From the NCBI RefSeq assembly GCF_007752345.1, contig NZ_CP036299.1:310001-374000 (forward strand): a stretch of 64,000 bases of DNA. Direction: 5' to 3'. Source of the stretch: Planctopirus ephydatiae (lineage in GTDB: Bacteria > Planctomycetota > Planctomycetia > Planctomycetales > Planctomycetaceae). The notes under the pieces are model-generated. The model saw only the letters and a list, made by a program, of their open reading frames with translations. It searched no databases and was not told the origin of the DNA. Each line of letters opens with the position of its first letter. Positions within the stretch are counted from its first letter, which is position 1. Positions 1 to 64,000 of this stretch are shown piece after piece. Position numbers and translations under genes: made by a program.

Positions 1-330
1 GACTGGGGCTGCGGTTATGGGACCAATCCCGGCAGAGCCGTCACTTCGGCACTCCTGGCGATGCTGTTCTTCGCCGTTCTTTATGCCATTGGCTACCAGC
101 ACTTCGAGATCGACAGCCCGCCTATTGCCGATCTGCCAGCCGATGGAATTATCAATCGCGTGGTTTACTCGTTAATGACGACCGTGAGTGTATTTACTTC
201 TGGCTTTGGAGGAGATCAGTTTAATACTGCACATGGGTGGGTTTTGATACCACTCAATATCGAGGCTTTGCTAGGGACTTTACTCTGGGGTTTATTTGTG
301 GTGGCCTTCAGTCGTAAAGTGATTCGATAA
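1..330 (+). CDS. C-terminal part of a channel-like membrane protein (5' end outside window)
   Basis: The frame is open from base 1 and stops with TAA at 328-330, so only the last 109 residues are seen. The fragment begins DWGCGYGTNPGRA, followed by a hydrophobic segment, a pore-loop-like stretch (MTTVSVFTSGFGGDQ) and a final membrane helix ending in FSRKVIR. The helix-pore-helix arrangement and the CGYG-NP-R entry motif resemble the C-terminal two-helix ion-channel domain often fused to pentapeptide repeats in bacteria; any N-terminal repeats would lie to the left of the window. The usual K+ selectivity signature TxGYGD is not exact (TSGFGGD), so ion selectivity cannot be claimed. The ATG at 61 is internal to the frame and is probably not the start. 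Confidence 0.7.
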   Translation, partial: DWGCGYGTNPGRAVTSALLAMLFFAVLYAIGYQHFEIDSPPIADLPADGIINRVVYSLMTTVSVFTSGFGGDQFNTAHGWVLIPLNIEALLGTLLWGLFVVAFSRKVIR

Positions 331-379
331 CTTCGCCATTGGGCCCTTTGATACGGATTCCAATAAACAATTGCGCGGC

Positions 380-464
380 GGGTGGCTGGGGTTGAGTCTT
401 CGAACCCCCAGCAATTTTCGGCATGAACTGGGGGTTCGCGAAGACGCTCAACCCCAGCTACCCC
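380..464. repeat. Long imperfect palindrome between genes
   Basis: Two arms of about 32 and 37 bp (380-411 and 428-464) are near reverse complements, sharing GGCTGGGGTTGAG, GTCTTCG and AACCCCCAG, and are separated by 16 nt. RNA from either strand would fold into a large hairpin. It sits between the converging ends of the channel-like gene and the ABC ATPase gene, so it may act as a bidirectional terminator, or it may be one copy of a dispersed intergenic repeat. No second copy was seen in this window. Confidence 0.6.
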
Positions 465-499
465 ATACCAAGGAGTGCAGTTGAATTTTGGAAACCGAA

Positions 500-1519
500 T
501 TAGTCCTCTTGATCGGCGGATTCGAAGGTTCTGCCGGTGACTTTGAGGAAGACTTCTTCGAGTGTGGGGCGGACGAGACCGATGGCGCGGAGTTCGGGGC
601 CTAAGCTGGTGGCGAGTTGTTCGACGAGACCTGGCGAGATTTCTCCTTCGAGCCGGAATGAAGAGCCCATGCGGAGTGCGTTGCGGCCCGTTTTCTGAAG
701 TAAGATTTCGGCAAACGTCTCGGGGTTGCGAGGTGTCATCGAGAGTGCATCCTGCCCGACGGATTGTGTGAGTTCATCGGGAGAGCCTTCGGCCACTTTC
801 TGCCCCTGATCGAAGATCACGACGTGGTCGGCGAGTTCGGCTTCTTCCATCAGGTGCGTACTGACGAGGATGGAAATCCCCATTTGGCGGAGCCGGGCAA
901 GTTCCTGCCACAGTTCACGCCGGCTGCCCGGATCGAGCCCGACACTGGGTTCATCGAGGAGGAGCAGGCGGGGATGGTGGAGCAGAGCTTTGGCCAGTTC
1001 GACACGACGCTTCCAGCCGCCGGAAAGTGTTTCGACCGTTTTAGGGAGCCAGTCTTTTAATCCCAGCGGTGTGCTGCATTCGAGAATACGCTGTTGCAGC
1101 TCGATGGAGCTGAGGCCGTAGAGCTTGCCCTGATGCCAGAGGTTTTCTTCGACAGTCAATCGGGTATCGAGGCTGGGGGATTGGAAGGTGACGCCAAAGA
1201 GTCGTCTGGCTCTCTGAGGTGAATGCGCGAGATCGACGCCGAAGATCTGGCCGGTTCCCTGTTGCCAGGGGAGCAGGGTGGCCAACAGCCTGAAGAGCGT
1301 CGATTTGCCACTGCCATTGGGCCCGAGCAGTGCGCATATCTGGCCTTCGTCCACGCGAAAAGAAACGTCCTTCAGTGCTAGAGGAGTTTCTTTCCGCGCG
1401 GGGTAGTGAAAGGAGACATGCTCGACGCAAATGGCGGCTGACAGGCAGGTTGGCGATGCACCCATAGATTTCGACTTTATCGGGGCGATGGCGTTGAGTT
1501 CATTTCTGTGTGAACTCAT
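500..1519 (-). CDS. ABC transporter ATP-binding protein (NatA/CcmA-like)
   Basis: 339 residues with a complete ATPase core: Walker A GPNGSGKST near residues 66-74, Q-loop around TFQSPS, signature LSGGWKRR near 165-172, Walker B LLLLDEPSVGLDP near 185-197 and switch histidine in STHLMEEAE. The last 90 residues are the C-terminal extension typical of ATPases that drive ABC-2 exporters. It should energise export by a membrane partner, but no permease gene adjoins it. The start ATG overlaps the stop of the upstream DUF1080 gene (ATGA at 1516-1519), which suggests translational coupling and supports this start. The first 28 residues carry no recognisable motif, so an internal ATG at residue 19 remains possible. 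The substrate is unknown. Confidence 0.9.
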   Translation of the reverse strand: MSSHRNELNAIAPIKSKSMGASPTCLSAAICVEHVSFHYPARKETPLALKDVSFRVDEGQICALLGPNGSGKSTLFRLLATLLPWQQGTGQIFGVDLAHSPQRARRLFGVTFQSPSLDTRLTVEENLWHQGKLYGLSSIELQQRILECSTPLGLKDWLPKTVETLSGGWKRRVELAKALLHHPRLLLLDEPSVGLDPGSRRELWQELARLRQMGISILVSTHLMEEAELADHVVIFDQGQKVAEGSPDELTQSVGQDALSMTPRNPETFAEILLQKTGRNALRMGSSFRLEGEISPGLVEQLATSLGPELRAIGLVRPTLEEVFLKVTGRTFESADQED

Positions 1520-2346
1520 TCGGCGGGGAGTTCGAGAAGTTCGACAGTTTTGAACTCCACGGGATGGCTTTCGGATTGTAGTGAGATGGTGCCAGAAGAG
1601 AGGAGTTTTTCGCCTCCACGAGCTTTGATGAGTTCTTTGGCGTGGGCATCTCGCTCATCGAGTTGAGGTTCGGTGTATTCGAGGACCGTCTTGCCATTGA
1701 CGACGTGGCGCATGAGTTTGCTGCCACGAACTTCGATTTCGGCTGTGACCCATTGATTGCCATCGTAAGTATCGGATGACGACGTGGTGCAGTGGGGTGT
1801 GAAGAGTTTGCCATTCATGACCACGTTTGTGCCGGGAGTGCAGAGATTGGCGGTGGTGCGTTTGCCTTTGCCCAATCCGCCGAGGAGCTGGACTTCGATG
1901 GAAGCGGGGAAGTCTTGATCTTTGCCGATCGTTTTGGGATCTTCGCCATGGAGCATGGCACCGCTGTTGCGGGTGGCCCAGCCGGGGCCACCTTTGCACT
2001 GATCGCCCACAAAGCGATAGACGATGCGCAGGCGGTAATTCGAGTAGGGCTTTTCGTAGTAGAGGTGGCCGAACTTCTCGCCAAACTCGGGGTATTTTGC
2101 GGGGTCATACACCACTTTGAGGAGGCCGTCTTCGACGCGGAAGGTGTTGCCGTAGTTCTCGCCGAGTTCGTGGTAGCGGATCTTGGGTGTCCAGCCGGTG
2201 AGATCTTTGCCGTTGAAGAGCTGAATCCACTTTTCTTCGCCCGATGTGCTGCTGGCCGGCGGTGTGGTTTCCTGTGCGAAGAGGCTCACGGAGCACGAGA
2301 GGCACAGTGTAATCGAAGTTGCCAATTTGATGATGGTGGAGAGCAT
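1516..2346 (-). CDS. Exported DUF1080 / 3-keto-disaccharide hydrolase-domain protein
   Basis: 276 residues. A signal peptide is evident (hydrophobic stretch after MLSTIIKLATS, likely cleavage after SLFA). The rest is one concanavalin-like DUF1080 domain, opening with WIQLFNGKDLTGW and containing GNTFRVEDGLLKV, LRIVYRF and the NSGAMLHGED region typical of the family. Some members hydrolyse 3-keto-glycosides; most planctomycete paralogues are untested, so substrate and activity are inferred. The protein should act in the periplasm or outside the cell. It precedes the ABC ATPase gene with a 4-bp overlap and follows the MoxR gene by 116 bp, an interval that contains one REP-like element. Whether the three genes share a transcript is unclear. 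Confidence 0.88.
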   Translation of the reverse strand: MLSTIIKLATSITLCLSCSVSLFAQETTPPASSTSGEEKWIQLFNGKDLTGWTPKIRYHELGENYGNTFRVEDGLLKVVYDPAKYPEFGEKFGHLYYEKPYSNYRLRIVYRFVGDQCKGGPGWATRNSGAMLHGEDPKTIGKDQDFPASIEVQLLGGLGKGKRTTANLCTPGTNVVMNGKLFTPHCTTSSSDTYDGNQWVTAEIEVRGSKLMRHVVNGKTVLEYTEPQLDERDAHAKELIKARGGEKLLSSGTISLQSESHPVEFKTVELLELPAE

Positions 2347-2407
2347 GGTGTGGCTTCTGCAGGAGGAGAAGGATGGTTTGTAGGGTTTGGGGAGTGGATG
2401 GGTTCAG

Positions 2408-2437
2408 GCATGCTTGCCCAAGGCTGCAAGCATGGCA
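2408..2437 (+). repeat. REP-like palindrome, copy 1
   Basis: Perfect 9-bp arms CATGCTTGC (2409-2417) and GCAAGCATG (2426-2434) flank the 8-nt loop CCAAGGCT, and the tail GGCAC follows. A partial second tail, ACATGGCAC, ends near 2454. Located between the MoxR and DUF1080 genes. Confidence 0.85.
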
Positions 2438-2462
2438 CTAGATTAACATGGCACTTAGCGCA

Positions 2463-3467
2463 TTACTGGGCGGTTTCTTTGAGCGTTTTGACACACGTGG
2501 TGATGAGGTCGCGTGGGGAGATGCCTTCGGCCTGGCCATCGTAGTTGAGGAGTACGCGATGTTGCAGGACTTCCTGAGCGAATGAGCGGATATCGTCCAG
2601 GGCGACATAAGGTCTGCCATCGGCCAGAGCCTTCACTCGGGCAGCTCGAATGAGCCCTTGAGCAGCGCGCGGGCTGGCGCCCCATTGCACAAACTGCTTG
2701 ACCTCGGCAGGGGCATCTTCGGTTTGTGGGTGAGTACTGAGAACCAGCCGGCACGCGTAATCGCGGATGATGTCAGTGACGACGACTTTGTCGAGGAGTT
2801 GCCGCAATTCGAGAATGCGATCGCCAGTGAGGAGTTGAGGAACTTCGACGGGGCGTTTAAGGATCGTACGGCTGACGACTTCGTTCAGCTCGGCTCGATT
2901 GAGAAACGGAACGACGACTTTGAAGAGAAAGCGGTCAAGCTGCGCTTCGGGGAGTGGGTAAGTGCCTTCCTGCTCGACGGGGTTTTGCGTGGCCAGCACG
3001 AAGAAGGGTTGCTGAAGTTTATGAATGACTCCGCCCGTGGTGACAGAGCCTTCCTGCATGGTTTCGAGGAGAGCGGACTGTGTTTTAGGTGAGGCGCGGT
3101 TGATTTCGTCGGCGAGAAGCAGCTGAGTGAAGATTGGTCCCTTGCGGAACTCGAAGCGATAGCGGCCCGCCTCATCGGTGGACATGATGTTGGTGCCGAT
3201 GATGTCGGCGGGCATGAGATCCGGGGTGAACTGAATGCGGCGGAATTCGAGGTTCAGCACTCGGGAAAGGGCTTTGACGAGTTCGGTTTTGCCGAGACCT
3301 GGCACCCCTTCGAGCAGTACGTTGCCACCAGCGAAAATGGCGACGAGAACGGATTCAATGGCGATCTTCTGGCCGACAATGACTTGACTGATGGCAGTGC
3401 GAGCCTTTTGAAACTCCTCGGCGAATCGGTTGGCTTCATCGCGTAAGCCCTCGACCTGAGATTCCAT
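2463..3467 (-). CDS. MoxR-family AAA+ ATPase
   Basis: 334 residues from the chosen start. Walker A GVPGLGKT near residues 54-61, Walker B LLLADEINRA near 116-125, sensor 1 in VLATQNP and the family block GTYPLPEAQLDRFLF are all intact, so it should be an active MoxR ATPase. These act as chaperones for metal insertion or complex assembly, usually together with DUF58 and von Willebrand A proteins; none of those is adjacent here. The reading frame stays open to 3566, but those extra 33 codons run through a REP-like element (3542-3571) and have no family similarity. The ATG at 3465-3467, giving MESQVEGLRDEANRF, matches the usual MoxR N-terminus and is preferred. An intermediate double ATG at residues 23-24 of the long frame is possible. 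Confidence 0.92.
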   Translation of the reverse strand: MESQVEGLRDEANRFAEEFQKARTAISQVIVGQKIAIESVLVAIFAGGNVLLEGVPGLGKTELVKALSRVLNLEFRRIQFTPDLMPADIIGTNIMSTDEAGRYRFEFRKGPIFTQLLLADEINRASPKTQSALLETMQEGSVTTGGVIHKLQQPFFVLATQNPVEQEGTYPLPEAQLDRFLFKVVVPFLNRAELNEVVSRTILKRPVEVPQLLTGDRILELRQLLDKVVVTDIIRDYACRLVLSTHPQTEDAPAEVKQFVQWGASPRAAQGLIRAARVKALADGRPYVALDDIRSFAQEVLQHRVLLNYDGQAEGISPRDLITTCVKTLKETAQ

Positions 3468-3541
3468 ACATGTTCCCCGAATTGGCTTTTCACACATCAT
3501 ATGAATCGCAACGTGAAATAGCGCGTCGAAGATTCCGCAGA

Positions 3542-3571
3542 CATGCTTGCCCATAGCTGCGAGCATGGCAC
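3542..3571 (+). repeat. REP-like palindrome, copy 2
   Basis: Arms CATGCTTGC (3542-3550) and GCGAGCATG (3559-3567; one mismatch) around the loop CCATAGCT, then GCAC. Located upstream of the MoxR gene in the 337-bp gap 3468-3804. Otherwise that gap holds only the hairpin at 3738-3770. Confidence 0.8.
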
Positions 3572-3737
3572 ACAGAGCTCTATTTCAAATTGGAATGCTT
3601 ATCAGACCGCGATCAACGGCTTCTATGAGGTTGCCAGAGTTGGGCAAGGAAGTCGAGTCGGCACCTGATGAAAAGATCTTTTCCGGGGCAAAACGCTGGA
3701 GGGGATAGAACCTCGAATTCGGTAGGGCTCAATGAAA

Positions 3738-3770
3738 ACGTCTCGACCAACAGTGAACTGGTCGAGACGT
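3738..3770 (-). terminator. Probable rho-independent terminator of the DUF1573 gene
   Basis: A perfect 12-bp stem (ACGTCTCGACCA at 3738-3749 with TGGTCGAGACGT at 3759-3770) encloses a 9-nt loop. On the minus strand the hairpin is followed by TTTT. It lies 35 bp beyond the stop codon of the leftward DUF1573 gene. Confidence 0.75.
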
Positions 3771-3804
3771 GATGGATCGTCAATGGTCGGAGTCGCCTGA
3801 TGAA

Positions 3805-4917
3805 TTACAGCCCGCTGGTTGTGGCGGGAACGCCTGCTGGTGCAGGAATCGAGGCGGCTGGGTTTGTGGCAGGTGCAGCCGGCGCGGAGATGATTGTTCC
3901 CGTGGCCTTGAACTGAATCACATTGGGGCGACCTGGGAGCGAGATGGTAAAGGTTTCGTTGAGTGGGCCTGCCAGATCGGGCACCTTGAGTGTCATAGGA
4001 AGAACGTGGACTGGAGCTGTGGTGGTGGGGAGCTTGACCTGGAAGGCCCCATCGACAGTTTCACACTCAATCTTTTCGATAGCAAACGGCTTCTTGGAGC
4101 GAATGACCACCTGCAGGGCTTTGGTGGTTCCTGGAACCAGGTTGCCCAGTGTGAGGAGAGAAGGAGTGATGACAAACTCAGCTTCCACTCGACCGTTGAA
4201 GGGGACTGGTACGGCGGGTGTGCCGACATCGTTGGTGGTGAGCGAGATGATGCCTCCAAAGTCACCGACGGGAGCATCGGGCGAGACCTTGGCAATCAAC
4301 TGATAGTTGACAGCACCACCACTGCGGCTGGTTTCGACGAAAGTGGCGGTGACGAGTGGATTGGAGGAGTTGATGCCGGTAATTGTCCAGTCGGGACGAC
4401 CTGCATAAGCGACGTTGACAGTTGATTCCTTGCCAGCCCCGACATCGAAGCCGCCGAAGTTGATCGCACCGGGAGTGAGAACCACATCTGTGCGGATGTA
4501 AACGCGAAGTGGGATTTGAACTTCGACCGTGCCGATGTTAGCAATCGAGAAGGTCACGAAGACGTTCGAGGTCTTTTCACGCATGAACTTGTAGGTATCC
4601 ATGGCGATTTCGACGTAACCTTCTTCGCCACTTTTCAGCAGGTTCGTGCTGAGCTTGGCCTTGGAGCAGCCGCAGCTGGTGCGGGTTCCGAGGAGTTGTA
4701 CGTCTTCTTTGTAGATATTGCGGATTTTGAGACGATAGACGGTGTCTGCTCCGCGGGCCACAGTGCCGAAATCGATGTTCTGCCGCTCCAGCATTTTGTT
4801 GGCCCAGTTCAATTCCTGAGCCATCAGATGGGTGGAGCCAACTGTCAGGAGGCCGATGGCCAGAAGACATGTGGCATGAAACAGGCGAGACACTTGACGA
4901 AACATGTTAGCGATCAT
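3805..4917 (-). CDS. Exported DUF1573-domain protein
   Basis: 370 residues from the chosen start. A signal peptide (hydrophobic LLAIGLLTVGS, probable cleavage after HLMA) precedes a DUF1573 domain opening with IDFGTVARGADTVYRLKIRN and carrying the family's SCGCS motif. At least two further Ig-like beta-sandwich segments follow (INFGGFDVGAGKESTVN; LTLGNLVPGTTKALQV), then a Pro/Ala-rich tail. Planctomycetes carry many such periplasmic or surface proteins of unknown role. The frame is open to 4965, but the ATG at 4915-4917 has AGGA about 8 nt upstream and gives a compact signal peptide; an ATG 12 nt further in is also possible. A strong terminator follows the gene. Confidence 0.85.
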   Translation of the reverse strand: MIANMFRQVSRLFHATCLLAIGLLTVGSTHLMAQELNWANKMLERQNIDFGTVARGADTVYRLKIRNIYKEDVQLLGTRTSCGCSKAKLSTNLLKSGEEGYVEIAMDTYKFMREKTSNVFVTFSIANIGTVEVQIPLRVYIRTDVVLTPGAINFGGFDVGAGKESTVNVAYAGRPDWTITGINSSNPLVTATFVETSRSGGAVNYQLIAKVSPDAPVGDFGGIISLTTNDVGTPAVPVPFNGRVEAEFVITPSLLTLGNLVPGTTKALQVVIRSKKPFAIEKIECETVDGAFQVKLPTTTAPVHVLPMTLKVPDLAGPLNETFTISLPGRPNVIQFKATGTIISAPAAPATNPAASIPAPAGVPATTSGL

Positions 4918-5086
4918 CCCTTTGATCCTGGTAAAGCCCCTGGAACTGACCAATCGACTGATCATCGACCAGTCTGAACTTGGTACTCGTCGGAAGAATT
5001 GCTCTCATGAGCAATCGGCTCCGGCATTGAACAAAACAATTCAATGTGCCCGTTCCTTGGGCATTACCACCATCTATCTCAACCAG

Positions 5087-5140
5087 ATCGGACAAACCGA
5101 ACAAGACTAATGCGCCTTTGACGAGGCGGTTTTGTCCGAT
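5087..5140. repeat. Inverted repeat with 27-nt loop
   Basis: ATCGGACAAACCG (5087-5099) pairs with CGGTTTTGTCCGAT (5127-5140), with a single bulged base. No T-run follows, so it is not a typical terminator. It lies in the divergent promoter region of the DUF1573 and flippase genes. Confidence 0.5.
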
Positions 5141-5336
5141 TCGATGTTGCCCTTTGCGTTGCTGGAAGAGTCTGCCGTGAGAGAAGTTGGCGCCCATGAC
5201 AGGCTTTCAACTCTCGAAACGACACTTCCAGTGAATCGATGGATGCTCCGCAGTTGTGATCTGTTAGGCACTCAAAACACCGGCTCACAGGCAACAACTT
5301 GCTCACTTGAATCGACTTAACGCGTGCGCGAAGTTA

Positions 5337-5360
5337 GTTGACAAGGTACAAAATGTCAAC
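5337..5360. promoter_or_regulatory. Possible operator: 7-bp inverted repeat
   Basis: GTTGACA (5337-5343) and TGTCAAC (5354-5360) form a perfect dyad with a 10-nt spacer, the geometry of a dimeric regulator site. TTGACA also matches a -35 box, but no good -10 follows at 17 nt. Functional assignment is speculative. Confidence 0.3.
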
Positions 5361-5790
5361 ATGGCCGAAAGAGTGCCGTCACGCCAGAAACAGGCCAGAA
5401 AGATGCCTCAAATTACCAGCTGCCCCCAAGCTACCTGTAAGGATGCGTTTCACCTGGGGAATGTGGTGAATCGTGATCGGGAAGTATCAGAGCAGGTCGA
5501 TGCGTGCAATCCGCACAAGCCGTTCTTTTGGATGTAACATCATTCACGATAATAAGTTAGAGGTTGTTAACGTGGTTTTGCCTTAATGAACACTCGGGTT
5601 TTTCCGTCGTCGTTCGGCCTGAGGGGCATTCTCGACCTAAACTGAAGCTGGAAGTCTGCAATTTGTGTCTTGTGCTCGATACTGCGGCTTGTGTTCTGGC
5701 GAGAGGCTCGATCGGTTTCGATCCTCGTTTTCGGAGCAGGGATCAGAGTTCCAGGCGGACAATCCAGTTCAGGTCAAGGATTTTTGCGAG

Positions 5791-7296
5791 ATGGCGGTTC
5801 AAAGTCTGAAATCCAATGTGCTCTTCACATGGCTGGCCCATCTGGCAGCATTGGTGACCGGCTTTTTCCTGATGCCGTACGTGATGCATGTGCTGGGTGA
5901 TGCCTCGTATGGGCAGTGGGTGTTCATCAATTCGTTCGTGGCGTATGGCGGCCTGTTGTACATGGGAATGGGCGAGACCATTTGCCGGTATGTGGCCAAG
6001 TATCACAGTGAAGGAAACACCAAAGGCCTCAATGAAGTTGTCACGATTGTGGCCTCGGTCTATTCGCTGGGAGCGGCGTTTGCGTTTCTGCTGTCAGTGG
6101 GGATTGCTCTCTTGTTGCCCTGGATGAGCCCCTGGAAGGGACAGGAGTTGCTGGAGATTCAGCTGGTTGTCGTGATACTCGGGCTGAACCTGGCGATGTC
6201 TCTCCTGGGGAGTATTTTTGGCGGTGTGCTGATGGGAGTCCGCCGGTTTGATCTCGAACGCACGGTCGGGATAGTGTTCGATCTGGTGCGCGTCGCTTTG
6301 ATTTTCGTGTTTCTGCATCGTGAATGGGGGCTGCTGACGATGGCCCTGATCTACATGATCATTACGATTCTCGAAAACAGTGCTTTCATGTACCTCTCGT
6401 GGAAAGCTCTTCCGGAGCTTCAGATTCGATTGTCGCACTGGAAGTTTTCGGTACTCAAAGAATGTACTTCGTTCAGTTCGATGGCGTTGCTGAACAATTT
6501 TGCCCAGAGCCTCATCTATGCGACGGATAGTATTGTCATTGGCTTTTTGATGGGGGCCGAGGCGATTGTGCCATACTATATCGCTTTGCGGCTGGTGCAG
6601 TTCATCCGTCAGCCAATTGAAAAGGTGGCATTTATCTGTATGCCGACTGCGGGGGCCATGCAAAGTTCGGCAGATCGCGGGAAGCTCCACAAACTCTTTT
6701 TGCAGGCGATCGGGATTACGTTTCTGCTGGCCGCCGGGATCAATCTGGGGGCGTACTTCTTTGGTGGCGACCTGATTACGTTGTGGGTGGGTGCCGGGTA
6801 TGAAGAATCTCATCGACTGCTGGTGATTCTGCTCGCAGCGACCGTGGTGACGTTGCCCTGCAATCTGTTGCGATCGTTCCTGCTGGCTCAGGGGACGATT
6901 CGCTTCCCGGCAATGATCTATTTTGCGGAAGCGATTGCCAATCTGGTGATCAGTCTGGGGCTGGGTTTAATGCTGGGGCGTGTGGGAGTGGCCATTGGGA
7001 CGTTGGTACCGGCTGTGATTCTCGAGGCGGGAGTTCTGTTGCCGTTTGGCTTGTCGATTCTCGGGATCAGCGGTTGGCGGCTGATGAGTGACGCCATTCG
7101 CCCCCAACTGGTACCACTGGCAGCACTGGCGGGGTATTGCCTGCTGATCAGCCCGCAGCCATGGGCTCATGGCAGTTGGCTGGCTTTGGTGGGTGTGAGT
7201 GCCGGTGGTGGTGCGGTGCTGGGAGTGGCCTGGCTGTTGGTCCACAATCCCCCGGGGAACTGGTGGCCCGGGTTGGTACGACGGCAGGAAGCTTAG
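5791..7296 (+). CDS. Polysaccharide flippase (MOP superfamily, Wzx/PST-like)
   Basis: 501 residues from the chosen start, strongly hydrophobic, with about 12-14 predicted membrane helices. The N-terminus (SLKSNVLFTWLAHLAALVTGFFLMPYVMHVLGDASYGQWVF, shown here as separate hydrophobic blocks) fits the first helices of Wzx/RfbX-type exporters, which flip undecaprenyl-linked sugar units across the inner membrane. The frame is open back to 5665, but those 42 residues are polar and unlike the family. ATG at 5791 begins MAVQSLKSN just before the first helix and has AAGGA upstream at a rather long spacing. No glycosyltransferase cluster adjoins it, so the glycan it handles is unknown. It is convergent with the kinase gene, 26 bp away. 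Confidence 0.85.
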   Translation: MAVQSLKSNVLFTWLAHLAALVTGFFLMPYVMHVLGDASYGQWVFINSFVAYGGLLYMGMGETICRYVAKYHSEGNTKGLNEVVTIVASVYSLGAAFAFLLSVGIALLLPWMSPWKGQELLEIQLVVVILGLNLAMSLLGSIFGGVLMGVRRFDLERTVGIVFDLVRVALIFVFLHREWGLLTMALIYMIITILENSAFMYLSWKALPELQIRLSHWKFSVLKECTSFSSMALLNNFAQSLIYATDSIVIGFLMGAEAIVPYYIALRLVQFIRQPIEKVAFICMPTAGAMQSSADRGKLHKLFLQAIGITFLLAAGINLGAYFFGGDLITLWVGAGYEESHRLLVILLAATVVTLPCNLLRSFLLAQGTIRFPAMIYFAEAIANLVISLGLGLMLGRVGVAIGTLVPAVILEAGVLLPFGLSILGISGWRLMSDAIRPQLVPLAALAGYCLLISPQPWAHGSWLALVGVSAGGGAVLGVAWLLVHNPPGNWWPGLVRRQEA

Positions 7297-7322
7297 AGTT
7301 TCTTCCTCAAGAGAAAGAAGCT

Positions 7323-8984
7323 TTAAGGCGAGCTATTCAGCGTGGATTGGGCGTGTTCGACCCAATGAGTGGCGGTGGGGTCATCCTGGTAGAGCGTGAT
7401 GATCCCCTGCCAGATCTGGCGGGCATTTTCGAGTTTCCCTTCGGACTGAAATTTCTCGGCTCGCTCAAAGGATGTCTGTATGAAGGCATCTCGTTCGGCT
7501 CGTGAGACCTGCTCCCTTTCGAGAGCTTCGATCTGATTGTTCACAATGGTTTTGAGTACCTCGTACTGGCCATTCCCTTCGAGCAGAATGCGCAAAGATT
7601 CAAAGGTCTTTTTGGCGGCGGGGACATCTCCGGCATCGAGTTGAGCGCGGGCCAGGCGCAGAAGTCGCTCGGGTTCAGAAGCAGGAGGATCGATTCGATC
7701 CCTGCGCCTTGAGGGCAGAATGGTCGACTCGATCTGGTAGACCTCGATCTTCTGCAGGTAAGGCTCGACCTGATCGCGCCAGCGGACGGGATCGGATTGC
7801 AGCAGAGGAATGAGATACTGGTCGCGGGCACGGAACCAGGCGGGGCCCGGCGGGCCTTCGAGCAGATCTTTGGCAATCTCGAACTGTTCTTCGGGCTCAA
7901 TACCGGTGTTGAGGAACAGATAAACGCCACCTCCTGTCACTAAAGCAAACAGAATCAGGAGGACGTAAGTGTTGTTGAGAATTCGTGAGAAGAGACTCTG
8001 GCGATTCTGCAGATCGATTTCAGCGCGAACGAGATCACGAACGAACGTGGGGCCGAGTTCGATGGGTGGAAAATCGCTGGAGGGACTTCCCGCGGGTTGA
8101 CGTGAGGTGGTTTCTCCCCCTTCGAGCCGGGAGTGGTATGTCCCTTGAGCCGCTTCGATCTGGAAGTCGACGCGCCTTTGGATTTCCTGCAGTTTCTTCC
8201 CGAGGACGTAGGCATCTGGCGGACGTTTGGAGGGATCTTTTTCGAGTAACTGACAGACGATTTCATCCACGAGGCTGGGGAGTTCAGGGAGGAAGGATTT
8301 GGGCTTATCGAACTGGCCGAAGCGGTGTTTGTTGAGAATCTCGGCGGCACTGCTCCCCTGAAACGGGGGTTTACCGACGAGCATGACATAGAAGACAGAG
8401 CCCAGTGAATAGAGGTCACTGCGGCGGGATGATCTAGTCCCCTGGGCTTGTTCGGGGGACATGTATTCGGCTGTGCCAATGACGCCGCCGGTGGCTGTGA
8501 GTTTGCCACTGGCGAATACTTGAGCGACGCCGAAATCGGTGAGTTTGACTTTCCCATCGGGGGTGAGGAGGAGGTTCGATGGTTTGAGATCGCGATGAAT
8601 GACGCCGATATCGTGGGCAGCTTTGAGAGCACCGCAAATGAGAATGCCAAGTGAAACCACTTCGCGCCAGGGGATGCGTTTTTCGCGTTTCAGGCGTTGG
8701 GTGAGAGTTTCGCCTTCGACGTACTCCATGGCGTAGTAGTGGGTATCGCGATCAGTTCCGCAGCCGTAAAGGCGAACGATCTGGGGATGATTGAGTGAGC
8801 GGAGGACTTCAATTTCGCGATGGAACCTGGCGACGAAACCTTCTTCGCGTGCCAATGAAGCGGGCAATTCTTTAATGGCGGCGAAGGCTCCGGTGGCATC
8901 GTCACGTCCGAGATAGACGTTCCCCATGCCTCCTGAGCCGAGTTGTCGCTCGATGATGTAATTGCCAATGCGATCAGGGAGCAT
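7323..8984 (-). CDS. Membrane-anchored Ser/Thr protein kinase (PknB-like)
   Basis: 553 residues. The N-terminal kinase domain (about residues 8-270) has a glycine-rich loop LGSGGMGNVYLG, AIKELP with the ATP lysine, catalytic loop HRDLKPSNLLL, DFGVAQ and activation-loop end GTAEYMSPEQ, so it should be active. One transmembrane helix (VLLILFALVTGGGVYLFL, around residue 350) follows a cytoplasmic linker. The C-terminal 180 residues are helical with TPR-like features (LLRLARAQLDAGDVPAAKKTFESL) and would be periplasmic. Its substrate is unknown. No promoter could be placed. The stop codon TAA is at 7323-7325. Confidence 0.93.
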   Translation of the reverse strand: MLPDRIGNYIIERQLGSGGMGNVYLGRDDATGAFAAIKELPASLAREEGFVARFHREIEVLRSLNHPQIVRLYGCGTDRDTHYYAMEYVEGETLTQRLKREKRIPWREVVSLGILICGALKAAHDIGVIHRDLKPSNLLLTPDGKVKLTDFGVAQVFASGKLTATGGVIGTAEYMSPEQAQGTRSSRRSDLYSLGSVFYVMLVGKPPFQGSSAAEILNKHRFGQFDKPKSFLPELPSLVDEIVCQLLEKDPSKRPPDAYVLGKKLQEIQRRVDFQIEAAQGTYHSRLEGGETTSRQPAGSPSSDFPPIELGPTFVRDLVRAEIDLQNRQSLFSRILNNTYVLLILFALVTGGGVYLFLNTGIEPEEQFEIAKDLLEGPPGPAWFRARDQYLIPLLQSDPVRWRDQVEPYLQKIEVYQIESTILPSRRRDRIDPPASEPERLLRLARAQLDAGDVPAAKKTFESLRILLEGNGQYEVLKTIVNNQIEALEREQVSRAERDAFIQTSFERAEKFQSEGKLENARQIWQGIITLYQDDPTATHWVEHAQSTLNSSP

Positions 8985-9314
8985 GCGACAGATTTGCTTT
9001 TGTGGGAATGGAAGAAATTTTATGAGAAGTGACTGAAAACGATCCCTAAAGAATCAGTTCTAATGAATGGATGAGATTTTTGTGGTTTGGAGTCGTTAGC
9101 CGCAGGAAACCTCTCATCTGAGGATAATCATCCGCCAGCAGCTCTGTCATGGGTGAAATTGGTGGCGGTCTCAAGGATGGAAATTCTTGAAACTGTGAGC
9201 AGACCCATCGTGCACTGCCGTTCTCTGTGCGGTAGACTTGAGGGGTGTGCTCGCAGTTGAATTGCGGCTCCCTTTCCGAATCGTTTGTAGAAACAGCTAA
9301 CAGGAGCTGCGTGA
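8985..9314. other. Intergenic region, nothing recognised
   Basis: 330 bp between the divergent kinase and pyrophosphatase genes. No hairpin, repeat or conserved small gene was found. Both promoters should be here. A 98-codon minus-strand frame overlapping the ppa start lacks any family feature. Confidence 0.5.
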
Positions 9315-9866
9315 ATGACTCACGCCTGGCATGACGTAACACCTGGTGAAGATCTTCCTTCAGAGTTCACCGCCATTATTGAGATCCCCCGGGGTTCCAG
9401 CGTCAAGTACGAGCTGGATAAGGAGACCGGCATGCTGCGACTGGATCGCATGCTGCACTCGGCCGTGTACTACCCCGCGAACTATGGCTTTATTCCGCAG
9501 ACCATGGCTGAGGATGACGACCCGCTGGATGTGCTGGTGCTGTGTCAGGAACCGGTTGATCCGCTGACGCTCGTTGAAGCGCGGGCGATTGGTCTGATGA
9601 CAATGATCGACTGTGGCAAACGGGATCATAAGATTCTGGCTGTGGCGACGCATGACCCGGAATTCAACTCATTCCACGAAGCGAGTGAGTTGCCACCTCA
9701 TCGGCTGGCGATGATTCGCCGTTTCTTTCAGGATTATAAGATGCTGGAAGGAAAGCAGGTCGAAGTTGATGATCTGACCAGTGCCGAAACCTGCTTCCCG
9801 ATTATTCGCGAAGCGCTGGAGAGGTACAGTCTGGAACGTCGCCGAGGTTTTCGTGAAGCCAAGTAG
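9315..9866 (+). CDS. ppa: Inorganic pyrophosphatase (family I)
   Basis: 183 residues, normal length for bacterial soluble PPase. It hydrolyses pyrophosphate to two phosphates in the cytoplasm, pulling biosynthetic reactions forward. The metal-binding signature DDDPLDVLVL is intact, and EIPRGSSVKYELDKETG, VYYPANYGFIPQT, KRDHKILAV and FFQDYKMLEGK match the family along the whole length. The start ATG follows AGGAGCTGCGTGA, a suitable ribosome-binding site. Divergent from the kinase gene; followed 89 bp later by a phosphodiesterase gene on the same strand. Confidence 0.96.
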   Translation: MTHAWHDVTPGEDLPSEFTAIIEIPRGSSVKYELDKETGMLRLDRMLHSAVYYPANYGFIPQTMAEDDDPLDVLVLCQEPVDPLTLVEARAIGLMTMIDCGKRDHKILAVATHDPEFNSFHEASELPPHRLAMIRRFFQDYKMLEGKQVEVDDLTSAETCFPIIREALERYSLERRRGFREAK

Positions 9867-9955
9867 AACGCAGCCAGGTCAAAGGACGACTGATCGGCTC
9901 AAGTCGATTTCTACGTCGACTGGCTGAGTTTGCACTTTCACTTAGGGGAAGGTCT

Positions 9956-10822
9956 GTGTCTGCAAGTCGAAATGTGGGGCTGTTGCTGTTCGCTCTGGCC
10001 TGGTTTTGTGGTGCATGTTTCTACGGGGCGAATCTGCAGAGTGAGGAAACTCGCACCATGCGAAGAGTGGAGATTGTGGCTCATCGCGGTGCCTCGCACG
10101 ATGCCCCGGAAAACACGATGCCGGCTGTGCTGCTCGGGTGGGAACAGGGCGCTGATCTGGTCGAGATCGATGTTTATTTGAGCAAAGATCAAGAAGTTGT
10201 GCTGCTGCATGACAAGACGACCAAACGGACAACCGGAGTTGATCGACCTGTGGCGGAGCAGACGTGGGCAGAGCTTTCGACACAGGATGCCGGTGCCTGG
10301 AAATCTCCGAGTTATGCGGGGACAAAGATTCCTCGACTGGCTGAAGCGTTGGCAAGCATTCCGCAAGGCAAACGCATGCTGGTGGAGGTGAAGTGCGGGC
10401 CGGAGATTGTGCCTTATTTGAAGCAGGAGTTTGCGAAGTCGGGGCAGCCACCCGAAGCGATCGTCGTGATCTGTTTTCAGGCCGCAGTGTGTCAGGCTGT
10501 CCGAGAGCAGATTCCTGAGCATCAGGTGTATTATCTGGCCGATATCAAGAAGCCGAAAAATGGTGATAAATCTCCACCGACGGCTGAAGAGCTCGTGCAA
10601 ACGGCCAGACGGTTAGGTGTTCACGGTGTTGATCTTTCGGCGACCACCGACATCGACCAGAAGTTTGTCGAGACCATTCGTCAGGCTGGTCTCGAAATGC
10701 ATGTCTGGACAGTTGATGATCCTGAGTTGGCGCGGGCCATGTGTGAAGCGGGGGTGGACAGCATCACCACCAATCGACCGGCATTTCTGCGTGCAGAACT
10801 GGCTAAACCTGCTGCGAAGTGA
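9956..10822 (+). CDS. Glycerophosphodiester phosphodiesterase, exported
   Basis: 288 residues starting at GTG (9956), with AGGGGAAGG just upstream. The N-terminal segment NVGLLLFALAWFCGACF is a signal or anchor sequence. The GDPD TIM barrel carries the catalytic elements AHRGASHDAPENT, ADLVEIDVYLSKD, LLHD and LVEVKCG, with HVWTVDD near the end, so it should cleave glycerophosphodiesters to glycerol-3-phosphate and an alcohol, probably in the periplasm. GDPDs of this short form use a divalent metal. Gene context (ppa upstream, zinc-ribbon protein downstream) does not refine the role. Confidence 0.92.
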   Translation: MSASRNVGLLLFALAWFCGACFYGANLQSEETRTMRRVEIVAHRGASHDAPENTMPAVLLGWEQGADLVEIDVYLSKDQEVVLLHDKTTKRTTGVDRPVAEQTWAELSTQDAGAWKSPSYAGTKIPRLAEALASIPQGKRMLVEVKCGPEIVPYLKQEFAKSGQPPEAIVVICFQAAVCQAVREQIPEHQVYYLADIKKPKNGDKSPPTAEELVQTARRLGVHGVDLSATTDIDQKFVETIRQAGLEMHVWTVDDPELARAMCEAGVDSITTNRPAFLRAELAKPAAK

Positions 10823-10935
10823 TCACTGGGGTGTTGTAAGATAAAGCTGGTGCATTCCGTAAGAACTCCATGACACCCTACGCAACCAGATGCGGATAAG
10901 ACCTACATGTCACGTTCCTAATTCCCGAGTGCATC

Positions 10936-11214
10936 ATGAGTATTGCGGAAGATGATGACGACTGGTGGAAGAAGGGAAAAAAGCCCAAGGACTGGTCTTA
11001 CGAAGACGACACTTATGATCAGGTGGATGACGAAGAACCTGAGTACATGGAGTGCCCGCATTGCCGGGCCGATGTTTATGAGGATGCGGTTCGTTGCCCG
11101 TTCTGTGGAGAATACATCAGTCGTTCGAGCAACCAGTTTGCGAAAAGCTGGTGGGTCTATGCCGTCGTGGGGCTCTTGCTGTTCACGATGTTGCTCTTGA
11201 GTTTGAGGTGGTAG
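10936..11214 (+). CDS. Small zinc-ribbon membrane protein
   Basis: 92 residues. An acidic, Trp-containing N-terminus (EDDDDWWKKGKKPKDW) is followed by a zinc ribbon with two CxxC knuckles (ECPHCRADVYEDAVRCPFCGEY) and one C-terminal membrane helix (WVYAVVGLLLFTMLLLSL). Such tail-anchored zinc-ribbon proteins are common in planctomycetes; function unknown. ATG at 10936 is the only plausible start, with only a weak GAG upstream. It lies 61 bp before the alpha/beta hydrolase gene and may be co-transcribed with it. Confidence 0.75.
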   Translation: MSIAEDDDDWWKKGKKPKDWSYEDDTYDQVDDEEPEYMECPHCRADVYEDAVRCPFCGEYISRSSNQFAKSWWVYAVVGLLLFTMLLLSLRW

Positions 11215-11275
11215 CAGCGATGGCCTGAGTGTGTGCTGAGAACATTTGGAATTATCCAGCCTGAGCGGAGCATCC

Positions 11276-13285
11276 ATGAAATCCTTGCTGTTCTATCTAT
11301 TTAGCCTTTTGGTGTTTGCGAACTCTTTGTTATCGACGGCAATTCAGGCCGAGACGTTGCCGCCTCTTGTGAATGGAAAAGTGCCCGCCAATCTGGATGA
11401 ACTTTGGGCAGACTTCGATCCTCGCAAAGAGCCTTTGGAAGTCGAGCTTCTCAAGGAATGGGAGCAGGATGGCGCGGTGTGTCGCCTGGTGCGATTTCAG
11501 GTTGGTGTTTTCAAAGGTGCACCGGCAAAAGTGGCGGCGTTTTATGCATTTCCTCAGGGAGGGCAGAAGTTACCGGCACTGCTCTCGATCCATGGCGGGG
11601 GACAATCGGCCGGCTTTGACAGCGTGCTGAAAGATACCGTGCGCGGTTACGCGAGCATGTCGATTAACTGGGGAGGCAACCCCTTGAACTTTGGCCGAGC
11701 GGTCGTGAAGTATGAGGGGCCTCAAACCGATTGGGGTCAACTGGATGCCACACACCCGCCGCAGCGGAACAAAGCGAATCACTTTGTGAGTGAGTTGACG
11801 CCTGACGAATACACGCTGGATGCGGTGGTATCGCCGCGGAACAGTAACTGGTTCCTGGTGTTGATGGCCGCCAGGCGTGCGATCACATTCCTCGAATCAC
11901 AACCAGAAATCGATGGTTCGCTGATTGGAGTTTACGGGCATTCCATGGGCGGCAAGCTCACGACGAATCTTGCGGCTATCGACAAGCGGGTCCGGGTGGC
12001 TGTGCCCTCTTGTGGTGGTGCGGGTGATCTCACTGAGTTGCAGGCCGACTTGCCGGGAGGGCTGAAAACGAAACTATCAGCGATGAAACTCGCATGCGTT
12101 TCGGACAACGCCTACATCCCGCGACTGACATGTCCGGTGCTGTGGCTTTCGCCGACCAACGACTTCCATGCACATATTGACAACATGGCCTGGAACTGGC
12201 GAGAGGTCCCTGATGAGCGGTTCCGCCTGAGCATTTCGCCACATTTCAATCACCGCCACACCAAAGAACATGAAGTCACACAGTTCCTGTGGTTTGAGGA
12301 GCACTTGAAGGGTGCCTTCAAAATGCCGGAAACGCCCCAAATCGAATTGCAGTTGAAGACCCAGGATGGCGTACCGCTGGTTACGGTTGTGCCTGATGGA
12401 TCGCAAGCAGTGCAGAATGTGGCCATTTACTATGCTCTCGATCCGCACGAACTGACACGGTTCTGGCGAGATGCCAGGGCCGAGAAAAGTGGCGGGCAAT
12501 GGCACGCGAGGTGTCCAGTGATGAGTCTGGACCAGCCCCTCTTCTTCTATGCGGATGTGACGTATGAGTTGCCCGGCGGCTATCGCACGGTCTCCAGGAA
12601 ATACCAACTGCCCGATACCTACAACCTCAGTTCGCGGGTCCTTTCTTCGGGGCCTGCTGAGCTGAAAGCGGCTGGTGTGACGGTGACGGACTCTCCGGAA
12701 AGGCTGATTGATGATGGAGCACGCGGGTGGCACGACTGGTATCAGATCAACTGGGATCATCCGCCGCTCTGGAGTGTCTCGACGCGTAAGCTGAAGGATG
12801 TCAAATGGCGTGGGCCGAACGGTGCCAAACTGATGTTCGACATTCGTTGCCATACAGATAACTCGCTGGTCGTGAGTGTGCACTGTAACGAGTGGGGCGC
12901 TTATGAGCCGGGCAAGCCCGCCGTAAGTTACAGCGTGATCAAGCCCTTGCAGGGTTCGACCGACTGGCAGACGGTTGTCGTGAGTCTGGAGGAATTGGCG
13001 GTCACTGACCCGAAATACTCCATGCCAATTCATGACTGGCAGTCAGTCTGTGAGTTGAGCATCAGTCCTGCCGGACAGACGACCAGATCCGGGCAATTGG
13101 TCAAAGTCGAAGCTAAGGCCTGGGAGGGGCCGCGCGAGATCCGCAATCTGCGCTGGGAAGGTGGCGAGTATTCCAGGAACCGGATGTCTAACTCGGCTCT
13201 CGCACCTGCTGAGCATGAGAAAGCTTTCAACGAGGCGATCAAGAAATCGCTTCAACAGGAGGAGGCGGCCCGCAAAGGGAAATGA
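11276..13285 (+). CDS. Exported alpha/beta hydrolase (acetyl-xylan-esterase/S9-like)
   Basis: 669 residues from ATG 11276, which has GCGGAG 6 nt upstream; the frame extends 10 codons earlier without support. A clear signal peptide (MKSLLFYLFSLLVFANSLL, cleavage after IQA) is followed by an alpha/beta-hydrolase core: oxyanion segment SIHGGGQS, nucleophile elbow GHSMGG (Ser near residue 223), aspartate in SPTNDFHAHID and histidine region HFNHRHTKEHE. The C-terminal 300 residues are beta-rich, probably one or two carbohydrate-binding-like sandwiches. It is likely a periplasmic or extracellular esterase acting on plant or algal polysaccharide esters. The substrate is inferred from family resemblance only. 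Confidence 0.85.
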   Translation: MKSLLFYLFSLLVFANSLLSTAIQAETLPPLVNGKVPANLDELWADFDPRKEPLEVELLKEWEQDGAVCRLVRFQVGVFKGAPAKVAAFYAFPQGGQKLPALLSIHGGGQSAGFDSVLKDTVRGYASMSINWGGNPLNFGRAVVKYEGPQTDWGQLDATHPPQRNKANHFVSELTPDEYTLDAVVSPRNSNWFLVLMAARRAITFLESQPEIDGSLIGVYGHSMGGKLTTNLAAIDKRVRVAVPSCGGAGDLTELQADLPGGLKTKLSAMKLACVSDNAYIPRLTCPVLWLSPTNDFHAHIDNMAWNWREVPDERFRLSISPHFNHRHTKEHEVTQFLWFEEHLKGAFKMPETPQIELQLKTQDGVPLVTVVPDGSQAVQNVAIYYALDPHELTRFWRDARAEKSGGQWHARCPVMSLDQPLFFYADVTYELPGGYRTVSRKYQLPDTYNLSSRVLSSGPAELKAAGVTVTDSPERLIDDGARGWHDWYQINWDHPPLWSVSTRKLKDVKWRGPNGAKLMFDIRCHTDNSLVVSVHCNEWGAYEPGKPAVSYSVIKPLQGSTDWQTVVVSLEELAVTDPKYSMPIHDWQSVCELSISPAGQTTRSGQLVKVEAKAWEGPREIRNLRWEGGEYSRNRMSNSALAPAEHEKAFNEAIKKSLQQEEAARKGK

Positions 13286-13376
13286 CGGATGTTTGTTTTC
13301 CATCGACTTGCCCGGATGGCTGATCGTTGGAAACCCACCTTGCCGAAAAAGTCTGTTCAGAGCTACAGTTCCTCCC

Positions 13377-14228
13377 ATGAAGTCTGTCTTCAGGGAAGGG
13401 ATGGCAAGCATGGGTCTGGGCACTTTATGGAATCGTCTGACTGGGCCAAAGGGTTCCATCCGATCATTGGGTTCTGCCAGGTCATGGGGATCTGCGGCGG
13501 GATCAACCCGGCTGTTTGGCCGGCGAGGAGTGGCCGAAGAGTACCTGTGTGGCGAAGGGATCGAGATTGGTGCTTTGCACAATCCCCTCAAGGTGCCAGC
13601 CGCTGCCCGCGTGACCTATGTGGATCGGATGTCGTATGACGATCTGATTCGCGCCTATCCAACCATGGCTAATAAGGGGATCGTGCGCCCGGCGATCATT
13701 GACAATGGCGAGACGTTGGCGACGTTGGCGAATGAATCGCAGGATTTTGTGATTGCCAACCACATGATTGAGCATGCCGAAGATCCGGTCTCGGTGATCG
13801 AAAACTTCTTGCGTGTCGTGAAGCCAGGGGGCGTGATTTATCTGACGATCCCGGATATGCGGGGTACGTTTGATCGGCATCGGCCGGAGACAACTGTCGA
13901 GCATCTGTTGCGCGACTATCGGGAAGGTCCGGCCTGGTCGCGACGAGATCACTTTGTCGAGTATGCCCGGCTCGTTGATCAGGTGACGGAACCAGCGGCA
14001 CTTGAGGCGCATGTCGAACATCTGATTCGAACTGAGTTCAACATTCATTATCACTGCTGGTCACAGCGGGGGATGTGGGCGTGGCTGAGTGCCCTGCAGA
14101 TGGAGCTCAAGTTCCCTTTTGATGTCGAGTTCTATCTGCATCGAAAGTCGACGAAAGGTGAGGGCGAAGGGATCTTTATTCTGAAGAAGCATCTCCAAAA
14201 CGCATACCAGCAATCGATTGCGAATTAA
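13377..14228 (+). CDS. SAM-dependent methyltransferase (class I, type 11-like)
   Basis: 283 residues from ATG 13377. The C-terminal two thirds fit a class I methyltransferase: GEGIEIGALHNPL resembles the glycine-rich SAM motif, YVDRMSYDDL the following acidic strand, and DFVIANHMIEHAEDPVSVIENFLRVVKPGG the post-I and motif IV region of type-11 methyltransferases. Related proteins often modify sugars or lipids and sit near glycan genes; the target here is unknown. The frame is open to 13161, but that overlaps the hydrolase gene. ATGs at 13401 and 13410 are also possible, the latter with AGGGAAGGG about 9 nt upstream, so the N-terminus is uncertain by 11 residues. Confidence 0.82.
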   Translation: MKSVFREGMASMGLGTLWNRLTGPKGSIRSLGSARSWGSAAGSTRLFGRRGVAEEYLCGEGIEIGALHNPLKVPAAARVTYVDRMSYDDLIRAYPTMANKGIVRPAIIDNGETLATLANESQDFVIANHMIEHAEDPVSVIENFLRVVKPGGVIYLTIPDMRGTFDRHRPETTVEHLLRDYREGPAWSRRDHFVEYARLVDQVTEPAALEAHVEHLIRTEFNIHYHCWSQRGMWAWLSALQMELKFPFDVEFYLHRKSTKGEGEGIFILKKHLQNAYQQSIAN

Positions 14229-14321
14229 GGAGCGGTCCAGCCTGCTGGTGCAGAGTCGGTGTCGATGACACAGAACGTTGCCAGTGTGCGTGCCAAGAGT
14301 GTGGCAGTCCATCCGTGAAGG

Positions 14322-14351
14322 CATGCTTGCCCAGAGCTGCAGGCATGGCAC
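14322..14351 (+). repeat. REP-like palindrome, copy 3
   Basis: CATGCTTGC (14322-14330), loop CCAGAGCT, GCAGGCATG (14339-14347; one mismatch), tail GCAC. It lies between the converging methyltransferase and sulfatase-like genes. Confidence 0.82.
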
Positions 14352-14400
14352 ACGAGTACTGCGATGGCAGAATGGATTGTGGTGGCGTGGCGGGCGATGA

Positions 14401-16362
14401 TTACTCAGATTCGACTTCGCCGAACTGCCATTCTTTGACGAGATTGCCATCGATGAGTTCGGCCCGGATCCAGCCGAGAGAGAGGTCGCTGTCTCCTTTG
14501 CCGAACTCGATGCGGATCCCTGTGAGCAGGTCTTGAACTGGCAAGGTGATCTCGTGAGTTTCCCATTCACCTTTCTGAGTGACCGCAAACTTGACCTGCC
14601 GGTTTTGCGTAAAGCTTGGCTCGCTGGCAGTTGACCACATGACACGCCCTTCCATGCGGGACGAAGTCTTAAGTGGCAGGCGCAGGCGCAGTTGGCGATT
14701 CACATGCGGTACGTCGTACGTTTCGAAGAGAATGGGTCGATCTCCGGAACGCTTGAGAACCAGCTCGCCATCTTCGACTTCGGCATCGGCACCAGTCGCC
14801 CAGCCTTGTTGCGGTCTTTCAAAGTTCGGATTTTTCTGCGGAACCAATGCGCTGGTTTCTTTGAGAAAGTTCTGAATGAGGTTCGTCATGCGTACGATTT
14901 CATCCCGGCGTGAGCGTGCGAGGTTAATGCGCTCGCCGGGATCATTCTGCAGGTCGTAGACTTCAATGCGGTCTGTCTGGGTGACATGACCACCGAAGAA
15001 GCGAATCAGCTTCATATTTTCACTGCGAACAGAGATCGCAGGTGTGGTCCCTGTCGTGGGGTTGTAGTGCGGGTAGTGATGAAAAATGGCCCCGCGATCA
15101 AAACCTGCGGCCCCTGTGAGTGCGGGTTTCAGAGTGACGCCATCAATCTGATGACCTGCGGGGATGGTGCCGTGCGCCATATCGACCAGGGTCGGGAGGA
15201 GATCCACAGCACTGACGACGTCGTCGCAGGTGCGAGCAGGAGTGGCGACGCCGGGCCAGACGATGATGAGGGGGACGCGACTGCCCCCTTCATACATCGA
15301 GCCTTTGCCACCACGGAGCGGTCGATTGCTGGTGAGGAGGTCGCCTTCGATCGTGTTGGTCATGTTGCCACCGTTATCGGAGGTGAAAACGATGATGGTG
15401 CTCTGCGTGAGCTGGAGTCGCTCCAGTGCGGCGACAATGAGGCCGACGCGCTGGTCGAGTGCCGCGATCATGGCGGCCATGACCGGGGCATGTTGTGGAT
15501 CTTGAGAGGGGTCTGCCGATGTGCGTGCCGGCGGAATATCCCCAGATGGAGCTTGAAAAGGTGCACCGACCGATTGATACCACAGATTCAGAAAGAAGGG
15601 TTCCTTGGAATTGGTTTCCATCCAGTTGATGGCCTGTTGTGTCAGCAGATCATCAGTGTGTTGACCGGCGAGTTGCGGCTGACTGGTGAGCGGCGAACTG
15701 CGGACGAAGTGGGAAAAGCCCTGATTTTCTGGCTGAGAAGTGTTTTCGCCCAGGTTCCATTCGCCCATGAAAGCGGTGGCATAGCCTGCGGTTTGAAGAA
15801 TCTCTGCCGCTGTGAGTTCATCGCCAGGGAGTTGAGTGCGTGATGTCGGGGTGACCATCGAGATATGGGAAAGGGCGGTCTGTGGCAGGGAGGGTTCGAG
15901 AATTTCGCCCGGGTTGAGTTCGCGCGATTGAGTGAGCTTCAGACGTGCGGGCCATTTGCCAGTGAGGAAGCTGGCCTGGCTGGGTTCATCGAGCGAACTG
16001 CTCGAGTAGGCTTGAGTGAAGATGACGCCGCGAGCGGCGAGGGCATCGATTTGAGGAGTGCGGGAAGATTTGCTGCCGTAGATGGAGGTGTCTCGCCAGC
16101 CGAGGTCATCGACCATGATGACGATTATATTGGGGCGGTCGGCGAGGGCTGCCGAGGTGGTGTCAGCACTCGTTTCCGGAGTGATTTGTGCGAGTACGAC
16201 AGGTGTCGGGCTGGTTGTGAGGATCCAGATCAGGCTGGCAAAGAGCAGGCAAAGCCCCGAGACAATGCGAGTGAGGCGACGCTGATTCAAGTACGCTTGG
16301 CGATCCGGCAACATCGAGCGCCCGCTTCTATCCGATGATCGGTGGTTTTCTGTGGTGGTCAT
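14401..16362 (-). CDS. Sulfatase-family protein with a degenerate active site (probable pseudoenzyme)
   Basis: 653 residues. A membrane or signal segment lies at about residues 31-58 (VSGLCLLFASLIWILTT). The alkaline-phosphatase-like sulfatase fold is clear: RPNIIVIMVDDLGWRDT holds the metal Asp pair, FTSDNGGN the second metal site, and GGKGSMYEGGSRVPLI the usual late block. The catalytic residues are changed, however. The formylglycine signature C-x-P-S-R reads D125-E-P-S-Q129, GKWHLG reads GEWNLG, and the His of the xxHxP block reads SVGAPFQAP. The nucleophile and its helpers are therefore missing while the metal ligands remain. About 140 C-terminal residues form an added beta-sandwich-like domain. 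It may bind rather than hydrolyse sulfated glycans. ATG at residue 17 is an alternative start. Confidence 0.85.
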   Translation of the reverse strand: MTTTENHRSSDRSGRSMLPDRQAYLNQRRLTRIVSGLCLLFASLIWILTTSPTPVVLAQITPETSADTTSAALADRPNIIVIMVDDLGWRDTSIYGSKSSRTPQIDALAARGVIFTQAYSSSSLDEPSQASFLTGKWPARLKLTQSRELNPGEILEPSLPQTALSHISMVTPTSRTQLPGDELTAAEILQTAGYATAFMGEWNLGENTSQPENQGFSHFVRSSPLTSQPQLAGQHTDDLLTQQAINWMETNSKEPFFLNLWYQSVGAPFQAPSGDIPPARTSADPSQDPQHAPVMAAMIAALDQRVGLIVAALERLQLTQSTIIVFTSDNGGNMTNTIEGDLLTSNRPLRGGKGSMYEGGSRVPLIIVWPGVATPARTCDDVVSAVDLLPTLVDMAHGTIPAGHQIDGVTLKPALTGAAGFDRGAIFHHYPHYNPTTGTTPAISVRSENMKLIRFFGGHVTQTDRIEVYDLQNDPGERINLARSRRDEIVRMTNLIQNFLKETSALVPQKNPNFERPQQGWATGADAEVEDGELVLKRSGDRPILFETYDVPHVNRQLRLRLPLKTSSRMEGRVMWSTASEPSFTQNRQVKFAVTQKGEWETHEITLPVQDLLTGIRIEFGKGDSDLSLGWIRAELIDGNLVKEWQFGEVESE

Positions 16363-17042
16363 GCTGAGGCCGAAATGCAGGTCTGCGGGCTGGCGAGCCG
16401 CTGGAAACCTGATTCGAAGCTGACATCAGTTCGTCTCAAACCGGAAATGATTTGTGGAAGCTTGTCATCGGGCGCGAGGACAGCTGATTTCACAAATCAA
16501 GGAGTTTATTGTCATACTGGACTTTCAGTCAGTGCTCAAGTGAAAGATCGACTGAAGTCCGATGGAGCTTTGGGATTTACTGATGGTGATCGAGAAAGCC
16601 ATTCTAAACTCGGTGAAAGTCTAGGGAGGAAGGGGATCACGAAAGACAGATGGACGGACTCGCTGTCGTGAGAAATTCAGATCCTTTGAAAACGGGAGAA
16701 CGTAAAGAAAAGACCCCTAGATCGACCAAAGCCCCGGATCTGCTTATGTGACGCAAACACCCAAATCTAATGATCTGTGATCTCATGGGTGGCTGACGCT
16801 TGCGGCGGAAAAGTTTACCCATTATCCCTAAGTCCATGTATCATGGAGGTGTCGAAGCGACATTCGGCAATTTTTGCCATCAATCGACGGTGTGTCGCCG
16901 ATAGATTGAGAAATGTCAGCAACGGGCCTTGTTGATGTTCGACTGAGCGAGCCTTTCGTGTGGAAAGGTCTGATGAGGGCTGGAACCTGTTCTCTTGCCT
17001 TCGCCAAAGCGCGTCAGGGACATCACTGGGAGAAGGAGTGAA
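16363..17042. other. Intergenic region, no supported gene
   Basis: 680 bp between divergent genes. Small open frames (for example 16637-16837 minus) lack family features. The last bases contain the AGGAG ribosome-binding site of the Cys-rich gene. No repeat or strong hairpin was seen. Confidence 0.5.
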
Positions 17043-17543
17043 ATGATGGGTCGTTTTATCCGCAATGTGGCTACACTGGCAGTCGTCACTGCACTGGGAA
17101 TTTCTGCTTCTGGAGTTGTCGAAGCGAAGCAACCTGGGGCTGTCTATGGTGGCCCTTCGTTCGGCCAGATTCCGCCAGTTCCTGGTCAGGAGCCCACTGC
17201 TCTGCAGCCTATGGCTGATCCGGCTTATGACAGCATGACCACGACCGTGGTTTCGCCAGGTGCGGCTTATGTTTCCACACCCTCCTGTGTGCTCTATGAG
17301 TGTGTGAACTACCGCAGAGAGCGGAACATTGCACCTTGTGCTGTTTCCAAGATTGTGTCGATCAAGGATCCCTGCAATCCCTGTCAGTGCGTCTGTGTGA
17401 AGATCTGTGTGCCACCTTGTGCCTGCGAAGAAGAAGTCAAGGTGAGTCGTTGTGGTGACAAGGTCGTTTATGATTATGGTAAGTACTCAGTCGAACTGAC
17501 CTCGTCATCACGTCGTGGGATTACGGTCACTTATCACGACTAA
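17043..17543 (+). CDS. Small exported Cys-rich protein, unknown function
   Basis: 166 residues from ATG 17043, which has AGGAG 5 nt upstream; an ATG directly follows, so 17046 is equally possible. A typical signal peptide (MMGRFIRNVATLAVVTALG, cleavage after VVEA) leads to a Pro/Gly-rich segment and then a cysteine-dense core with 14 cysteines, including PCNPCQCVCVKICVPPCACEEE. The spacing suggests disulfide bonding or metal binding in the periplasm or outside the cell. The last 35 residues (VVYDYGKYSVELTSSSRRGITVTYHD) look like a beta hairpin. I do not recognise a characterised family. The gene stands alone, with a probable terminator 200 bp downstream. Confidence 0.8.
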   Translation: MMGRFIRNVATLAVVTALGISASGVVEAKQPGAVYGGPSFGQIPPVPGQEPTALQPMADPAYDSMTTTVVSPGAAYVSTPSCVLYECVNYRRERNIAPCAVSKIVSIKDPCNPCQCVCVKICVPPCACEEEVKVSRCGDKVVYDYGKYSVELTSSSRRGITVTYHD

Positions 17544-17648
17544 GCTACGTTCGGGGTGATCAGAAATTTTCTGACTATGTCGAACAGGGGTTTGGAGTGA
17601 GACGTAATGATCGAGTGATACGTCGAATGGTGTGTTCAATGGCCAAGG

Positions 17649-17678
17649 CATGCTTGCCCAGAGCTGCAAGCATGGCAC
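17649..17678 (+). repeat. REP-like palindrome, copy 4
   Basis: CATGCTTGC (17649-17657), loop CCAGAGCT, GCAAGCATG (17666-17674), tail GCAC. A second GAGCATGGCAC tail ends near 17694. It lies downstream of the Cys-rich gene. Confidence 0.88.
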
Positions 17679-17746
17679 GAGTAGTGAGCATGGCACTCTA
17701 AGTGAGTATGGTAATCAGAGGACCGGTTTGATTGAGCTTGAAGCCG

Positions 17747-17781
17747 ATCGCCCGCTTGATGATTGACATCAGGCGGGCGAT
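17747..17781 (+). terminator. Strong intrinsic terminator-like hairpin
   Basis: ATCGCCCGC pairs with GCGGGCGAT and, after a mismatch, TGATG with CATCA, making a long stem with a 5-nt loop, followed by TTTTATT on the plus strand. It could end transcription from the Cys-rich gene, about 200 bp upstream. Confidence 0.65.
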
Positions 17782-17860
17782 TTTATTGGTGATGGTCATT
17801 TCCGGCTGAGGGAAATGATACGTTTCCCGGGAAGTAACAGTGTTGTGCTGGTTGCGAAGG

Positions 17861-17890
17861 CTAGCTTGCCCAGAGCTGCAAGCATGGCAC
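17861..17890 (+). repeat. REP-like palindrome, copy 5
   Basis: CTAGCTTGC (17861-17869; the second base pair of the arm is changed), loop CCAGAGCT, GCAAGCATG (17878-17886), tail GCAC. Same orientation as copy 4, 212 bp away. The gap 17544-17992 otherwise holds only the two hairpins listed. Confidence 0.82.
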
Positions 17891-17959
17891 TTTGAAAATG
17901 TCACACACGAGGACAAGCGTATGGCGCGGCTTCTTGTTGTCGTGCCATTGCACGACAAA

Positions 17960-17978
17960 CCGGCCACGAGTTGGCCGG
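17960..17978 (-). terminator. Possible terminator hairpin of the permease gene
   Basis: CCGGCCA and TGGCCGG form a 7-bp stem with a 5-nt loop, 15 bp beyond the permease stop codon. On the minus strand it is followed by TTTGT, a weak T-run. Confidence 0.4.
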
Positions 17979-17992
17979 GCCACCCGTCGGTT

Positions 17993-19381
17993 TTAGGAGC
18001 GGCGAATGGCTTCCATGGGTGTGAGTCTGGTGGCCCACATGGCGGGGTAAAGTCCGCCGAGCACACCGAGTGCCATGCTGAAGGCGAGGCTGAAAAGGAG
18101 CAGGCCGGGGCTGGCGTAAAGGTTGAGTTTATCGGGAATGGACGCATTGACGACAAGTGTGCCAATCCAGCCCAGGATGCAGCCGAGAATCCCGCCAATC
18201 AGCCCGAGTGCAGCTGATTCGTAAGCGATGAGCCGCAGAAGATCCCAGGATGACCAGCCATTGGCTTTCAGAATGCCGAACTCGGTCATCCGTTCGGTGA
18301 CACTCATGAGCATGGTGTTGAGAATGCTGAGCAGGGCAATCACGACCCCGATGCCGCTCATGAGATACATGAAGATATCCAGGTCGGAGCTGAACTCCTG
18401 AATTTTGGTGCCCCAGTCACGGGCGGAGCGAACTTCGAGACCTTCTTCGGCATCGCCGGGATCGGCTGCAGAGTTTTCGCCGGAGATGTCTTCGGGGCTG
18501 GGCTTTTCACCTCCTGCGAGAAGGACTTCGCCAGAAGTCGACGAGTTGGCTGGCGATGTTTTCCGAGGTTTCGCGAGATCTGACAGACCTGATAGGCCAG
18601 CGACGAACTTGTCGGCGAGTGTCGCTTCTGCCCGGCCGGAAAGTCCGGCGATGGTATCAGCCGAGGGTTGCCATTTGCCGAGGGAACGTCCACGGAATTT
18701 CTCGCGAATGGCCTTGGAGAGTTCATCAGGACTCATCTTTTCAACCGGTTCGATATAGACCGAAGAGATGATTGCAGGATCCATGCGGTAGAGTTGTCGC
18801 AGGGTGGATTGATCGATGACGATGGCCACATCGAGCAGGATGGAACCTGTTTTGTAGACGCCTATAACTTCCAACAGGTTGCCATCGACGTTGATGATAT
18901 CGCCTGGCTTTTTACTGGAATCGCGGGCAATGGATTCGCTGATGACGCAGCGGTTGGTGCCGACGTCGGCAAGTTCCAGGAATCGCCCGGCTTGAATGTC
19001 GTCGCGATAGACAGCGGACTTCATCTGGAGTGTGGTGGGGATATCGGTTCCGAAGAGGAATCGTGGCGGGTTGAAGGTCATTTTGCCATCGACCATCTGG
19101 GCTCTGGTCCAGAGTTCGGGCCGGACGACACTCACGCCCGGGACTTCGCGGATTTCTTCGGCCCAGGCGGCGGGCATGCGGGAAAACAGCGGGATGGGTG
19201 AGCCGGGTTGCATGGCAGCCAACCCCGGGATGCGATCAAAGGTTCTGCCGACTGTTCGCTGCAGGCCAACGGCAATCGAGAAAAGGCCTACCATCCCCGT
19301 GATGGCGACTGTCAGGCCCAGGAGAGCGAGAATTGAACGAGCCGGACGACTGGCCAGATTTTGCCACGCGAAATGCAGCAT
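17993..19381 (-). CDS. ABC transporter permease, FtsX/MacB-like
   Basis: 462 residues. The N-terminus (FAWQNLASRPARSILALLGLTVAITGMVGLF) is the typical amphipathic start and first membrane helix of MacB-type permeases. A periplasmic domain of about 300 residues follows. The last 130 residues contain three helices, including IGVVIALLSILNTMLMSVTERMTEFGILKANG, the FtsX block, and end AMWATRLTPMEAIRRS. A low-complexity stretch (GEKPSPEDISGENSAADPGDAEEG) interrupts the periplasmic part. These permeases act in lipoprotein or macrolide export, or in envelope mechanotransmission, with a cognate ATPase; none is adjacent here. ATG 19381 has GGGAGAAG upstream, while the frame extends 38 codons further without support. 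Confidence 0.85.
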   Translation of the reverse strand: MLHFAWQNLASRPARSILALLGLTVAITGMVGLFSIAVGLQRTVGRTFDRIPGLAAMQPGSPIPLFSRMPAAWAEEIREVPGVSVVRPELWTRAQMVDGKMTFNPPRFLFGTDIPTTLQMKSAVYRDDIQAGRFLELADVGTNRCVISESIARDSSKKPGDIINVDGNLLEVIGVYKTGSILLDVAIVIDQSTLRQLYRMDPAIISSVYIEPVEKMSPDELSKAIREKFRGRSLGKWQPSADTIAGLSGRAEATLADKFVAGLSGLSDLAKPRKTSPANSSTSGEVLLAGGEKPSPEDISGENSAADPGDAEEGLEVRSARDWGTKIQEFSSDLDIFMYLMSGIGVVIALLSILNTMLMSVTERMTEFGILKANGWSSWDLLRLIAYESAALGLIGGILGCILGWIGTLVVNASIPDKLNLYASPGLLLFSLAFSMALGVLGGLYPAMWATRLTPMEAIRRS

Positions 19382-19668
19382 TCCAAACTTCTCCCGATCC
19401 TTCGATGTGGTCGTCAGCCTGCCTGCCAACCGGCATACGTATTGGAAGCAGGTGGCCTCCAACATTCTAGCGAGCAGGGCGATCGTAACTCTCATCGCGA
19501 AAGAAACGAAAGGTCAATTGTCGTGAAAGGAGGTTTCAAAAGTCGGTTTTGATGAACAATAGCTATACAAAACGTGAGCCTTCGAAGTCGTAGGAAGAGG
19601 ACTCGCTTTTCGCGGGGATGGTGACTGCGATACCCTTACGAAGACGTTGTTGAGGAAAATAAACCGCC

Positions 19669-20988
19669 ATGTTGGCGGGAAATTCCTCATGGCAAAGGCA
19701 GAGTGTCAGCGTGGGGCAGAGCAGTATCGTCATTACCGGATTAGGGGCTGTTTCGGCAGCTGGTACCGGGACGGAAGCTCTCTGGCAGGGATTGATCCGG
19801 GGCCAGTCGCTGATCGAAACTCGCTATGAGGGCGAAACTTTTCGCGGTTTGCGGCAGATACCAGCCTCTCTGGCGATGACGGGAGGTTTTCTTCCGCAGG
19901 AGCTTTTTTGCCAGAACGAGCCGTGGCGCGACCCGTTGGAAGCTGCCGCTGTGGTCGCTGCCCGCGAAGCGTGGGAGAGTGCGGATGGTGATGGGCAGTT
20001 TGAGCCTGTGAGAATTGGTTGTGCTTTCGGTACCAGCAAAGGGGGCGTTTTCGCAGCGACACAGACTTGGCAGTTGTCGCGCGAGCCGGCCAGTTCTGTG
20101 AGTGTGGTTGATCGAGATGTCTTCTTATCGGTTTTTCCGCATGAGGCTTCGCGTCTGGTAGCGACGATCTGCGGGGCACGCGGGCCCTGTTCGGCTCCTA
20201 TTGCAGCCTGTGCGACAGGACTGGCGGCTGCGATGCAGGGGGCGCGCTGGATTGAAGAAGGGTTATGCGATGTCGTGATCACCGGGAGTGCGGATGCTTC
20301 GCTGCATCCTCTGATTCTGGCGGCGTTTCAGCGGTTGGGTGTGCTGGCGTCACAGCGCAATCTGCCGGAAGGATACTCCCGACAAAATTCGATCGAATGC
20401 CGACCTTTCGACAAGTATCGGCATGGTTTTCTGGTGGGTGAAGGAGCTGGTTGCCTGGTGCTGGAGCGAGAATCGTCGGCGGTCGCCCGCGGTCAAAAAA
20501 TTCTCGCCCGCTGGCGGGCCGGGCGGCAATTGACCGATGCGGCCAGTTTGATGCAGCCCGATCCTGATGCGCAGAGCCTGCAGCGACTGATTGTCGATCT
20601 GCTCAAGTCGGGACACTGTAACGCTCAAGATCTGGGGTATGTCAATGCCCATGGAACGGGGACCAGGCTCAACGATCAGACGGAGTTGATGGCCTTGCAG
20701 CAGGTGCTGGGATCGTCGTTGCTCGAAGAACTTCCTGTGAGCAGTTTCAAGGGGACGATCGGTCATCTGCTGGGGGCTGCGGGGAGTGTGGAACTGGTGG
20801 GAACGGTGCTGGCTCTGGATCGAGGAGTAGTTCCACCGACGGCGAATCGAACTCAGGTTGATGGCGAGTTCGAGAAGTATCTGTTACCGGCAGAAGCCCA
20901 GTCCATGAGAAAGAATGTGGCTTTGAAGCTGTCGAGTGGCTTTGGCGGGCATCTGATGGGTGTGCTGCTGGAACGTCCTGATTTATGA
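19669..20988 (+). CDS. Beta-ketoacyl-ACP synthase (FabF-like, KAS II type)
   Basis: 439 residues. The thiolase-fold condensing enzyme joins acyl groups to malonyl-ACP in fatty acid or polyketide synthesis. The catalytic triad is present: Cys in PIAACATGLAAA, His in NAHGTGTRLND and His in KGTIGHLLGAAGS, with the C-terminal glycine-rich GFGGHLMGVLL. No acyl-carrier-protein or reductase gene adjoins, so it may be a secondary KAS rather than the main fabF. Start: ATG 19669 has GAGGAAAAT at a long spacing, and a GTG at 19711 is an alternative nearer the first conserved strand (SSIVITGLGAVS). It overlaps the convergent MOSC gene by 6 bp. Confidence 0.9.
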   Translation: MLAGNSSWQRQSVSVGQSSIVITGLGAVSAAGTGTEALWQGLIRGQSLIETRYEGETFRGLRQIPASLAMTGGFLPQELFCQNEPWRDPLEAAAVVAAREAWESADGDGQFEPVRIGCAFGTSKGGVFAATQTWQLSREPASSVSVVDRDVFLSVFPHEASRLVATICGARGPCSAPIAACATGLAAAMQGARWIEEGLCDVVITGSADASLHPLILAAFQRLGVLASQRNLPEGYSRQNSIECRPFDKYRHGFLVGEGAGCLVLERESSAVARGQKILARWRAGRQLTDAASLMQPDPDAQSLQRLIVDLLKSGHCNAQDLGYVNAHGTGTRLNDQTELMALQQVLGSSLLEELPVSSFKGTIGHLLGAAGSVELVGTVLALDRGVVPPTANRTQVDGEFEKYLLPAEAQSMRKNVALKLSSGFGGHLMGVLLERPDL

Positions 20989-21648
20989 CGAATGCAGGCG
21001 GTTCATGAAGGTGTCGCGCCAACTGGTCGAGAGAAACGGGAGCGCCAGAGCTTCTTTAAGCAGGCTGATGTTTTGCTTTTCGCGGTACATCAGTTGGTTC
21101 AGGCGGCTGATGGGCCAGGCAGGTGCCGGTCGCGCGATGAGTGTGATCTCATCGCATTGCGCCAAGGTTCCCGGCTGGATGACGCGCAGGTACCAGCCCG
21201 TCTTGCCGGTCTGAATGACTTTGCCGGGAAGATCAGTCATTTCCCAGCGGCGGCCCAGCTTCCAGCAGGGTTGACGGGGTTGAGAGACCTGAAGCCTGGC
21301 TGTGCCGATGGCCCAGAGATCGCCCACGCAGACTTCGGCTTCATGAAGAGTTTCGCCACTGACAGTGAGGTTTTCGCCAAAGGCACCGTAAGAGAAATCG
21401 TCTCGCTGCAGTTCGGTTTTCCACGCGGGGTAATGCAGGGCGGCATAGATGCAGAGGGCTTTGTCGGTGCCGCCATGATTGATGAGATCGGCCTGTCCAT
21501 CCCCTTCGAGTCCATGAGCATCAAGGAGTAATCGCCCTGTAACGGGAGATTTCCAGAAGCCTGTCCAATAGGCGGGTTGCCGGTCACTCAGCGCGGGCCG
21601 CTGTTGCGGTCTGCCGACTTGCAGGGAGGTGATATGACCGAGGGGCAT
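20983..21648 (-). CDS. MOSC-domain protein, YiiM-like
   Basis: 221 residues from ATG 21648. Family blocks include GLEGDGQADLINHGGTDKALCIY, YGAFGENLTVSG and SQPRQPCWKLGRRW with the conserved MOSC cysteine, plus a C-terminal 3-alpha segment. MOSC proteins bind molybdenum cofactor or handle sulfur; YiiM relatives reduce N-hydroxylated base analogues using Moco. Function here is inferred from the family. The frame is open to 21810, but those 54 residues are low in complexity (Asn/Thr/His/Gln-rich) and arise from the CA-rich tract, so ATG 21648 (MPLGHITSLQVG) is preferred even though no ribosome-binding site is seen. Confidence 0.88.
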   Translation of the reverse strand: MPLGHITSLQVGRPQQRPALSDRQPAYWTGFWKSPVTGRLLLDAHGLEGDGQADLINHGGTDKALCIYAALHYPAWKTELQRDDFSYGAFGENLTVSGETLHEAEVCVGDLWAIGTARLQVSQPRQPCWKLGRRWEMTDLPGKVIQTGKTGWYLRVIQPGTLAQCDEITLIARPAPAWPISRLNQLMYREKQNISLLKEALALPFLSTSWRDTFMNRLHSS

Positions 21649-22217
21649 GGTGTTGGTTGTTTGGTGTTTGGTTGTTGGGTGTTGGCCCGTGCAGTGGCGA
21701 TTTCGATTGAAGCTACGTTGTTTGAATGGTGGGGGGAAGTCCAAAGAAGACCATGCTCTGGGGGAGTTCACAGGGTGTGCCACCTGTGGGTTGAGTGGGA
21801 TGAGGGTCAAGACAGTGCTGGCGAGCCAGTAGTGGTACGCAAGAGGTTTCGTGATGCTGATTGAGTCACCAGGAGGCTGATGATCCAGCGAATGAGTTGG
21901 CTGAGCATGGTGCGATCTGGCAGAAGATGATCGCGAGCAGGTTTGCGTGCATCCTGTTGTCGCTCAGGGTCAATTCAATCGTTTTAACTTGCTGAATGAC
22001 TTGGTGTTGTGAGGTGTCTAACGATGTTTGATGCACGAACAAATTTTCGTGAATATTCGTCGAGATGAAGAACTGGACTAGGCAGTGATGAGGTGCATTG
22101 TAGCATTTCAGTTCGTTCTATAGATGGTTAGTCGTCAGATGAGCCTATATACGAATTGATATGTATTTATCCGTTGTTTCCTGTTTTGTTCCATGTCTTG
22201 TTGAGGGGGCTGTCAAG
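21649..22217. other. Intergenic region with a GT/CA-rich tract
   Basis: 570 bp between divergent genes. Bases about 21650-21695 are a GT-rich run on the plus strand (repeated GTTGG, GTTTGG and GTGTT units; CCAACA-type on the other strand). A GGGTGTGCCACC motif occurs near 21772. The rest is AT-richer and should hold the DUF1559 promoter. No gene was seen. Confidence 0.5.
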
Positions 22218-23315
22218 ATGTCTTCGAGGAAGTCTGGATTTACGCTGATCGAGTTGCTGGTGGTGATTGCGATCATTGCCATTCTGATTGCGCTATTGCT
22301 GCCAGCAGTGCAGCAGGCGCGAGAAGCCGCGAGAAGAACTCAATGCCGAAATAATTTGAAGCAGTTGGGTTTAGCGTTTCATAACTATATGGAAACGCAC
22401 GGCACCACACCGATTCACCAGCATCGAATCGCAGGTGACTATACTGGTGGGAATGGCCGTGCGGGTGGCAAATCGTGGTATTGCTTCATCCTGCCGTTTA
22501 TCGATCAGGCTCCGGCATATAATGAGTTGAATTTTTCTTCGGGCGGTGGCTGGTCTGAATTTGCCGCGGGAACGACGAACCAGATGCGGGTATCCCGAAT
22601 TCAGATGCCAGCCTTCAAATGCCCGTCAGAGTCGATGGTCAATACGGCGGATGGGATTCCTGCTGCTAATTTCAGCTATCTGGCGAATGCGGGTCGCCCA
22701 AGAAACCTGCTGATGCCTGGCCAGCCTTCAACAAGCGGTGGCCCACCCCCGCCGTCAAAAGGGATCGTCACAATGTCGCGGATGAATCCCGGCTGCGGGT
22801 TTAGTGCGAACTGGTCGCAGACAACGAACAACGTGGTTCGTATTCGTGACGTGACTGACGGAACTTCCAACACCGCCATGCTGAGTGAATCACTTGTTGC
22901 TTCGAGTGGCTCACATACTGACCGGCGCCGCAATCTCTCGTACACCAACTCCGCATCGATTGAGCAGTACGATGCCTACATCGACAATGTGGTGCGGGAT
23001 GGACTCGCTAATCCGATCAACTATGCATCCTGGACGCCTTACAAAGGCCATTCATGGATGTATTCGGATTCGTGGCAGAAACATGTCTACGCTCATCTCT
23101 TCCCACCGAATACCGTCAATATTGCAGCCTATAGTACGGAAACATTCCGTTGTCATGAAGGAGATGGCGGGATCACTGCCTCCAGCGAACATACAGGTGG
23201 CGTCCATGTGACCATGATGGATGGCTCGGTGCGATTCGTCTCCAACAGTGTCGATCTCGCAACATGGTGGGCGTTGGGTACTAAGGGAGAAAACGAGGTT
23301 CTCGGTGAATTCTAA
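22218..23315 (+). CDS. DUF1559 pilin-like protein (type II secretion/pseudopilin leader)
   Basis: 365 residues from ATG 22218, with GAGGGGG upstream; an in-frame ATG at 22161 is less likely. The N-terminus is a class III prepilin leader (KSG/FTLIELLVVIAIIAILIALLLP, with a processing site after Gly7) followed by QQAREAARRTQCRNNLKQLGLAFHNY, the hallmark of planctomycete DUF1559 proteins. The C-terminus carries the usual HTGGVHVTMMDGSVRFVS block. Such proteins are present in dozens to hundreds of copies per genome and are thought to be exported by pseudopilin machinery. Their role is unknown. The stop overlaps the start of a lipoprotein gene by 11 bp. The GspL/PilO-like gene pair about 2.1 kb downstream could belong to a related machinery. 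Confidence 0.93.
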   Translation: MSSRKSGFTLIELLVVIAIIAILIALLLPAVQQAREAARRTQCRNNLKQLGLAFHNYMETHGTTPIHQHRIAGDYTGGNGRAGGKSWYCFILPFIDQAPAYNELNFSSGGGWSEFAAGTTNQMRVSRIQMPAFKCPSESMVNTADGIPAANFSYLANAGRPRNLLMPGQPSTSGGPPPPSKGIVTMSRMNPGCGFSANWSQTTNNVVRIRDVTDGTSNTAMLSESLVASSGSHTDRRRNLSYTNSASIEQYDAYIDNVVRDGLANPINYASWTPYKGHSWMYSDSWQKHVYAHLFPPNTVNIAAYSTETFRCHEGDGGITASSEHTGGVHVTMMDGSVRFVSNSVDLATWWALGTKGENEVLGEF

Positions 23316-23769
23316 TTTTCCCATCACTATTCGCTACGGTCATGCGGCGGCTGGCCTGTTTCTCTGCGTTTGGTTGATTGGCTTTTCGGGTTGCTCGACA
23401 GACACTGGAGAGCAGACGAACAATCGACTCAAGGAATTACCCTATACACTCGATGTTGTCGGGCAGGAGTTTGTCAGCCGCTTTCAGGCAACGAAAAAGC
23501 CAAGCTCCGAGGGTGCTCAATTAGCCATCCGTGAAGGAGGTATTGTTGAGCATGGGGGCAGTGGGCCTTCCAGCGCGCCGCAGACGCTCGAAATGATCGC
23601 GGATGACATTCTGACAAAATTGCGTCGAGTGGATACATTGTCCAAGTCCGAGCAGGTTCCTGCCTTTGAAAATTGGTTGAGAACGTCTTCAAAGCTGGAC
23701 GAGAAGTCGGTTCAAACGCTCATTAGCGCTTTGCAACAGGCGGTCGCTCATGAACCTGTCGAGTCATGA
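23305..23769 (+). CDS. Small lipoprotein, coupled to DUF1559 gene
   Basis: 154 residues from GTG 23305, with GAGG 6 nt upstream, inside the last codons of the DUF1559 gene in another frame. The N-terminus (HAAAGLFLCVWLIGFSGCST) is a lipoprotein signal with a lipobox ending at Cys. The mature protein is hydrophilic and mostly helical (LEMIADDILTKLRRVDTLSKSEQVPAFENWLRT). No known domain was recognised. The frame is open back to 23221, but that part is antisense to nothing and lies wholly inside the DUF1559 coding region. The short overlap suggests translational coupling; a strong terminator lies 55 bp downstream, so the two genes form a unit. Confidence 0.75.
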   Translation: MNSNFPITIRYGHAAAGLFLCVWLIGFSGCSTDTGEQTNNRLKELPYTLDVVGQEFVSRFQATKKPSSEGAQLAIREGGIVEHGGSGPSSAPQTLEMIADDILTKLRRVDTLSKSEQVPAFENWLRTSSKLDEKSVQTLISALQQAVAHEPVES

Positions 23770-23823
23770 AGTTGCTGGTTGAGAGTCTTTTCGTTTCGGT
23801 AAAATCCTGGACTCAATGAAAGT

Positions 23824-23857
23824 ACCCGGTGTTGCATAGAACACCGGGTGCCTTTTT
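23824..23857 (+). terminator. Rho-independent terminator
   Basis: A perfect 10-bp stem (ACCCGGTGTT at 23824-23833 with AACACCGGGT at 23840-23849) with a 6-nt loop is followed by GCCTTTTTA. It ends the DUF1559-lipoprotein unit. Confidence 0.88.
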
Positions 23858-23959
23858 ATAACTGCTTTCGTCGTTGCTGGAAGAGACTGTGGGCTGTGTC
23901 GGTGGGTAGATAGGCATTGTGAAAGCGAGTTTTGACAGGAGGTTGGGTGTCAGTCAGTC

Positions 23960-24103
23960 GGACAAAGACCACGCCCTTCGGCGGACCTCAGGGACGTGCC
24001 ACCCTTTGGGGTGCCACCTACTGGAAAAGTGACAAACACCCAATACCTAACACCAAATCCCTAACACCAACTCTCCACCATCCACCCACAACCACCCACC
24101 AAA
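23960..24103. repeat. GTGCCACC motif plus CA-rich low-complexity tract
   Basis: A GGCGGACCTCAGGGACGTGCCACC segment (about 23978-24003) is followed by GGGGTGCCACC, then from about 24036 to 24103 by a C/A-rich run built from CCTAACACC-, CCACCC- and ACCACC-like units. It lies directly downstream of the cyclophilin gene on the opposite strand. Similar tracts occur near 21650-21695 and 41696-41745. Confidence 0.45.
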
Positions 24104-24679
24104 CTACTTCACTTCGCCGGAGTCGGTGATTTCGACCTTCTGGCTGGTCTTGCCGCTTTGGCTGCCGACCTTTTCGATGGCCTTGACGACATCCATGCCT
24201 TCCACAACTGAGCCGAAGACGACGTGCTTGCCGTCGAGCCATTCGGTCTTTTCGGTGCAGAGGAAGAACTGCGAGCCGTTGGTGTTGGGGCCGGCATTGG
24301 CCATGCTGAGGATGCCTGGGCCGGTGTGCTTGAGCTGGAAGTTTTCGTCGGCGAACTTGCTGCCGTAGATCGACTTGCCCCCGGTGCCGTTGTGATTGGT
24401 GAAGTCACCACCCTGGCACATGAAGCCGGGGATCACGCGGTGGAAGGAGGAGCCTTTGAAGCCGAAACCTTTTTCGCCTGTGCAGAGAGCGCGGAAGTTT
24501 TCGGCTGTCTTGGGAACTACGTCATCACGGAGTTCCATGACGATTTTACCGGCGGGCTTGCCGCCAATGCTGATATCAAAGTAGACCTTGCTCAATTTCT
24601 TGCCTTCCGCTGCAAACAGGTGAGATCCCACAGTGGCTGCTGCAACGGCAGTAGCCAGGGCTTCGCGACGATTCATCAT
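24104..24679 (-). CDS. Exported cyclophilin-type peptidylprolyl isomerase
   Basis: 191 residues from ATG 24679, with AAAGGA 8 nt upstream; the frame extends 11 codons earlier. The leader [20 protein letters not shown] has RR and a hydrophobic stretch resembling a Tat or Sec signal, with cleavage near LFAA. The mature domain is a cyclophilin with the active-site block [15 protein letters not shown], the QFFLCT strand and the Trp loop [12 protein letters not shown], all catalytic and cyclosporin-contact positions kept. It should accelerate cis-trans isomerisation of prolyl bonds in exported proteins. The sequence resembles eukaryotic cyclophilin A ([33 protein letters not shown]) more than the short bacterial PpiA/PpiB. 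Confidence 0.93.
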
Positions 24680-24795
24680 GGTGAGCATCCTTTCAAAGAG
24701 TGGTTCATCCATAGAAACATGAGAGACTTTGTAGGGGCACTATCGAGGCATGTTGCCCTGATCGTTGCCAGTGGTTCATGAACAGAATCCAAAGA

Positions 24796-25320
24796 TCAGG
24801 TTTCCCCATCATAAGTGATGAGGCTCTTGATGGGGTAGTTCCCCAGCTTTTTGCGGCCATCGAGGAAAGAGAGTTCGACGACGAAGCCGCAGCCGACGAC
24901 TTCGGCACCGGCTTCTTGAGCAAGTTTAGCGCAGGCTTCGATGGTGCCGCCGGTGGCGAGCAGATCATCGATCAACAGGACCCGGCTCCCCTGTCCGACG
25001 GCATCGACGTGAATTTCGAGCGAGTCAGAACCGTACTCGAGGTCGTAGGAGAATTTGCGTGTTTTGTAAGGGAGCTTGCCGGGCTTTCGTACGGGAATGA
25101 AGGCGGCACCTAAAGCGAGAGCGAGTGGTGCCCCAAAGAGGAAGCCCCGCGATTCAGCCGCCAGAATGGCTGTCGGGCGAGTGGGTGCGAAGGTGTGTTT
25201 GAACTCATCAATCGCGTAGCCAAAGGCCTCGGGATTGGAGAGTAAAGGGGTGATATCGCGGAACAGGATTCCGGGTTTGGGGAAGTCTGGAATGCTGCGA
25301 ATGTATTCCCGCAAATCCAT
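24796..25320 (-). CDS. apt: Adenine phosphoribosyltransferase
   Basis: 174 residues from ATG 25320 ([27 protein letters not shown], given here as the family's N-terminal block), normal Apt length. It converts adenine and PRPP to AMP in purine salvage. The PRPP-binding loop [16 protein letters not shown] is intact, as are [10 protein letters not shown] and [10 protein letters not shown]. The frame is open to 25452, but the 44 extra residues have no similarity to Apt and cross a palindrome. CAGGTG upstream may serve as ribosome-binding site. It stands 116 bp upstream of the cyclophilin gene on the same strand; no functional link is apparent. Confidence 0.95.
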
Positions 25321-25400
25321 AAGTGGCACCTGCTGCTGAAGGTCAATTGATCGCGATGTGTAAGTCACTTCGCAATATCTTCCGCAGTCTGGCGGTTCAC

Positions 25401-25420
25401 TGCAAGCATGCCCGCTTGCA
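25401..25420. repeat. Short palindrome TGCAAGC/GCTTGCA
   Basis: Perfect 7-bp arms (25401-25407 and 25414-25420) around ATGCCC. The arms share GCAAGC and GCTTGC with the REP-like family but in the opposite order, so it may be a decayed relative. It lies between apt and the PilO-like gene. Confidence 0.45.
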
Positions 25421-25460
25421 GGGGATGCTGTATTCCTTCGGGATGAAGGCAAAGCCCGAG

Positions 25461-27242
25461 TTATTTCGTTTCTGTCGGGGGGGTCACGATCCCTGTCGTG
25501 GCAGTTTCCACGGGGGTAAGATCGCGTAGATTTTTGCCCAGTTCGAGGCGCTGCCTCTGGCCGTTGACGAGCAGAATGATCTGCTGAGGTGTGGCTTCTT
25601 CGATCACGAACTCCAGGTCGCCTATCACTTGCGGGGTGCCCGGAAGCATGACGAGTTTGCGGCTCTGGAGGCGATCAAAGAACCAGACTTCCATCCCGGA
25701 AGTTGTGCTCGAACTGTTGGCAGGGGTGGTTTCTGAGGAGACCGGACCTTCTATGACAGCGATCAAATAGGTGTACTGCGGGAGATCTTCGGAGAGTTCG
25801 AAGTTGAATACGCGCGTGGCTGCCAGCGGCGGGTTCGAATCGTCAGTGACGCGAAGTTCCACCGATTTAGCACCTGGTTCGGCAGAGATCGAAGGGATCC
25901 ATTCGATCCTGCCGGTTTTGGAGTCGAACGACATCCCTTCGATCAATGAAACTGCCGACCATTTGAGTTTGTCGCGAGACGTTTCTCGATCCGTCGCCTG
26001 AGGTTCGAGCTTCCACACACGGCCGGCAACGGCTGGTAACAGTTTGGTGACGGCAGCGATTTCGGGGGGCGTGTTCGGGTCTTTGATTGTAAAGCGAATA
26101 GAACGTTCGACGGTGGGGAAGGCGTCTTTCTCGGGAAGGACATCAAAGGTCAAGGTGAGTTCATTGTTCGACGATTCTGCCGATGCTGATCCTTTGGGGA
26201 GTTCGCCCGTAATGCGACGAGATTGAGCATCGAACGAGAGACCGGCAGGCCAGGTGCCCGTGGGTTTGAGAGTGGGAGTGGAACCGGCAGTCCCCTTCAA
26301 TTCGATCGTCTGGCGCAGCGGGGTCCCCGTCAGAAGCACGGCTTCGCCTTGAGCTTCCAGGCGTGGATCGTATTTGGCGGGCGGGACGGGCTTGAGGAAT
26401 CTCCAGCCACTCTGAATCTGACTGGCGAGAGCGGTGATCATCGCTTCGGGAGGTGCAGAAGGGACCTGCACGGTGGTCCCGGCAGGAAAAGCTTTGTTGG
26501 AAGGAGATTTTTGCAGTTTCCAAACGCCCGTCGTGGTGTTGATCGCCTGCACCTGGCGGCGTTCATCGCCGACGAGAATCTCGAAGGGAATGGGGAGGCG
26601 TATGGCGAGTGGATCGGTCACTGTGATCTCGGTAGTGCCAGCAGCCATGGCCTCTTTGAGAGATGTTTCGGGGAAGAGGGTGTTGCGAGGGCGTGATTCG
26701 GGGAAGACGATCCCTTCGAGTTCGAGATCGATCTTGAAGGGGGGATTGCCGGTGACATCTGTCGATTCGATGCGGACGCGATTCACGCGGTGCAGCAGTG
26801 GTGCCAGTTCGAGCCGGGCGAGGAAATCGGAGATTTGTGCGGCAGTCCCTTCACCGGTCAACGAGATGGCTACGCTGATATACAGGTTAGGTTTGGTTTG
26901 ACGACGTTCGGGTGCTGTTTTTACCCGTTGAAGACGACTTTTTTCTGCGATGGACCCCAGCCAGTTGAGATAGAGCCTTTGGGCGTTGAGTGCATCAGGT
27001 CGTTTGGTGGTGGGTGGATCGGCTGGTAACGAGACAGCTTTCCATTGGCCGAGTTGTTTACGTTTTTGCAGAAGCTGAAGGATTTCGGCATCGCTTTTGT
27101 CGACCTTATCGGTCACTTCAGCGAGCTTGTTCTGCCGATCGGTAATGGGTGCCATGACAGCCGGGTAAATATAGCTGTAAGCGACGTAGAGGATGGCTGC
27201 TCCACCCAGTCCGATGAGGAGATTGCGTTCGCGGGTGTTCAT
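25461..27242 (-). CDS. PilO/GspM-like inner-membrane protein with Ig-like and PilP-like parts
   Basis: 593 residues. One N-terminal membrane helix ([23 protein letters not shown]) is followed by a coiled-coil-like stretch and a ferredoxin-like domain ([41 protein letters not shown]) typical of PilO/GspM. The middle contains two Ig-like putative-binding repeats ([38 protein letters not shown]). The last 70 residues ([38 protein letters not shown]) resemble the PilP/GspC homology region, which contacts the secretin. This suggests one polypeptide combining PilO, Ig-like and PilP functions in a type IV pilus or type II secretion platform. Its start overlaps the stop of the upstream GspL-like gene by 4 bp. 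Domain calls beyond PilO are inference. Confidence 0.78.
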
Positions 27243-28957
27243 ACTTCACCCCCATCGGTTGCCGAGCCAAACGAGTCGAGAGTGGACTTCACAGAGGTGG
27301 TCGCTGTTTCTTTGGCCTGTTGTTCTTTGGAGGCTGGGAGTTTGTTGTCAGCCTTGGGTGCCGTTTGCGGCTGCAGGGGCAGATTCGCATCTTTGGCAGG
27401 AGCTGCCGCCTTGGGTGGCGGGGCTGGTGGTAACAACGTGGCGTCGATTTCAAAACGTTGTTTGTAATCGGGATCTTTGCTGATCCCTGCCAGTTCGCGG
27501 GGCACGATGCGGTATTCTTTGGTTTCCGCCATGCGGTTGCCCAACTCGGTCACATCGCTGTTCGTGCGGGCCAGACCTGACGCCTGCATCCGGCCATAAA
27601 CTTCGCCCGCGCCGGCCGTGATTGACCAGTTGGTCCACAGGAGGCGTTCGGTCTGGGGGAGCACTTTGGCCTGTCGGCTGAGTTCGACCGAGATTTTTGG
27701 GGCGTGGCGTTGCCAGTCATCGACAGCTACGAAGACTTTCTGATCGCCTTCGCCATTCTTCAGCGTGGTCTTTGTATCGACATTGCGAACATTCATGGCC
27801 AGCAGCTGCTCATCGAGAGAGGCAATGACCGAAGCTTGCCACGCGACTCCGAGGGCTGTGAGAATGAGTGCGGCTGTCGCAGCAGATACAAGTTTCACCC
27901 GGCGGTAATCGGGCTTGGGAGCCGGTTTTCGGGGGTGGAGAAAATCGAGGCGACACTGATCGGGAAGAGGTGTGACGAACCCCAGGCAGCCAATCCAGTT
28001 GGCGAGCGCCTGTGCCGAGATCTCTGGAGAGGAATGACCTGTAGAGTCTGCAACCAGCTTGCTGGCGGCACTGGCCAACGCGGTGCGGGAAACCAGTTCT
28101 TGAGCTTCTTCGACACGGCATTCAAACTGTGAAGCCAGAGCCTCTTTCAAATCGGCATCGATTCCGGAGGCTGAGGCAATGATCAACCTGCGGGGATGAA
28201 ACTCGGGAGCAATGCGTCGGGCGGCGAATAATCCGCGGGAAATCTCGGCACCCACAGCGAGTGGTGTGGGTCGCCCCTGCTCATTGCGGGCTCCGTGAGG
28301 AACACGCGCTGAATGGGCAAAAAGGAGCTGGCCATCGGCAAAGGCCGTGGTTTCGACTCGGCCATCCCGCTCGACGACAAAGGCAGCCTGATCGGCAGGA
28401 TCGAGGGCTTGTCGCAGAAGCGCGGCATAGCCACAACTCGAGAGTGCGACATGGACGACGCTGAATCCGACCGAATTGAGCAGCTGCTGGATATTTCGCA
28501 CAAAGCTGGAAGAGACAGTGGCAACGAGCACATGGAGCGTACTGCTGGGAAGCGATTGTGCAACCGCTTCTTCCGGAGAGATGGTGCGCATGTGGCCACT
28601 GGGAGTCAGTTCGTCGGCCAGTGGAAGTTTGACATTGAGAGGGAGGTAATCGAGCAGCACCTGATCGAGTGCGACCGATGACCGCATGGTGGTCTGCAAC
28701 GTGACGACATCGAGCACTTCGTCTTCGGGAGTGGGAGGAAGTTCGAGGTGCCTGAGAATGGCGTCTTCACGAGGGATAACGAGTGTGACTTTGCTTTCTT
28801 TGCCCAGGAATTCGGCAAGCTCCTTTTTGAGCCAGGACGAATGTCCAGCATCGGTTTCCACGATCCGCTCGCCGTTGGGCCAGGCGAGAACCTTGGAAAT
28901 GCGAGTGTCGCTGGTGAGGGCCGTCAGTTGTGACTTGTCCCATTCAAGAATCAGCAC
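27239..28957 (-). CDS. GspL-like PilM-PilN fusion protein
   Basis: 572 residues. The N-terminal 370 residues fit an actin-fold PilM/GspL cytoplasmic domain (MLILEWDKSQLTAL, VTLVIPREDAILRHLELPPTPEDEV, VALDQVLLDYLPL). A membrane helix (VSAATAALILTALGVAWQASVIASL) near residue 385 leads to a coiled coil and a periplasmic ferredoxin-like domain comparable to PilN. This is the layout of GspL of type II secretion rather than the separate PilM and PilN of type IV pili. The C-terminus is a Pro/Ala/Lys-rich tail. It is followed by the PilO-like gene with a 4-bp ATGA overlap. The two should form an inner-membrane platform; no ATPase, secretin or prepilin peptidase gene is in the window. Confidence 0.82.
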   Translation of the reverse strand: MLILEWDKSQLTALTSDTRISKVLAWPNGERIVETDAGHSSWLKKELAEFLGKESKVTLVIPREDAILRHLELPPTPEDEVLDVVTLQTTMRSSVALDQVLLDYLPLNVKLPLADELTPSGHMRTISPEEAVAQSLPSSTLHVLVATVSSSFVRNIQQLLNSVGFSVVHVALSSCGYAALLRQALDPADQAAFVVERDGRVETTAFADGQLLFAHSARVPHGARNEQGRPTPLAVGAEISRGLFAARRIAPEFHPRRLIIASASGIDADLKEALASQFECRVEEAQELVSRTALASAASKLVADSTGHSSPEISAQALANWIGCLGFVTPLPDQCRLDFLHPRKPAPKPDYRRVKLVSAATAALILTALGVAWQASVIASLDEQLLAMNVRNVDTKTTLKNGEGDQKVFVAVDDWQRHAPKISVELSRQAKVLPQTERLLWTNWSITAGAGEVYGRMQASGLARTNSDVTELGNRMAETKEYRIVPRELAGISKDPDYKQRFEIDATLLPPAPPPKAAAPAKDANLPLQPQTAPKADNKLPASKEQQAKETATTSVKSTLDSFGSATDGGEV

Positions 28958-29646
28958 GGCTCAGGCAACCTTTTCTGGAATCGAAGGTTTGTCGCAGGAG
29001 AAAATCCAGCAGGTGAAAATCTATCAATTGTTCAGCGTGAGTGTATACGTAGCAAGAGGTTATGTCTGTTGGGGATCGTTTTCGCTGGTGTTTTGCGGGA
29101 TTTTAGAAAGCGAACATCAACATTCCCTGGCAGGAATGTAAACCCCACTCTGGTGAGAGTTGTACCGGAGGGACTGTGAGAAACTGGGAATTCGGCGTGA
29201 GTTTGTGGGGCACTTCGGGAGAGATTCCGGGTTTGAGGAATGTGGCGATTATGTCTGTGCGTTTTTTTGGGGTGATCGATCCAAAATGGGAAGTCTCGCT
29301 GCGGGGCAAGTTGCGGTTGTTCCAGGAAGTTGGGAACCAGATGTTCGAGCCATCTCAGGTGGTGAGAGACAGGTGGGCTGGCCGCGATCTAATCGGGAAT
29401 ATCAGCGGACTGGGCCTGGAATCTGCTGTCACAGAAAAGCGTGCGATGGAAAAGTCACATCGTCGGAGGCTGTTGGAGGAGGAATCGACCGCGTATGCTT
29501 TGTAGAAGCGTCAAATCTAAAAGGCCTGCCCGAATCTGAACGATGACCCTGCCGGATGCAGTTATTGCACAGGATGAGGTGTCATCGGGAGGAGATGGGA
29601 AAGCTTGAAACTGTCATAAGCCTACCTCTTCGAGAAAGCGTTAGCT
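28958..29646. other. Intergenic region, no firm gene
   Basis: 690 bp between divergent genes. A 109-codon frame (GTG 29176 to 29505, plus strand) has GGAGG 4 nt before its start but no recognisable motif, and overlapping frames of similar length exist. I leave it uncalled. No strong hairpin was seen; the last 100 bp should contain the leuB promoter. Confidence 0.45.
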
Positions 29647-30726
29647 GTGCGTGCTCAGATTGCTTTGTTGCCTGGCGATGGTATTGGTGTGGAAGTTGTG
29701 GCTGAGGCAGAGAAGCTGCTATTGGCAGTTGCTGCAAAGTTTGGCCATGAGTTTTCGTTTGTGCGGGGTCTGATAGGCGGTTGTGCCATTGATGCGACGG
29801 GTGAAGCACTTCCTGACGAGACGTTGTCGATCTGCCGGGCCAGCCAGGCGATTCTGCTGGGGGCTGTGGGTGGACCGAAGTGGGATAACCCGAGTGCCAA
29901 GACCAGGCCCGAGGCTGGTCTGCTCAAGATTCGTAAAGAGCTGGGATTGTTCGCGAATGTACGGCCCATCAAGGCCTCGCCGTATCTGGTGCAGGCCTCG
30001 CCCTTGAAGACCGAGATTGTGGCAGGTGTGGATATCCTGTTCTTCCGCGAGTTGACCGGCGGGTTATATTTTGGTGAATCAGGCCGCAAGACCAATCCGG
30101 ATGGCAGCGAGACCGCTTTCAACACGATGATTTACAGCACTCACGAGATCGAGCGGATTGTCCGTCTCGCGGGACAGGCAGCGCGGGGCCGTCGCAAGAA
30201 AGTGACCAGCGTGGATAAAGCCAACGTGCTCGAAGTCTCGCGACTGTGGCGGCAGACGTTTGATCGTGTCATGCAGGCTGAGTTCCCGGATGTGCAGACG
30301 GAGCATGTGCTGATTGACGCGATGGCCATGCACCTGATCTCGAAGCCCAAGAACTTTGATGTCGTGGTGACTGAGAATCTCTTCGGTGACATCCTCACCG
30401 ATGAAGGCTCAATGCTCCCCGGCTCGATGGGCCTGTTGCCTTCGGCTTCTCTGGGTGCAGATGGCCCAGGGTTGTACGAGCCGATTCATGGATCTGCACC
30501 GGATATTGCCGGTAAGGGAATTGCAAACCCGCTGGCTACTATTCTCGCAGCGGCCATGCTGCTGCGTCATTCGCTGCATCTGGAAACGGAAGCGGTTGCC
30601 ATTGAGAAGGCGGTCGATCACGTTTTATCTCGTGGTCACAGGACGGCTGACATTGCGGGGGGGGGCCCTGCTGTTTCAACCGTGCGGATGGGCGAACTGG
30701 TGCTGGAAGCATTTCTGGCCGTTTGA
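29647..30726 (+). CDS. leuB: 3-isopropylmalate dehydrogenase
   Basis: 359 residues from GTG 29647, normal length for LeuB. It oxidises and decarboxylates 3-isopropylmalate with NAD+ in leucine biosynthesis. Signature blocks are intact: [19 protein letters not shown] at the start, [45 protein letters not shown], the substrate and Mg2+ block [29 protein letters not shown] and the NAD-binding [18 protein letters not shown]. The family-typical N-terminus begins right after the GTG, which supports this start; GAGAAAG upstream is a weak ribosome-binding site. No other leu genes adjoin. Confidence 0.95.
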
Positions 30727-30869
30727 GAAAAATGGCGGAGTCGTGAGAGCTCTTTGAGTTATGATTCTGGCTGCCAATCGATCTCTTTGCAGAGGTCGCC
30801 ATCGAAACCTCGCGTGAATTGTTAAAGAGAGTCTGTACCGCAGGAACATCTGTCAGGACGGAATGGAAT

Positions 30870-32894
30870 ATGAAGAGTTTGTGCGTCTCTGGGCTGAATT
30901 CAGCGATGGTGCTTTCGGGGTTGTGGGCATTACTGGCGGTGGTGTGCTCACCGGCTGCGGGAGTTGCCTCGGAAGCGACCAAGCTGGCGGAGTCGAAAGT
31001 TCGCATTCAGCAGGATGTGGGCGTACTGGCCGGTGATGAGATGGAAGGCCGGGGCGTTGGTACTGAAGGTTTGAATAAAGCGGCAGAGTTCATTCGCCAG
31101 GAGTTCCAGAAGGCGGGCCTCGATGTCACGCGGGTGAATGGGGGTGCCTTTCAGACATTCTCGCTGCCGACAGGGACGAAGCTGGGTGAACCGAATTCAC
31201 TCAAGCTGATTTCGCCTAAAGGAGAAGAACTGGTGCTCGAAAAGGGACGCGACTTCGAGGTCGGTGCCTTTGGGACGAGTGGAAAATTCGCAGGGGAAGC
31301 CGCCTTTATTGGCTATGGGCTGGAAGACAAAGAAGCCAAGTACGACGACTATGCCGGGATCGATGTGGCGGGCAAAGTGGTTGTTTGTTTTCGCAGAACT
31401 CCCGGTCAAGGCCAGAAGGATGGGCCGTTTTCTCCAGCAAAAGGTGGCGGTCGCCAAGGTGATCTGCGGAGCAAGATTGTCGCGGCCATGGCTCACAAAG
31501 CGGTCGCCATTCTGTTTGTGAATGATCCTTATACGCTGGCCGACAAAGAACGGATTCGTGAAGCAGCGATCAAAAAAGCCGAAGGCAAAGTCGTGACCAG
31601 TGCCGAGCAACTGGCCGACGCCAGTAGTGAGGATCAATCGGCCAAACTGACGGCTTTGAAGGATGCGGTCACGCAATTCCGTCGCTCGCGGGATGCAGCG
31701 ACGAGTCCTGTGGATGAACTCATGCCTTTTGGTTATGCGGCTGCGAATGATGGCGAGAGTCTCCCCGCGTTTCATTTGCGAATCGATTTTCTCAACCAGA
31801 TGCTGCGCAGTGTGGGTTCGGCCAATGCAGTGGAACTGGCCGAAGAGATTGATGCGACAATGACACCACGCAGCAGGGTTCTTACGGGCTGGAAGGCCCA
31901 GGGAGAAGCCACAGTCATCCGCCAGAGTGCAGATGTGCATAACGTGATTGGAGTGCTGGAAGGCGAAGGGCCTTTGGCGAACGAAACGGTCGTGATTGGT
32001 GCGCACTACGATCATGTGGGGCGTGGTGGTTCCGGTTCGCTGGCACCGGGCTCGACAGATATTCACAACGGGGCTGATGACAATGCTTCCGGAACAGCCG
32101 TTCTGATCGAAGTGGCCCGGTTGCTGGCTGCTCAGCCCAAAAAGCCTGCCCGTCGTGTGGTGTTTATGGCGTTTACCGGTGAAGAGCTGGGGCTGTTGGG
32201 CTCGGCACGATATTGCAAAGAGCCAATCTTCCCTCTGGATGAGACCGTGGCCATGCTCAATATGGATATGGTCGGGCGCCTGCAGGAAAACAAGCTGACT
32301 GTGTTTGGCGTGAAGACTGCAAAGCAGTTTGAAGAGTGGCTGCGCGAGGGCAATAAGACAACAGGCTTTGAACTCATCGAGAAGCCCGAAGGTTTTGGCC
32401 CGAGTGATCATTCGTCGTTCTACACGAAGAAGATCCCGGTGTTGCACTTCTTTACCGGGTTACATCCCGATTATCACCGCCCTTCTGACGATACCGATAA
32501 GCTTGATCTCGACGGCATGACGCGCGTCGCGACTCTCGTCAATGAGATTGCTCAAGTCGTCATTAACACTCCTGCGCGACCTGAGTATGTCGAAGTGAAG
32601 GGCTCGGCCAACGTGATGCGTTCCGGGAACAGGCCTTACGTCGGTACGATTCCGGATTTTGGAGTTCAGGAACCGGGCTATGCGATCAGTGGCACAGCAC
32701 CAGGTTCACCAGCAGACAAGGCAGGGCTGAAGCCCGGCGATCTGGTCATTGAAGTAGGTGGCAATAAAGTGACCAACCTCGATGATTTCGATCTGGCACT
32801 GCGGAAGTTCAAGGCCGGCGACAAGGTCGACTTCACCGTGAAACGCAAGACCGAGACACTCAAGCTGCCCCTGGAACTGGCACCGCCCCGGTAA
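30870..32894 (+). CDS. Exported M28 aminopeptidase with C-terminal PDZ domain
   Basis: 674 residues from ATG 30870 (a GGA lies upstream); the frame extends 17 codons earlier. A signal peptide (VLSGLWALLAVVCSP, cleavage near GVAS) precedes the peptidase. The M28 zinc ligands are present: HYDHVGRGG, the bridging Asp in NGADDNASGT, catalytic FTGEELGLLGS, LNMDMVGR and the late His in SDHSSFYTKKIPVLHFF. A protease-associated-like insert lies before them (residues about 110-330). The last 100 residues are a PDZ domain (AISGTAPGSPADKAGLKPGDLVIEVGGNKV). It is probably a periplasmic or extracellular metallo-aminopeptidase. A strict aminopeptidase specificity is inferred, not shown. Confidence 0.92.
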   Translation: MKSLCVSGLNSAMVLSGLWALLAVVCSPAAGVASEATKLAESKVRIQQDVGVLAGDEMEGRGVGTEGLNKAAEFIRQEFQKAGLDVTRVNGGAFQTFSLPTGTKLGEPNSLKLISPKGEELVLEKGRDFEVGAFGTSGKFAGEAAFIGYGLEDKEAKYDDYAGIDVAGKVVVCFRRTPGQGQKDGPFSPAKGGGRQGDLRSKIVAAMAHKAVAILFVNDPYTLADKERIREAAIKKAEGKVVTSAEQLADASSEDQSAKLTALKDAVTQFRRSRDAATSPVDELMPFGYAAANDGESLPAFHLRIDFLNQMLRSVGSANAVELAEEIDATMTPRSRVLTGWKAQGEATVIRQSADVHNVIGVLEGEGPLANETVVIGAHYDHVGRGGSGSLAPGSTDIHNGADDNASGTAVLIEVARLLAAQPKKPARRVVFMAFTGEELGLLGSARYCKEPIFPLDETVAMLNMDMVGRLQENKLTVFGVKTAKQFEEWLREGNKTTGFELIEKPEGFGPSDHSSFYTKKIPVLHFFTGLHPDYHRPSDDTDKLDLDGMTRVATLVNEIAQVVINTPARPEYVEVKGSANVMRSGNRPYVGTIPDFGVQEPGYAISGTAPGSPADKAGLKPGDLVIEVGGNKVTNLDDFDLALRKFKAGDKVDFTVKRKTETLKLPLELAPPR

Positions 32895-33086
32895 TGGGTC
32901 GAAAAGCTGTTCGGTGATCAAGATAACCATGAAAACAAGGAAGTTATCAGAAGGTTTTGATCTTTTGATAACGGGTTGTTTCTCACCAAAGTTCCATCGA
33001 TCTGTTTCTCACGATCTGCGAAGATATTGGGACGTTCGCCCCTTGATGGGCTGATTCGGATTCTTCGCGAACTTAAAGGCAGATCA

Positions 33087-33788
33087 ATGTCGGTGGTGAC
33101 GATGGCTTCCGGGCAACAGAACGCTCCGAGAAAAGTACCTGCAGTCGAAGCTGTCTGCTTTGACCTGGATGGGACGATGTTCAATACCGAACATCTGTTT
33201 TTTGAAGCAGGCGATACGGTGCTTCAAAAATTTGAGCGGCGGATGACCCGCGAAGTGATGGATGTGATCATTGGTCGCCGGCCGATGGAGTCGTTCACCC
33301 GGCTGGTCGAGTATCTGGCGATTGATGTCGATCCTGCTCATCTTTTAGAGATTTCGCGCGAGGCTCATCATGAACTGATCCGTGAGAAGCTCGCACCCAT
33401 GCCTGGGGTGGTCGAGTTGCTGGAGGCTTTGTCGAAGCAAGGGATTCCTTGTGCTGTGACGACATCGTCCCCGAGGGATTATGCGCAGAACCTGGTGGAG
33501 CAGGCAGGGCTGATGAGCCACTTTCAGTTTTTTCTCACCTCGGCAGATGTCTCTCAAGGAAAGCCACACCCGGAGATCTATCTGAAGGCGGCCAGCACCT
33601 TTGGAGTTCGGCCTGAGAAGATGGTGGTGTTTGAAGACAGTGCCGCAGGGACGCGGGCGGCTGTTCTGGCCCGTGCGAGAACGATTGCCGTCCCTCATGA
33701 ATTCACAGCCAGCCATGACTTTACGGGTGCCGAGTTGCGAGTCGAGACGTTGACCGACCGGCAGGTGTATGAGCTGCTGGCGGTGTGA
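33087..33788 (+). CDS. HAD-family hydrolase (beta-phosphoglucomutase/phosphatase-like)
   Basis: 233 residues from ATG 33087, with AAAGG about 8 nt upstream; the frame is open to 32976 without family support. HAD motifs: I AVCFDLDGTMFNTE, II VTTSSP, III around QGKPHPEIYLKAA, and IV VFEDSAAGTRAA. The helical cap between motifs I and II places it in subfamily I, as in phosphoglycolate phosphatases and beta-phosphoglucomutases. The exact substrate cannot be told. It is convergent with the FHA-kinase gene, 6 bp away. Confidence 0.9.
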   Translation: MSVVTMASGQQNAPRKVPAVEAVCFDLDGTMFNTEHLFFEAGDTVLQKFERRMTREVMDVIIGRRPMESFTRLVEYLAIDVDPAHLLEISREAHHELIREKLAPMPGVVELLEALSKQGIPCAVTTSSPRDYAQNLVEQAGLMSHFQFFLTSADVSQGKPHPEIYLKAASTFGVRPEKMVVFEDSAAGTRAAVLARARTIAVPHEFTASHDFTGAELRVETLTDRQVYELLAV

Positions 33789-33794
33789 AAATCG

Positions 33795-35228
33795 CTATTT
33801 CTTGAGTCGTGGGACGCCTGGGGATTGTGAGTGCAGGATGGCGTCGAAGATCGCCAGCTCTATCGGGCGGTTGGAAGACGAGCGTCGCTGGCCGTTGGAT
33901 TCGGTACCGTGACTCGACAGATCACCGGAAGAATCGTCCAGGAGGGCGTTTTGCTGGCGGCCGACCCATTCCTTGAGCCGGCGATGGGCTTGCACCCAGC
34001 GGCTGCGGAGGAGCTTGGGGAAGTCGAATTCCACAGGTTGCCGAACTGACCACGGAGCCAGTCGGTTGGCAACTTCCTCGGCTGTGGCTGGTCGATCATC
34101 CACATTTTTGGCGAGCATGGCGACCAGCGTTTCCTGCACAGAAGCGGGTAGTTCGGGAAGAAGTTCGTGCAGCGGAGGAGGCGTCTCCTGACGATGAGCA
34201 CGAACTTTCTCGGAGACTGTTTTGCGACTGAAAAGGGGCTGGCCTGTCAGCAGGTAGTAGAGGACGCAGCCCAGGCTGTAGACATCGGCCCGGCCATCGA
34301 TTTGAGAGCTGTCGCGTGTCTGTTCGGGAGAGATGTAATCGGCTGTGCCGAGAATCTGACTTTTGCCATCGACTCGTTCGTGGGAAAGATCTTCGCCTTG
34401 CAAGAGGGCCAGCCCGAAGTCGATGATTTTCAAATTGCCATCGTAGGCGACGAGGAGGTTACCGGGTTTGAGGTCGCGATGAACAATACCGGCCCCATGC
34501 AGGTAATGTGCTCCTTGAGCCGCTTGTCGAATCAAGTGACAGGCCAGTTGCCAGGGGAGCGGGCCGTGAAGGTCCACAAGTTCCGAAAGACTTGCTCCTT
34601 CAAAGAGTTCGAGCACAATGAACCAGTGGTTCTGCCACGAGACGATGCGTTCGGTACGGATAATCTGCGGGTGAACCAGACCCACACCCACTTTGGCCTC
34701 GCGCTGGAAATGATCGAACATGCGCTGTGAGTATCGGCTGGGGAGGAGCTTGATGGCTCGCTTGTAGCCAGTGGTGGCATGCCTGCAGCCAAACAGCCAG
34801 CTCATGCCGCCAGAACCTAGAAGTTCGACGAGCAGATAGTCTTCGAGCTTCCAGCCAGGAGGAGCTGGATCGGGAAGATTCGATTCGATGACGAGTTCGA
34901 ATCCTCCGATGAACAGGTGATCTCCCCCACGGAGCCACATTTCTCGAACTGGCTGGCCATTGAGCAGAGTACCAGCAGTGCTTCCGAGATCGCGAACCAT
35001 GAGGCCGTGAGGATCGCGGAAGATGAGGCAATGCTGAGGTGCGACATCATTGGATCGCAGGCGAAGATTGCAGCCGTGCGACGAGCCAACGAGCAAGGAA
35101 CCTCTCAAGAGATCTCGCTGGAGTCGTGTCCCCTGATGGTCAATAAAGACAACTCTTCCGTAGGGTTCATCATCCGACGACCGCGCTTCGTCTGTGGGCC
35201 GCTCGGTGGATTGTGAAAGAGTTGTCAT
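33795..35228 (-). CDS. FHA-domain Ser/Thr protein kinase
   Basis: 477 residues without an evident membrane segment, so probably cytoplasmic. An N-terminal FHA domain (about residues 25-115) carries GSSHGCNLRLRSNDVAPQHC and DLGSTAGTLLNGQPV. Two usual phosphothreonine contacts, the Arg of GR and the Ser of VSR-H, are replaced (GS; VAPQH), so phosphopeptide binding is doubtful. The kinase domain (about 130-390) has LLGSGGMSWLFG, AIKLLP, HRDLKPGNLLV, DFGLALL and GTADYISPEQ and looks active. The C-terminal 80 residues are polar. The order FHA then kinase is seen in several planctomycete paralogues. The gene is convergent with the HAD hydrolase; targets are unknown. Confidence 0.92.
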   Translation of the reverse strand: MTTLSQSTERPTDEARSSDDEPYGRVVFIDHQGTRLQRDLLRGSLLVGSSHGCNLRLRSNDVAPQHCLIFRDPHGLMVRDLGSTAGTLLNGQPVREMWLRGGDHLFIGGFELVIESNLPDPAPPGWKLEDYLLVELLGSGGMSWLFGCRHATTGYKRAIKLLPSRYSQRMFDHFQREAKVGVGLVHPQIIRTERIVSWQNHWFIVLELFEGASLSELVDLHGPLPWQLACHLIRQAAQGAHYLHGAGIVHRDLKPGNLLVAYDGNLKIIDFGLALLQGEDLSHERVDGKSQILGTADYISPEQTRDSSQIDGRADVYSLGCVLYYLLTGQPLFSRKTVSEKVRAHRQETPPPLHELLPELPASVQETLVAMLAKNVDDRPATAEEVANRLAPWSVRQPVEFDFPKLLRSRWVQAHRRLKEWVGRQQNALLDDSSGDLSSHGTESNGQRRSSSNRPIELAIFDAILHSQSPGVPRLKK

Positions 35229-35825
35229 GTTGAAGAGAAGTGCTTTGAAACTGGCAGTCTGGGATGTTCGTCAATGTATGGTCTACGAAGATTTAAAGGG
35301 ACTGGCATATCAGTTTTTCCATGAAGATGCCAGAAGCCAAAAATTCATGAACTTAACATGAACTCACCGAGATCCAAAGATGCGAGGAGTTCGAGGTTGC
35401 CGTCCCCTGCGCAATGCCTATGCGTGAGTACACTCTGAATGGCCGCTTTAAGGATGGGCTGGCCACGGTTTACAGAGCCTCGATTTCCGATCTTGGGCAT
35501 GAGTTCAAATCGGTTAGCTGGAATAATCGTGATATCCCGCTGCTCGAATACGCGAAAATGCTATTCCAGAACAAACGAACACTGGTTGATAGTGGGGGTG
35601 GAAGATTAACAGTGGAAAAATTCTTGAAGATGATTTTCAGCAGGCCATCTCCCTGCCGGAAGCGCTCATCCAGGGAATTCGAGTTTTGCCCGGCTTACGT
35701 CGTTATTCGTAGTGGTGCTACCGCTTGTCGACGCATAGCCGGTCAGTTTGATCATCCGACACACTTTCTAGAACGAATGTCTTCATCGCGCGTTCAGGCC
35801 GCCCGAGGAAGCTGGGGTTGTACCT
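35229..35825. other. Intergenic region, no supported gene
   Basis: About 600 bp between divergent genes. A long plus-strand frame (35414-36058) runs into the WYL regulator gene in another frame and has no family features, so it is treated as chance. No repeat or terminator was seen. Confidence 0.5.
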
Positions 35826-36791
35826 ATGGGGGCAGCGCGCCTTCCTCGACTACTCAGGCTGATTCAGGCACTGCAATCGGGCAGACTGTGCAATTCTGTC
35901 CAATTGGCAGAGGAGTGCGGTGTCAGCCGCCGGACGATCTTCCGGGATATCAGCATCCTGCAGGAAGCGGGCATTCATGTTCTCTACGACGAAGAGCGGC
36001 AAGGTTATTGCATGCCTCTTCGGTTGTCGTTACCTGCCAGTCAGCTCAGTTTAAGTGAGGCGATCTCGCTGCTGCTGTTTTGCAGTGAACTTTCCGATTC
36101 AACCACGGGTATCCCTTTTCAGCAGGATGCCCGGCAAGCGGCCATGAAGATTCTCGAAGGCTTGCCGCGGAGTGTGCGGGAGACAGTGGCTGAGATTACC
36201 GAATCGATGTCGATCCGTATCGATTCGCGAAATCAGTTGATTGGCAGCCAGTCACTGTACGAAGTGCTCCTCTCGGCACTGATCCGTCGGGAGCAGATCC
36301 GCGTGCGGTATCACAGCCTCACGGAAGCATCGCCTCTATCGACGTTGCTGAGCCCTTATCGACTCCTTTTCAGTCGGAGGAGCTGGTATGTGATTGGGCG
36401 ATCAAGCTGGCATCGCACCGTGCGGACATTCAATGTCGGCAGGCTGGAGCAGCTGGAACTGGCGGGGACTTTCTACAAGATTCCACCGCGATTCAGCCTC
36501 GATCGTTATCTGGGAAATGCCTGGCATCTCATTCGAGGAACACCGACAGGCCAGACGGTCAAAGTGCAATTCGATAAGCAGGTGGCCATGAATGTGGCCG
36601 AAGTGCGCTGGCATAAAACACAGTCGGCGGAGTGGCTCGAAGATGGGTCAGTGGTCTTGAGCTTTAAAGTGGATGGCCTGAGCGAAATCGTCTGGTGGAT
36701 TCTCGGCTATGGCCGCTATGCCCGGGTGCTGGAACCCGTGACACTCAAGGCCATGATTCATGAGCATGCACAGCAGATGCTGGCGACGTGA
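35826..36791 (+). CDS. WYL-domain transcriptional regulator (YafY-like)
   Basis: 321 residues. An N-terminal winged helix-turn-helix of the HTH_11 type (RLIQALQSGRLCNSVQLAEECGVSRRTIFRDISILQEAG) is followed by a linker and a WYL domain with the strand SWYVIGRSSWHRTVRTFNVGRLEQLEL, then the C-terminal WCX extension (VQFDKQVA; WILGYGRYARVLEP). Such regulators bind single-stranded DNA or small ligands and control DNA repair, defence or metabolism genes. No target can be named, and no defence genes adjoin. It is convergent with the Nudix gene, 6 bp away. Confidence 0.9.
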   Translation: MGAARLPRLLRLIQALQSGRLCNSVQLAEECGVSRRTIFRDISILQEAGIHVLYDEERQGYCMPLRLSLPASQLSLSEAISLLLFCSELSDSTTGIPFQQDARQAAMKILEGLPRSVRETVAEITESMSIRIDSRNQLIGSQSLYEVLLSALIRREQIRVRYHSLTEASPLSTLLSPYRLLFSRRSWYVIGRSSWHRTVRTFNVGRLEQLELAGTFYKIPPRFSLDRYLGNAWHLIRGTPTGQTVKVQFDKQVAMNVAEVRWHKTQSAEWLEDGSVVLSFKVDGLSEIVWWILGYGRYARVLEPVTLKAMIHEHAQQMLAT

Positions 36792-36797
36792 CGAGTA

Positions 36798-37292
36798 TCA
36801 ATCATCGATTGATGACGATTCAAGATGAGGTTCTTCATTATCGATGACGTTCTTGATCAGCAGTTCAATGATTTTTGTGTTGGCCGAAGGGAATTTGAGC
36901 TGGGCAAGTTCTGCGATGGGCACCCAGTGAAAAGCACCCGCCAGAGAAGATGTGAGTAAGGAAGATTCTCTTAAGTCGGCCGAGGGGCTCACAGGTTGGC
37001 ACAGCCAGAACTCGATCCGAAAAATCTCTTCAATACCATCATCCCCGACTCGAGTGCTCTGCCACGCATCAAGCAGGCGTTCAGCAGTCACCGCCAGACC
37101 TGTCTCTTCAAGGCACTCGCGACAGGCCGCCGCAGCGAAGTCTTCTCCAGACTCAACTTTTCCGCCCGGAAACTCAGCCAGCCCCGCGAACGATTGACCC
37201 GGTTGTCGCTGACCCACAATCACATGGCCCCAGGCAATCACCAGTGCAACGCCGATTTTTTTAAATCGCGGTTCTTGTAGTGAGGGGTTCAT
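36798..37292 (-). CDS. Nudix hydrolase (MutT-like)
   Basis: 164 residues from ATG 37292; a TTG one codon earlier is also in frame. CAGGGATGAGA lies upstream as a plausible ribosome-binding site. The Nudix box GGKVESGEDFAAAACRECLEETGL is complete (G-x5-E-x7-RE-x2-EE-x-GL), so it should cleave a nucleoside diphosphate linked to some group X. The opening KKIGVALVIAWGHVIVGQR and FAGLAEFPGGK resemble MutT/8-oxo-dGTP pyrophosphohydrolases, which sanitise the nucleotide pool, but substrate cannot be fixed from the sequence. The acidic C-terminal tail (NEEPHLESSSIDD) is unusual. Confidence 0.92.
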   Translation of the reverse strand: MNPSLQEPRFKKIGVALVIAWGHVIVGQRQPGQSFAGLAEFPGGKVESGEDFAAAACRECLEETGLAVTAERLLDAWQSTRVGDDGIEEIFRIEFWLCQPVSPSADLRESSLLTSSLAGAFHWVPIAELAQLKFPSANTKIIELLIKNVIDNEEPHLESSSIDD

Positions 37293-37393
37293 CAATGTCT
37301 CATCCCTGGCTGGTCAATCCACAAAAAGTGTGGTCAGTCCGTTGGTCAGATTCTTTTGTCCCGCTCATCTCAAGCATGAGAAGATGGAACAAA

Positions 37394-37423
37394 GGGTGCC
37401 CGCCATCAATACAGCAGGCACCC
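37394..37423 (-). terminator. Probable terminator of fabI
   Basis: GGGTGCC (37394-37400) and GGCACCC (37417-37423) form the stem, extended by GC pairs. On the minus strand the hairpin is followed by TTTGTT. It lies 30 bp past the fabI stop codon. Confidence 0.6.
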
Positions 37424-37452
37424 CATGTTGAAAATCTGGCTCAACAAAATGT

Positions 37453-38277
37453 CTAGCTGGATGATTTCGCAGGGAAGGCGTCCAGAGGTGGGGCACCCAT
37501 CACATGATAGCCCGAATCGACGTGCAGCGTTTCGCCCGTCACACCGGTCGAGAGATCACTGAGCAGGTAAACAGCCGATTTGCCCACGTCTTCGGCTGTG
37601 ACGTTCTGCCGCATGGGCGACATCGTGTCGTACATCGCCAGCATGAGGTCGATCCCCTTGACGGCTGATGAACTCAATGTGCGAATCGGCCCGGCACTGA
37701 TGGCGTTGACGCGAATCTTGCGCTGGCCCAGTTCAGCGGCCAGATATTCCACAGCCGATTCCAGAGCTGACTTGCACAGGCCCATGATGTTGTAGCCGGG
37801 GATCACCTTTTCACCACCCAGATAGGTGAGGGTGATGATACTGCCACCATCATTCATGATTTTCTGAGCGCGATGCACAACGGCCAGCAGGCTGTAGACG
37901 CTGATATCCATCGACACCTTGAAGCCTTCACGGCTGCACGCGTGGACATCCCCTTTGAGATCGTCAATCGGGGCATAGGCAATCGAATGCACGACAAAAT
38001 CGATATTCCCCAGCCCTTCATGAATGGCAGCAAAGGCTTTGTCGAGGTCTTCGTCTTTTTGAACGTCGCAGGGAATGATGTGCTTGGCACCCAGGGGCTC
38101 GACCAGTTTGCGAACCCGGCGTTCCATTTTGGGGCTGGCAGGATCTTTGTCGGGCAGGAAGGTGAAAGCCAGTTCGGCACCTTCAGCGTGGAGCTTCTCA
38201 GTGATCCCCCAGGCAATCGAATAATCATTCACCAGCCCGAGAATTACCCCTTTTTTGCCCGTGAGCAAACCCATCAT
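37453..38277 (-). CDS. fabI: Enoyl-ACP reductase (NADH)
   Basis: 274 residues, normal FabI length. It reduces trans-2-enoyl-ACP in the last step of each fatty-acid elongation cycle and is the triclosan target. The N-terminal nucleotide-binding stretch [19 protein letters not shown], catalytic tyrosine and lysine in [13 protein letters not shown], the first tyrosine in ISVYSLL, and [13 protein letters not shown] and [19 protein letters not shown] match the FabI family. ATGATG begins the gene with AAAGGA 5-7 nt upstream. It stands alone, with its own terminator, unlinked to the ketoacyl synthase at 19.7 kb. Confidence 0.95.
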
Positions 38278-38711
38278 CGCATCCTTTGGACAGAAGATTT
38301 AAACAGTGACATTCCGTGAATCTTGCGGCCACAGCCATCCGCCTCGAAGGCTAAGTCGCTATCGCCCGTCACCTTTTCAATCCTTACCTTATCGGCCGCC
38401 GGAAAATCGGGCAACTACCAGTCCATTTCATCTCTCGCGAACCGCAGCCCGGCAAACTCTGTTTCTCCGGAAAAGTTTGACGGTCAATCTCACAATCAAC
38501 TGAGTGACCGCCGATCAAATCTGCCCATAAAGTCTTCCAGGCTTCACTGATCGGATGGTGATTCGGTTGAAGTTCACACGCCGGACGACATTCTCCCAGC
38601 ATGTGAACAGGACTGGGGTAAATTACCAATCAGGATGGAGCCATGCCTTGCGGCACGGTGTGTGGGTAGCTGTGCAGTACCAAACCGCGCAGTGCCAAAC
38701 CACGGCATCGA
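38278..38711. other. Intergenic region, nothing firm
   Basis: 430 bp between divergent genes. A GCCATGCCTTGCGGCACGG segment near 38641 may be a decayed REP-like element. Small frames are not supported as genes. Confidence 0.4.
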
Positions 38712-40946
38712 TTGAATCTGGTTGATGTGAGGACACCCGTGTTTTGTCTGAGATTTTGCAAACACCGGCCCGCTGACTGGTGGCGAAAGCTCGCTTCAAA
38801 GCCCGGCTCGCCAGTCGAGAATCGTCCGGTGTTGGTAATTAACACCGCCATCGCGAATCGTGTCGCACTCCCTTTAGCCATCTGGCTGGGTGTGATGATC
38901 GTCCCCGGATTGGCCCAGAACTCACTGCTCGGGCTATTCACCGGCGAGGGGACATCTCAACCCCCAGTGTCGACAGCTTTCGGGCCACTGAATGACCCGG
39001 CCCAGCCCAGAGCCGGGACACAGTTTGCTCAATTGCCGCCAGGTCAGGTTACACCAGTTCCTGCTCAGCCAGTTCCTGCAGCAGGGGTGTTTGTGAATCC
39101 ACCGCAGGCCATCCAGCCATTCGATCCCGTGAAGGCCCGTTCAACCGCCGTCGCGCTCAACTACAGCAGAGCCTCGCTGCATCGCATCCGCAAGAATCCT
39201 TCCGTGCGGGTGACACACGAAGAGCAGACGAAGATTCTCAACCATCTCGACTTCAACGGCGTGGCCGACGAAGAAGTGGTCAAGCTGTATTCGTCGATTC
39301 TCGATGAAGTGGGTCAGCAGCGTCTGGCCGATCAGGAACGAACTGTACTGACAGATAAATATCAGGGGGCGATTGCTCAAAGTGTGACTCTCAGTGCGTT
39401 CACTGTGGCCGCCCAATTAGCGACTGCCAGCTATCCCGAAGCGATTCGCACGGGAGCAGCCAGTTGGTGGGATTACCGCACGACGACACTGAATCGTGAT
39501 CTCGATTTGTGGCGCGTCGAAAAAGCCCGGCTGCAGGCCATCAATCAGAAGTCGATTCAGTTTCTCGAAACCAGTTGGCGCCTCGCTCGCACACGGCAGA
39601 TTCCCGATACCTGGCTCGTTCGCAGCGACGATCTCGATCAACTCGAACTGGCATGGGCTGAACCCGATCTGGAAACCCGATTGCGGCGGCTCAAACGCAC
39701 AGAACCCTTCATGGAAGCCTGGCCACCGTACCATTACTACGTGGCGCGAACAGAGCAGGGGTTGGGCCGCCTCGCTGAGGCCAATGAAACCTACGAAAAG
39801 CTCGCCAAACTGCAGCAGGGGCATTTCCGTAAAGATGAGATGCTGGCCGCATCATTGGCCAATCAGTCGGCCATACAAACCGTGCTGGGCCTGCCCGAAG
39901 CTCCCACAACCGCTCGCAAAGCACTCGCCGCTTCGAATGAATCGTGGGAGTCGCACCTCCTCGCAGCAGCCGTCCTGCAGCGAGCCGGTGAGTTCGACGT
40001 CGCCGAAGAAGCGATTCTCAGAAATCTCGACAGCAAAGCCTTCGTATTGCCAAGTCAGGTCGCTTTGCTGTCGCTGTACTGCTCGAGTGGAGCGACTGAA
40101 AAGCTGCAGGCTAGATTGGCAGATGCCACGCTCCTCAAGCAGGTTCCTGTCCCGGTGCTTGTCGCGTGCAGTTCAGTGCTCGCCGATCAGACGCCCCCTG
40201 GATTGCGGCGGCAACTCATGGCGTCGATTCAAGGCATGCCCAAGCTCAACTTTGGAGCTGACGATTACGTGATCGCTGCTCAGCCCAACTGGAATCTCGA
40301 AGGTGCGAAGATCTCCCTCGAAGTGAACGGCCAGCGTTACGGTAAGCCGCAGGTCGCCATGCAACAGGGGTACGTAACAGCCAGCTTTGGTGGAGTGGCC
40401 GAATGGGGACATCCCCTTTCCGGAACAACCGAACGTTTGAACCGAGCGACGATTGTGCTGGAATATCCCCAGTTGCCACCCATCCGGCTGGCTCTCGATC
40501 CTCAAACGGCGGCTGAAAATGCGATTGTCGCACAGCGCGGCCCGCGCTGGCAGTTGACTCATATCGGGGCCGATGACTCCCTCGTGACGAAGTTCGCACC
40601 TCGCACCGAATCGATGCTCGCCAGACGACGAGGCAATCCCGTGCAACTTGGTGCCCCAGCCGGAGAAGAGTCGATCGCCAACGTGCAGCCGGCGATTGAG
40701 ATTGTGGACATCATCGAGGATCGCTCGCGCGGGCCCATCAATCCCTTCGAGGATGACCCCGCACCAGCAGTGACGGACGATGCCGCCGGACTGGCTGCCT
40801 CGGGACAACGGATTGGCTCGCAGCCGGTCTCTCAATCACAGGCTGTCTCACAATCACAGTCTGTCTCTCAGACAGTCACCAAGCCGCCAATCATCCGCAA
40901 GCTGCCCGACTGGCCACATACGCCGGCCAAGACCAGTACGCCGTAG
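38712..40946 (+). CDS. Large exported protein, unknown function, helical/TPR-like
   Basis: The open frame begins at TTG 38712 (744 residues), but the true start is uncertain. A GTG at 38829 would put the hydrophobic segment (IANRVALPLAIWLGVMIVPGLAQ) at the N-terminus as a signal peptide, which I consider likely. The mature protein has a Pro/Gln-rich linker, then a long helical part with TPR-like periodicity (YVARTEQGLGRLAEANETYEKLAKLQQ; LAAAVLQRAGEFDVAEEAIL), and a beta-rich C-terminal region. Near the end a Ser/Gln repeat (SQPVSQSQAVSQSQSVSQ) is encoded by tandem repeats of about 18 bp at 40828-40872. No known enzyme domain was recognised. It is convergent with the small lipoprotein gene, 7 bp away. 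Confidence 0.75.
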   Translation: MNLVDVRTPVFCLRFCKHRPADWWRKLASKPGSPVENRPVLVINTAIANRVALPLAIWLGVMIVPGLAQNSLLGLFTGEGTSQPPVSTAFGPLNDPAQPRAGTQFAQLPPGQVTPVPAQPVPAAGVFVNPPQAIQPFDPVKARSTAVALNYSRASLHRIRKNPSVRVTHEEQTKILNHLDFNGVADEEVVKLYSSILDEVGQQRLADQERTVLTDKYQGAIAQSVTLSAFTVAAQLATASYPEAIRTGAASWWDYRTTTLNRDLDLWRVEKARLQAINQKSIQFLETSWRLARTRQIPDTWLVRSDDLDQLELAWAEPDLETRLRRLKRTEPFMEAWPPYHYYVARTEQGLGRLAEANETYEKLAKLQQGHFRKDEMLAASLANQSAIQTVLGLPEAPTTARKALAASNESWESHLLAAAVLQRAGEFDVAEEAILRNLDSKAFVLPSQVALLSLYCSSGATEKLQARLADATLLKQVPVPVLVACSSVLADQTPPGLRRQLMASIQGMPKLNFGADDYVIAAQPNWNLEGAKISLEVNGQRYGKPQVAMQQGYVTASFGGVAEWGHPLSGTTERLNRATIVLEYPQLPPIRLALDPQTAAENAIVAQRGPRWQLTHIGADDSLVTKFAPRTESMLARRRGNPVQLGAPAGEESIANVQPAIEIVDIIEDRSRGPINPFEDDPAPAVTDDAAGLAASGQRIGSQPVSQSQAVSQSQSVSQTVTKPPIIRKLPDWPHTPAKTSTP

Positions 40947-40953
40947 GACAGAC

Positions 40954-41415
40954 TCACACTTTAACTGTTTGTTTGAGGTCGTGGAGCGTCCAGAAGTCGT
41001 CAATCGATTCCAGCGGCTCGGTTTCGTACTGGCCGGGAATCAGTGGAATCTCTTGCCCGGTCTGCTCAGCCAGGAACTCCTCGATGTCGGCCCGCGAGAT
41101 CTCTTTCTTAGGGAAAAGTTTGCTCAGCAGACGACGGCCCGGTGAGTGCCGTTTCCGCGTGGACTGCGCAGGGATACTCGTCGTCTCCGGCAGATAGATC
41201 GCCCCTGTGCTGAAGTCGACTGCAAAAGCAATGACCCCCGGTATGAAAAAGAACAGCAGACCCACCGCATTGAGCGCGACCACACCCCAGTCAAACCGGC
41301 CACTCCTCTGCCCCCGGCGTTCGGGATAAAGGATCGTCCCGCAACCAGTGGCTGAAGGCGATATCACAGCGACAAAACCCACAAACAACCATTCACGGCG
41401 AGTCACAGAGGGCAT
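40954..41415 (-). CDS. Small lipoprotein with one membrane segment
   Basis: 153 residues. The N-terminus ends in a lipobox-like SATGCGTILYPERRGQ, with the candidate Cys near residue 25, followed by a hydrophobic stretch (VALNAVGLLFFFIPGVIAFAVDF) and DFSTGAIYLP. The order CGT-LYPERRGQ, GLLFFFIPGVIAFAVDFSTG and IYLP is a conserved arrangement I associate with small uncharacterised bacterial lipoproteins. Residues 85-153 are a charged tail. Function unknown. The ATG at 41415 is the only suitable start. Confidence 0.75.
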   Translation of the reverse strand: MPSVTRREWLFVGFVAVISPSATGCGTILYPERRGQRSGRFDWGVVALNAVGLLFFFIPGVIAFAVDFSTGAIYLPETTSIPAQSTRKRHSPGRRLLSKLFPKKEISRADIEEFLAEQTGQEIPLIPGQYETEPLESIDDFWTLHDLKQTVKV

Positions 41416-42544
41416 GACGGTCTTCCAGAGATCTCATCACACGAGGACAAGCCCAGCCCCAGGCAATGAAAGGCATTTCGATAAGTGGTGATTGTTGAGG
41501 AGAACACAATACGGGAAGAGAAGACCTGCTGGCGGCAATTGGAGCAGAGGTGAAAGAAGTCACTCAGTTCAGAGACGGCAGGTGTAGGCGAAACCATCAA
41601 TAGACTCAAGACGAATTGCATCCTCCGTGTGCCACTGCTGCCTCGCCAGCAGTACTCCTCCCACCATCTCCTCGACATCAAACCTCATCGCTGACCCCAA
41701 CCCTCAACTTCCAACTTCCAACTTCCAAAAAAACAACCCCCAACGACTCTCACAAGTCGTCAGGGGTCATCCGTATTCCAGCCTCAATCACAGCCCATCC
41801 TGAACAGTCACCACCAACGAAGTCACCTTCGCCCGTCATGACTGCCAGCTAGCCCGATTTCTCAATCGTCTTGTATTGAAGCTTCATTCGCTGTCGATTT
41901 TTGTTCGCATGAAGCTCATGACCAGTTACCGTTCAGTTCCATACAGAGTCAGTTCATCACTGACTCCATTTCCCACTGACCGTTGCACTCGAATTCGAGG
42001 GGAAGCACCCACAAGCGGCACTCCCACCATTGACACCTATATGTGTCAATAGCACAGGATGGGCTCTGATCGAGCCACGGCAAGAAACTTCGGTCCGGAA
42101 TCACAAGCAGAAACATCCCACCTGCGAGGTGCACCCTGATGAAGCCTCTCTACCCAATCCCACTCTGTTGCGCCAACATGTCACTTCACCCCTCGGAAAC
42201 CCTCACCGACATTCAGCGAGTACCACCTCTGGAACCGTCGCCCGCGTCTGCGTGGGAGATGCCAAGGTGAGGGTCTTTTCCAATCGATACGCTTCCATAA
42301 CACGGGTTTCCGCCAGAGCCCCAATTGTCTGCTGGTGGCCAGAGATCCAGAGGATATCGTCCCGCTCGCTCTACCTTCGAGCTCTTCGTCGTGAACTCAG
42401 CCCCTCTAACACTGCCACCGTCCATCCTGCACTTCGACACACACCATCTTCTTCCAGAGGAAATAACGCTCTTCGCGATGTACTTCCTCTCTCCGTGACA
42501 AACAATCCAGATGTTCAGCAGACGCCAAAAGAATGTCTTAGGAA
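41416..42544. other. Gene-poor region of 1.1 kb
   Basis: Long frames here (notably 42030-42653, plus) overlap the dienelactone hydrolase gene antisense and lack family features. The region holds the palindrome at 41634-41653, a C/A-rich tract at about 41696-41745 and little else that I can recognise. Confidence 0.5.
41634..41653. repeat. Short palindrome ACTGCTG/CAGCAGT
   Basis: Arms 41634-41640 and 41647-41653 around CCTCGC, preceded by GTGTGCC. The form GTGCCACTGCTG...CAGCAGT resembles a short dispersed repeat of planctomycetes; only one copy was seen here. Confidence 0.4.
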
Positions 42545-43375
42545 CTACTTGAGAGGCGCCAGAATGCCGTCCAGTCGTTTCCAGGCATCCATACGGGCCT
42601 GCTTATTGGCGTCGCTGGCATCGGGAGCTTCACCAGCTCGCATGAATCCATGACCAGCCCCTTTGTAAAGCACAGGCTCGTAAACTTTGCCAGCCTCTTT
42701 CATACTGGCTGTTGAACCGGCAATCGTCGCATTCACCCGGGCATCGTTCTCGCCATAAAACCCGTAAACCGGTCCTTTGATTCGAGCTAGATCTTTCCCA
42801 TCAGTCGGCCCAGTCCCATAGAACGGGCAGAATGCTTCAATCCCCTCGACGTTGGTCGCGAGACGAAATGTCTGTCCACCACCCCAGCAGAAGCCGATCA
42901 CAACCACTTTGCCATTCGCAGCGGGCAGAGCTTTGGCATACTCGATCACCCCTTTCAGGTCGGCTGTGATCTGATCGGGCGGCAGGGCCGAAATCGCCTT
43001 GCGAACACCATCACCTCCACCGAGTGAAGCCGTCCCCTTGCCATCGGGCCCACTGCCTGAAAGCAGATCGGGAGCGATGGCAATCACACCGCGTTCTGCC
43101 AGTTGATCAGTCACACCCCGCACCCAGTCCGAGAGACCGAAGATCTCATGGATAACAATCACCACCGGGGCTTTCTTGCTCACTTCCGGAAAGGCGATAA
43201 ACGAATTCACCTTTCGCGAGCCCGCCGGAATCTCCACATATTCCAGATGCCGGGGAGAATCTTCCAATCGCTTGAGTGCCCATTCCTGACCTTGAGATAT
43301 TTCCATCGTGGCCAACCAGCCACAAGCCAGCAGCACTGCAGCCGATAACCGAACGAGTGTCTGAGATATGGTCAT
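42545..43375 (-). CDS. Exported dienelactone hydrolase family protein
   Basis: 276 residues from ATG 43375, with AAGGA 8 nt upstream; the frame is open to 43474. A signal peptide (LVRLSAAVLLACGWLATM, cleavage near SQGQ) leads to a DLH-type alpha/beta hydrolase. The nucleophile is a cysteine, in VVIGFCWGGG, with the aspartate in YGENDARV and the histidine in GAGHGFMRAG, as in dienelactone hydrolase. Most relatives are carboxymethylenebutenolidase-like or of unknown substrate; the periplasmic location argues against a simple aromatic-degradation role. No aromatic-pathway genes adjoin. Confidence 0.9.
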   Translation of the reverse strand: MTISQTLVRLSAAVLLACGWLATMEISQGQEWALKRLEDSPRHLEYVEIPAGSRKVNSFIAFPEVSKKAPVVIVIHEIFGLSDWVRGVTDQLAERGVIAIAPDLLSGSGPDGKGTASLGGGDGVRKAISALPPDQITADLKGVIEYAKALPAANGKVVVIGFCWGGGQTFRLATNVEGIEAFCPFYGTGPTDGKDLARIKGPVYGFYGENDARVNATIAGSTASMKEAGKVYEPVLYKGAGHGFMRAGEAPDASDANKQARMDAWKRLDGILAPLK

Positions 43376-43416
43376 TCTCATATCCTTCCAATTTCTTTGT
43401 AGGGATCTGTCAAGAG

Positions 43417-43454
43417 ACGACGAGCCCTGCTGGGCTGTCAGCAAGGCTCGTCGT
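43417..43454 (-). terminator. Possible terminator hairpin between LRR and DLH genes
   Basis: ACGACGAGCC (43417-43426) pairs with GGCTCGTCGT (43445-43454), loop 18 nt. On the minus strand it is followed by CTCTTG, a weak T-run. It lies 30 bp past the LRR gene stop. Confidence 0.45.
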
Positions 43455-43483
43455 GGAGTCCATCGCTGACTCAATAACTCGAA

Positions 43484-44947
43484 CTAGGGGCCCACAATCT
43501 GCAGCCCGGGAATCGCAGCCTTCAATTCATCCAGGCCCCCACCACTCAGCATGATGCAGTTATTGACAGACAGCTTCTTGAGCTTCTTCAGAGTAGCCAG
43601 TTCCTTCAATGTCGCATCGGTCACTTCTGTCTGCGATAAATTCAATTCGGTTAGCTCACCGAACCCTGCAATTGTCCTGGCTGCTGCATCAGTAATCCGG
43701 GTCTGCTCCAGATTTAAAGCCTTGAGCTTCTTCAGATCTCGAATCGATTCAATCCCTGCATCAGACGTCGTCGTGGCCCACAGGCTCAAATCTTCCAGTG
43801 AGGTCAGCCCCGCTAAATTCTTCACACCATCATCACCAAAAATCCCCTCAGTAAGATCCAGCTCCACCAGATTCTTTAGCCCACTCACAGCCTCCAGCCC
43901 CGGGTCTGTACACAATGTATCCCGCAGCAGTAACCGGCGCATCCTGGGCATGTTCTTCACCACAGCCAGGCCATCGTTCTTGATACGAGTGCGGCGCACA
44001 TGCAGCTCTTCCAGATTGGTCAATCCACCCAGCTTGATCAGCCCTTCGCTGGTCAGTCTCGTATCATCCAGTTCCAGAATGCGGAGAGTCTTCGTATCAG
44101 CCAACTGGCTCAGACCGGCATCCGTAAAGTTCTCGCCCCACACATTGAGCTTTTGCAGGTTCGGGAGTTTGGCAATCAGCGGGAGCGATGCATCCGTGAC
44201 ACGAGTCGCCTGCAGACGCAGATCGCGCAGTTGAGACAACCCAGAGAGCGACTTCATTCCTTCATCGGTCACATTGGTAAATCGCAAATCGAGTGCTCGC
44301 AATTTCGCCAGCTTCGAGAGATGGACCAGAGCCGGGTCAAGAATGTTTGTCCGCCGGAGATACAGCACTTCCAGGTTGGGAAAACTCGCCAGCACCTCAG
44401 CCCCGGTATCTGTCAGTTGTGTGTTCTCCAGCCCCAGCACGACCAGATTGGTCAGCGGCTTCAGCAGCAGCACACCTTTGTCGGTAATCTTCGGGCCTTC
44501 GAGCCGCAATTCGGTCAGATGAGTCAACTTGGCCACGAGCGCCAGATCGTCGTCTCCAATCGAAGTTTCTGCAGCCGTCTCTCCTTCACCGGCGACCTTC
44601 GTCCCCTTGACTGTAAAATCAGCCTTGATGACATGCCCATTAGCGTCCACCGTCAATAGACCACTTTTGGCACGCAACTGTTCGATCAACTGGGGATCAT
44701 CAGGAGGCGATGTTTGTTCGCTGGTTGCCGATGTCGATGTCGGTGCCGATGGCGGTGCACTCGGACAGCCCGACAATGTCACTATCGTCAGCACCAGCGA
44801 AGCCCCGGCCAGCAATTTCGTATGTGCCAGCAAGCCCGGGCTGACCCAGGAAGCGAACTGGGAAAAACGGCAGGTGGTGCGGTTCAAGTCGTCGAGGCGG
44901 CAAATCATTTGGATAACAATCCCTGCGAAAGCGGTAAGTTGAGTCAA
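43484..44947 (-). CDS. Leucine-rich-repeat lipoprotein
   Basis: Up to 487 residues. A lipobox (LTIVTLSGC) ends at Cys61 of the long frame, which is deep for a lipoprotein signal, so a later start is likely. Candidates are ATG 44908 or a TTG at 44833 that gives a normal signal, but neither has a clear ribosome-binding site. After a Ser/Thr/Pro-rich linker come about 14 leucine-rich repeats of 23-24 residues in the pattern LTxLxxLxLxxTxITDxGL (for example LTHLTELRLEGPKITDKGV). This horseshoe would be displayed at the envelope and bind another protein; the partner is unknown. LRR proteins are expanded in planctomycetes. Confidence 0.85.
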   Translation of the reverse strand: MTQLTAFAGIVIQMICRLDDLNRTTCRFSQFASWVSPGLLAHTKLLAGASLVLTIVTLSGCPSAPPSAPTSTSATSEQTSPPDDPQLIEQLRAKSGLLTVDANGHVIKADFTVKGTKVAGEGETAAETSIGDDDLALVAKLTHLTELRLEGPKITDKGVLLLKPLTNLVVLGLENTQLTDTGAEVLASFPNLEVLYLRRTNILDPALVHLSKLAKLRALDLRFTNVTDEGMKSLSGLSQLRDLRLQATRVTDASLPLIAKLPNLQKLNVWGENFTDAGLSQLADTKTLRILELDDTRLTSEGLIKLGGLTNLEELHVRRTRIKNDGLAVVKNMPRMRRLLLRDTLCTDPGLEAVSGLKNLVELDLTEGIFGDDGVKNLAGLTSLEDLSLWATTTSDAGIESIRDLKKLKALNLEQTRITDAAARTIAGFGELTELNLSQTEVTDATLKELATLKKLKKLSVNNCIMLSGGGLDELKAAIPGLQIVGP

Positions 44948-45260
44948 TTACCCATCAAGGAAAGTTTACCCGAACGTCCAGTCTCTCGCGCCTCTCCTCA
45001 ACAAGGAATTCACCGCTGGGAAATCATTTTCCGTTGGCGGGAAAGTCCATACACCCTGTTATCAAGGGATTGTGACCATCTGTAGGAAGGCTGTTCCTGT
45101 TGGAACGAGACCAGGCTCTGGCTTCACTCTGCGAATTCCTGATGAACATCTGGCTGGCCACTTCTACAGATGGTTATGATTTGACAAGCTGCCTCATCCT
45201 GATCGCTCTTCCATAACTCACTGAATTCTTCTCCAAACCTCACTGATCAAAGGTTGTTTC
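44948..45260. other. Intergenic region with spaced inverted repeats
   Basis: 313 bp between divergent genes, containing the inverted repeats described at 45076-45173. The AAAGG ribosome-binding site of the next gene is at its right end. No gene was seen. Confidence 0.5.
45076..45173. repeat. 98-bp segment bounded by inverted repeats
   Basis: CCATCTGTAGGAAG (45076-45089) and CTTCTACAGATGG (45161-45173) are inverted, with one bulge. The 71-bp interior has its own small hairpin (GTTCC-TGTT-GGAAC). The form is that of a miniature terminal-inverted-repeat element, but no target duplication is obvious. Confidence 0.4.
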
Positions 45261-45857
45261 ATGTCGATTCTCGACCGCTCCACATTCTTCATCAAAGAGC
45301 ATGTGGGCATGATGAAACTGGTCGATCGCTACGATATCCACGACCCCGACACTAACGAAAAAATTGGCTTCGTCGAAGAGCAGCCGGGTCAACTCGTGAC
45401 TTACCTCAGGCTGCTCGTCAATAAACAGCTCATGCCCACCACGATTGTCGTGAGTGATCTCACAGACAACAGCGTCCTCTTTATCATTCACCGAGGCGTG
45501 TCGTTTTTCCGCCCCAAAGTCACCGTCAAAAGCCCGCAAGGCGAAATGATTGGTTACTTCCGGGCCAAGCTCTTTTCACTGGGGGGTGGCTTTTTACTCT
45601 TCGATGCCAACGATCAGCAGGTTGGCGATGTCAAAGGGGATTGGAAAGGCTGGAATTTCAAACTGCTCAGTGCATCTGGAGAAGAACTCGGCACCGTCAC
45701 CAAAAAATGGGCCGGCATGGCCAAGGAAATCTTTACCTCGGCAGATAACTACATCGTCGCACTCAGCCCCACGATTCAATCCAATCGCAGCCTCGCCACC
45801 TTACTGCTGGCTGCCGGCCTGGCGATCGATACGGTCTTTAAAGAAAGCAAAAACTAG
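45261..45857 (+). CDS. LURP-one-related / scramblase-like beta-barrel protein
   Basis: 198 residues from ATG 45261, with AAAGG 7 nt upstream. The beta-rich sequence (YDIHDPDTNEKIGFVEEQ, FRPKVTVKSPQGEMIGYFRAKLFSLGGGFLLFDANDQQVGDVKGDW) and a C-terminal hydrophobic helix (LATLLLAAGLAIDTVF) fit the Tubby C-terminal-like fold shared by LURP-one and phospholipid scramblase families. Bacterial members are common, but their function is unsettled. The final helix would anchor it in the membrane. It is likely a single-gene unit. Confidence 0.75.
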   Translation: MSILDRSTFFIKEHVGMMKLVDRYDIHDPDTNEKIGFVEEQPGQLVTYLRLLVNKQLMPTTIVVSDLTDNSVLFIIHRGVSFFRPKVTVKSPQGEMIGYFRAKLFSLGGGFLLFDANDQQVGDVKGDWKGWNFKLLSASGEELGTVTKKWAGMAKEIFTSADNYIVALSPTIQSNRSLATLLLAAGLAIDTVFKESKN

Positions 45858-45889
45858 CCGCTCAACCATCGCTGAATGTGATATGCAAA

Positions 45890-45920
45890 GTGCCATGCCT
45901 CGCGGCTTTGAGCGAGCATG
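45890..45920 (-). repeat. REP-like palindrome, diverged copy 6
   Basis: On the minus strand: CATGCTCGC, loop TCAAAGCC, GCGAGGCATGGCAC. Changes in the two arms partly compensate (TCG with CGA), so the hairpin is kept though the sequence has drifted. It lies 32 bp past the scramblase-like gene. Confidence 0.65.
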
Positions 45921-46025
45921 TCTAATGCATTCTTGCCAATGTTTCACATCAAATCGTACTTTGCCCGCAAGCTTGAGCTAGCACAACTTTCGCAGAAAGT
46001 CAGTGCGTGGTGTTGGTTGTTAAAA

Positions 46026-46055
46026 CATGCTTGCCCAGAGCTGCAAGCATGGCAC
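46026..46055 (+). repeat. REP-like palindrome, copy 7
   Basis: CATGCTTGC (46026-46034), loop CCAGAGCT, GCAAGCATG (46043-46051), tail GCAC. Identical to copy 4 over the hairpin. The gap 45858-46194 otherwise holds copy 6 and the terminator below. Confidence 0.88.
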
Positions 46056-46134
46056 AAAGTTCGCTCTTATTTCATGGAAAGTGTGTTACACCGGGTTTGC
46101 GACAAGGATCCGAAATCGGTTCGCATCCCATCAA

Positions 46135-46176
46135 CGAAACAAGGCCACCGGGATTCCTCCCGATGGCCTTGTTTCG
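46135..46176 (-). terminator. Long hairpin terminator of the inverse autotransporter gene
   Basis: A perfect 13-bp stem (CGAAACAAGGCCA at 46135-46147 with TGGCCTTGTTTCG at 46164-46176) is extended by an inner CGGGA/TCCCG stem. On the minus strand it starts 18 bp past the stop codon; the T-rich part lies in the stem (TTGTTTCG). It may also serve the plus-strand gene. Confidence 0.72.
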
Positions 46177-46194
46177 ATTTAGATTGCCAGTTGA

Positions 46195-49100
46195 TTATGG
46201 CGTGAAGGGATTGCCCGGCGAGGCGTTGAAGTTTCTGGGGAACCCGGCATTCGGGAAGATCCCATCGTTAGCAGTCGGAGTGAATGCTCCTGCACCATTG
46301 AGATTGGTTCCCACCGGTTGCGGAATACCCAGGCTGATAAAGCTGTTGTTCGCATTGATATCAGCAGCCGAACCTTCCATCTGGAAGATCTGTGCAAACC
46401 GTGTGGTGTTCGGCCCTAACAGGAATTCCGGGGCGTACGTCGCAAATCCAATCCCGGCGTTAATGCTGTTCCCCGTGTTATTGAAGAACCGCAGATCCAT
46501 CTGGGCCGTATCATCGAGGAAGATTCGATCCAGAGCAGGACCGCCGACTGCCGTCGAAGCGGGTTTGGCAATCACGTTACCAGCCGCATCTGTCTTACGG
46601 AAGGATGCCGTGCGGAAGTCGGACTGACGGTTACCCGTAAAGGTGTTCGTCTGGCCCAGACCTGCACCCACTGCTGCACCACCGATGTCAGCCACAACCA
46701 GCGAATCGGTACTGACGTTGATGAACAAACCATCGCCATCCACACCACTCTGGCCGTTAAATCGAACAGTGTTATTGTAGAAGTTAAAGTTTGTCACGGC
46801 ACTGGAGGTCACATCCATGTAATTACTGTAAGACCCAATCGCTGCGTTCGCACCAATCGGCAGGTTGGCTGCCGAGTTCCCTGTGGCCCGTGCACCAGCC
46901 GATGCTGCAAAGAACGCTGCAGGGTTGAACGGTGTGGCAACAGGTGCTGTTGGTTGTGGCAGATCGACATCGAAGAAGCGGTAACCGTTGACGTTGTTGA
47001 AGGCTGCAGAATCTGTCCCGGCATTGCTGTTGAGGAACACCCCATGGCGACCACTCCGTTCGATCGTATTACCATCGAACGTGAAGTTGTTGGCCGTATT
47101 CCCAAAGATGTCAATGTTCACTCCATTCAGGCCGCTATCCTGAACAATCGAATCTACAACGAAAGCCGACAGATTCGATGGACCTGCAGACTTGCTGGTC
47201 GAGCCCGTATTCTGCAGGTTGAGCCCGTGACCAGCGTTTCCAGTGACAAGCGTCTCGACCATCTGCAGGCCAACAATGCCACTGGTATCAAACTCGAACC
47301 CGTCTCCACCGTTGTTCTGGATGGTGGTATTCACACCCACGGCGCCAACCGAGACTGAACTCGTGCCACCACCAACGATGGAAATACCGTTGCCACCGTT
47401 CGGCCTACCCACAATCGCATTTGGCCCCGTGGGTAATGCACCAGTACCACCAATCAATGTGTCGTTGACATTGAGAATGATCGTATCGCCCTGCAACAGG
47501 CCGCTGATCCCGTCACCCACGTTGCTTTCGATCACCGTCTGGTTACCAGCGAGCAGGCCATCGCCCACGACGTTGATGTTGACAATTCCTGTACCCGTCG
47601 CCCCACCTGGATCGACAGAACCTGCGACAATCGCGATGCCGTCATCACCATTTCCGCGGATCGTCGATTGACCTGCAACCGAGTTGATCTCAGCCAGAAT
47701 CTGCGAACCAACACCCAGCCCGTCCAGAGCATTGAACTGGATGCCGTCACCCGTATTCTGCTGGACCGTGATGTTATTGAATGTCGAGCGAATTGCACCG
47801 GCAATATCGCCAAAGCCCGAGGCACTGTCTGTGGTTACAGAAATACCATTGGCTGTGTTCTGGTTGAATGTGCTGGTCAGCAGATTCGTCAGGAGCACAG
47901 CATCGGCATCACCATTGGTCTCCAGACCGTTCCCCGTGTTCAGGTTGACCTGGGTATTCGAAATGGTGAGGAAGTTCGCCGAGTTCGGGTTGGCAGCCAG
48001 GAAGTTCGTCGAAAGCTGCTGGGTAGGATCGGAAGGATCACTCCCCGTGTAATTGAACCGAATACCATCATTCCCGTTGTTCGAGAACGTCGACAACCGG
48101 GTGTTCGCAGTATTCGAATCGGTGATCGAGACTTCCATCAGCGAAGCATCGGCACGATTGATCTGCATACCGTTACCGGCATTGTTCGTGGCGGCCACCT
48201 GATCAAAGAAGCCGTTGACTTTTCCGGTGATCGTCGAGTTCAGCACAATCCCGTTGGCATTGTTCTGAAGCGCCGATTGGTTCCCCACAGGCAGAGGTGC
48301 CACGTTGAAATCAGGATCATCCGGGCTGGCAATTCCCACTGTCAGGAAGGAGTTGTCAGCAGCACTGCCATCCAGACCGTCCCCAGTATTCTGGCTGCTG
48401 GTGAGATTGTTAAACTGAGCAGTCACAATCGAGTTTTGTGTGAGTGCCAGATTCACACCATCACCTGTGTTACCACCCAGGATGGCATTACCAGCAATGT
48501 CTCGATTACTCTCAAAATTCATCCGGCCATCATCGCTACCCTGAATCGCAATCCCTGCGACTGTGTTCTGAATCGCGATATTGTCGAACGACGAAACCTG
48601 CATGATCGGCGCACCGGCGTCGCCGTCGGTCGCATACAGGAAGCCGTTCTGGTTGGCTGAAGCATTATTCCCGGTCACGATAATCGGATTGGCCAGCGTT
48701 CCCACGGTGGCTGTGCCATCCTGGGTGATCGCGAAGCCATTCGCATTGCCGGAAGCATCGTTGTTGATGACCGTCGCAGCCAGAACTGTCGTCCCGGCAG
48801 CTTCCAGCAACATGCCCGAATCTTCGTTCCCCGTGAACTGGTTGCGTGCCACAGTCGGATCAGCAGATCCGATAATCAGGTTGGCAGCTCCGTTGAGTCC
48901 CTCAAAGTGAAGACCGTTCGAATCGGTACCGACCACACCGTCTGTGTTATTGGCAAATGTGTTGGCGAAGATATTCGCATCAAGAGTCCCGCCTGCAGCT
49001 GTGATCTCCAGTGCCAGGCCGTCACCATTGTTCTGCGAGAAGACGTTATCTGTAATCGCAAAGCCACTGGCCGGATTATTGAAGTTGATATCACCACCAT

Positions 49101-50892
49101 TGGCAGTCAGTACGAAGCCGTCATCTCCGTTACGAGAGGCTCCAATTGTACTGTTTCCAGAGATCACGCCTTGCAGTTGGCCACCACCATTGGACTGCAT
49201 CTGGAAGCCATCGTCGCCGTTGCCAAAGGCAAAGTTGTCCGTCACAGCCACTTCCAGTGGACCGGCTGTATCAATAAAGGCACCATCAGCCGTGTTGTTG
49301 CGGAACGTGTTCTCTGAGAAGGTGCTGCTGGCTGTCCCAGTTCCTGTCAGATTGTTGAGCAGGACACCATTCAGGCCCCCGCTGAGAACGTTCCGGTCAA
49401 CGCGCACATCCTGATTATTGATACCAGCAATGCCGTTGGTGCCTGGCTGTGCCTGAATGTCAAAGCCCGAGATATCAAACCGCACATCACCCGTTGTCAG
49501 AGTGACCACATCACCAGGTGTTGTGTTCGTCAGGACTGGCAGTGCCCCGCCTGTGAAGCCGGGCATCTGGAATGTCCCACCACCCTGGGAAGGATCAATG
49601 GCAACTGTGTGGGTCACACTGGTGCTCCACAGCCGCTGAGTGTCACCACCAGCCGCAGGGTTGATCAGTGTTATCCCGGTATCCAGATTGGTGCTTGTCC
49701 CATCGGTTCGTGGGCGCACATAGATGAAGTCCACATCACCTTTGTTAGCCTGCAAAGCGGTGTAGTTCGCCAGACTGCTGAACTGATCTTCGAACGTACC
49801 ATTCCCCGGGCCCACCAGGTTGGGGTCGATGTGCGACACGAAGTAAGGATTACCATCTTCAGGATCGATGGCAAATTCCTGCGAAACCAGCAGGCGTTCC
49901 TGCACAGTCACGCGATAATTACGCATGACAGGATCACGCAGCCTGTCACGAACGCGTTTCTCCCGTGCCCATCGGCTGGGGAATCCATTCGGAATATCGG
50001 CAATCACCTGGATTTGAGCATTGGTACCAAAGGTATGATCATCAGTGAGCATGACGTTGATCGTGAGATCTTCGTTCACACGCTGCTGGAAACGACCACT
50101 CACACCAGTAAAGCTGCCCACATCGGTATTGGCGTAATAATACATCCCCACATAGCCGCTCATGCCGTAGCGACCAAGGATCGGGAATGGCCCACCGATC
50201 TCGGTATCGAAGCCTTTGTAGGCACTGTCCACCGAGCGACCACGATTCAACAGAATAAAGTTATCCTGGAATCCTGCGGCACCCAGAATCTGATTGGAAA
50301 TTTCCTCGTTATCTTCAACAGGCAAATAACCATTGACGCGCCAGTCGAGGTAACGGCCAATCGACTCGAAGCTCACGCCAAACTGATTGAATGCCTCGCG
50401 ATGACCATTATCAAAGTCGTACCAGCCCGAAACACCAAAGATGCGATCCAGCTCTGGCACAAACTGCCGATAGCCCACACCGACGTTCGCACCACCTTTA
50501 CCGCCATTGGTCATCAGACCACGGATATCAGTAAAGATCAGCGAGTTCTCATCACGGAAGAAGGGCAGGAACCCGCCGACGCTTGTATAGCCTTCGTCGT
50601 ACCCGTACAGCTGACCGCCACGAGCATCCACGCGGAAGATGGGATTAAAAATCTCATCAACACTCCGGAAACCAGGTGGTACCTGATTGCCGGGTGTTTG
50701 GACGACACCATAAGGAGCAGGTTCGGGCAAAGGAGCCGAGAATGTGGCCACCCCCGGAGCTTCTGAGCTGCTAGTCTCGGGTGAAAAATCATCCGAGATT
50801 CGAACCGTTCCGCTCTCCTGCGCCTGGGCTTGTCCGGCAACAGCGCCGCACACTGCCAAACCACACAGGAATCGTTTCGTTAAAACGTTCAT
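46195..50892 (-). CDS. Inverse-autotransporter-like protein with parallel beta-helix passenger
   Basis: 1565 residues from ATG 50892, with GGAG 6 nt upstream; an ATG five codons earlier is less likely. Signal peptide (LTKRFLCGLAVCGAVAG, cleavage near AQA). Residues about 85-300 form an outer-membrane beta-barrel of the inverse autotransporter (intimin/invasin) type: GANVGVGYRQFVPELDRIFGVSGWYDFD, FNQFGVSFESIGRYLDWRVNGYLPV. A linker (REKRVRDRLRDPVMRNYRVTVQERLLV, then PEDGNPYFVSHIDPN) leads to about 900 residues of right-handed beta-helix with many N-x-G-D-G-I/F turns (NNGDGL, NTGDGI, NGDDGF). In characterised inverse autotransporters the passenger is Ig-like, so this pairing is unusual outside planctomycetes. 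Probable surface adhesin or polysaccharide-binding protein. Confidence 0.85.
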   Translation of the reverse strand: MNVLTKRFLCGLAVCGAVAGQAQAQESGTVRISDDFSPETSSSEAPGVATFSAPLPEPAPYGVVQTPGNQVPPGFRSVDEIFNPIFRVDARGGQLYGYDEGYTSVGGFLPFFRDENSLIFTDIRGLMTNGGKGGANVGVGYRQFVPELDRIFGVSGWYDFDNGHREAFNQFGVSFESIGRYLDWRVNGYLPVEDNEEISNQILGAAGFQDNFILLNRGRSVDSAYKGFDTEIGGPFPILGRYGMSGYVGMYYYANTDVGSFTGVSGRFQQRVNEDLTINVMLTDDHTFGTNAQIQVIADIPNGFPSRWAREKRVRDRLRDPVMRNYRVTVQERLLVSQEFAIDPEDGNPYFVSHIDPNLVGPGNGTFEDQFSSLANYTALQANKGDVDFIYVRPRTDGTSTNLDTGITLINPAAGGDTQRLWSTSVTHTVAIDPSQGGGTFQMPGFTGGALPVLTNTTPGDVVTLTTGDVRFDISGFDIQAQPGTNGIAGINNQDVRVDRNVLSGGLNGVLLNNLTGTGTASSTFSENTFRNNTADGAFIDTAGPLEVAVTDNFAFGNGDDGFQMQSNGGGQLQGVISGNSTIGASRNGDDGFVLTANGGDINFNNPASGFAITDNVFSQNNGDGLALEITAAGGTLDANIFANTFANNTDGVVGTDSNGLHFEGLNGAANLIIGSADPTVARNQFTGNEDSGMLLEAAGTTVLAATVINNDASGNANGFAITQDGTATVGTLANPIIVTGNNASANQNGFLYATDGDAGAPIMQVSSFDNIAIQNTVAGIAIQGSDDGRMNFESNRDIAGNAILGGNTGDGVNLALTQNSIVTAQFNNLTSSQNTGDGLDGSAADNSFLTVGIASPDDPDFNVAPLPVGNQSALQNNANGIVLNSTITGKVNGFFDQVAATNNAGNGMQINRADASLMEVSITDSNTANTRLSTFSNNGNDGIRFNYTGSDPSDPTQQLSTNFLAANPNSANFLTISNTQVNLNTGNGLETNGDADAVLLTNLLTSTFNQNTANGISVTTDSASGFGDIAGAIRSTFNNITVQQNTGDGIQFNALDGLGVGSQILAEINSVAGQSTIRGNGDDGIAIVAGSVDPGGATGTGIVNINVVGDGLLAGNQTVIESNVGDGISGLLQGDTIILNVNDTLIGGTGALPTGPNAIVGRPNGGNGISIVGGGTSSVSVGAVGVNTTIQNNGGDGFEFDTSGIVGLQMVETLVTGNAGHGLNLQNTGSTSKSAGPSNLSAFVVDSIVQDSGLNGVNIDIFGNTANNFTFDGNTIERSGRHGVFLNSNAGTDSAAFNNVNGYRFFDVDLPQPTAPVATPFNPAAFFAASAGARATGNSAANLPIGANAAIGSYSNYMDVTSSAVTNFNFYNNTVRFNGQSGVDGDGLFINVSTDSLVVADIGGAAVGAGLGQTNTFTGNRQSDFRTASFRKTDAAGNVIAKPASTAVGGPALDRIFLDDTAQMDLRFFNNTGNSINAGIGFATYAPEFLLGPNTTRFAQIFQMEGSAADINANNSFISLGIPQPVGTNLNGAGAFTPTANDGIFPNAGFPRNFNASPGNPFTP

Positions 50893-51266
50893 CGGCTGCT
50901 CCAGCATCCTGCCAGATCGAGTCGTCGTTCATGGCTGCAACACGTGCGATCGACCGGGGAAGCCCCCGGCATCGGGCGTAGCGGTTTTAACGCTATTCGC
51001 ACTTGTCCTGTTTATTCGGCGTATGTCAGTTGCAAGGTTGAGGGATTGTGCCGTCACCACCGGGCATTTCGTTACATCCCGCAAACTCAATAGGCCTTGA
51101 ACCTGTGGGAAATGCGCGAAATCAGCAGGAAGCTCTCCAAATGCACCTTATCAGCATGCAGATGCGACTTTAGCTGCAGATTCTGCGTCTCGAGGCCACA
51201 GGCAAAAAGTGCCAGTCACACCACCCCGGACTGCGCTTTTCGTATGCCTGGCCTGATGAAGCCAAA
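50893..51266. other. Intergenic region, nothing recognised
   Basis: 374 bp upstream of the inverse autotransporter gene and downstream of the GH10-like gene. It should hold the promoter of the former. No hairpin or repeat stands out. Confidence 0.45.
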
Positions 51267-52739
51267 CTACGAATTCAGTTTCTTCAGCCGCTGAAAAATC
51301 TCTTTGGGCTGAGACTGTGCATCCCACAGACCACTATGCGGCAAAGAATGCGGGGTCGCATCGTTCAGGTGCTTCCACGTCACACCTACGACGGCCGGCT
51401 TCGCGATCAATAACTGCATGATCTGAGTCGCCCAGTCGGCTTGCTCGCTCTCGCTCGGGCCGTTCTTCCACAATCGTGGATCAACTCCGGTCTCGGTGGT
51501 TGTTTCGAGATCTGCAATTCCTGCCGACGGGCATGAAAGTGTCACGTGCAAAGGGATCCCTAGCCCACCCCACAGATCGATCAGCCTGGAAAAGTCGAGC
51601 AGATCTCGATGCTGCGTCGATGCCGGTTGATACCCGACCGCGATTTCCAGGTTGGCACCACTCAGGCCCACTCCGGATCGAACGAGGGCATCCACGGTCT
51701 GGATTGGCGAGAGTCGATGCTGACCCTTGGCCATGTAATCTCCCCATGGCTGATCGACTCGCAGAATCAGTTGGGATTCTTCATCAACCTGCCGGGCAAT
51801 ATCCAGCACTCTGGCAAGAAGTGCCAGTCGCTGATCTTCGGGTAACTTCAGCGCTCCACCCGTATTAAATCGAGTCGCGATCTCCCACAGTCTTACCCGG
51901 CCCTGGTACCGCAGCATCGCGGTTTCGATAAAATCGCAGATAAAGCTCTGCAGATTGAACGGATCATGTTCCCATGGTGCCAGCCAGCCAGGTAATCCGC
52001 CCGGGCCAAAATCGAGCAGTGGCCCGGCTCGAACCACCATCTTGCGCGATTCACACCACTCCAGTTGCTGATCGGTCAACTCCCACGAATAATCTCCTTC
52101 CTGGGGCTCGACTTCCTTCCAGTTCAGCCGCAGACAGGCGGAATTGAAAGGACTCGTAATCAACGACCAGTTCTCATGGGGAGCTGCATACTCGAGCTCG
52201 ATTCCCAGAATCGCCGGCAAGTGAGGGTACCGCTGCTGCCGGCTGGCCAGTGCCTGTCGTGAATATGCCTGGCCAAGTTCCTGAGCAGCGTCACAGGCGT
52301 TCACAATGGCTTGAGAAGCCATCTCACACATGCGGCCCAGGTCGTCTTCTAACACCGCTTGCCGAAAATGAGCCTGAGCCTGCTTCAGCAAATCATAGTA
52401 GTCGACAGGAATTCGCAGCCCTGATAACTCCCACTGAGATGCCTGATCGCGCAACTGCACGATCTTGCCGCGAGCCAGCTCCAAGGCCAGAACATAAGGT
52501 TCCTGCCTTTCCGGTAACGATCCTGTACAAAGCAGCAGCCGACCATGCCCCGCCACTGGCCAGGCAATATGAAACTTGCCACTCTCAGAAGTATTCCTGC
52601 GGCACCCAAGCACATTTCCTTCCACCTCCATACGGGAAGGAAAAATGCGACCATCCGGGCCAGCCAGATATCCGTGGTAGACTTCTGGCCAGTCTTTGAG
52701 GATCTCTTCGGAATCAACCACAAACCTCAGGAGCCCCAT
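51267..52739 (-). CDS. GH10-like TIM-barrel protein lacking catalytic glutamates
   Basis: 490 residues from ATG 52739, with GAGG 8 nt upstream; a TTG one codon earlier is in frame. No signal peptide is seen. Residues 1-140 form an N-terminal beta-rich domain. From about 175 the sequence follows family GH10 xylanases: SACLRLNWKEVEPQEGDYSW, ADQ-like LTDQQLEWCESRKMVVRAGPLL and a WE block. The acid/base of W-x-x-NE is replaced (WEIATRFN, residues 286-293), and the nucleophile of ITELD is replaced (HVTLSC, T401-L402 in the numbering from the TTG). Both catalytic glutamates therefore appear lost, pointing to a carbohydrate-binding or regulatory protein. The fold assignment is by motif resemblance only. 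Confidence 0.7.
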   Translation of the reverse strand: MGLLRFVVDSEEILKDWPEVYHGYLAGPDGRIFPSRMEVEGNVLGCRRNTSESGKFHIAWPVAGHGRLLLCTGSLPERQEPYVLALELARGKIVQLRDQASQWELSGLRIPVDYYDLLKQAQAHFRQAVLEDDLGRMCEMASQAIVNACDAAQELGQAYSRQALASRQQRYPHLPAILGIELEYAAPHENWSLITSPFNSACLRLNWKEVEPQEGDYSWELTDQQLEWCESRKMVVRAGPLLDFGPGGLPGWLAPWEHDPFNLQSFICDFIETAMLRYQGRVRLWEIATRFNTGGALKLPEDQRLALLARVLDIARQVDEESQLILRVDQPWGDYMAKGQHRLSPIQTVDALVRSGVGLSGANLEIAVGYQPASTQHRDLLDFSRLIDLWGGLGIPLHVTLSCPSAGIADLETTTETGVDPRLWKNGPSESEQADWATQIMQLLIAKPAVVGVTWKHLNDATPHSLPHSGLWDAQSQPKEIFQRLKKLNS

Positions 52740-53087
52740 CAATCATCCTCGCTGGCTGAGTCTCGAATGAGCATTCTCTTTTCGTGAGGCAGAAGTCGGT
52801 CAACGGGCCGCTCGCTGTGTTTTCTGCAGTCGATCTCGAAAGTGGTAAAACTCTTCGTGTGGAAATGGATTCAGCATCTGGAAATTGTATGTCAGTGCTG
52901 TTTGAGCCAGATCACTGGCAATTGAAATCCTCGCAACATATTGCGAAAGTCTAGTCCTCACTGGCACTTGGTTCAAGCAGTGACCATGCTGAAGAGAGAA
53001 CTCTCACTAACAGTTCGAGCTATTTCCCTCGGGTACTGCCCCATGTCTTCCATGATCTGTTCATCATTCATCGATTAAGCCGGTTGT
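52740..53087. other. Intergenic region, nothing recognised
   Basis: 348 bp between the divergent GH10-like and purC genes. No riboswitch-like structure or purine-box repeat was recognised before purC. Confidence 0.45.
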
Positions 53088-54020
53088 ATGACCAACAATT
53101 CCCAGCCTTTCAATTTCCTCCCTCACCCGGCTGTTACCCAAAGCCATCTCCCTGGCATGACACCCCGCCAGGGCAAAGTTCGCGATGTTTACGACTTTGG
53201 TGACCAGCTCCTTTTCGTCGCCACGGATCGCATCAGTGCCTTTGACTGGATCCTCCCCACAGGCATTCCCGATAAAGGAAAACTCCTCACGCAAATGAGT
53301 TGCTTCTGGTTTGATCTGCTGAAGGTTCGCCATCATCTGGTCTCCACCAACCCGGCGACATTGCCCTTACCCCCCGGAACAGACCTTTCCCAACTCAAAG
53401 GTCGCAGCCTCGTCGTACAGAAAACCAGAGTCATTCCCATCGAGTGTGTCGTGCGTGGCTATCTGGCCGGAAGTGGCTGGAAGGAGTATCGCGCTTCACA
53501 AACAATCTGTGGAATTTCACTCCCTCCAGGACTTGTCGAATGCGACAAACTCCCCGAGCCAATCTTCACCCCCGCCACGAAAGCCGAAAGTGGCCACGAT
53601 GAGAACATCTCGTTTGAACAGATGCAGCGGGATATCGATCCACAGCTTGCAGTAAAACTCCGCGACCTCAGCCTTTCCATCTACCGCCAGGCAGCCGATT
53701 ACGCCTTGAAAAAGGGAATCGTGCTGGCTGACACCAAATTTGAATTCGGCTTACTGGGCGACGAGATCATTCTCATCGATGAAGTCCTGACACCTGACAG
53801 TTCCCGCTTCTGGCCTCTCGATCAGTATCAGCCCGGCCAAGGCCAGCCTTCGTTCGATAAGCAGTTTGTTCGAGACTGGCTCGAAACCCAGCCTTGGGAC
53901 AAAAACTCCCCACCTCCCCCACTCCCGGAAGATGTCGTACTCCAAACCCGGGCCAAGTACGTCGAGGCCTTCGAACGACTGACCGGAAGCACTTTTGCAT
54001 CGAGTCAGACACACTCATGA
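53088..54020 (+). CDS. purC: Phosphoribosylaminoimidazole-succinocarboxamide synthase
   Basis: 310 residues, the longer PurC form. It couples CAIR, aspartate and ATP to SAICAR in purine synthesis. The ATP-binding start [57 protein letters not shown]-like block ([17 protein letters not shown]), [15 protein letters not shown] and [30 protein letters not shown] match throughout. ATG 53088 begins a short extension before the first conserved block. No other pur gene adjoins. The sensor kinase gene follows 78 bp later on the same strand. Confidence 0.96.
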
Positions 54021-54098
54021 AACAGTCCTTTGACTGCATATGAGTCTTTGTGAAAGCTTCAACCTGCTCATGCACGGAGTCGGTGGAAAGATCTGCCC

Positions 54099-55550
54099 AT
54101 GTCGGCTCAAGATGCCTTATCACCCAGCATACCCACTCCTGGAACCCGCCCGGATTCCCCGAGGGCTCCGTTTAATCCTTTGACTCCGCAGAATCTGGCT
54201 CTTCGCGATCAGGAATTCAACTGGGATCTCGCTGCCGAGAGTATCACTGTTCGCATTCGCTGGTTCGGTGTTCTGGTGGGGTTCGTGCTGGTGAACTTCG
54301 TGGGAAGTGGCGAGAACCAGTTCATTCTCAATGCCATTCTCACTCTCGGTGCGATCTATGCGATTGTCGATACCTGGTACAGCTTGCGGGGACTCGTCTT
54401 CCTCGATGCCGCACCACTACTCATCTCGATGATGGAAGCCGTCTTTATTGGATTGCTCTGTTATTTTGATGAGGGCCTGCTCAGTCCTTTTCGATTCTAC
54501 TATTTTCTATCACTGCTGGTCTGTGCGCTCCGTCACCCCGCCTGGATGACCTACATCTCACTCTTGTTTCACACAGCCAGCTATGCCGCTTTAACTTTCA
54601 GTGTCACCCTTACCAACGAGCGGATGCTGGCTCTGGTTTTTATGCTTGTGCTGATGCTCTGGGTGACCTGGGCGACGGTCTCACTTTCCGACCTGTTAAT
54701 GCGGGCCGGGCGCAGGCTGGCCATGCTCAACGATGTTCTCAGGCAAAACCAGGGCGAACTCGAACAAAGGATTAACGAGCGCACCAGGCAATTGCAGGAA
54801 TCTCAGGCCATGCTTGTGCAGCACGAAAAACAGGCCGCATTCGGATTGCTGGCTGCGGGCATCGCCCATGAGGTTGGCAATCCTCTGGCTGCCATCAGTT
54901 CCCTGGTGCAACTTCTCAATCGCCGGGACATCGATGCGCATACGCGGGAAAAGCTGCATCTCGTTGATGATCAATTGCGGCGTATCCAGCGAACATTGCG
55001 CGAACTGGTCGATTTCAGCCGCCCCGCCACGAATGTCGAGACCAATTGCGACATTCACGAAGTCCTGGGGGCCGCCCTAAGTATTGCCAAGTATTACAAA
55101 CGGAAAAAGGGCAAGCGAATTGTCACGGCATTTGCCGAGAACATTCCCCGAGTGCGCGCTGTCCGTGATCAACTGGTGCAGGTCTTTCTAAACCTGATTC
55201 TCAACGCTCTGGACGCCACAGAAGAAGGGGGCCAGATCCATATTTCGACATCGATTGCCGACGGTTGGTTGAGGATCGATATTCGCGATGATGGGCATGG
55301 GATTGAACCTGCCGCCCGCTCGCGAATTTTTCAGCCTTACTTCACCACCAAATCGACAGGAACCGGCCTGGGATTGTTCGTTTGTCGGAACATTATCGAA
55401 CAGCAGTTGTATGGCCGTATTGAACTGACGGCTTCCAGTTCGTCAGGCTCCACCTTCACAGTCTTTCTCACGAGTGACGCCATTCAATCGATTGGCCAGC
55501 GACCAGCCGGGATCGAAGTGGGCGAGTTACCTGCAGAAGAGCTTGCATGA
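54099..55550 (+). CDS. Membrane sensor histidine kinase, orphan
   Basis: 483 residues. Six or so membrane helices occupy residues about 50-200 (GVLVGFVLVNFVG, AIYAIVDTWYSL, FMLVLMLWVTWATVSL), a coiled coil follows (LRQNQGELEQRINERTRQLQESQAML), then the HisKA domain with phospho-acceptor His257 in AAGIAHEVGNPLAAIS and an HATPase domain with N box NLILNALDATEEGG, G1 DDGHGIEP and G2 TGTGLGLFV. All catalytic boxes look intact. No periplasmic sensor domain is seen, so it may sense through the membrane part. No response regulator gene adjoins, so its partner lies elsewhere. ATG 54099 has GGAAAG upstream. Confidence 0.93.
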   Translation: MSAQDALSPSIPTPGTRPDSPRAPFNPLTPQNLALRDQEFNWDLAAESITVRIRWFGVLVGFVLVNFVGSGENQFILNAILTLGAIYAIVDTWYSLRGLVFLDAAPLLISMMEAVFIGLLCYFDEGLLSPFRFYYFLSLLVCALRHPAWMTYISLLFHTASYAALTFSVTLTNERMLALVFMLVLMLWVTWATVSLSDLLMRAGRRLAMLNDVLRQNQGELEQRINERTRQLQESQAMLVQHEKQAAFGLLAAGIAHEVGNPLAAISSLVQLLNRRDIDAHTREKLHLVDDQLRRIQRTLRELVDFSRPATNVETNCDIHEVLGAALSIAKYYKRKKGKRIVTAFAENIPRVRAVRDQLVQVFLNLILNALDATEEGGQIHISTSIADGWLRIDIRDDGHGIEPAARSRIFQPYFTTKSTGTGLGLFVCRNIIEQQLYGRIELTASSSSGSTFTVFLTSDAIQSIGQRPAGIEVGELPAEELA

Positions 55551-55618
55551 AAACACCCCGCAAGCTCTGATACCCAGTTCCATAATAGTTCATGCTGGAT
55601 GACCATCTGGGTGGCTGT

Positions 55619-55648
55619 GTGCCATGCTTGCAGCTTTGGGCAAGCATG
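55619..55648 (-). repeat. REP-like palindrome, copy 8 (reverse orientation)
   Basis: On the minus strand: CATGCTTGC, loop CCAAAGCT, GCAAGCATG, tail GCAC (arms at 55640-55648 and 55623-55631). It lies between the histidine kinase and UPF0104 genes. Confidence 0.85.
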
Positions 55649-55744
55649 TTCTGGTAAGAATCAACGTACAATTCGCTGAAGGTCTTCCATCTCAGGTTTT
55701 CCAGTGAACCTGTAAGATGGGCCCTTCTCGTCAGGGAATACTTC

Positions 55745-56776
55745 GTGTCGGATACGACTGCTCCAGCATCACTCCCCGCCAGAGAGACGCCATCGGCCAG
55801 GCCTTTATGGCAAAAGATCCTCAAGTGGGTGCTTTTTGCAGTCGTGCTGGTTTATGTCAGTCGGCATCTCTGGCAAATGTGGCGCGATGGCCAGGCACAT
55901 ACCATTACGGTGCACTGGGGTTATGTCGTCATTGCAATCGGGCTTTTCACTCTCAGTTGGACACCTTCAATTTTTGTCTGGCGCAGGCTGCTTCGCTCGT
56001 GTCATCAGGAAACTGGCTTAACGGTAATTGCCAAAGCCTTCTATATCGGTCACTTTGGCAAGTATGTTCCCGGTAAAGCCATGGCTCTGGCCATTCGCGG
56101 CTGGCTCGCGCGAGATGAAGCTGATGTTCCTATGCGCATCGGTGTCTTGACCGCGGGTTACGAAGCCATTGCCTTTATGGCGGCTGGTTCCTTCTGGGCG
56201 ATGATCTTTCTCCCCGTCGGTATGAAACGTCTCCTGAATGAATGGCAGATCCCTGACTGGTTCTGGTGGCTGTGGCCACTCCTCATGGTGATCTTGCTGC
56301 TCATTTCGTTGCCGGTTGTTGCACAGCTCATGAACCAGCTTTCTCGAAAGATGGCTTCGCAGGTCACCGATGCCCCGCCATTAACCATTGGACCGTGGCA
56401 GCTTCTCGCACTTCTCTCACAGTTGAGCATCGCCTGGTTCATCAAAGCCATCGCCCTGGCCTGTTTATGGGTGGGTGTGAGCTCCGCAGGGGCAGATCTC
56501 CCCAACATGCCCACCTGTTTGGCAGCTGCCACCATTGCCAATGTCGGTGGCTTTCTCGTCTTCTTCGCACCCGCTGGCCTGGGCCCACGCGAATGGCTCA
56601 TGATCGAAGTCTTCTCTCAACCAGGCAGCTTGAGTTCCTCACAGATTGCCGTCATCACCATTCTGGCCAGACTCGTCAGCTTTCTGGGAGAAGCCGTCGG
56701 GGCTGTCATTTTCACACTTGTCAGCCCTCGTCGGGCAGTCGTACCAGAAGTGCATGATTCAACCCCCGCACCATAA
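55745..56776 (+). CDS. UPF0104 / lysylphosphatidylglycerol-synthase-TM-like protein
   Basis: 343 residues from GTG 55745, with AGGGAA 6 nt upstream. About eight membrane helices. Conserved blocks (FYIGHFGKYVPGKAMALAIRGW, GYEAIAFMAAGSFWAMIFLPVG, AATIANVGGFLVFFAPAGLGPREWLM) match the membrane domain of the LPG synthase/UPF0104 family, which is found alone in many bacteria next to glycosyltransferases and may flip lipid-linked molecules. There is no aminoacyl-transfer domain, so it is not a complete MprF. The 3' end overlaps the convergent GT-C-like gene by 56 bp. Confidence 0.85.
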   Translation: MSDTTAPASLPARETPSARPLWQKILKWVLFAVVLVYVSRHLWQMWRDGQAHTITVHWGYVVIAIGLFTLSWTPSIFVWRRLLRSCHQETGLTVIAKAFYIGHFGKYVPGKAMALAIRGWLARDEADVPMRIGVLTAGYEAIAFMAAGSFWAMIFLPVGMKRLLNEWQIPDWFWWLWPLLMVILLLISLPVVAQLMNQLSRKMASQVTDAPPLTIGPWQLLALLSQLSIAWFIKAIALACLWVGVSSAGADLPNMPTCLAAATIANVGGFLVFFAPAGLGPREWLMIEVFSQPGSLSSSQIAVITILARLVSFLGEAVGAVIFTLVSPRRAVVPEVHDSTPAP

Positions 56777-58949
56777 CTCGCTGCCCTTCCCGTGAGCGAA
56801 CTTTTCGTGTCCCGTACTGCGTTGATCCTCCCACATCTACCAGCGCAATCGGAGTAAGTTCCCACTCAAGTTCTGGTTCAGTTCGCGCAGGATCAGCCGC
56901 CTCTTTGGCCAGTTGAACGTTCAATTCCCAGACAGGGTGCAGCAGTAAGGCATCGATCAGTTCATCAGGGACAGGGTCAGGCCATGTGTCCACAAGTTGC
57001 TGAGAAGTGATCCAGAGGGGACTGAATTCCTCCTTTAATTCACTTTCCAAAACAAACTCAGGCAATCGCTCCGGATCAAACACTCGTACCGACACCACAG
57101 GCTTCGTTCCCTCCTGCCCACTACTCCAGAAGCGTGGCCAGATCAATGAACTGGCAGAGATGAAAATCACTAACCCGCTCGAAGCCAACCAGCGCCCTGT
57201 GAACTGCGGATGGCGTTGTTCGCCAGCCTGAGTGACCACAGGACCCTCGCTCTTGCCCGCATGAATAGCTTTAAGTGCCAGTCGGCTCGGCAACAACCCC
57301 TGGAACGCTATCAGTATGCAAAGTGGCCATGTCGCTGCCAGACCGCGAATCCCCGTATCAGGCAGAAAGAAGGGTAACGAAGCGATCGTGGCAGCGGTTT
57401 GCAGCAACAGGTAGCTCGAGAGTTTGTCGAGAGGCCGGATTCTTGCTTTCCACAACAGCCACAGGCCAACACCCAGCACGATCATTAAACCCAGCCATCG
57501 CGAAGGGAGCTTCATCCAGTCAATCATCGAAAAGATGATCCACTTGCCCGAAATCTGCCATCCTCTCAGGTAGCCAATCAATAACCCCCAGGGCTGCTCG
57601 CGAAAAGCGTCATTTGCCAGTTGATAGATTCTCGTCACCTGAGCACGATCATCCGGCAGTTCCCGGACTTCAGGATGCTCGATCAACACTCGATTCCATC
57701 CCGGTTGACCAGTCACCAGTCCATACCACGTATGCGCAAAACTTCCCTGACCAACCGAATAACCCGGCCCGTACCAGCCATTGAGCATGGGTTGAATCGA
57801 CAACGCCAGCAGCATAGCCAACAGGGCTCCCGCACTGGTGCCAATCATCACCCACGCTCTAGGTTTCGAACTCTCATGAGTCACCATGGCAGCAGGATGC
57901 GCTCCATGAGGCACAGAGAGACCCACTTCATGACCATGGAGTGTGTGCCTCCCCGGGCCAACTTTCAGTCGGCTTCTCAGCCACGACCAACCCGGAAAAA
58001 GTAGGACCAGCGGCCACAAGGCCTGACCAACCAGCACAAACATCGCTCCGGGCCGGGCCGATAATCCCAGTGCCAGTATGCCGCTCCCAATGGCATAACA
58101 GACGCCCATCGAACCGGGTTTCAATCCCGCTTGCACAGCCGGCACAATCCACGGGATTGCCAGCATCGCCAGCACTAATCCCAGCGGCTCCGACAGCATG
58201 GTGGGAGTCGATTCAAATGCAAAACGTTCGATCATCACAAAACTGGCATAGCGCACACCGAAATGAAATCCTGCCATCTGAAATGTTCGATCCATGACAC
58301 ACCAGCTCAACGCCAGCAATATGGTCTGCAGCAGAATCGCACTTTCCCACGAACCGCCTAATGAATAGCGCACAGCCAGCCAGGCCGAATTCACAGGCCT
58401 CCGGCTCGGCCACGAGCTGATCTTTTCTCCCTGAAGAAGTTCGACCGCCCCCTGGTAATAGCCCGAGGCATCACTCCACGGCAGGATGCCACCAATCAGA
58501 CTGCCATGCGGCGACGGTCTTACCCACGCTTCGGCCAGAGGGACTAAAAGGATGGTCGTCACGATGGCAGGGACCAGCATGGGCAAGGCACACGCGACGA
58601 CAGTTCTTAGCCATGCTGCAAGAGACCTCTGCGTGCCATGCTGAGTGCCATTCTGTGTGCCATGCTTGCAGCCCTGGGCAAGCATGTCTTCGGAATGCCC
58701 AAAACGCGATTTCGCGCCACGAATTGTATTCCACGGGTCAATTCGTCGAATCGACCACCAGACGACAATTGTCAGCCCCAACCACAACAGCGGAGCCACC
58801 CACACCTGCACGTAGGCGAGGCTTTCTCTCCAGGTGGCACTTATTGCGAACAACAAGCTGGCCAGCACAATTCCCGCGAGGGGCCCCAGAGGTTGAAGCA
58901 GCCGGTGGTTTGCCACACTTTTCACCCAGAGGAGGTTCTCATTCTTCAC
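56721..58949 (-). CDS. Large membrane protein, GT-C/ArnT-like, with in-frame REP element
   Basis: 742 residues, about 12 membrane helices in the first 540 residues, then a soluble C-terminal part. The arrangement of an acidic loop after an early helix (ILPWSDASGYYQGAVELLQGEK), PVNSAWLAVRYSLGG, EPLGLVLAMLAIP and GLSARPGAMFVLVG resembles GT-C polyprenol-dependent glycosyltransferases, but no definite family can be given. Residues about 89-108 (MLAQGCKHGTQNGTQHGTQR) are encoded by a REP-like element plus two extra tail units (58630-58686). They fall in the loop between the second and third helix, so the membrane topology may tolerate them. The 3' end overlaps the UPF0104 gene antisense. Confidence 0.78.
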   Translation of the reverse strand: MKNENLLWVKSVANHRLLQPLGPLAGIVLASLLFAISATWRESLAYVQVWVAPLLWLGLTIVVWWSIRRIDPWNTIRGAKSRFGHSEDMLAQGCKHGTQNGTQHGTQRSLAAWLRTVVACALPMLVPAIVTTILLVPLAEAWVRPSPHGSLIGGILPWSDASGYYQGAVELLQGEKISSWPSRRPVNSAWLAVRYSLGGSWESAILLQTILLALSWCVMDRTFQMAGFHFGVRYASFVMIERFAFESTPTMLSEPLGLVLAMLAIPWIVPAVQAGLKPGSMGVCYAIGSGILALGLSARPGAMFVLVGQALWPLVLLFPGWSWLRSRLKVGPGRHTLHGHEVGLSVPHGAHPAAMVTHESSKPRAWVMIGTSAGALLAMLLALSIQPMLNGWYGPGYSVGQGSFAHTWYGLVTGQPGWNRVLIEHPEVRELPDDRAQVTRIYQLANDAFREQPWGLLIGYLRGWQISGKWIIFSMIDWMKLPSRWLGLMIVLGVGLWLLWKARIRPLDKLSSYLLLQTAATIASLPFFLPDTGIRGLAATWPLCILIAFQGLLPSRLALKAIHAGKSEGPVVTQAGEQRHPQFTGRWLASSGLVIFISASSLIWPRFWSSGQEGTKPVVSVRVFDPERLPEFVLESELKEEFSPLWITSQQLVDTWPDPVPDELIDALLLHPVWELNVQLAKEAADPARTEPELEWELTPIALVDVGGSTQYGTRKVRSREGQRVMVRGLNHALLVRLPDEG
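58657..58686 (-). repeat. REP-like palindrome, copy 9, inside a coding region
   Basis: On the minus strand: CATGCTTGC (58678-58686), loop CCAGGGCT, GCAAGCATG (58661-58669), tail GCAC, then two more GGCAC units about 12 bp apart (58630-58650). Lies in frame in the GT-C-like gene. Confidence 0.88.
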
Positions 58950-59167
58950 AGGAGCAGAATCAATGGCATGCCTCCATTCTCAGGAACTCATACGCCTGGC
59001 CATGCGAAACAACACCTGTGTGCCTTGTAGCGTTAGATAGGTATGGCCGAGTGACGTTCAACGCATGATGTTAACTCGTCATTCGTACCAGAGGCTCGGG
59101 CAGGATACCACAATCTTGTGGGGATGGAATCCTTACGCAGTCGGCAATAGTCATAGCCAGCCGCTTG

Positions 59168-62100
59168 TCACTTCGTGCCGGGGGGCAGGATCCGCGTCGA
59201 ATAAAACTCGCGACGAAGAATCAGCTCATCTCCTTCACCAGCCTCGATCGTCACATAACCATTGAGAAACAGCGCATCATCAGCCGCTGCCATCTCGCCT
59301 GTCGTCGCCCAGTGAATTCTCTGGTGTCCCACGGCCCCGCGACTCCCCGCTGTTTCGGGAGTTGTCCAGCAGCGGACAATCACCGGGTAAGCCCGCGAAA
59401 CATCCAGTGGCCAGGGCTCCTGATCGACTTCCACCCGCCACATGACCCGGCCTGTTTTTCGATCAATCGCAGTCATCTCACCCGCCAGATAAGGTTGTCG
59501 ATAACCATTCCTAAGCTGCAGCGAAGGAGCTTCCAGCCGCATCTGGCTGCCATTCGAAGCCCCGACATAAAAACGATCCTGGTCGAAAGTGGCCACAATC
59601 CGGCTCACTTTTTCCGGCAAGCTGATGGCTATCCCAGGTGCCATCGCCACCCCTGTCTGCTGATCCAGCAATAACAGTTCACCTCCTCCCGATCGTTTTG
59701 CGCGGCGGATCAAACCCATCGTCCACGCATCGAGCGGAAACGCATAGCAGATCTGTGGGGCGGCATGCACCCAGACATTCTCTCCAGTCACCAGATCATG
59801 GCAGATCAACTGATAGCGTATCCCTGGCAACGCCTGAGCAACTGCTCCTTCCGGTACTGGTTGTTCAGGCATTGCTTGTCCATAGGCTTCCACTCGTTCT
59901 TCAAAGAGATAGCGGCCTTCGATCCACCAGCCCCGGGGAACTTCTCCCACAATCGTTGTGCTGCTCAATTGACGCCTCTTCGACGTCGCCTGTGCAGGAA
60001 AACGGCCTGGCATCGCCTGTTTCTCCAGCACTGTGCCATCCAGTGCATCGAGTCGATAAATCCATTCGCGAGCGACATCGATCAGCACGATGGTGTCCGA
60101 ATCTCCTGCCAGTAGTGACAGGGCAGGAATGTCGGCACGCGACCAGCGTGGTAAACCAGTCGCGGTATCGATCACTTCCAGCACCGCACCGCGAATCCAG
60201 GCTGTCAGTTCCGGGGTGATCAGTTTTGCCTGACCAATCAGATTCCCGTAAGGATCGGCCACACCAAACGAAACCGGATCTGCCAGATGACGACGCGCCT
60301 GTGCTGCCGGCACCCACTGATCGAGTGGATGCCGACTCTCACTTGCCAGTTCGTATGACCATAACCTGCGCGGCTGAGGCTCACCGGCCGCATTCAGCGG
60401 TTGAATGGCCATCACTTCGGCACCTACCTGCAAAATCAACAGACGACCCACTCCCGTTGCCTGGTGGAGTGTCCATGCCTGCCTCAAAAGCGGAATTTCA
60501 TCCTCTTCCTGTTGCTTCAGACCATAAATCCAGGGCGATTCCACATGCTCTCCGGCAAAGCGAATGGCCGTCCCCGGGCGGGCTAATGAAACATCGAGAC
60601 GGTCAGCGACCAGTCCCGGCCACGAAGTGGCCGGTATAGGAAACTGATAGACCTCTTCATTCCGCTCTCGAATCGAAGGGAGCACAAAACCTTCACGAGT
60701 GACTTGAGGAACACTCGAGACAGGCTCGACTTTCTTTGGCAAGTTCAAATCATGCTCGCGAGAACTTTTCGTCGCCAGACGTGCCAATGATCGGTGCTTC
60801 AACATCTCTGCGGCATTGGCATCCTCCAGCAGGCCGCGCTTTCTCCAGTCTTCGACAAGCTGGTTCCAGACCGAAGTCAGCGGTGCTTCCGCCAACTTGG
60901 CCGAGATTGCGGGAGTCACCTGCAATCGCTCAATCATGGCCAGAGCAGCCAGTTCTCGCCGCAGGTGATCAACGTCCGCCAAAGCTTGTGCTTCAGCGAG
61001 AAAATTATCTGAAGTCAGCCGGTGGTTTTGCAGATAGCTTCCCAGTGCTGTCCCCACCCAGAAGTCGGCTGCATCGAACGAATCGCACTGGCACCAGCCG
61101 GCAAACGTGTGAGTCCATCCCGGCCAATCGATGGATTGTCCAGCAATCGCACGGGCTTCTCGGCCCTTGGTGGTCTGGTGAAAAGCTCGCATGGCCACAG
61201 CCAAGGCTCTGCGGGAAGGCCTTACCTGCAGATCTGACGAAAGAAAACTCTTCTGCCCACGATCATCGATGAACCCGCGTCGCCCATCAGCATCGATGAT
61301 GCCCTGCACTGGCCCGCGGCCCGAAAAAACAGGCTCCCATGGATTTTTCACAGCGGGCGGTTGGGCCGGGACAGATTTCTCTGTCATCATTCCGGGAGAT
61401 TCCAGAGCATCAGCCTCACGAAGTTGCAGAAGTGAGATCGACTGTAAAGTCGCGATCGCCTCTTGAGGAAGATCGCATGCCAGCCAGTACCCGGCAAGTT
61501 CAATTCGCAAGGCCAGATGTTGATCAGGTGCCGTCGCCAGCAGCTCGCTGAGCCTGCGGGTGACCTGTCTGAATTGTTGTGGATGGGTGGCAAAGTCTCC
61601 CCAGCACAATTTCTGTTGCAAAAGTTCAATGGCCTCCTTCGGAGCCAATGGCCCCAGTTCGGAAGGCAAGTCTTGATCGGCCAGTTGCTGAAGAATCTCC
61701 CAGCCCGTTTGAAAGTCACCCCGAGCCACTGCTCGCGACCATTGAGTGGTTCTGCTTTCTTTGGCAGTGAATGCTAAGGCAGGCCGAGGTTCGACAGTCA
61801 ATCCTTGCGGGCTGATCGACCACAGCTCCTGATCTTTAATGAAAAGCGCTGTGGCTGATTCCTGGTTGCTTTCTGCAGGAAAAACAGCACGAACTTCTCC
61901 CGTGGTGGCCGATATCAGAAGTTTCTGGCCGGTCGTCAGTGGTGCCAGAAGCCAGGCCTGTAGATCAGTCCCCTGCAGCAGGACAGGGCGACCGGAAAGC
62001 CACCAGCCATTTGTTCCCGGATTTGTGGCCAGCAGCGAGGAGCGATTCCACACCAGCTCTCCGTTATGGAGCCGATAAGCCCGGATTCCCTGCGATGTCA

Positions 62101-64000
62101 CCACGATCACACACTGTTGATCCAGCGGCCCGGTCTCAGTCACACCAGCCACGAGAACTCCATCAGCAACCGTCTTCGACCAGAGCTGTCGTCCATTCAG
62201 GGACCAGGCCGACAATTGATTGGATTCCTGCGAAGTACCAATTAACACATTGTTCGAGAGGAGCAGCCTGGCTTCACGCCAACTGCGCCACCATTCATCC
62301 GGTAAATATCCCGGCGGCAGATCGGCCCGTTGAAATGGACTGGTCGATGTATGAATCGGCAGCGAAGCTCGCCAGTCGATCGATCGCGAAGCCAGATGGA
62401 TCGAGATCACTTCTCCCACGCCCGTGGTAACTATGCAGTTCGTGCCATCCCAGACCATCGCAACGGCACTCCTCTGCAAAACGGGATGGAGAGCCGGTGG
62501 TTGAGACAGTTGACCTAAACCGAGCGACCATTCAAATCGGCCATGCTCCCGATCCACCACATACAGCCCCAGATTCTGGTCTTTCTCAGTCAGAAACAGG
62601 AGTTGATCATCAATCAGCAGTGGAGGGCCCAGAAACATGGTCTCGCTGAAGGGATATGTCGAACCACTGCTCTGGCTTCCCAGACGCCAGAGGACTTTCC
62701 CAGTCGCCATTTCCACTGCACTGAGCAGTCGATGAGCTGGGCGGCCATCTGTGCGCGAAGGAATGCGGTCAATCAGATAGAATCGATCGTCATCCGGAGT
62801 CATCTGGGCATAGATCGTCTGCGAGTTTTCCAGCCCCACGATCGCTTGCCAGTCCTGGAGTGATAACGCTCCACGCTCCCATGTTTCATTCCGGATCAAT
62901 GGTGCCGGCACAGTCCAGACGATTTTTTCTGTCTGTCGATCTCTCGCCACAAACTTGAGTGGATCGCGTGTGATCACCAGATCTTCCGTGATCAGGGGCT
63001 GCAAAATCGAAACTGTAGCGATCCCGCGGGATCGCAGATAATGCCGGACCTGAGCCGTTCGATTTTCCCATAAATGAGGCTGCTGAGAACCGTCGTCAAT
63101 CATTCTCCTGCTTATGACCGCAGTCTGATCTGGAACTGTCTCGATGCGCGAGGAGACTTTCTGCTCAGACTTTTGTGCCGGCCAGATCTCATCGCTGAGG
63201 CGCTCTTTCAAGAGCCGCAGCGCATGACCTCTACGTTCTCGCTGCCCTGATCGAGTTGCAAAACCCGGCTGTTCATTCAGCACTCCACTGGCTCGCGCTA
63301 GCTGGGTTCGCCGGGCCACATTGTCGAACTTCAATAGTGGATGCTGAGACAACTCAAAGTATATCGAAGCTGCCAGCTCAGCCTGACCGCGGTCACGAGC
63401 CCTGGCAGCCAGTTCTTCCCATGCCTTGATCCCAGCGGCCGACAGGTCAAACTGCAAACTCAATTGAAGCAGTCGTTCTCCACGCGATTCATCCACGGGT
63501 AACTCGCGGTAAGCCAGATCGGCCGCAAGTTGAATATCTTTCAACAACGTCTGCTGTTGATACGGCAGCAGCTGATTGTACCACTCTCGCCGGAGCCGCC
63601 AGACAGCGTGAAAAGTCGAGCTGTTTTCGGAAGTTGTCGTGACCGCTTTGGGATCGATGGCCAGCACTCTGTCGGCAATCACAATCGACAACTCTCGATT
63701 TCCAGTGCGCAGAGCATTGGTCAGTTCTCGTAACTGACGTGTGGTGGCTGGTGAGATCTCCGGGCGAAGCTGCCGGGCCAGCGTCGCCTGTAAAGAACTT
63801 TCTGGTGAGGAGTGAACCGTCACATCAGCATTCGAGAGCTCTCGCTCCTGTTCAACGGGTTGGTTTTCTTGAGCAAATGCCGCTGCGGGTAAGCAACTCA
63901 TTCCGAATATAAGCACCAGGCCCACGATCACCGACGTGAAAAACGCAGGCAGAACGAACGCAGATTGCAGGCGATTGATGCCTGATTGCCGGGCAGTGAT
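59168..64000 (-). CDS. Giant PQQ-like beta-propeller protein (5' end outside window)
   Basis: At least 1587 residues, read from the GTG at 63931; the frame stays open to the window edge. The hydrophobic segment VLPAFFTSVIVGLVLIFGMS extends upstream of that GTG, which has no ribosome-binding site, so the real start is probably beyond base 64000. A signal peptide (cleavage near AAAFA) precedes a helical TPR-like region (to about residue 250). PQQ-type propeller strands follow (ATGKVLWRLGSQ, HGRFEWSLGLGQ, VVTSQGIRAYRLHNGELVWN), then a long helical middle region, and a second propeller (TGLPRWSRADIP, DGTVLEKQAMPGRFP, TGRVMWRVEVDQ). No PQQ-enzyme catalytic residues were recognised. Such proteins are probably periplasmic scaffolds or binding proteins. 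Confidence 0.82.
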   Translation of the reverse strand: MTARQSGINRLQSAFVLPAFFTSVIVGLVLIFGMSCLPAAAFAQENQPVEQERELSNADVTVHSSPESSLQATLARQLRPEISPATTRQLRELTNALRTGNRELSIVIADRVLAIDPKAVTTTSENSSTFHAVWRLRREWYNQLLPYQQQTLLKDIQLAADLAYRELPVDESRGERLLQLSLQFDLSAAGIKAWEELAARARDRGQAELAASIYFELSQHPLLKFDNVARRTQLARASGVLNEQPGFATRSGQRERRGHALRLLKERLSDEIWPAQKSEQKVSSRIETVPDQTAVISRRMIDDGSQQPHLWENRTAQVRHYLRSRGIATVSILQPLITEDLVITRDPLKFVARDRQTEKIVWTVPAPLIRNETWERGALSLQDWQAIVGLENSQTIYAQMTPDDDRFYLIDRIPSRTDGRPAHRLLSAVEMATGKVLWRLGSQSSGSTYPFSETMFLGPPLLIDDQLLFLTEKDQNLGLYVVDREHGRFEWSLGLGQLSQPPALHPVLQRSAVAMVWDGTNCIVTTGVGEVISIHLASRSIDWRASLPIHTSTSPFQRADLPPGYLPDEWWRSWREARLLLSNNVLIGTSQESNQLSAWSLNGRQLWSKTVADGVLVAGVTETGPLDQQCVIVVTSQGIRAYRLHNGELVWNRSSLLATNPGTNGWWLSGRPVLLQGTDLQAWLLAPLTTGQKLLISATTGEVRAVFPAESNQESATALFIKDQELWSISPQGLTVEPRPALAFTAKESRTTQWSRAVARGDFQTGWEILQQLADQDLPSELGPLAPKEAIELLQQKLCWGDFATHPQQFRQVTRRLSELLATAPDQHLALRIELAGYWLACDLPQEAIATLQSISLLQLREADALESPGMMTEKSVPAQPPAVKNPWEPVFSGRGPVQGIIDADGRRGFIDDRGQKSFLSSDLQVRPSRRALAVAMRAFHQTTKGREARAIAGQSIDWPGWTHTFAGWCQCDSFDAADFWVGTALGSYLQNHRLTSDNFLAEAQALADVDHLRRELAALAMIERLQVTPAISAKLAEAPLTSVWNQLVEDWRKRGLLEDANAAEMLKHRSLARLATKSSREHDLNLPKKVEPVSSVPQVTREGFVLPSIRERNEEVYQFPIPATSWPGLVADRLDVSLARPGTAIRFAGEHVESPWIYGLKQQEEDEIPLLRQAWTLHQATGVGRLLILQVGAEVMAIQPLNAAGEPQPRRLWSYELASESRHPLDQWVPAAQARRHLADPVSFGVADPYGNLIGQAKLITPELTAWIRGAVLEVIDTATGLPRWSRADIPALSLLAGDSDTIVLIDVAREWIYRLDALDGTVLEKQAMPGRFPAQATSKRRQLSSTTIVGEVPRGWWIEGRYLFEERVEAYGQAMPEQPVPEGAVAQALPGIRYQLICHDLVTGENVWVHAAPQICYAFPLDAWTMGLIRRAKRSGGGELLLLDQQTGVAMAPGIAISLPEKVSRIVATFDQDRFYVGASNGSQMRLEAPSLQLRNGYRQPYLAGEMTAIDRKTGRVMWRVEVDQEPWPLDVSRAYPVIVRCWTTPETAGSRGAVGHQRIHWATTGEMAAADDALFLNGYVTIEAGEGDELILRREFYSTRILPPGTK

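What the first reader, a model, noticed from the sequence alone, without database searches (positions are those of the whole stretch)
14401..16362. Sulfatase homologue in which every main catalytic position is replaced
Seen: the formylglycine signature C-x-P-S-R reads D-E-P-S-Q (residues 125-129), GKWHLG reads GEWNLG, and the His-containing xxHxP block reads SVGAPFQAP. The metal ligands (VDD, SDN) and the late GGKG-YEGG block are intact. Established: type I sulfatases need Cys or Ser for formylglycine, plus the Arg, Lys and His helpers. Inference: loss of the helpers together, with fold and metal site kept and an extra C-terminal beta domain, suggests a selected pseudoenzyme, perhaps a sulfated-glycan receptor, rather than a decaying gene.
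Basis: partly seen in the sequence, partly recalled or inferred. Interest (0 to 1): 0.72.

Follow-up and report, generated by a model that had tools for sequence, protein, structure and literature searches.

The report
Retired sulfatase kept as secreted protein
In three closely related freshwater planctomycetes a secreted sulfate-removing enzyme has lost its cutting residues and part of its substrate pocket, yet selection still preserves the protein, so it has very probably been turned into a non-enzymatic, binding-type protein.

Summary
In detail: 14401-16362 (-) encodes an S1_16-type sulfatase whose nucleophile Cys, Lys and two His are replaced (D125, E201, N203, G266), while the metal ligands and Lys353 are intact. 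One correction: the Arg-to-Gln change is unique to this genome; two sister species keep Arg.

The same D/E/N/G set occurs in three of the four genomes of the genus. The fourth carries an orthologue (58% identity) with a fully intact site, beside the same neighbour gene. The loss is therefore recent, single and within the genus. It is not decay: after the loss the three copies evolve at dN/dS 0.16-0.21, like neighbouring genes, with no stops or indels in the mature protein (0 of 2,000 neutral simulations).

Two further findings change the interpretation. The substrate-pocket loop is 15 residues shorter and the former sulfate pocket now carries acidic residues, so a sulfate receptor using that pocket is unlikely. 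On the branch of loss only the sulfatase domain sped up; the C-terminal beta domain stayed unusually conserved. Intact relatives also have that domain; it is a mobile accessory module.

Best reading: a selected pseudosulfatase acting as a secreted, metal-stabilised scaffold for the C-terminal binding domain. Ligand and activity are untested.

The parts
14401..16362 (-). Whole ORF, pseudosulfatase, 653 aa (probable true start Met17 at 16314)
16186..16269 (-). Hydrophobic N-terminal segment (residues 32-59), probable signal peptide or membrane anchor
   Evidence: read from sequence; inference
14818..16140 (-). S1_16-type sulfatase domain, residues 75-515
   Evidence: Pfam; AlphaFold model pLDDT 89; best match 9fo1 Z 53.6
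16105..16110 (-). Metal ligands D85, D86 (kept)
15976..15990 (-). Formylglycine motif replaced: D125 E126 P127 S128 Q129 (Q only here; R in two sister species)
15748..15765 (-). GKWHLG replaced by GEWNLG (residues 200-205)
15667..15684 (-). Position of the shortened substrate-pocket loop (residues 227-232; the segment is 24 aa against 39 aa in the intact orthologue)
15565..15567 (-). Sulfate-binding His replaced by G266
15373..15378 (-). Metal ligands D329, N330 (kept)
15304..15306 (-). K353, a cationic sulfate-site residue kept in all three species
14404..14817 (-). C-terminal beta-sandwich accessory domain, residues 516-653
   Evidence: secondary structure; shared with intact relatives; constraint
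16995..17543 (+). Divergent neighbour, small secreted Cys-rich protein; marker that the intact copy in G074 is the positional orthologue

Best explanation
The gene encodes a secreted pseudosulfatase. Shown: its ancestor was an S1_16-type sulfatase, still intact as the orthologue in G074. On the branch leading to three species of the genus, the nucleophile Cys, Lys and both His, plus part of a pocket loop, were lost; the sulfatase domain evolved fast and then came back under purifying selection, while the C-terminal beta domain stayed constrained throughout. Inferred: the protein no longer cleaves sulfate esters; the sulfatase domain survives as a metal-stabilised scaffold; the working part is the C-terminal accessory domain, which binds a surface or extracellular polymer (glycan most likely) or a partner protein.
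For: Same D/E/N/G replacements in three genomes, intact site in the syntenic orthologue. The pseudo clade is one origin, support 100/100, stem 0.78 against 0.22 for G074; for the neighbouring gene the same comparison is 0.19 against 0.25. dN/dS after the loss 0.16-0.21, inside the range of neighbours; C-terminal domain 0.03-0.12. Neutral simulation 0 of 2,000. Four of six non-metal catalytic columns changed clade-wide against 4 of 70 other conserved columns, Fisher p 7e-4. Domain contrast: C-terminal identity to G074 is 62% against 57% for the sulfatase domain, whereas in 253 intact pairs the C-terminal domain is never the better conserved; mean identity to outgroups is lower than G074's by 0.091 for the sulfatase domain and by 0.005 for the C-terminal domain. 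The C-terminal domain also occurs on other sulfatases, a WbsX-like protein and a DUF1553 protein.
Against: No activity or binding data. Only three genomes carry the pseudo form and they are 94-95% identical, so conservation of D, E, N and G has been tested over a short time. The C-terminal domain has no Pfam hit, and its PDB sequence matches are weak (best E 0.042), so 'glycan-binding' is inference. The sulfatase domain is itself still constrained (dN/dS about 0.19), so it is not mere ballast.
Confidence: 0.5

Rival explanations
1. Sulfated-glycan receptor: the dead active site still captures sulfated sugars without cleaving them.
For: Fold, metal site and K353 kept; single-residue dead sulfatases (C-to-S) bind substrate in crystals such as 6psm.
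Against: Four sulfate-site residues are now D, E, N and G, which removes positive charge and adds acidic groups; the substrate loop is 15 residues shorter.
Confidence: 0.12
2. Pocket repurposed: D125, E201 and the metal ligands form an acidic site that binds extra metal or a cationic ligand, or catalyses a different hydrolysis.
For: D125, E126, E201 and N203 are identical in all three species and the sulfatase domain remains constrained, dN/dS about 0.19.
Confidence: 0.18
3. Prozyme or partner: the pseudosulfatase pairs with an active sulfatase of the same genome and tunes it.
For: More than 40 other sulfatase-fold genes in the genome; pseudoenzymes commonly regulate active paralogues (own knowledge).
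Against: No sulfatase lies next to it, and the nearest paralogues are only 36-40% identical.
Confidence: 0.1
4. Slow local decay of a gene that is no longer needed.
For: Intact orthologue in the fourth genome; further loss of Arg129 in this genome only; accelerated stem.
Against: dN/dS 0.16-0.21 as in neighbours, no stops or indels in the mature protein in three genomes, 0 of 2,000 neutral simulations.
Confidence: 0.06
5. Still a working sulfatase with unusual residues.
For: Metal site and fold kept.
Against: Asp cannot be converted to formylglycine (own knowledge); Cys or Ser is found at this position in 161 of 162 homologues, the other being masked.
Confidence: 0.02

Closest known systems
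AMOR_S1_16A kappa-carrageenan 4S-sulfatase, SulfAtlas S1_16 (PDB 9FO1, PMC11760155)
   Same: Fold (Z 53.6, 434 residues aligned, 40% identity); Ca ligands D18/D19/D263/N264 and K287 all matched
   Different: C58, K123, H125, H201 replaced; pocket loop shortened; W79 not conserved; extra C-terminal domain absent from 9FO1
Syntenic orthologue in G074 (L034)
   Same: 58% identity, same domain order, same neighbour gene, identical last 14 residues
   Different: Complete catalytic site C-S-P-T-R, K, H, H and full-length pocket loop
YejM/PbgA/LapC, periplasmic sulfatase-like domain in Gram-negative bacteria (PMC7018646, PMC7576196)
   Same: Sulfatase fold lacking the typical sulfatase site and used for a non-sulfatase role
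   Different: Membrane protein with its own 5-helix domain and a Thr302 with reported Mg-dependent phosphatase activity; NCBIfam score here 26 bits against a cut-off of 825
Planctomycete and Lentisphaerae S1 sequences suspected inactive (PMC5066984)
   Same: Same phylum in part; suspected inactive because a catalytic residue is lost
   Different: Those lack only one positively charged residue (Ile or Leu instead); here nucleophile, Lys and both His are replaced and selection was tested

Membership tests
SulfAtlas S1_16 sulfatase (active enzyme) | S1 sulfatase fold, closest to S1_16 structures | tested here: met
   Top structural and sequence matches are S1_16 entries
SulfAtlas S1_16 sulfatase (active enzyme) | Metal site Asp-Asp...Asp-Asn | tested here: met
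   D85, D86, D329, N330
SulfAtlas S1_16 sulfatase (active enzyme) | Cys/Ser-x-Pro/Ala-x-Arg formylglycine motif | tested here: not met
   D-E-P-S-Q here, D-E-P-S-R in two sister species
SulfAtlas S1_16 sulfatase (active enzyme) | Sulfate-site Lys, His, His | tested here: not met
   E201, N203, G266 in all three species
SulfAtlas S1_16 sulfatase (active enzyme) | Sulfate release | not testable with these tools
   needs purified protein
Selected pseudoenzyme | Homologous to enzymes, catalytic residues lost | tested here: met
Selected pseudoenzyme | Maintained by purifying selection after the loss | tested here: met
   dN/dS 0.16-0.21, neutral simulation 0 of 2,000; three genomes only
Selected pseudoenzyme | No catalytic activity, another function | not testable with these tools
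   needs assays
YejM/PbgA/LapC | NCBIfam NF038282 above its cut-off | tested here: not met
   26.3 bits against 825
Carbohydrate-binding module (C-terminal domain) | Match to a known CBM family | tested here: inconclusive
   No Pfam hit; weak PDB matches, best E 0.042 to a GH10 chain
Carbohydrate-binding module (C-terminal domain) | Mobile module found on several unrelated secreted enzymes | tested here: met
   On sulfatases, a WbsX-like protein, a DUF1553 protein and others

The most novel reading that the evidence does not exclude
The former sulfate pocket was not just switched off but converted: the fixed Asp125, Glu126, Glu201 and Asn203 next to the retained metal site form a new acidic pocket that binds a cationic ligand or extra metal, or catalyses a non-sulfatase reaction, so a sulfatase changed chemistry within one bacterial genus while an intact orthologue survives in a sister species.
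Probability: 0.18. Interest if true: 0.75.

Novelty: new variant of a known kind. Interest (0 to 1): 0.5.

Why it matters
Planctomycetes carry dozens of sulfatases and almost all are annotated as enzymes by fold alone. This case shows a dated, single-origin conversion of an S1_16 sulfatase into a selected non-sulfatase, with an intact orthologue in the same genus for direct comparison. It makes the question 'what does a sulfatase scaffold do after catalysis is lost' testable, and it points to a mobile, unnamed C-terminal domain as the likely binding part.

Tried and rejected
Decay: rejected by dN/dS, lack of stops and indels, and neutral simulation. Loss of formylglycine-generating enzyme as the cause: rejected, FGE-domain genes are present and other sulfatases keep Cys. 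Selection on antisense ORFs inside the gene: not supported, the longest one differs in length between the three genomes (285, 195 and 170 aa). Control sulfatase L003 for a rate comparison with G074: unusable, no clear orthologue among several paralogues. Relatives in viral contigs: none. The fold search did not test the C-terminal domain by itself, because the sulfatase domain filled the list and no further structure jobs were allowed; absence of a named fold there is not evidence. No paper in the library uses the word pseudosulfatase.

Full report
WHAT IS THERE. The ORF at 14401-16362 on the minus strand encodes 653 residues. It matches Pfam Sulfatase over residues 77-396 and SGSH_C over 353-490. 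Its closest solved relative is 9FO1, an S1_16 kappa-carrageenan sulfatase. An AlphaFold model of residues 60-653 from 60 related sequences has mean pLDDT 89.0 and pTM 0.86; its best match is again 9FO1, Z 53.6 over 434 residues. The window lies in a single-contig 5.21 Mb genome with 47 Pfam sulfatase hits. The genus has four held genomes. One relative is titled 'Planctomyces sp.' from a pond (L061), and the 5,423,075-base contig of G033 matches what I remember of Planctopirus limnophila; the genus name Planctopirus is therefore from memory, not from a tool.

THE SUBSTITUTIONS. Relative to the intact family the window protein has Asp125 for the nucleophile Cys, Glu126, Gln129 for Arg, Glu201 for Lys, Asn203 for His and Gly266 for His. 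Asp85, Asp86, Asp329, Asn330 and Lys353 are kept. In 162 distinct homologues with all sites aligned, Cys or Ser occurs at 125 in 161 (one masked), Arg at 129 in 162, Lys at 201 in 161 (one masked), His at 266 in 162, and His at 203 in 145. G033 (95% identity) and G095 (94%) share D, E, E, N and G but keep Arg129, so the Arg loss is private to this genome (codon CAG against CGG).

ORTHOLOGUE AND DATE OF THE LOSS. The fourth genome, G074, has a 58% identical protein with the full C-S-P-T-R, GKWHL and His set. It sits beside the orthologue of the same small secreted protein that flanks the window gene, so it is the positional orthologue. In a tree of 60 sequences the three pseudo copies are one clade (100/100) and G074 is their sister (100/99); the pseudo stem is 0.78 changes per site against 0.22 for G074. 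For the neighbouring secreted protein the same comparison is 0.19 against 0.25, so the acceleration is specific to this gene.

SELECTION AFTER THE LOSS. Pairwise dN/dS among the three pseudo copies is 0.158, 0.206 and 0.171, within the 0.00-0.31 range of eight neighbouring genes and close to the esterase and methyltransferase next to it. In neutral simulations with the observed number of changes and transition bias, none of 2,000 runs for any pair had as few nonsynonymous changes as observed, and three to four stop codons were expected where none is seen. The only disruption is a TGA at codon 12 in G033, upstream of a conserved ATG at codon 17, which makes Met17 (16314) the likely start. Of 76 columns conserved at 90% or more in 56 intact homologues, the pseudo clade departs at 11, against one for G074. 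Clade-wide departures hit four of six non-metal catalytic columns and four of 70 others, Fisher p 7e-4 (the six columns were chosen from 9FO1 and from general knowledge of the family).

THE POCKET. In 9FO1 the sugar pocket is lined by residues including His149, and Lys287 and His201 contact the sulfate (PMC11760155). In the pseudo clade the segment that carries the His149 loop is 24 residues long, against 39 in G074 and 38-41 in the near relatives inspected. The sulfate subsite is described as invariant in S1 enzymes (PMC10154612). Here it has lost two His and one Lys and gained Asp and Glu. A receptor that holds sulfate in this pocket is therefore unlikely (inference from charge and loop loss, not measured).

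THE C-TERMINAL DOMAIN. Residues 516-653 are mostly beta strands in the model. The domain has no Pfam match and only weak PDB sequence matches. It is not an acquisition of the pseudoenzyme: G074 and most near relatives have it. A search of 30 genomes found it also on other sulfatases, on a DUF1553 protein, on a WbsX-like protein and at the N-terminus of a protein with a weak strictosidine-synthase-like match, so it is a mobile accessory module. In all 253 pairs of intact relatives the domain is less conserved than the sulfatase domain; in 128 pairs of similar sulfatase identity (50-66%) it averages 25% (maximum 48%). Between the window protein and G074 it is 62%, above the sulfatase domain's 57%. 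Compared with G074, mean identity of the window protein to outgroups is lower by 0.091 for the sulfatase domain (all 23 outgroups) but by 0.005 for the C-terminal domain (14 of 23). Pairs are not independent, so these counts are descriptive. After the loss dN/dS is 0.03-0.12 for this domain and about 0.19 for the sulfatase domain.

MECHANISM. Shown: single-origin loss of the catalytic set, shortened pocket loop, kept metal ligands, renewed purifying selection, and steady constraint on the C-terminal domain. Inferred: no sulfatase activity; the fold acts as a metal-stabilised scaffold; the C-terminal domain does the binding, most likely to an extracellular polymer. The N-terminal hydrophobic segment suggests export. 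The gene stands alone between a methyltransferase-like gene and a small secreted protein gene, so context gives no substrate.

COMPARISON AND NOVELTY. It is an S1_16 homologue by fold but fails two defining features of the enzyme (nucleophile motif; Lys/His/His), so I do not file it as a sulfatase. It works like, but is not a member of, YejM/PbgA, another sulfatase-fold protein without the usual sulfatase residues (PMC7018646, PMC7576196). Possibly inactive S1 sequences in planctomycetes have been mentioned before on the basis of one residue (PMC5066984). A pseudosulfatase with the whole catalytic set replaced, dated by an intact sister and tested for selection, was not found in the searched papers. 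I rate it a new variant of a known kind.

Noticed in passing
window 16995-17543 (+): Small secreted Cys-rich protein (PCNPCQCVCVKICVPPC core), no Pfam match, conserved across the genus and found in 17 of 30 genomes searched; function unknown.
   Followed up: partly
G000:C1 about 2673032-2673868 (L152) and 2934546-2935532 (L148): Two other sulfatase-like genes of the genome keep Cys but read unusual residues at the Lys/His positions in a profile alignment; may be further degenerate sulfatases or misalignments.
   Followed up: no
window about 36000-40000: GC skew changes sign from about +0.15 to about -0.10 (cumulative maximum near 36 kb), as at a replication origin or terminus.
   Followed up: no
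L188-L211 (C-terminal domain hits): The unnamed beta domain is a mobile module on sulfatases, DUF1553, WbsX-like and other large planctomycete proteins; no Pfam family describes it.
   Followed up: partly
window 15976-15978: Arg129 to Gln is private to this genome, so change at the old active site appears to have gone on after the shared loss.
   Followed up: yes
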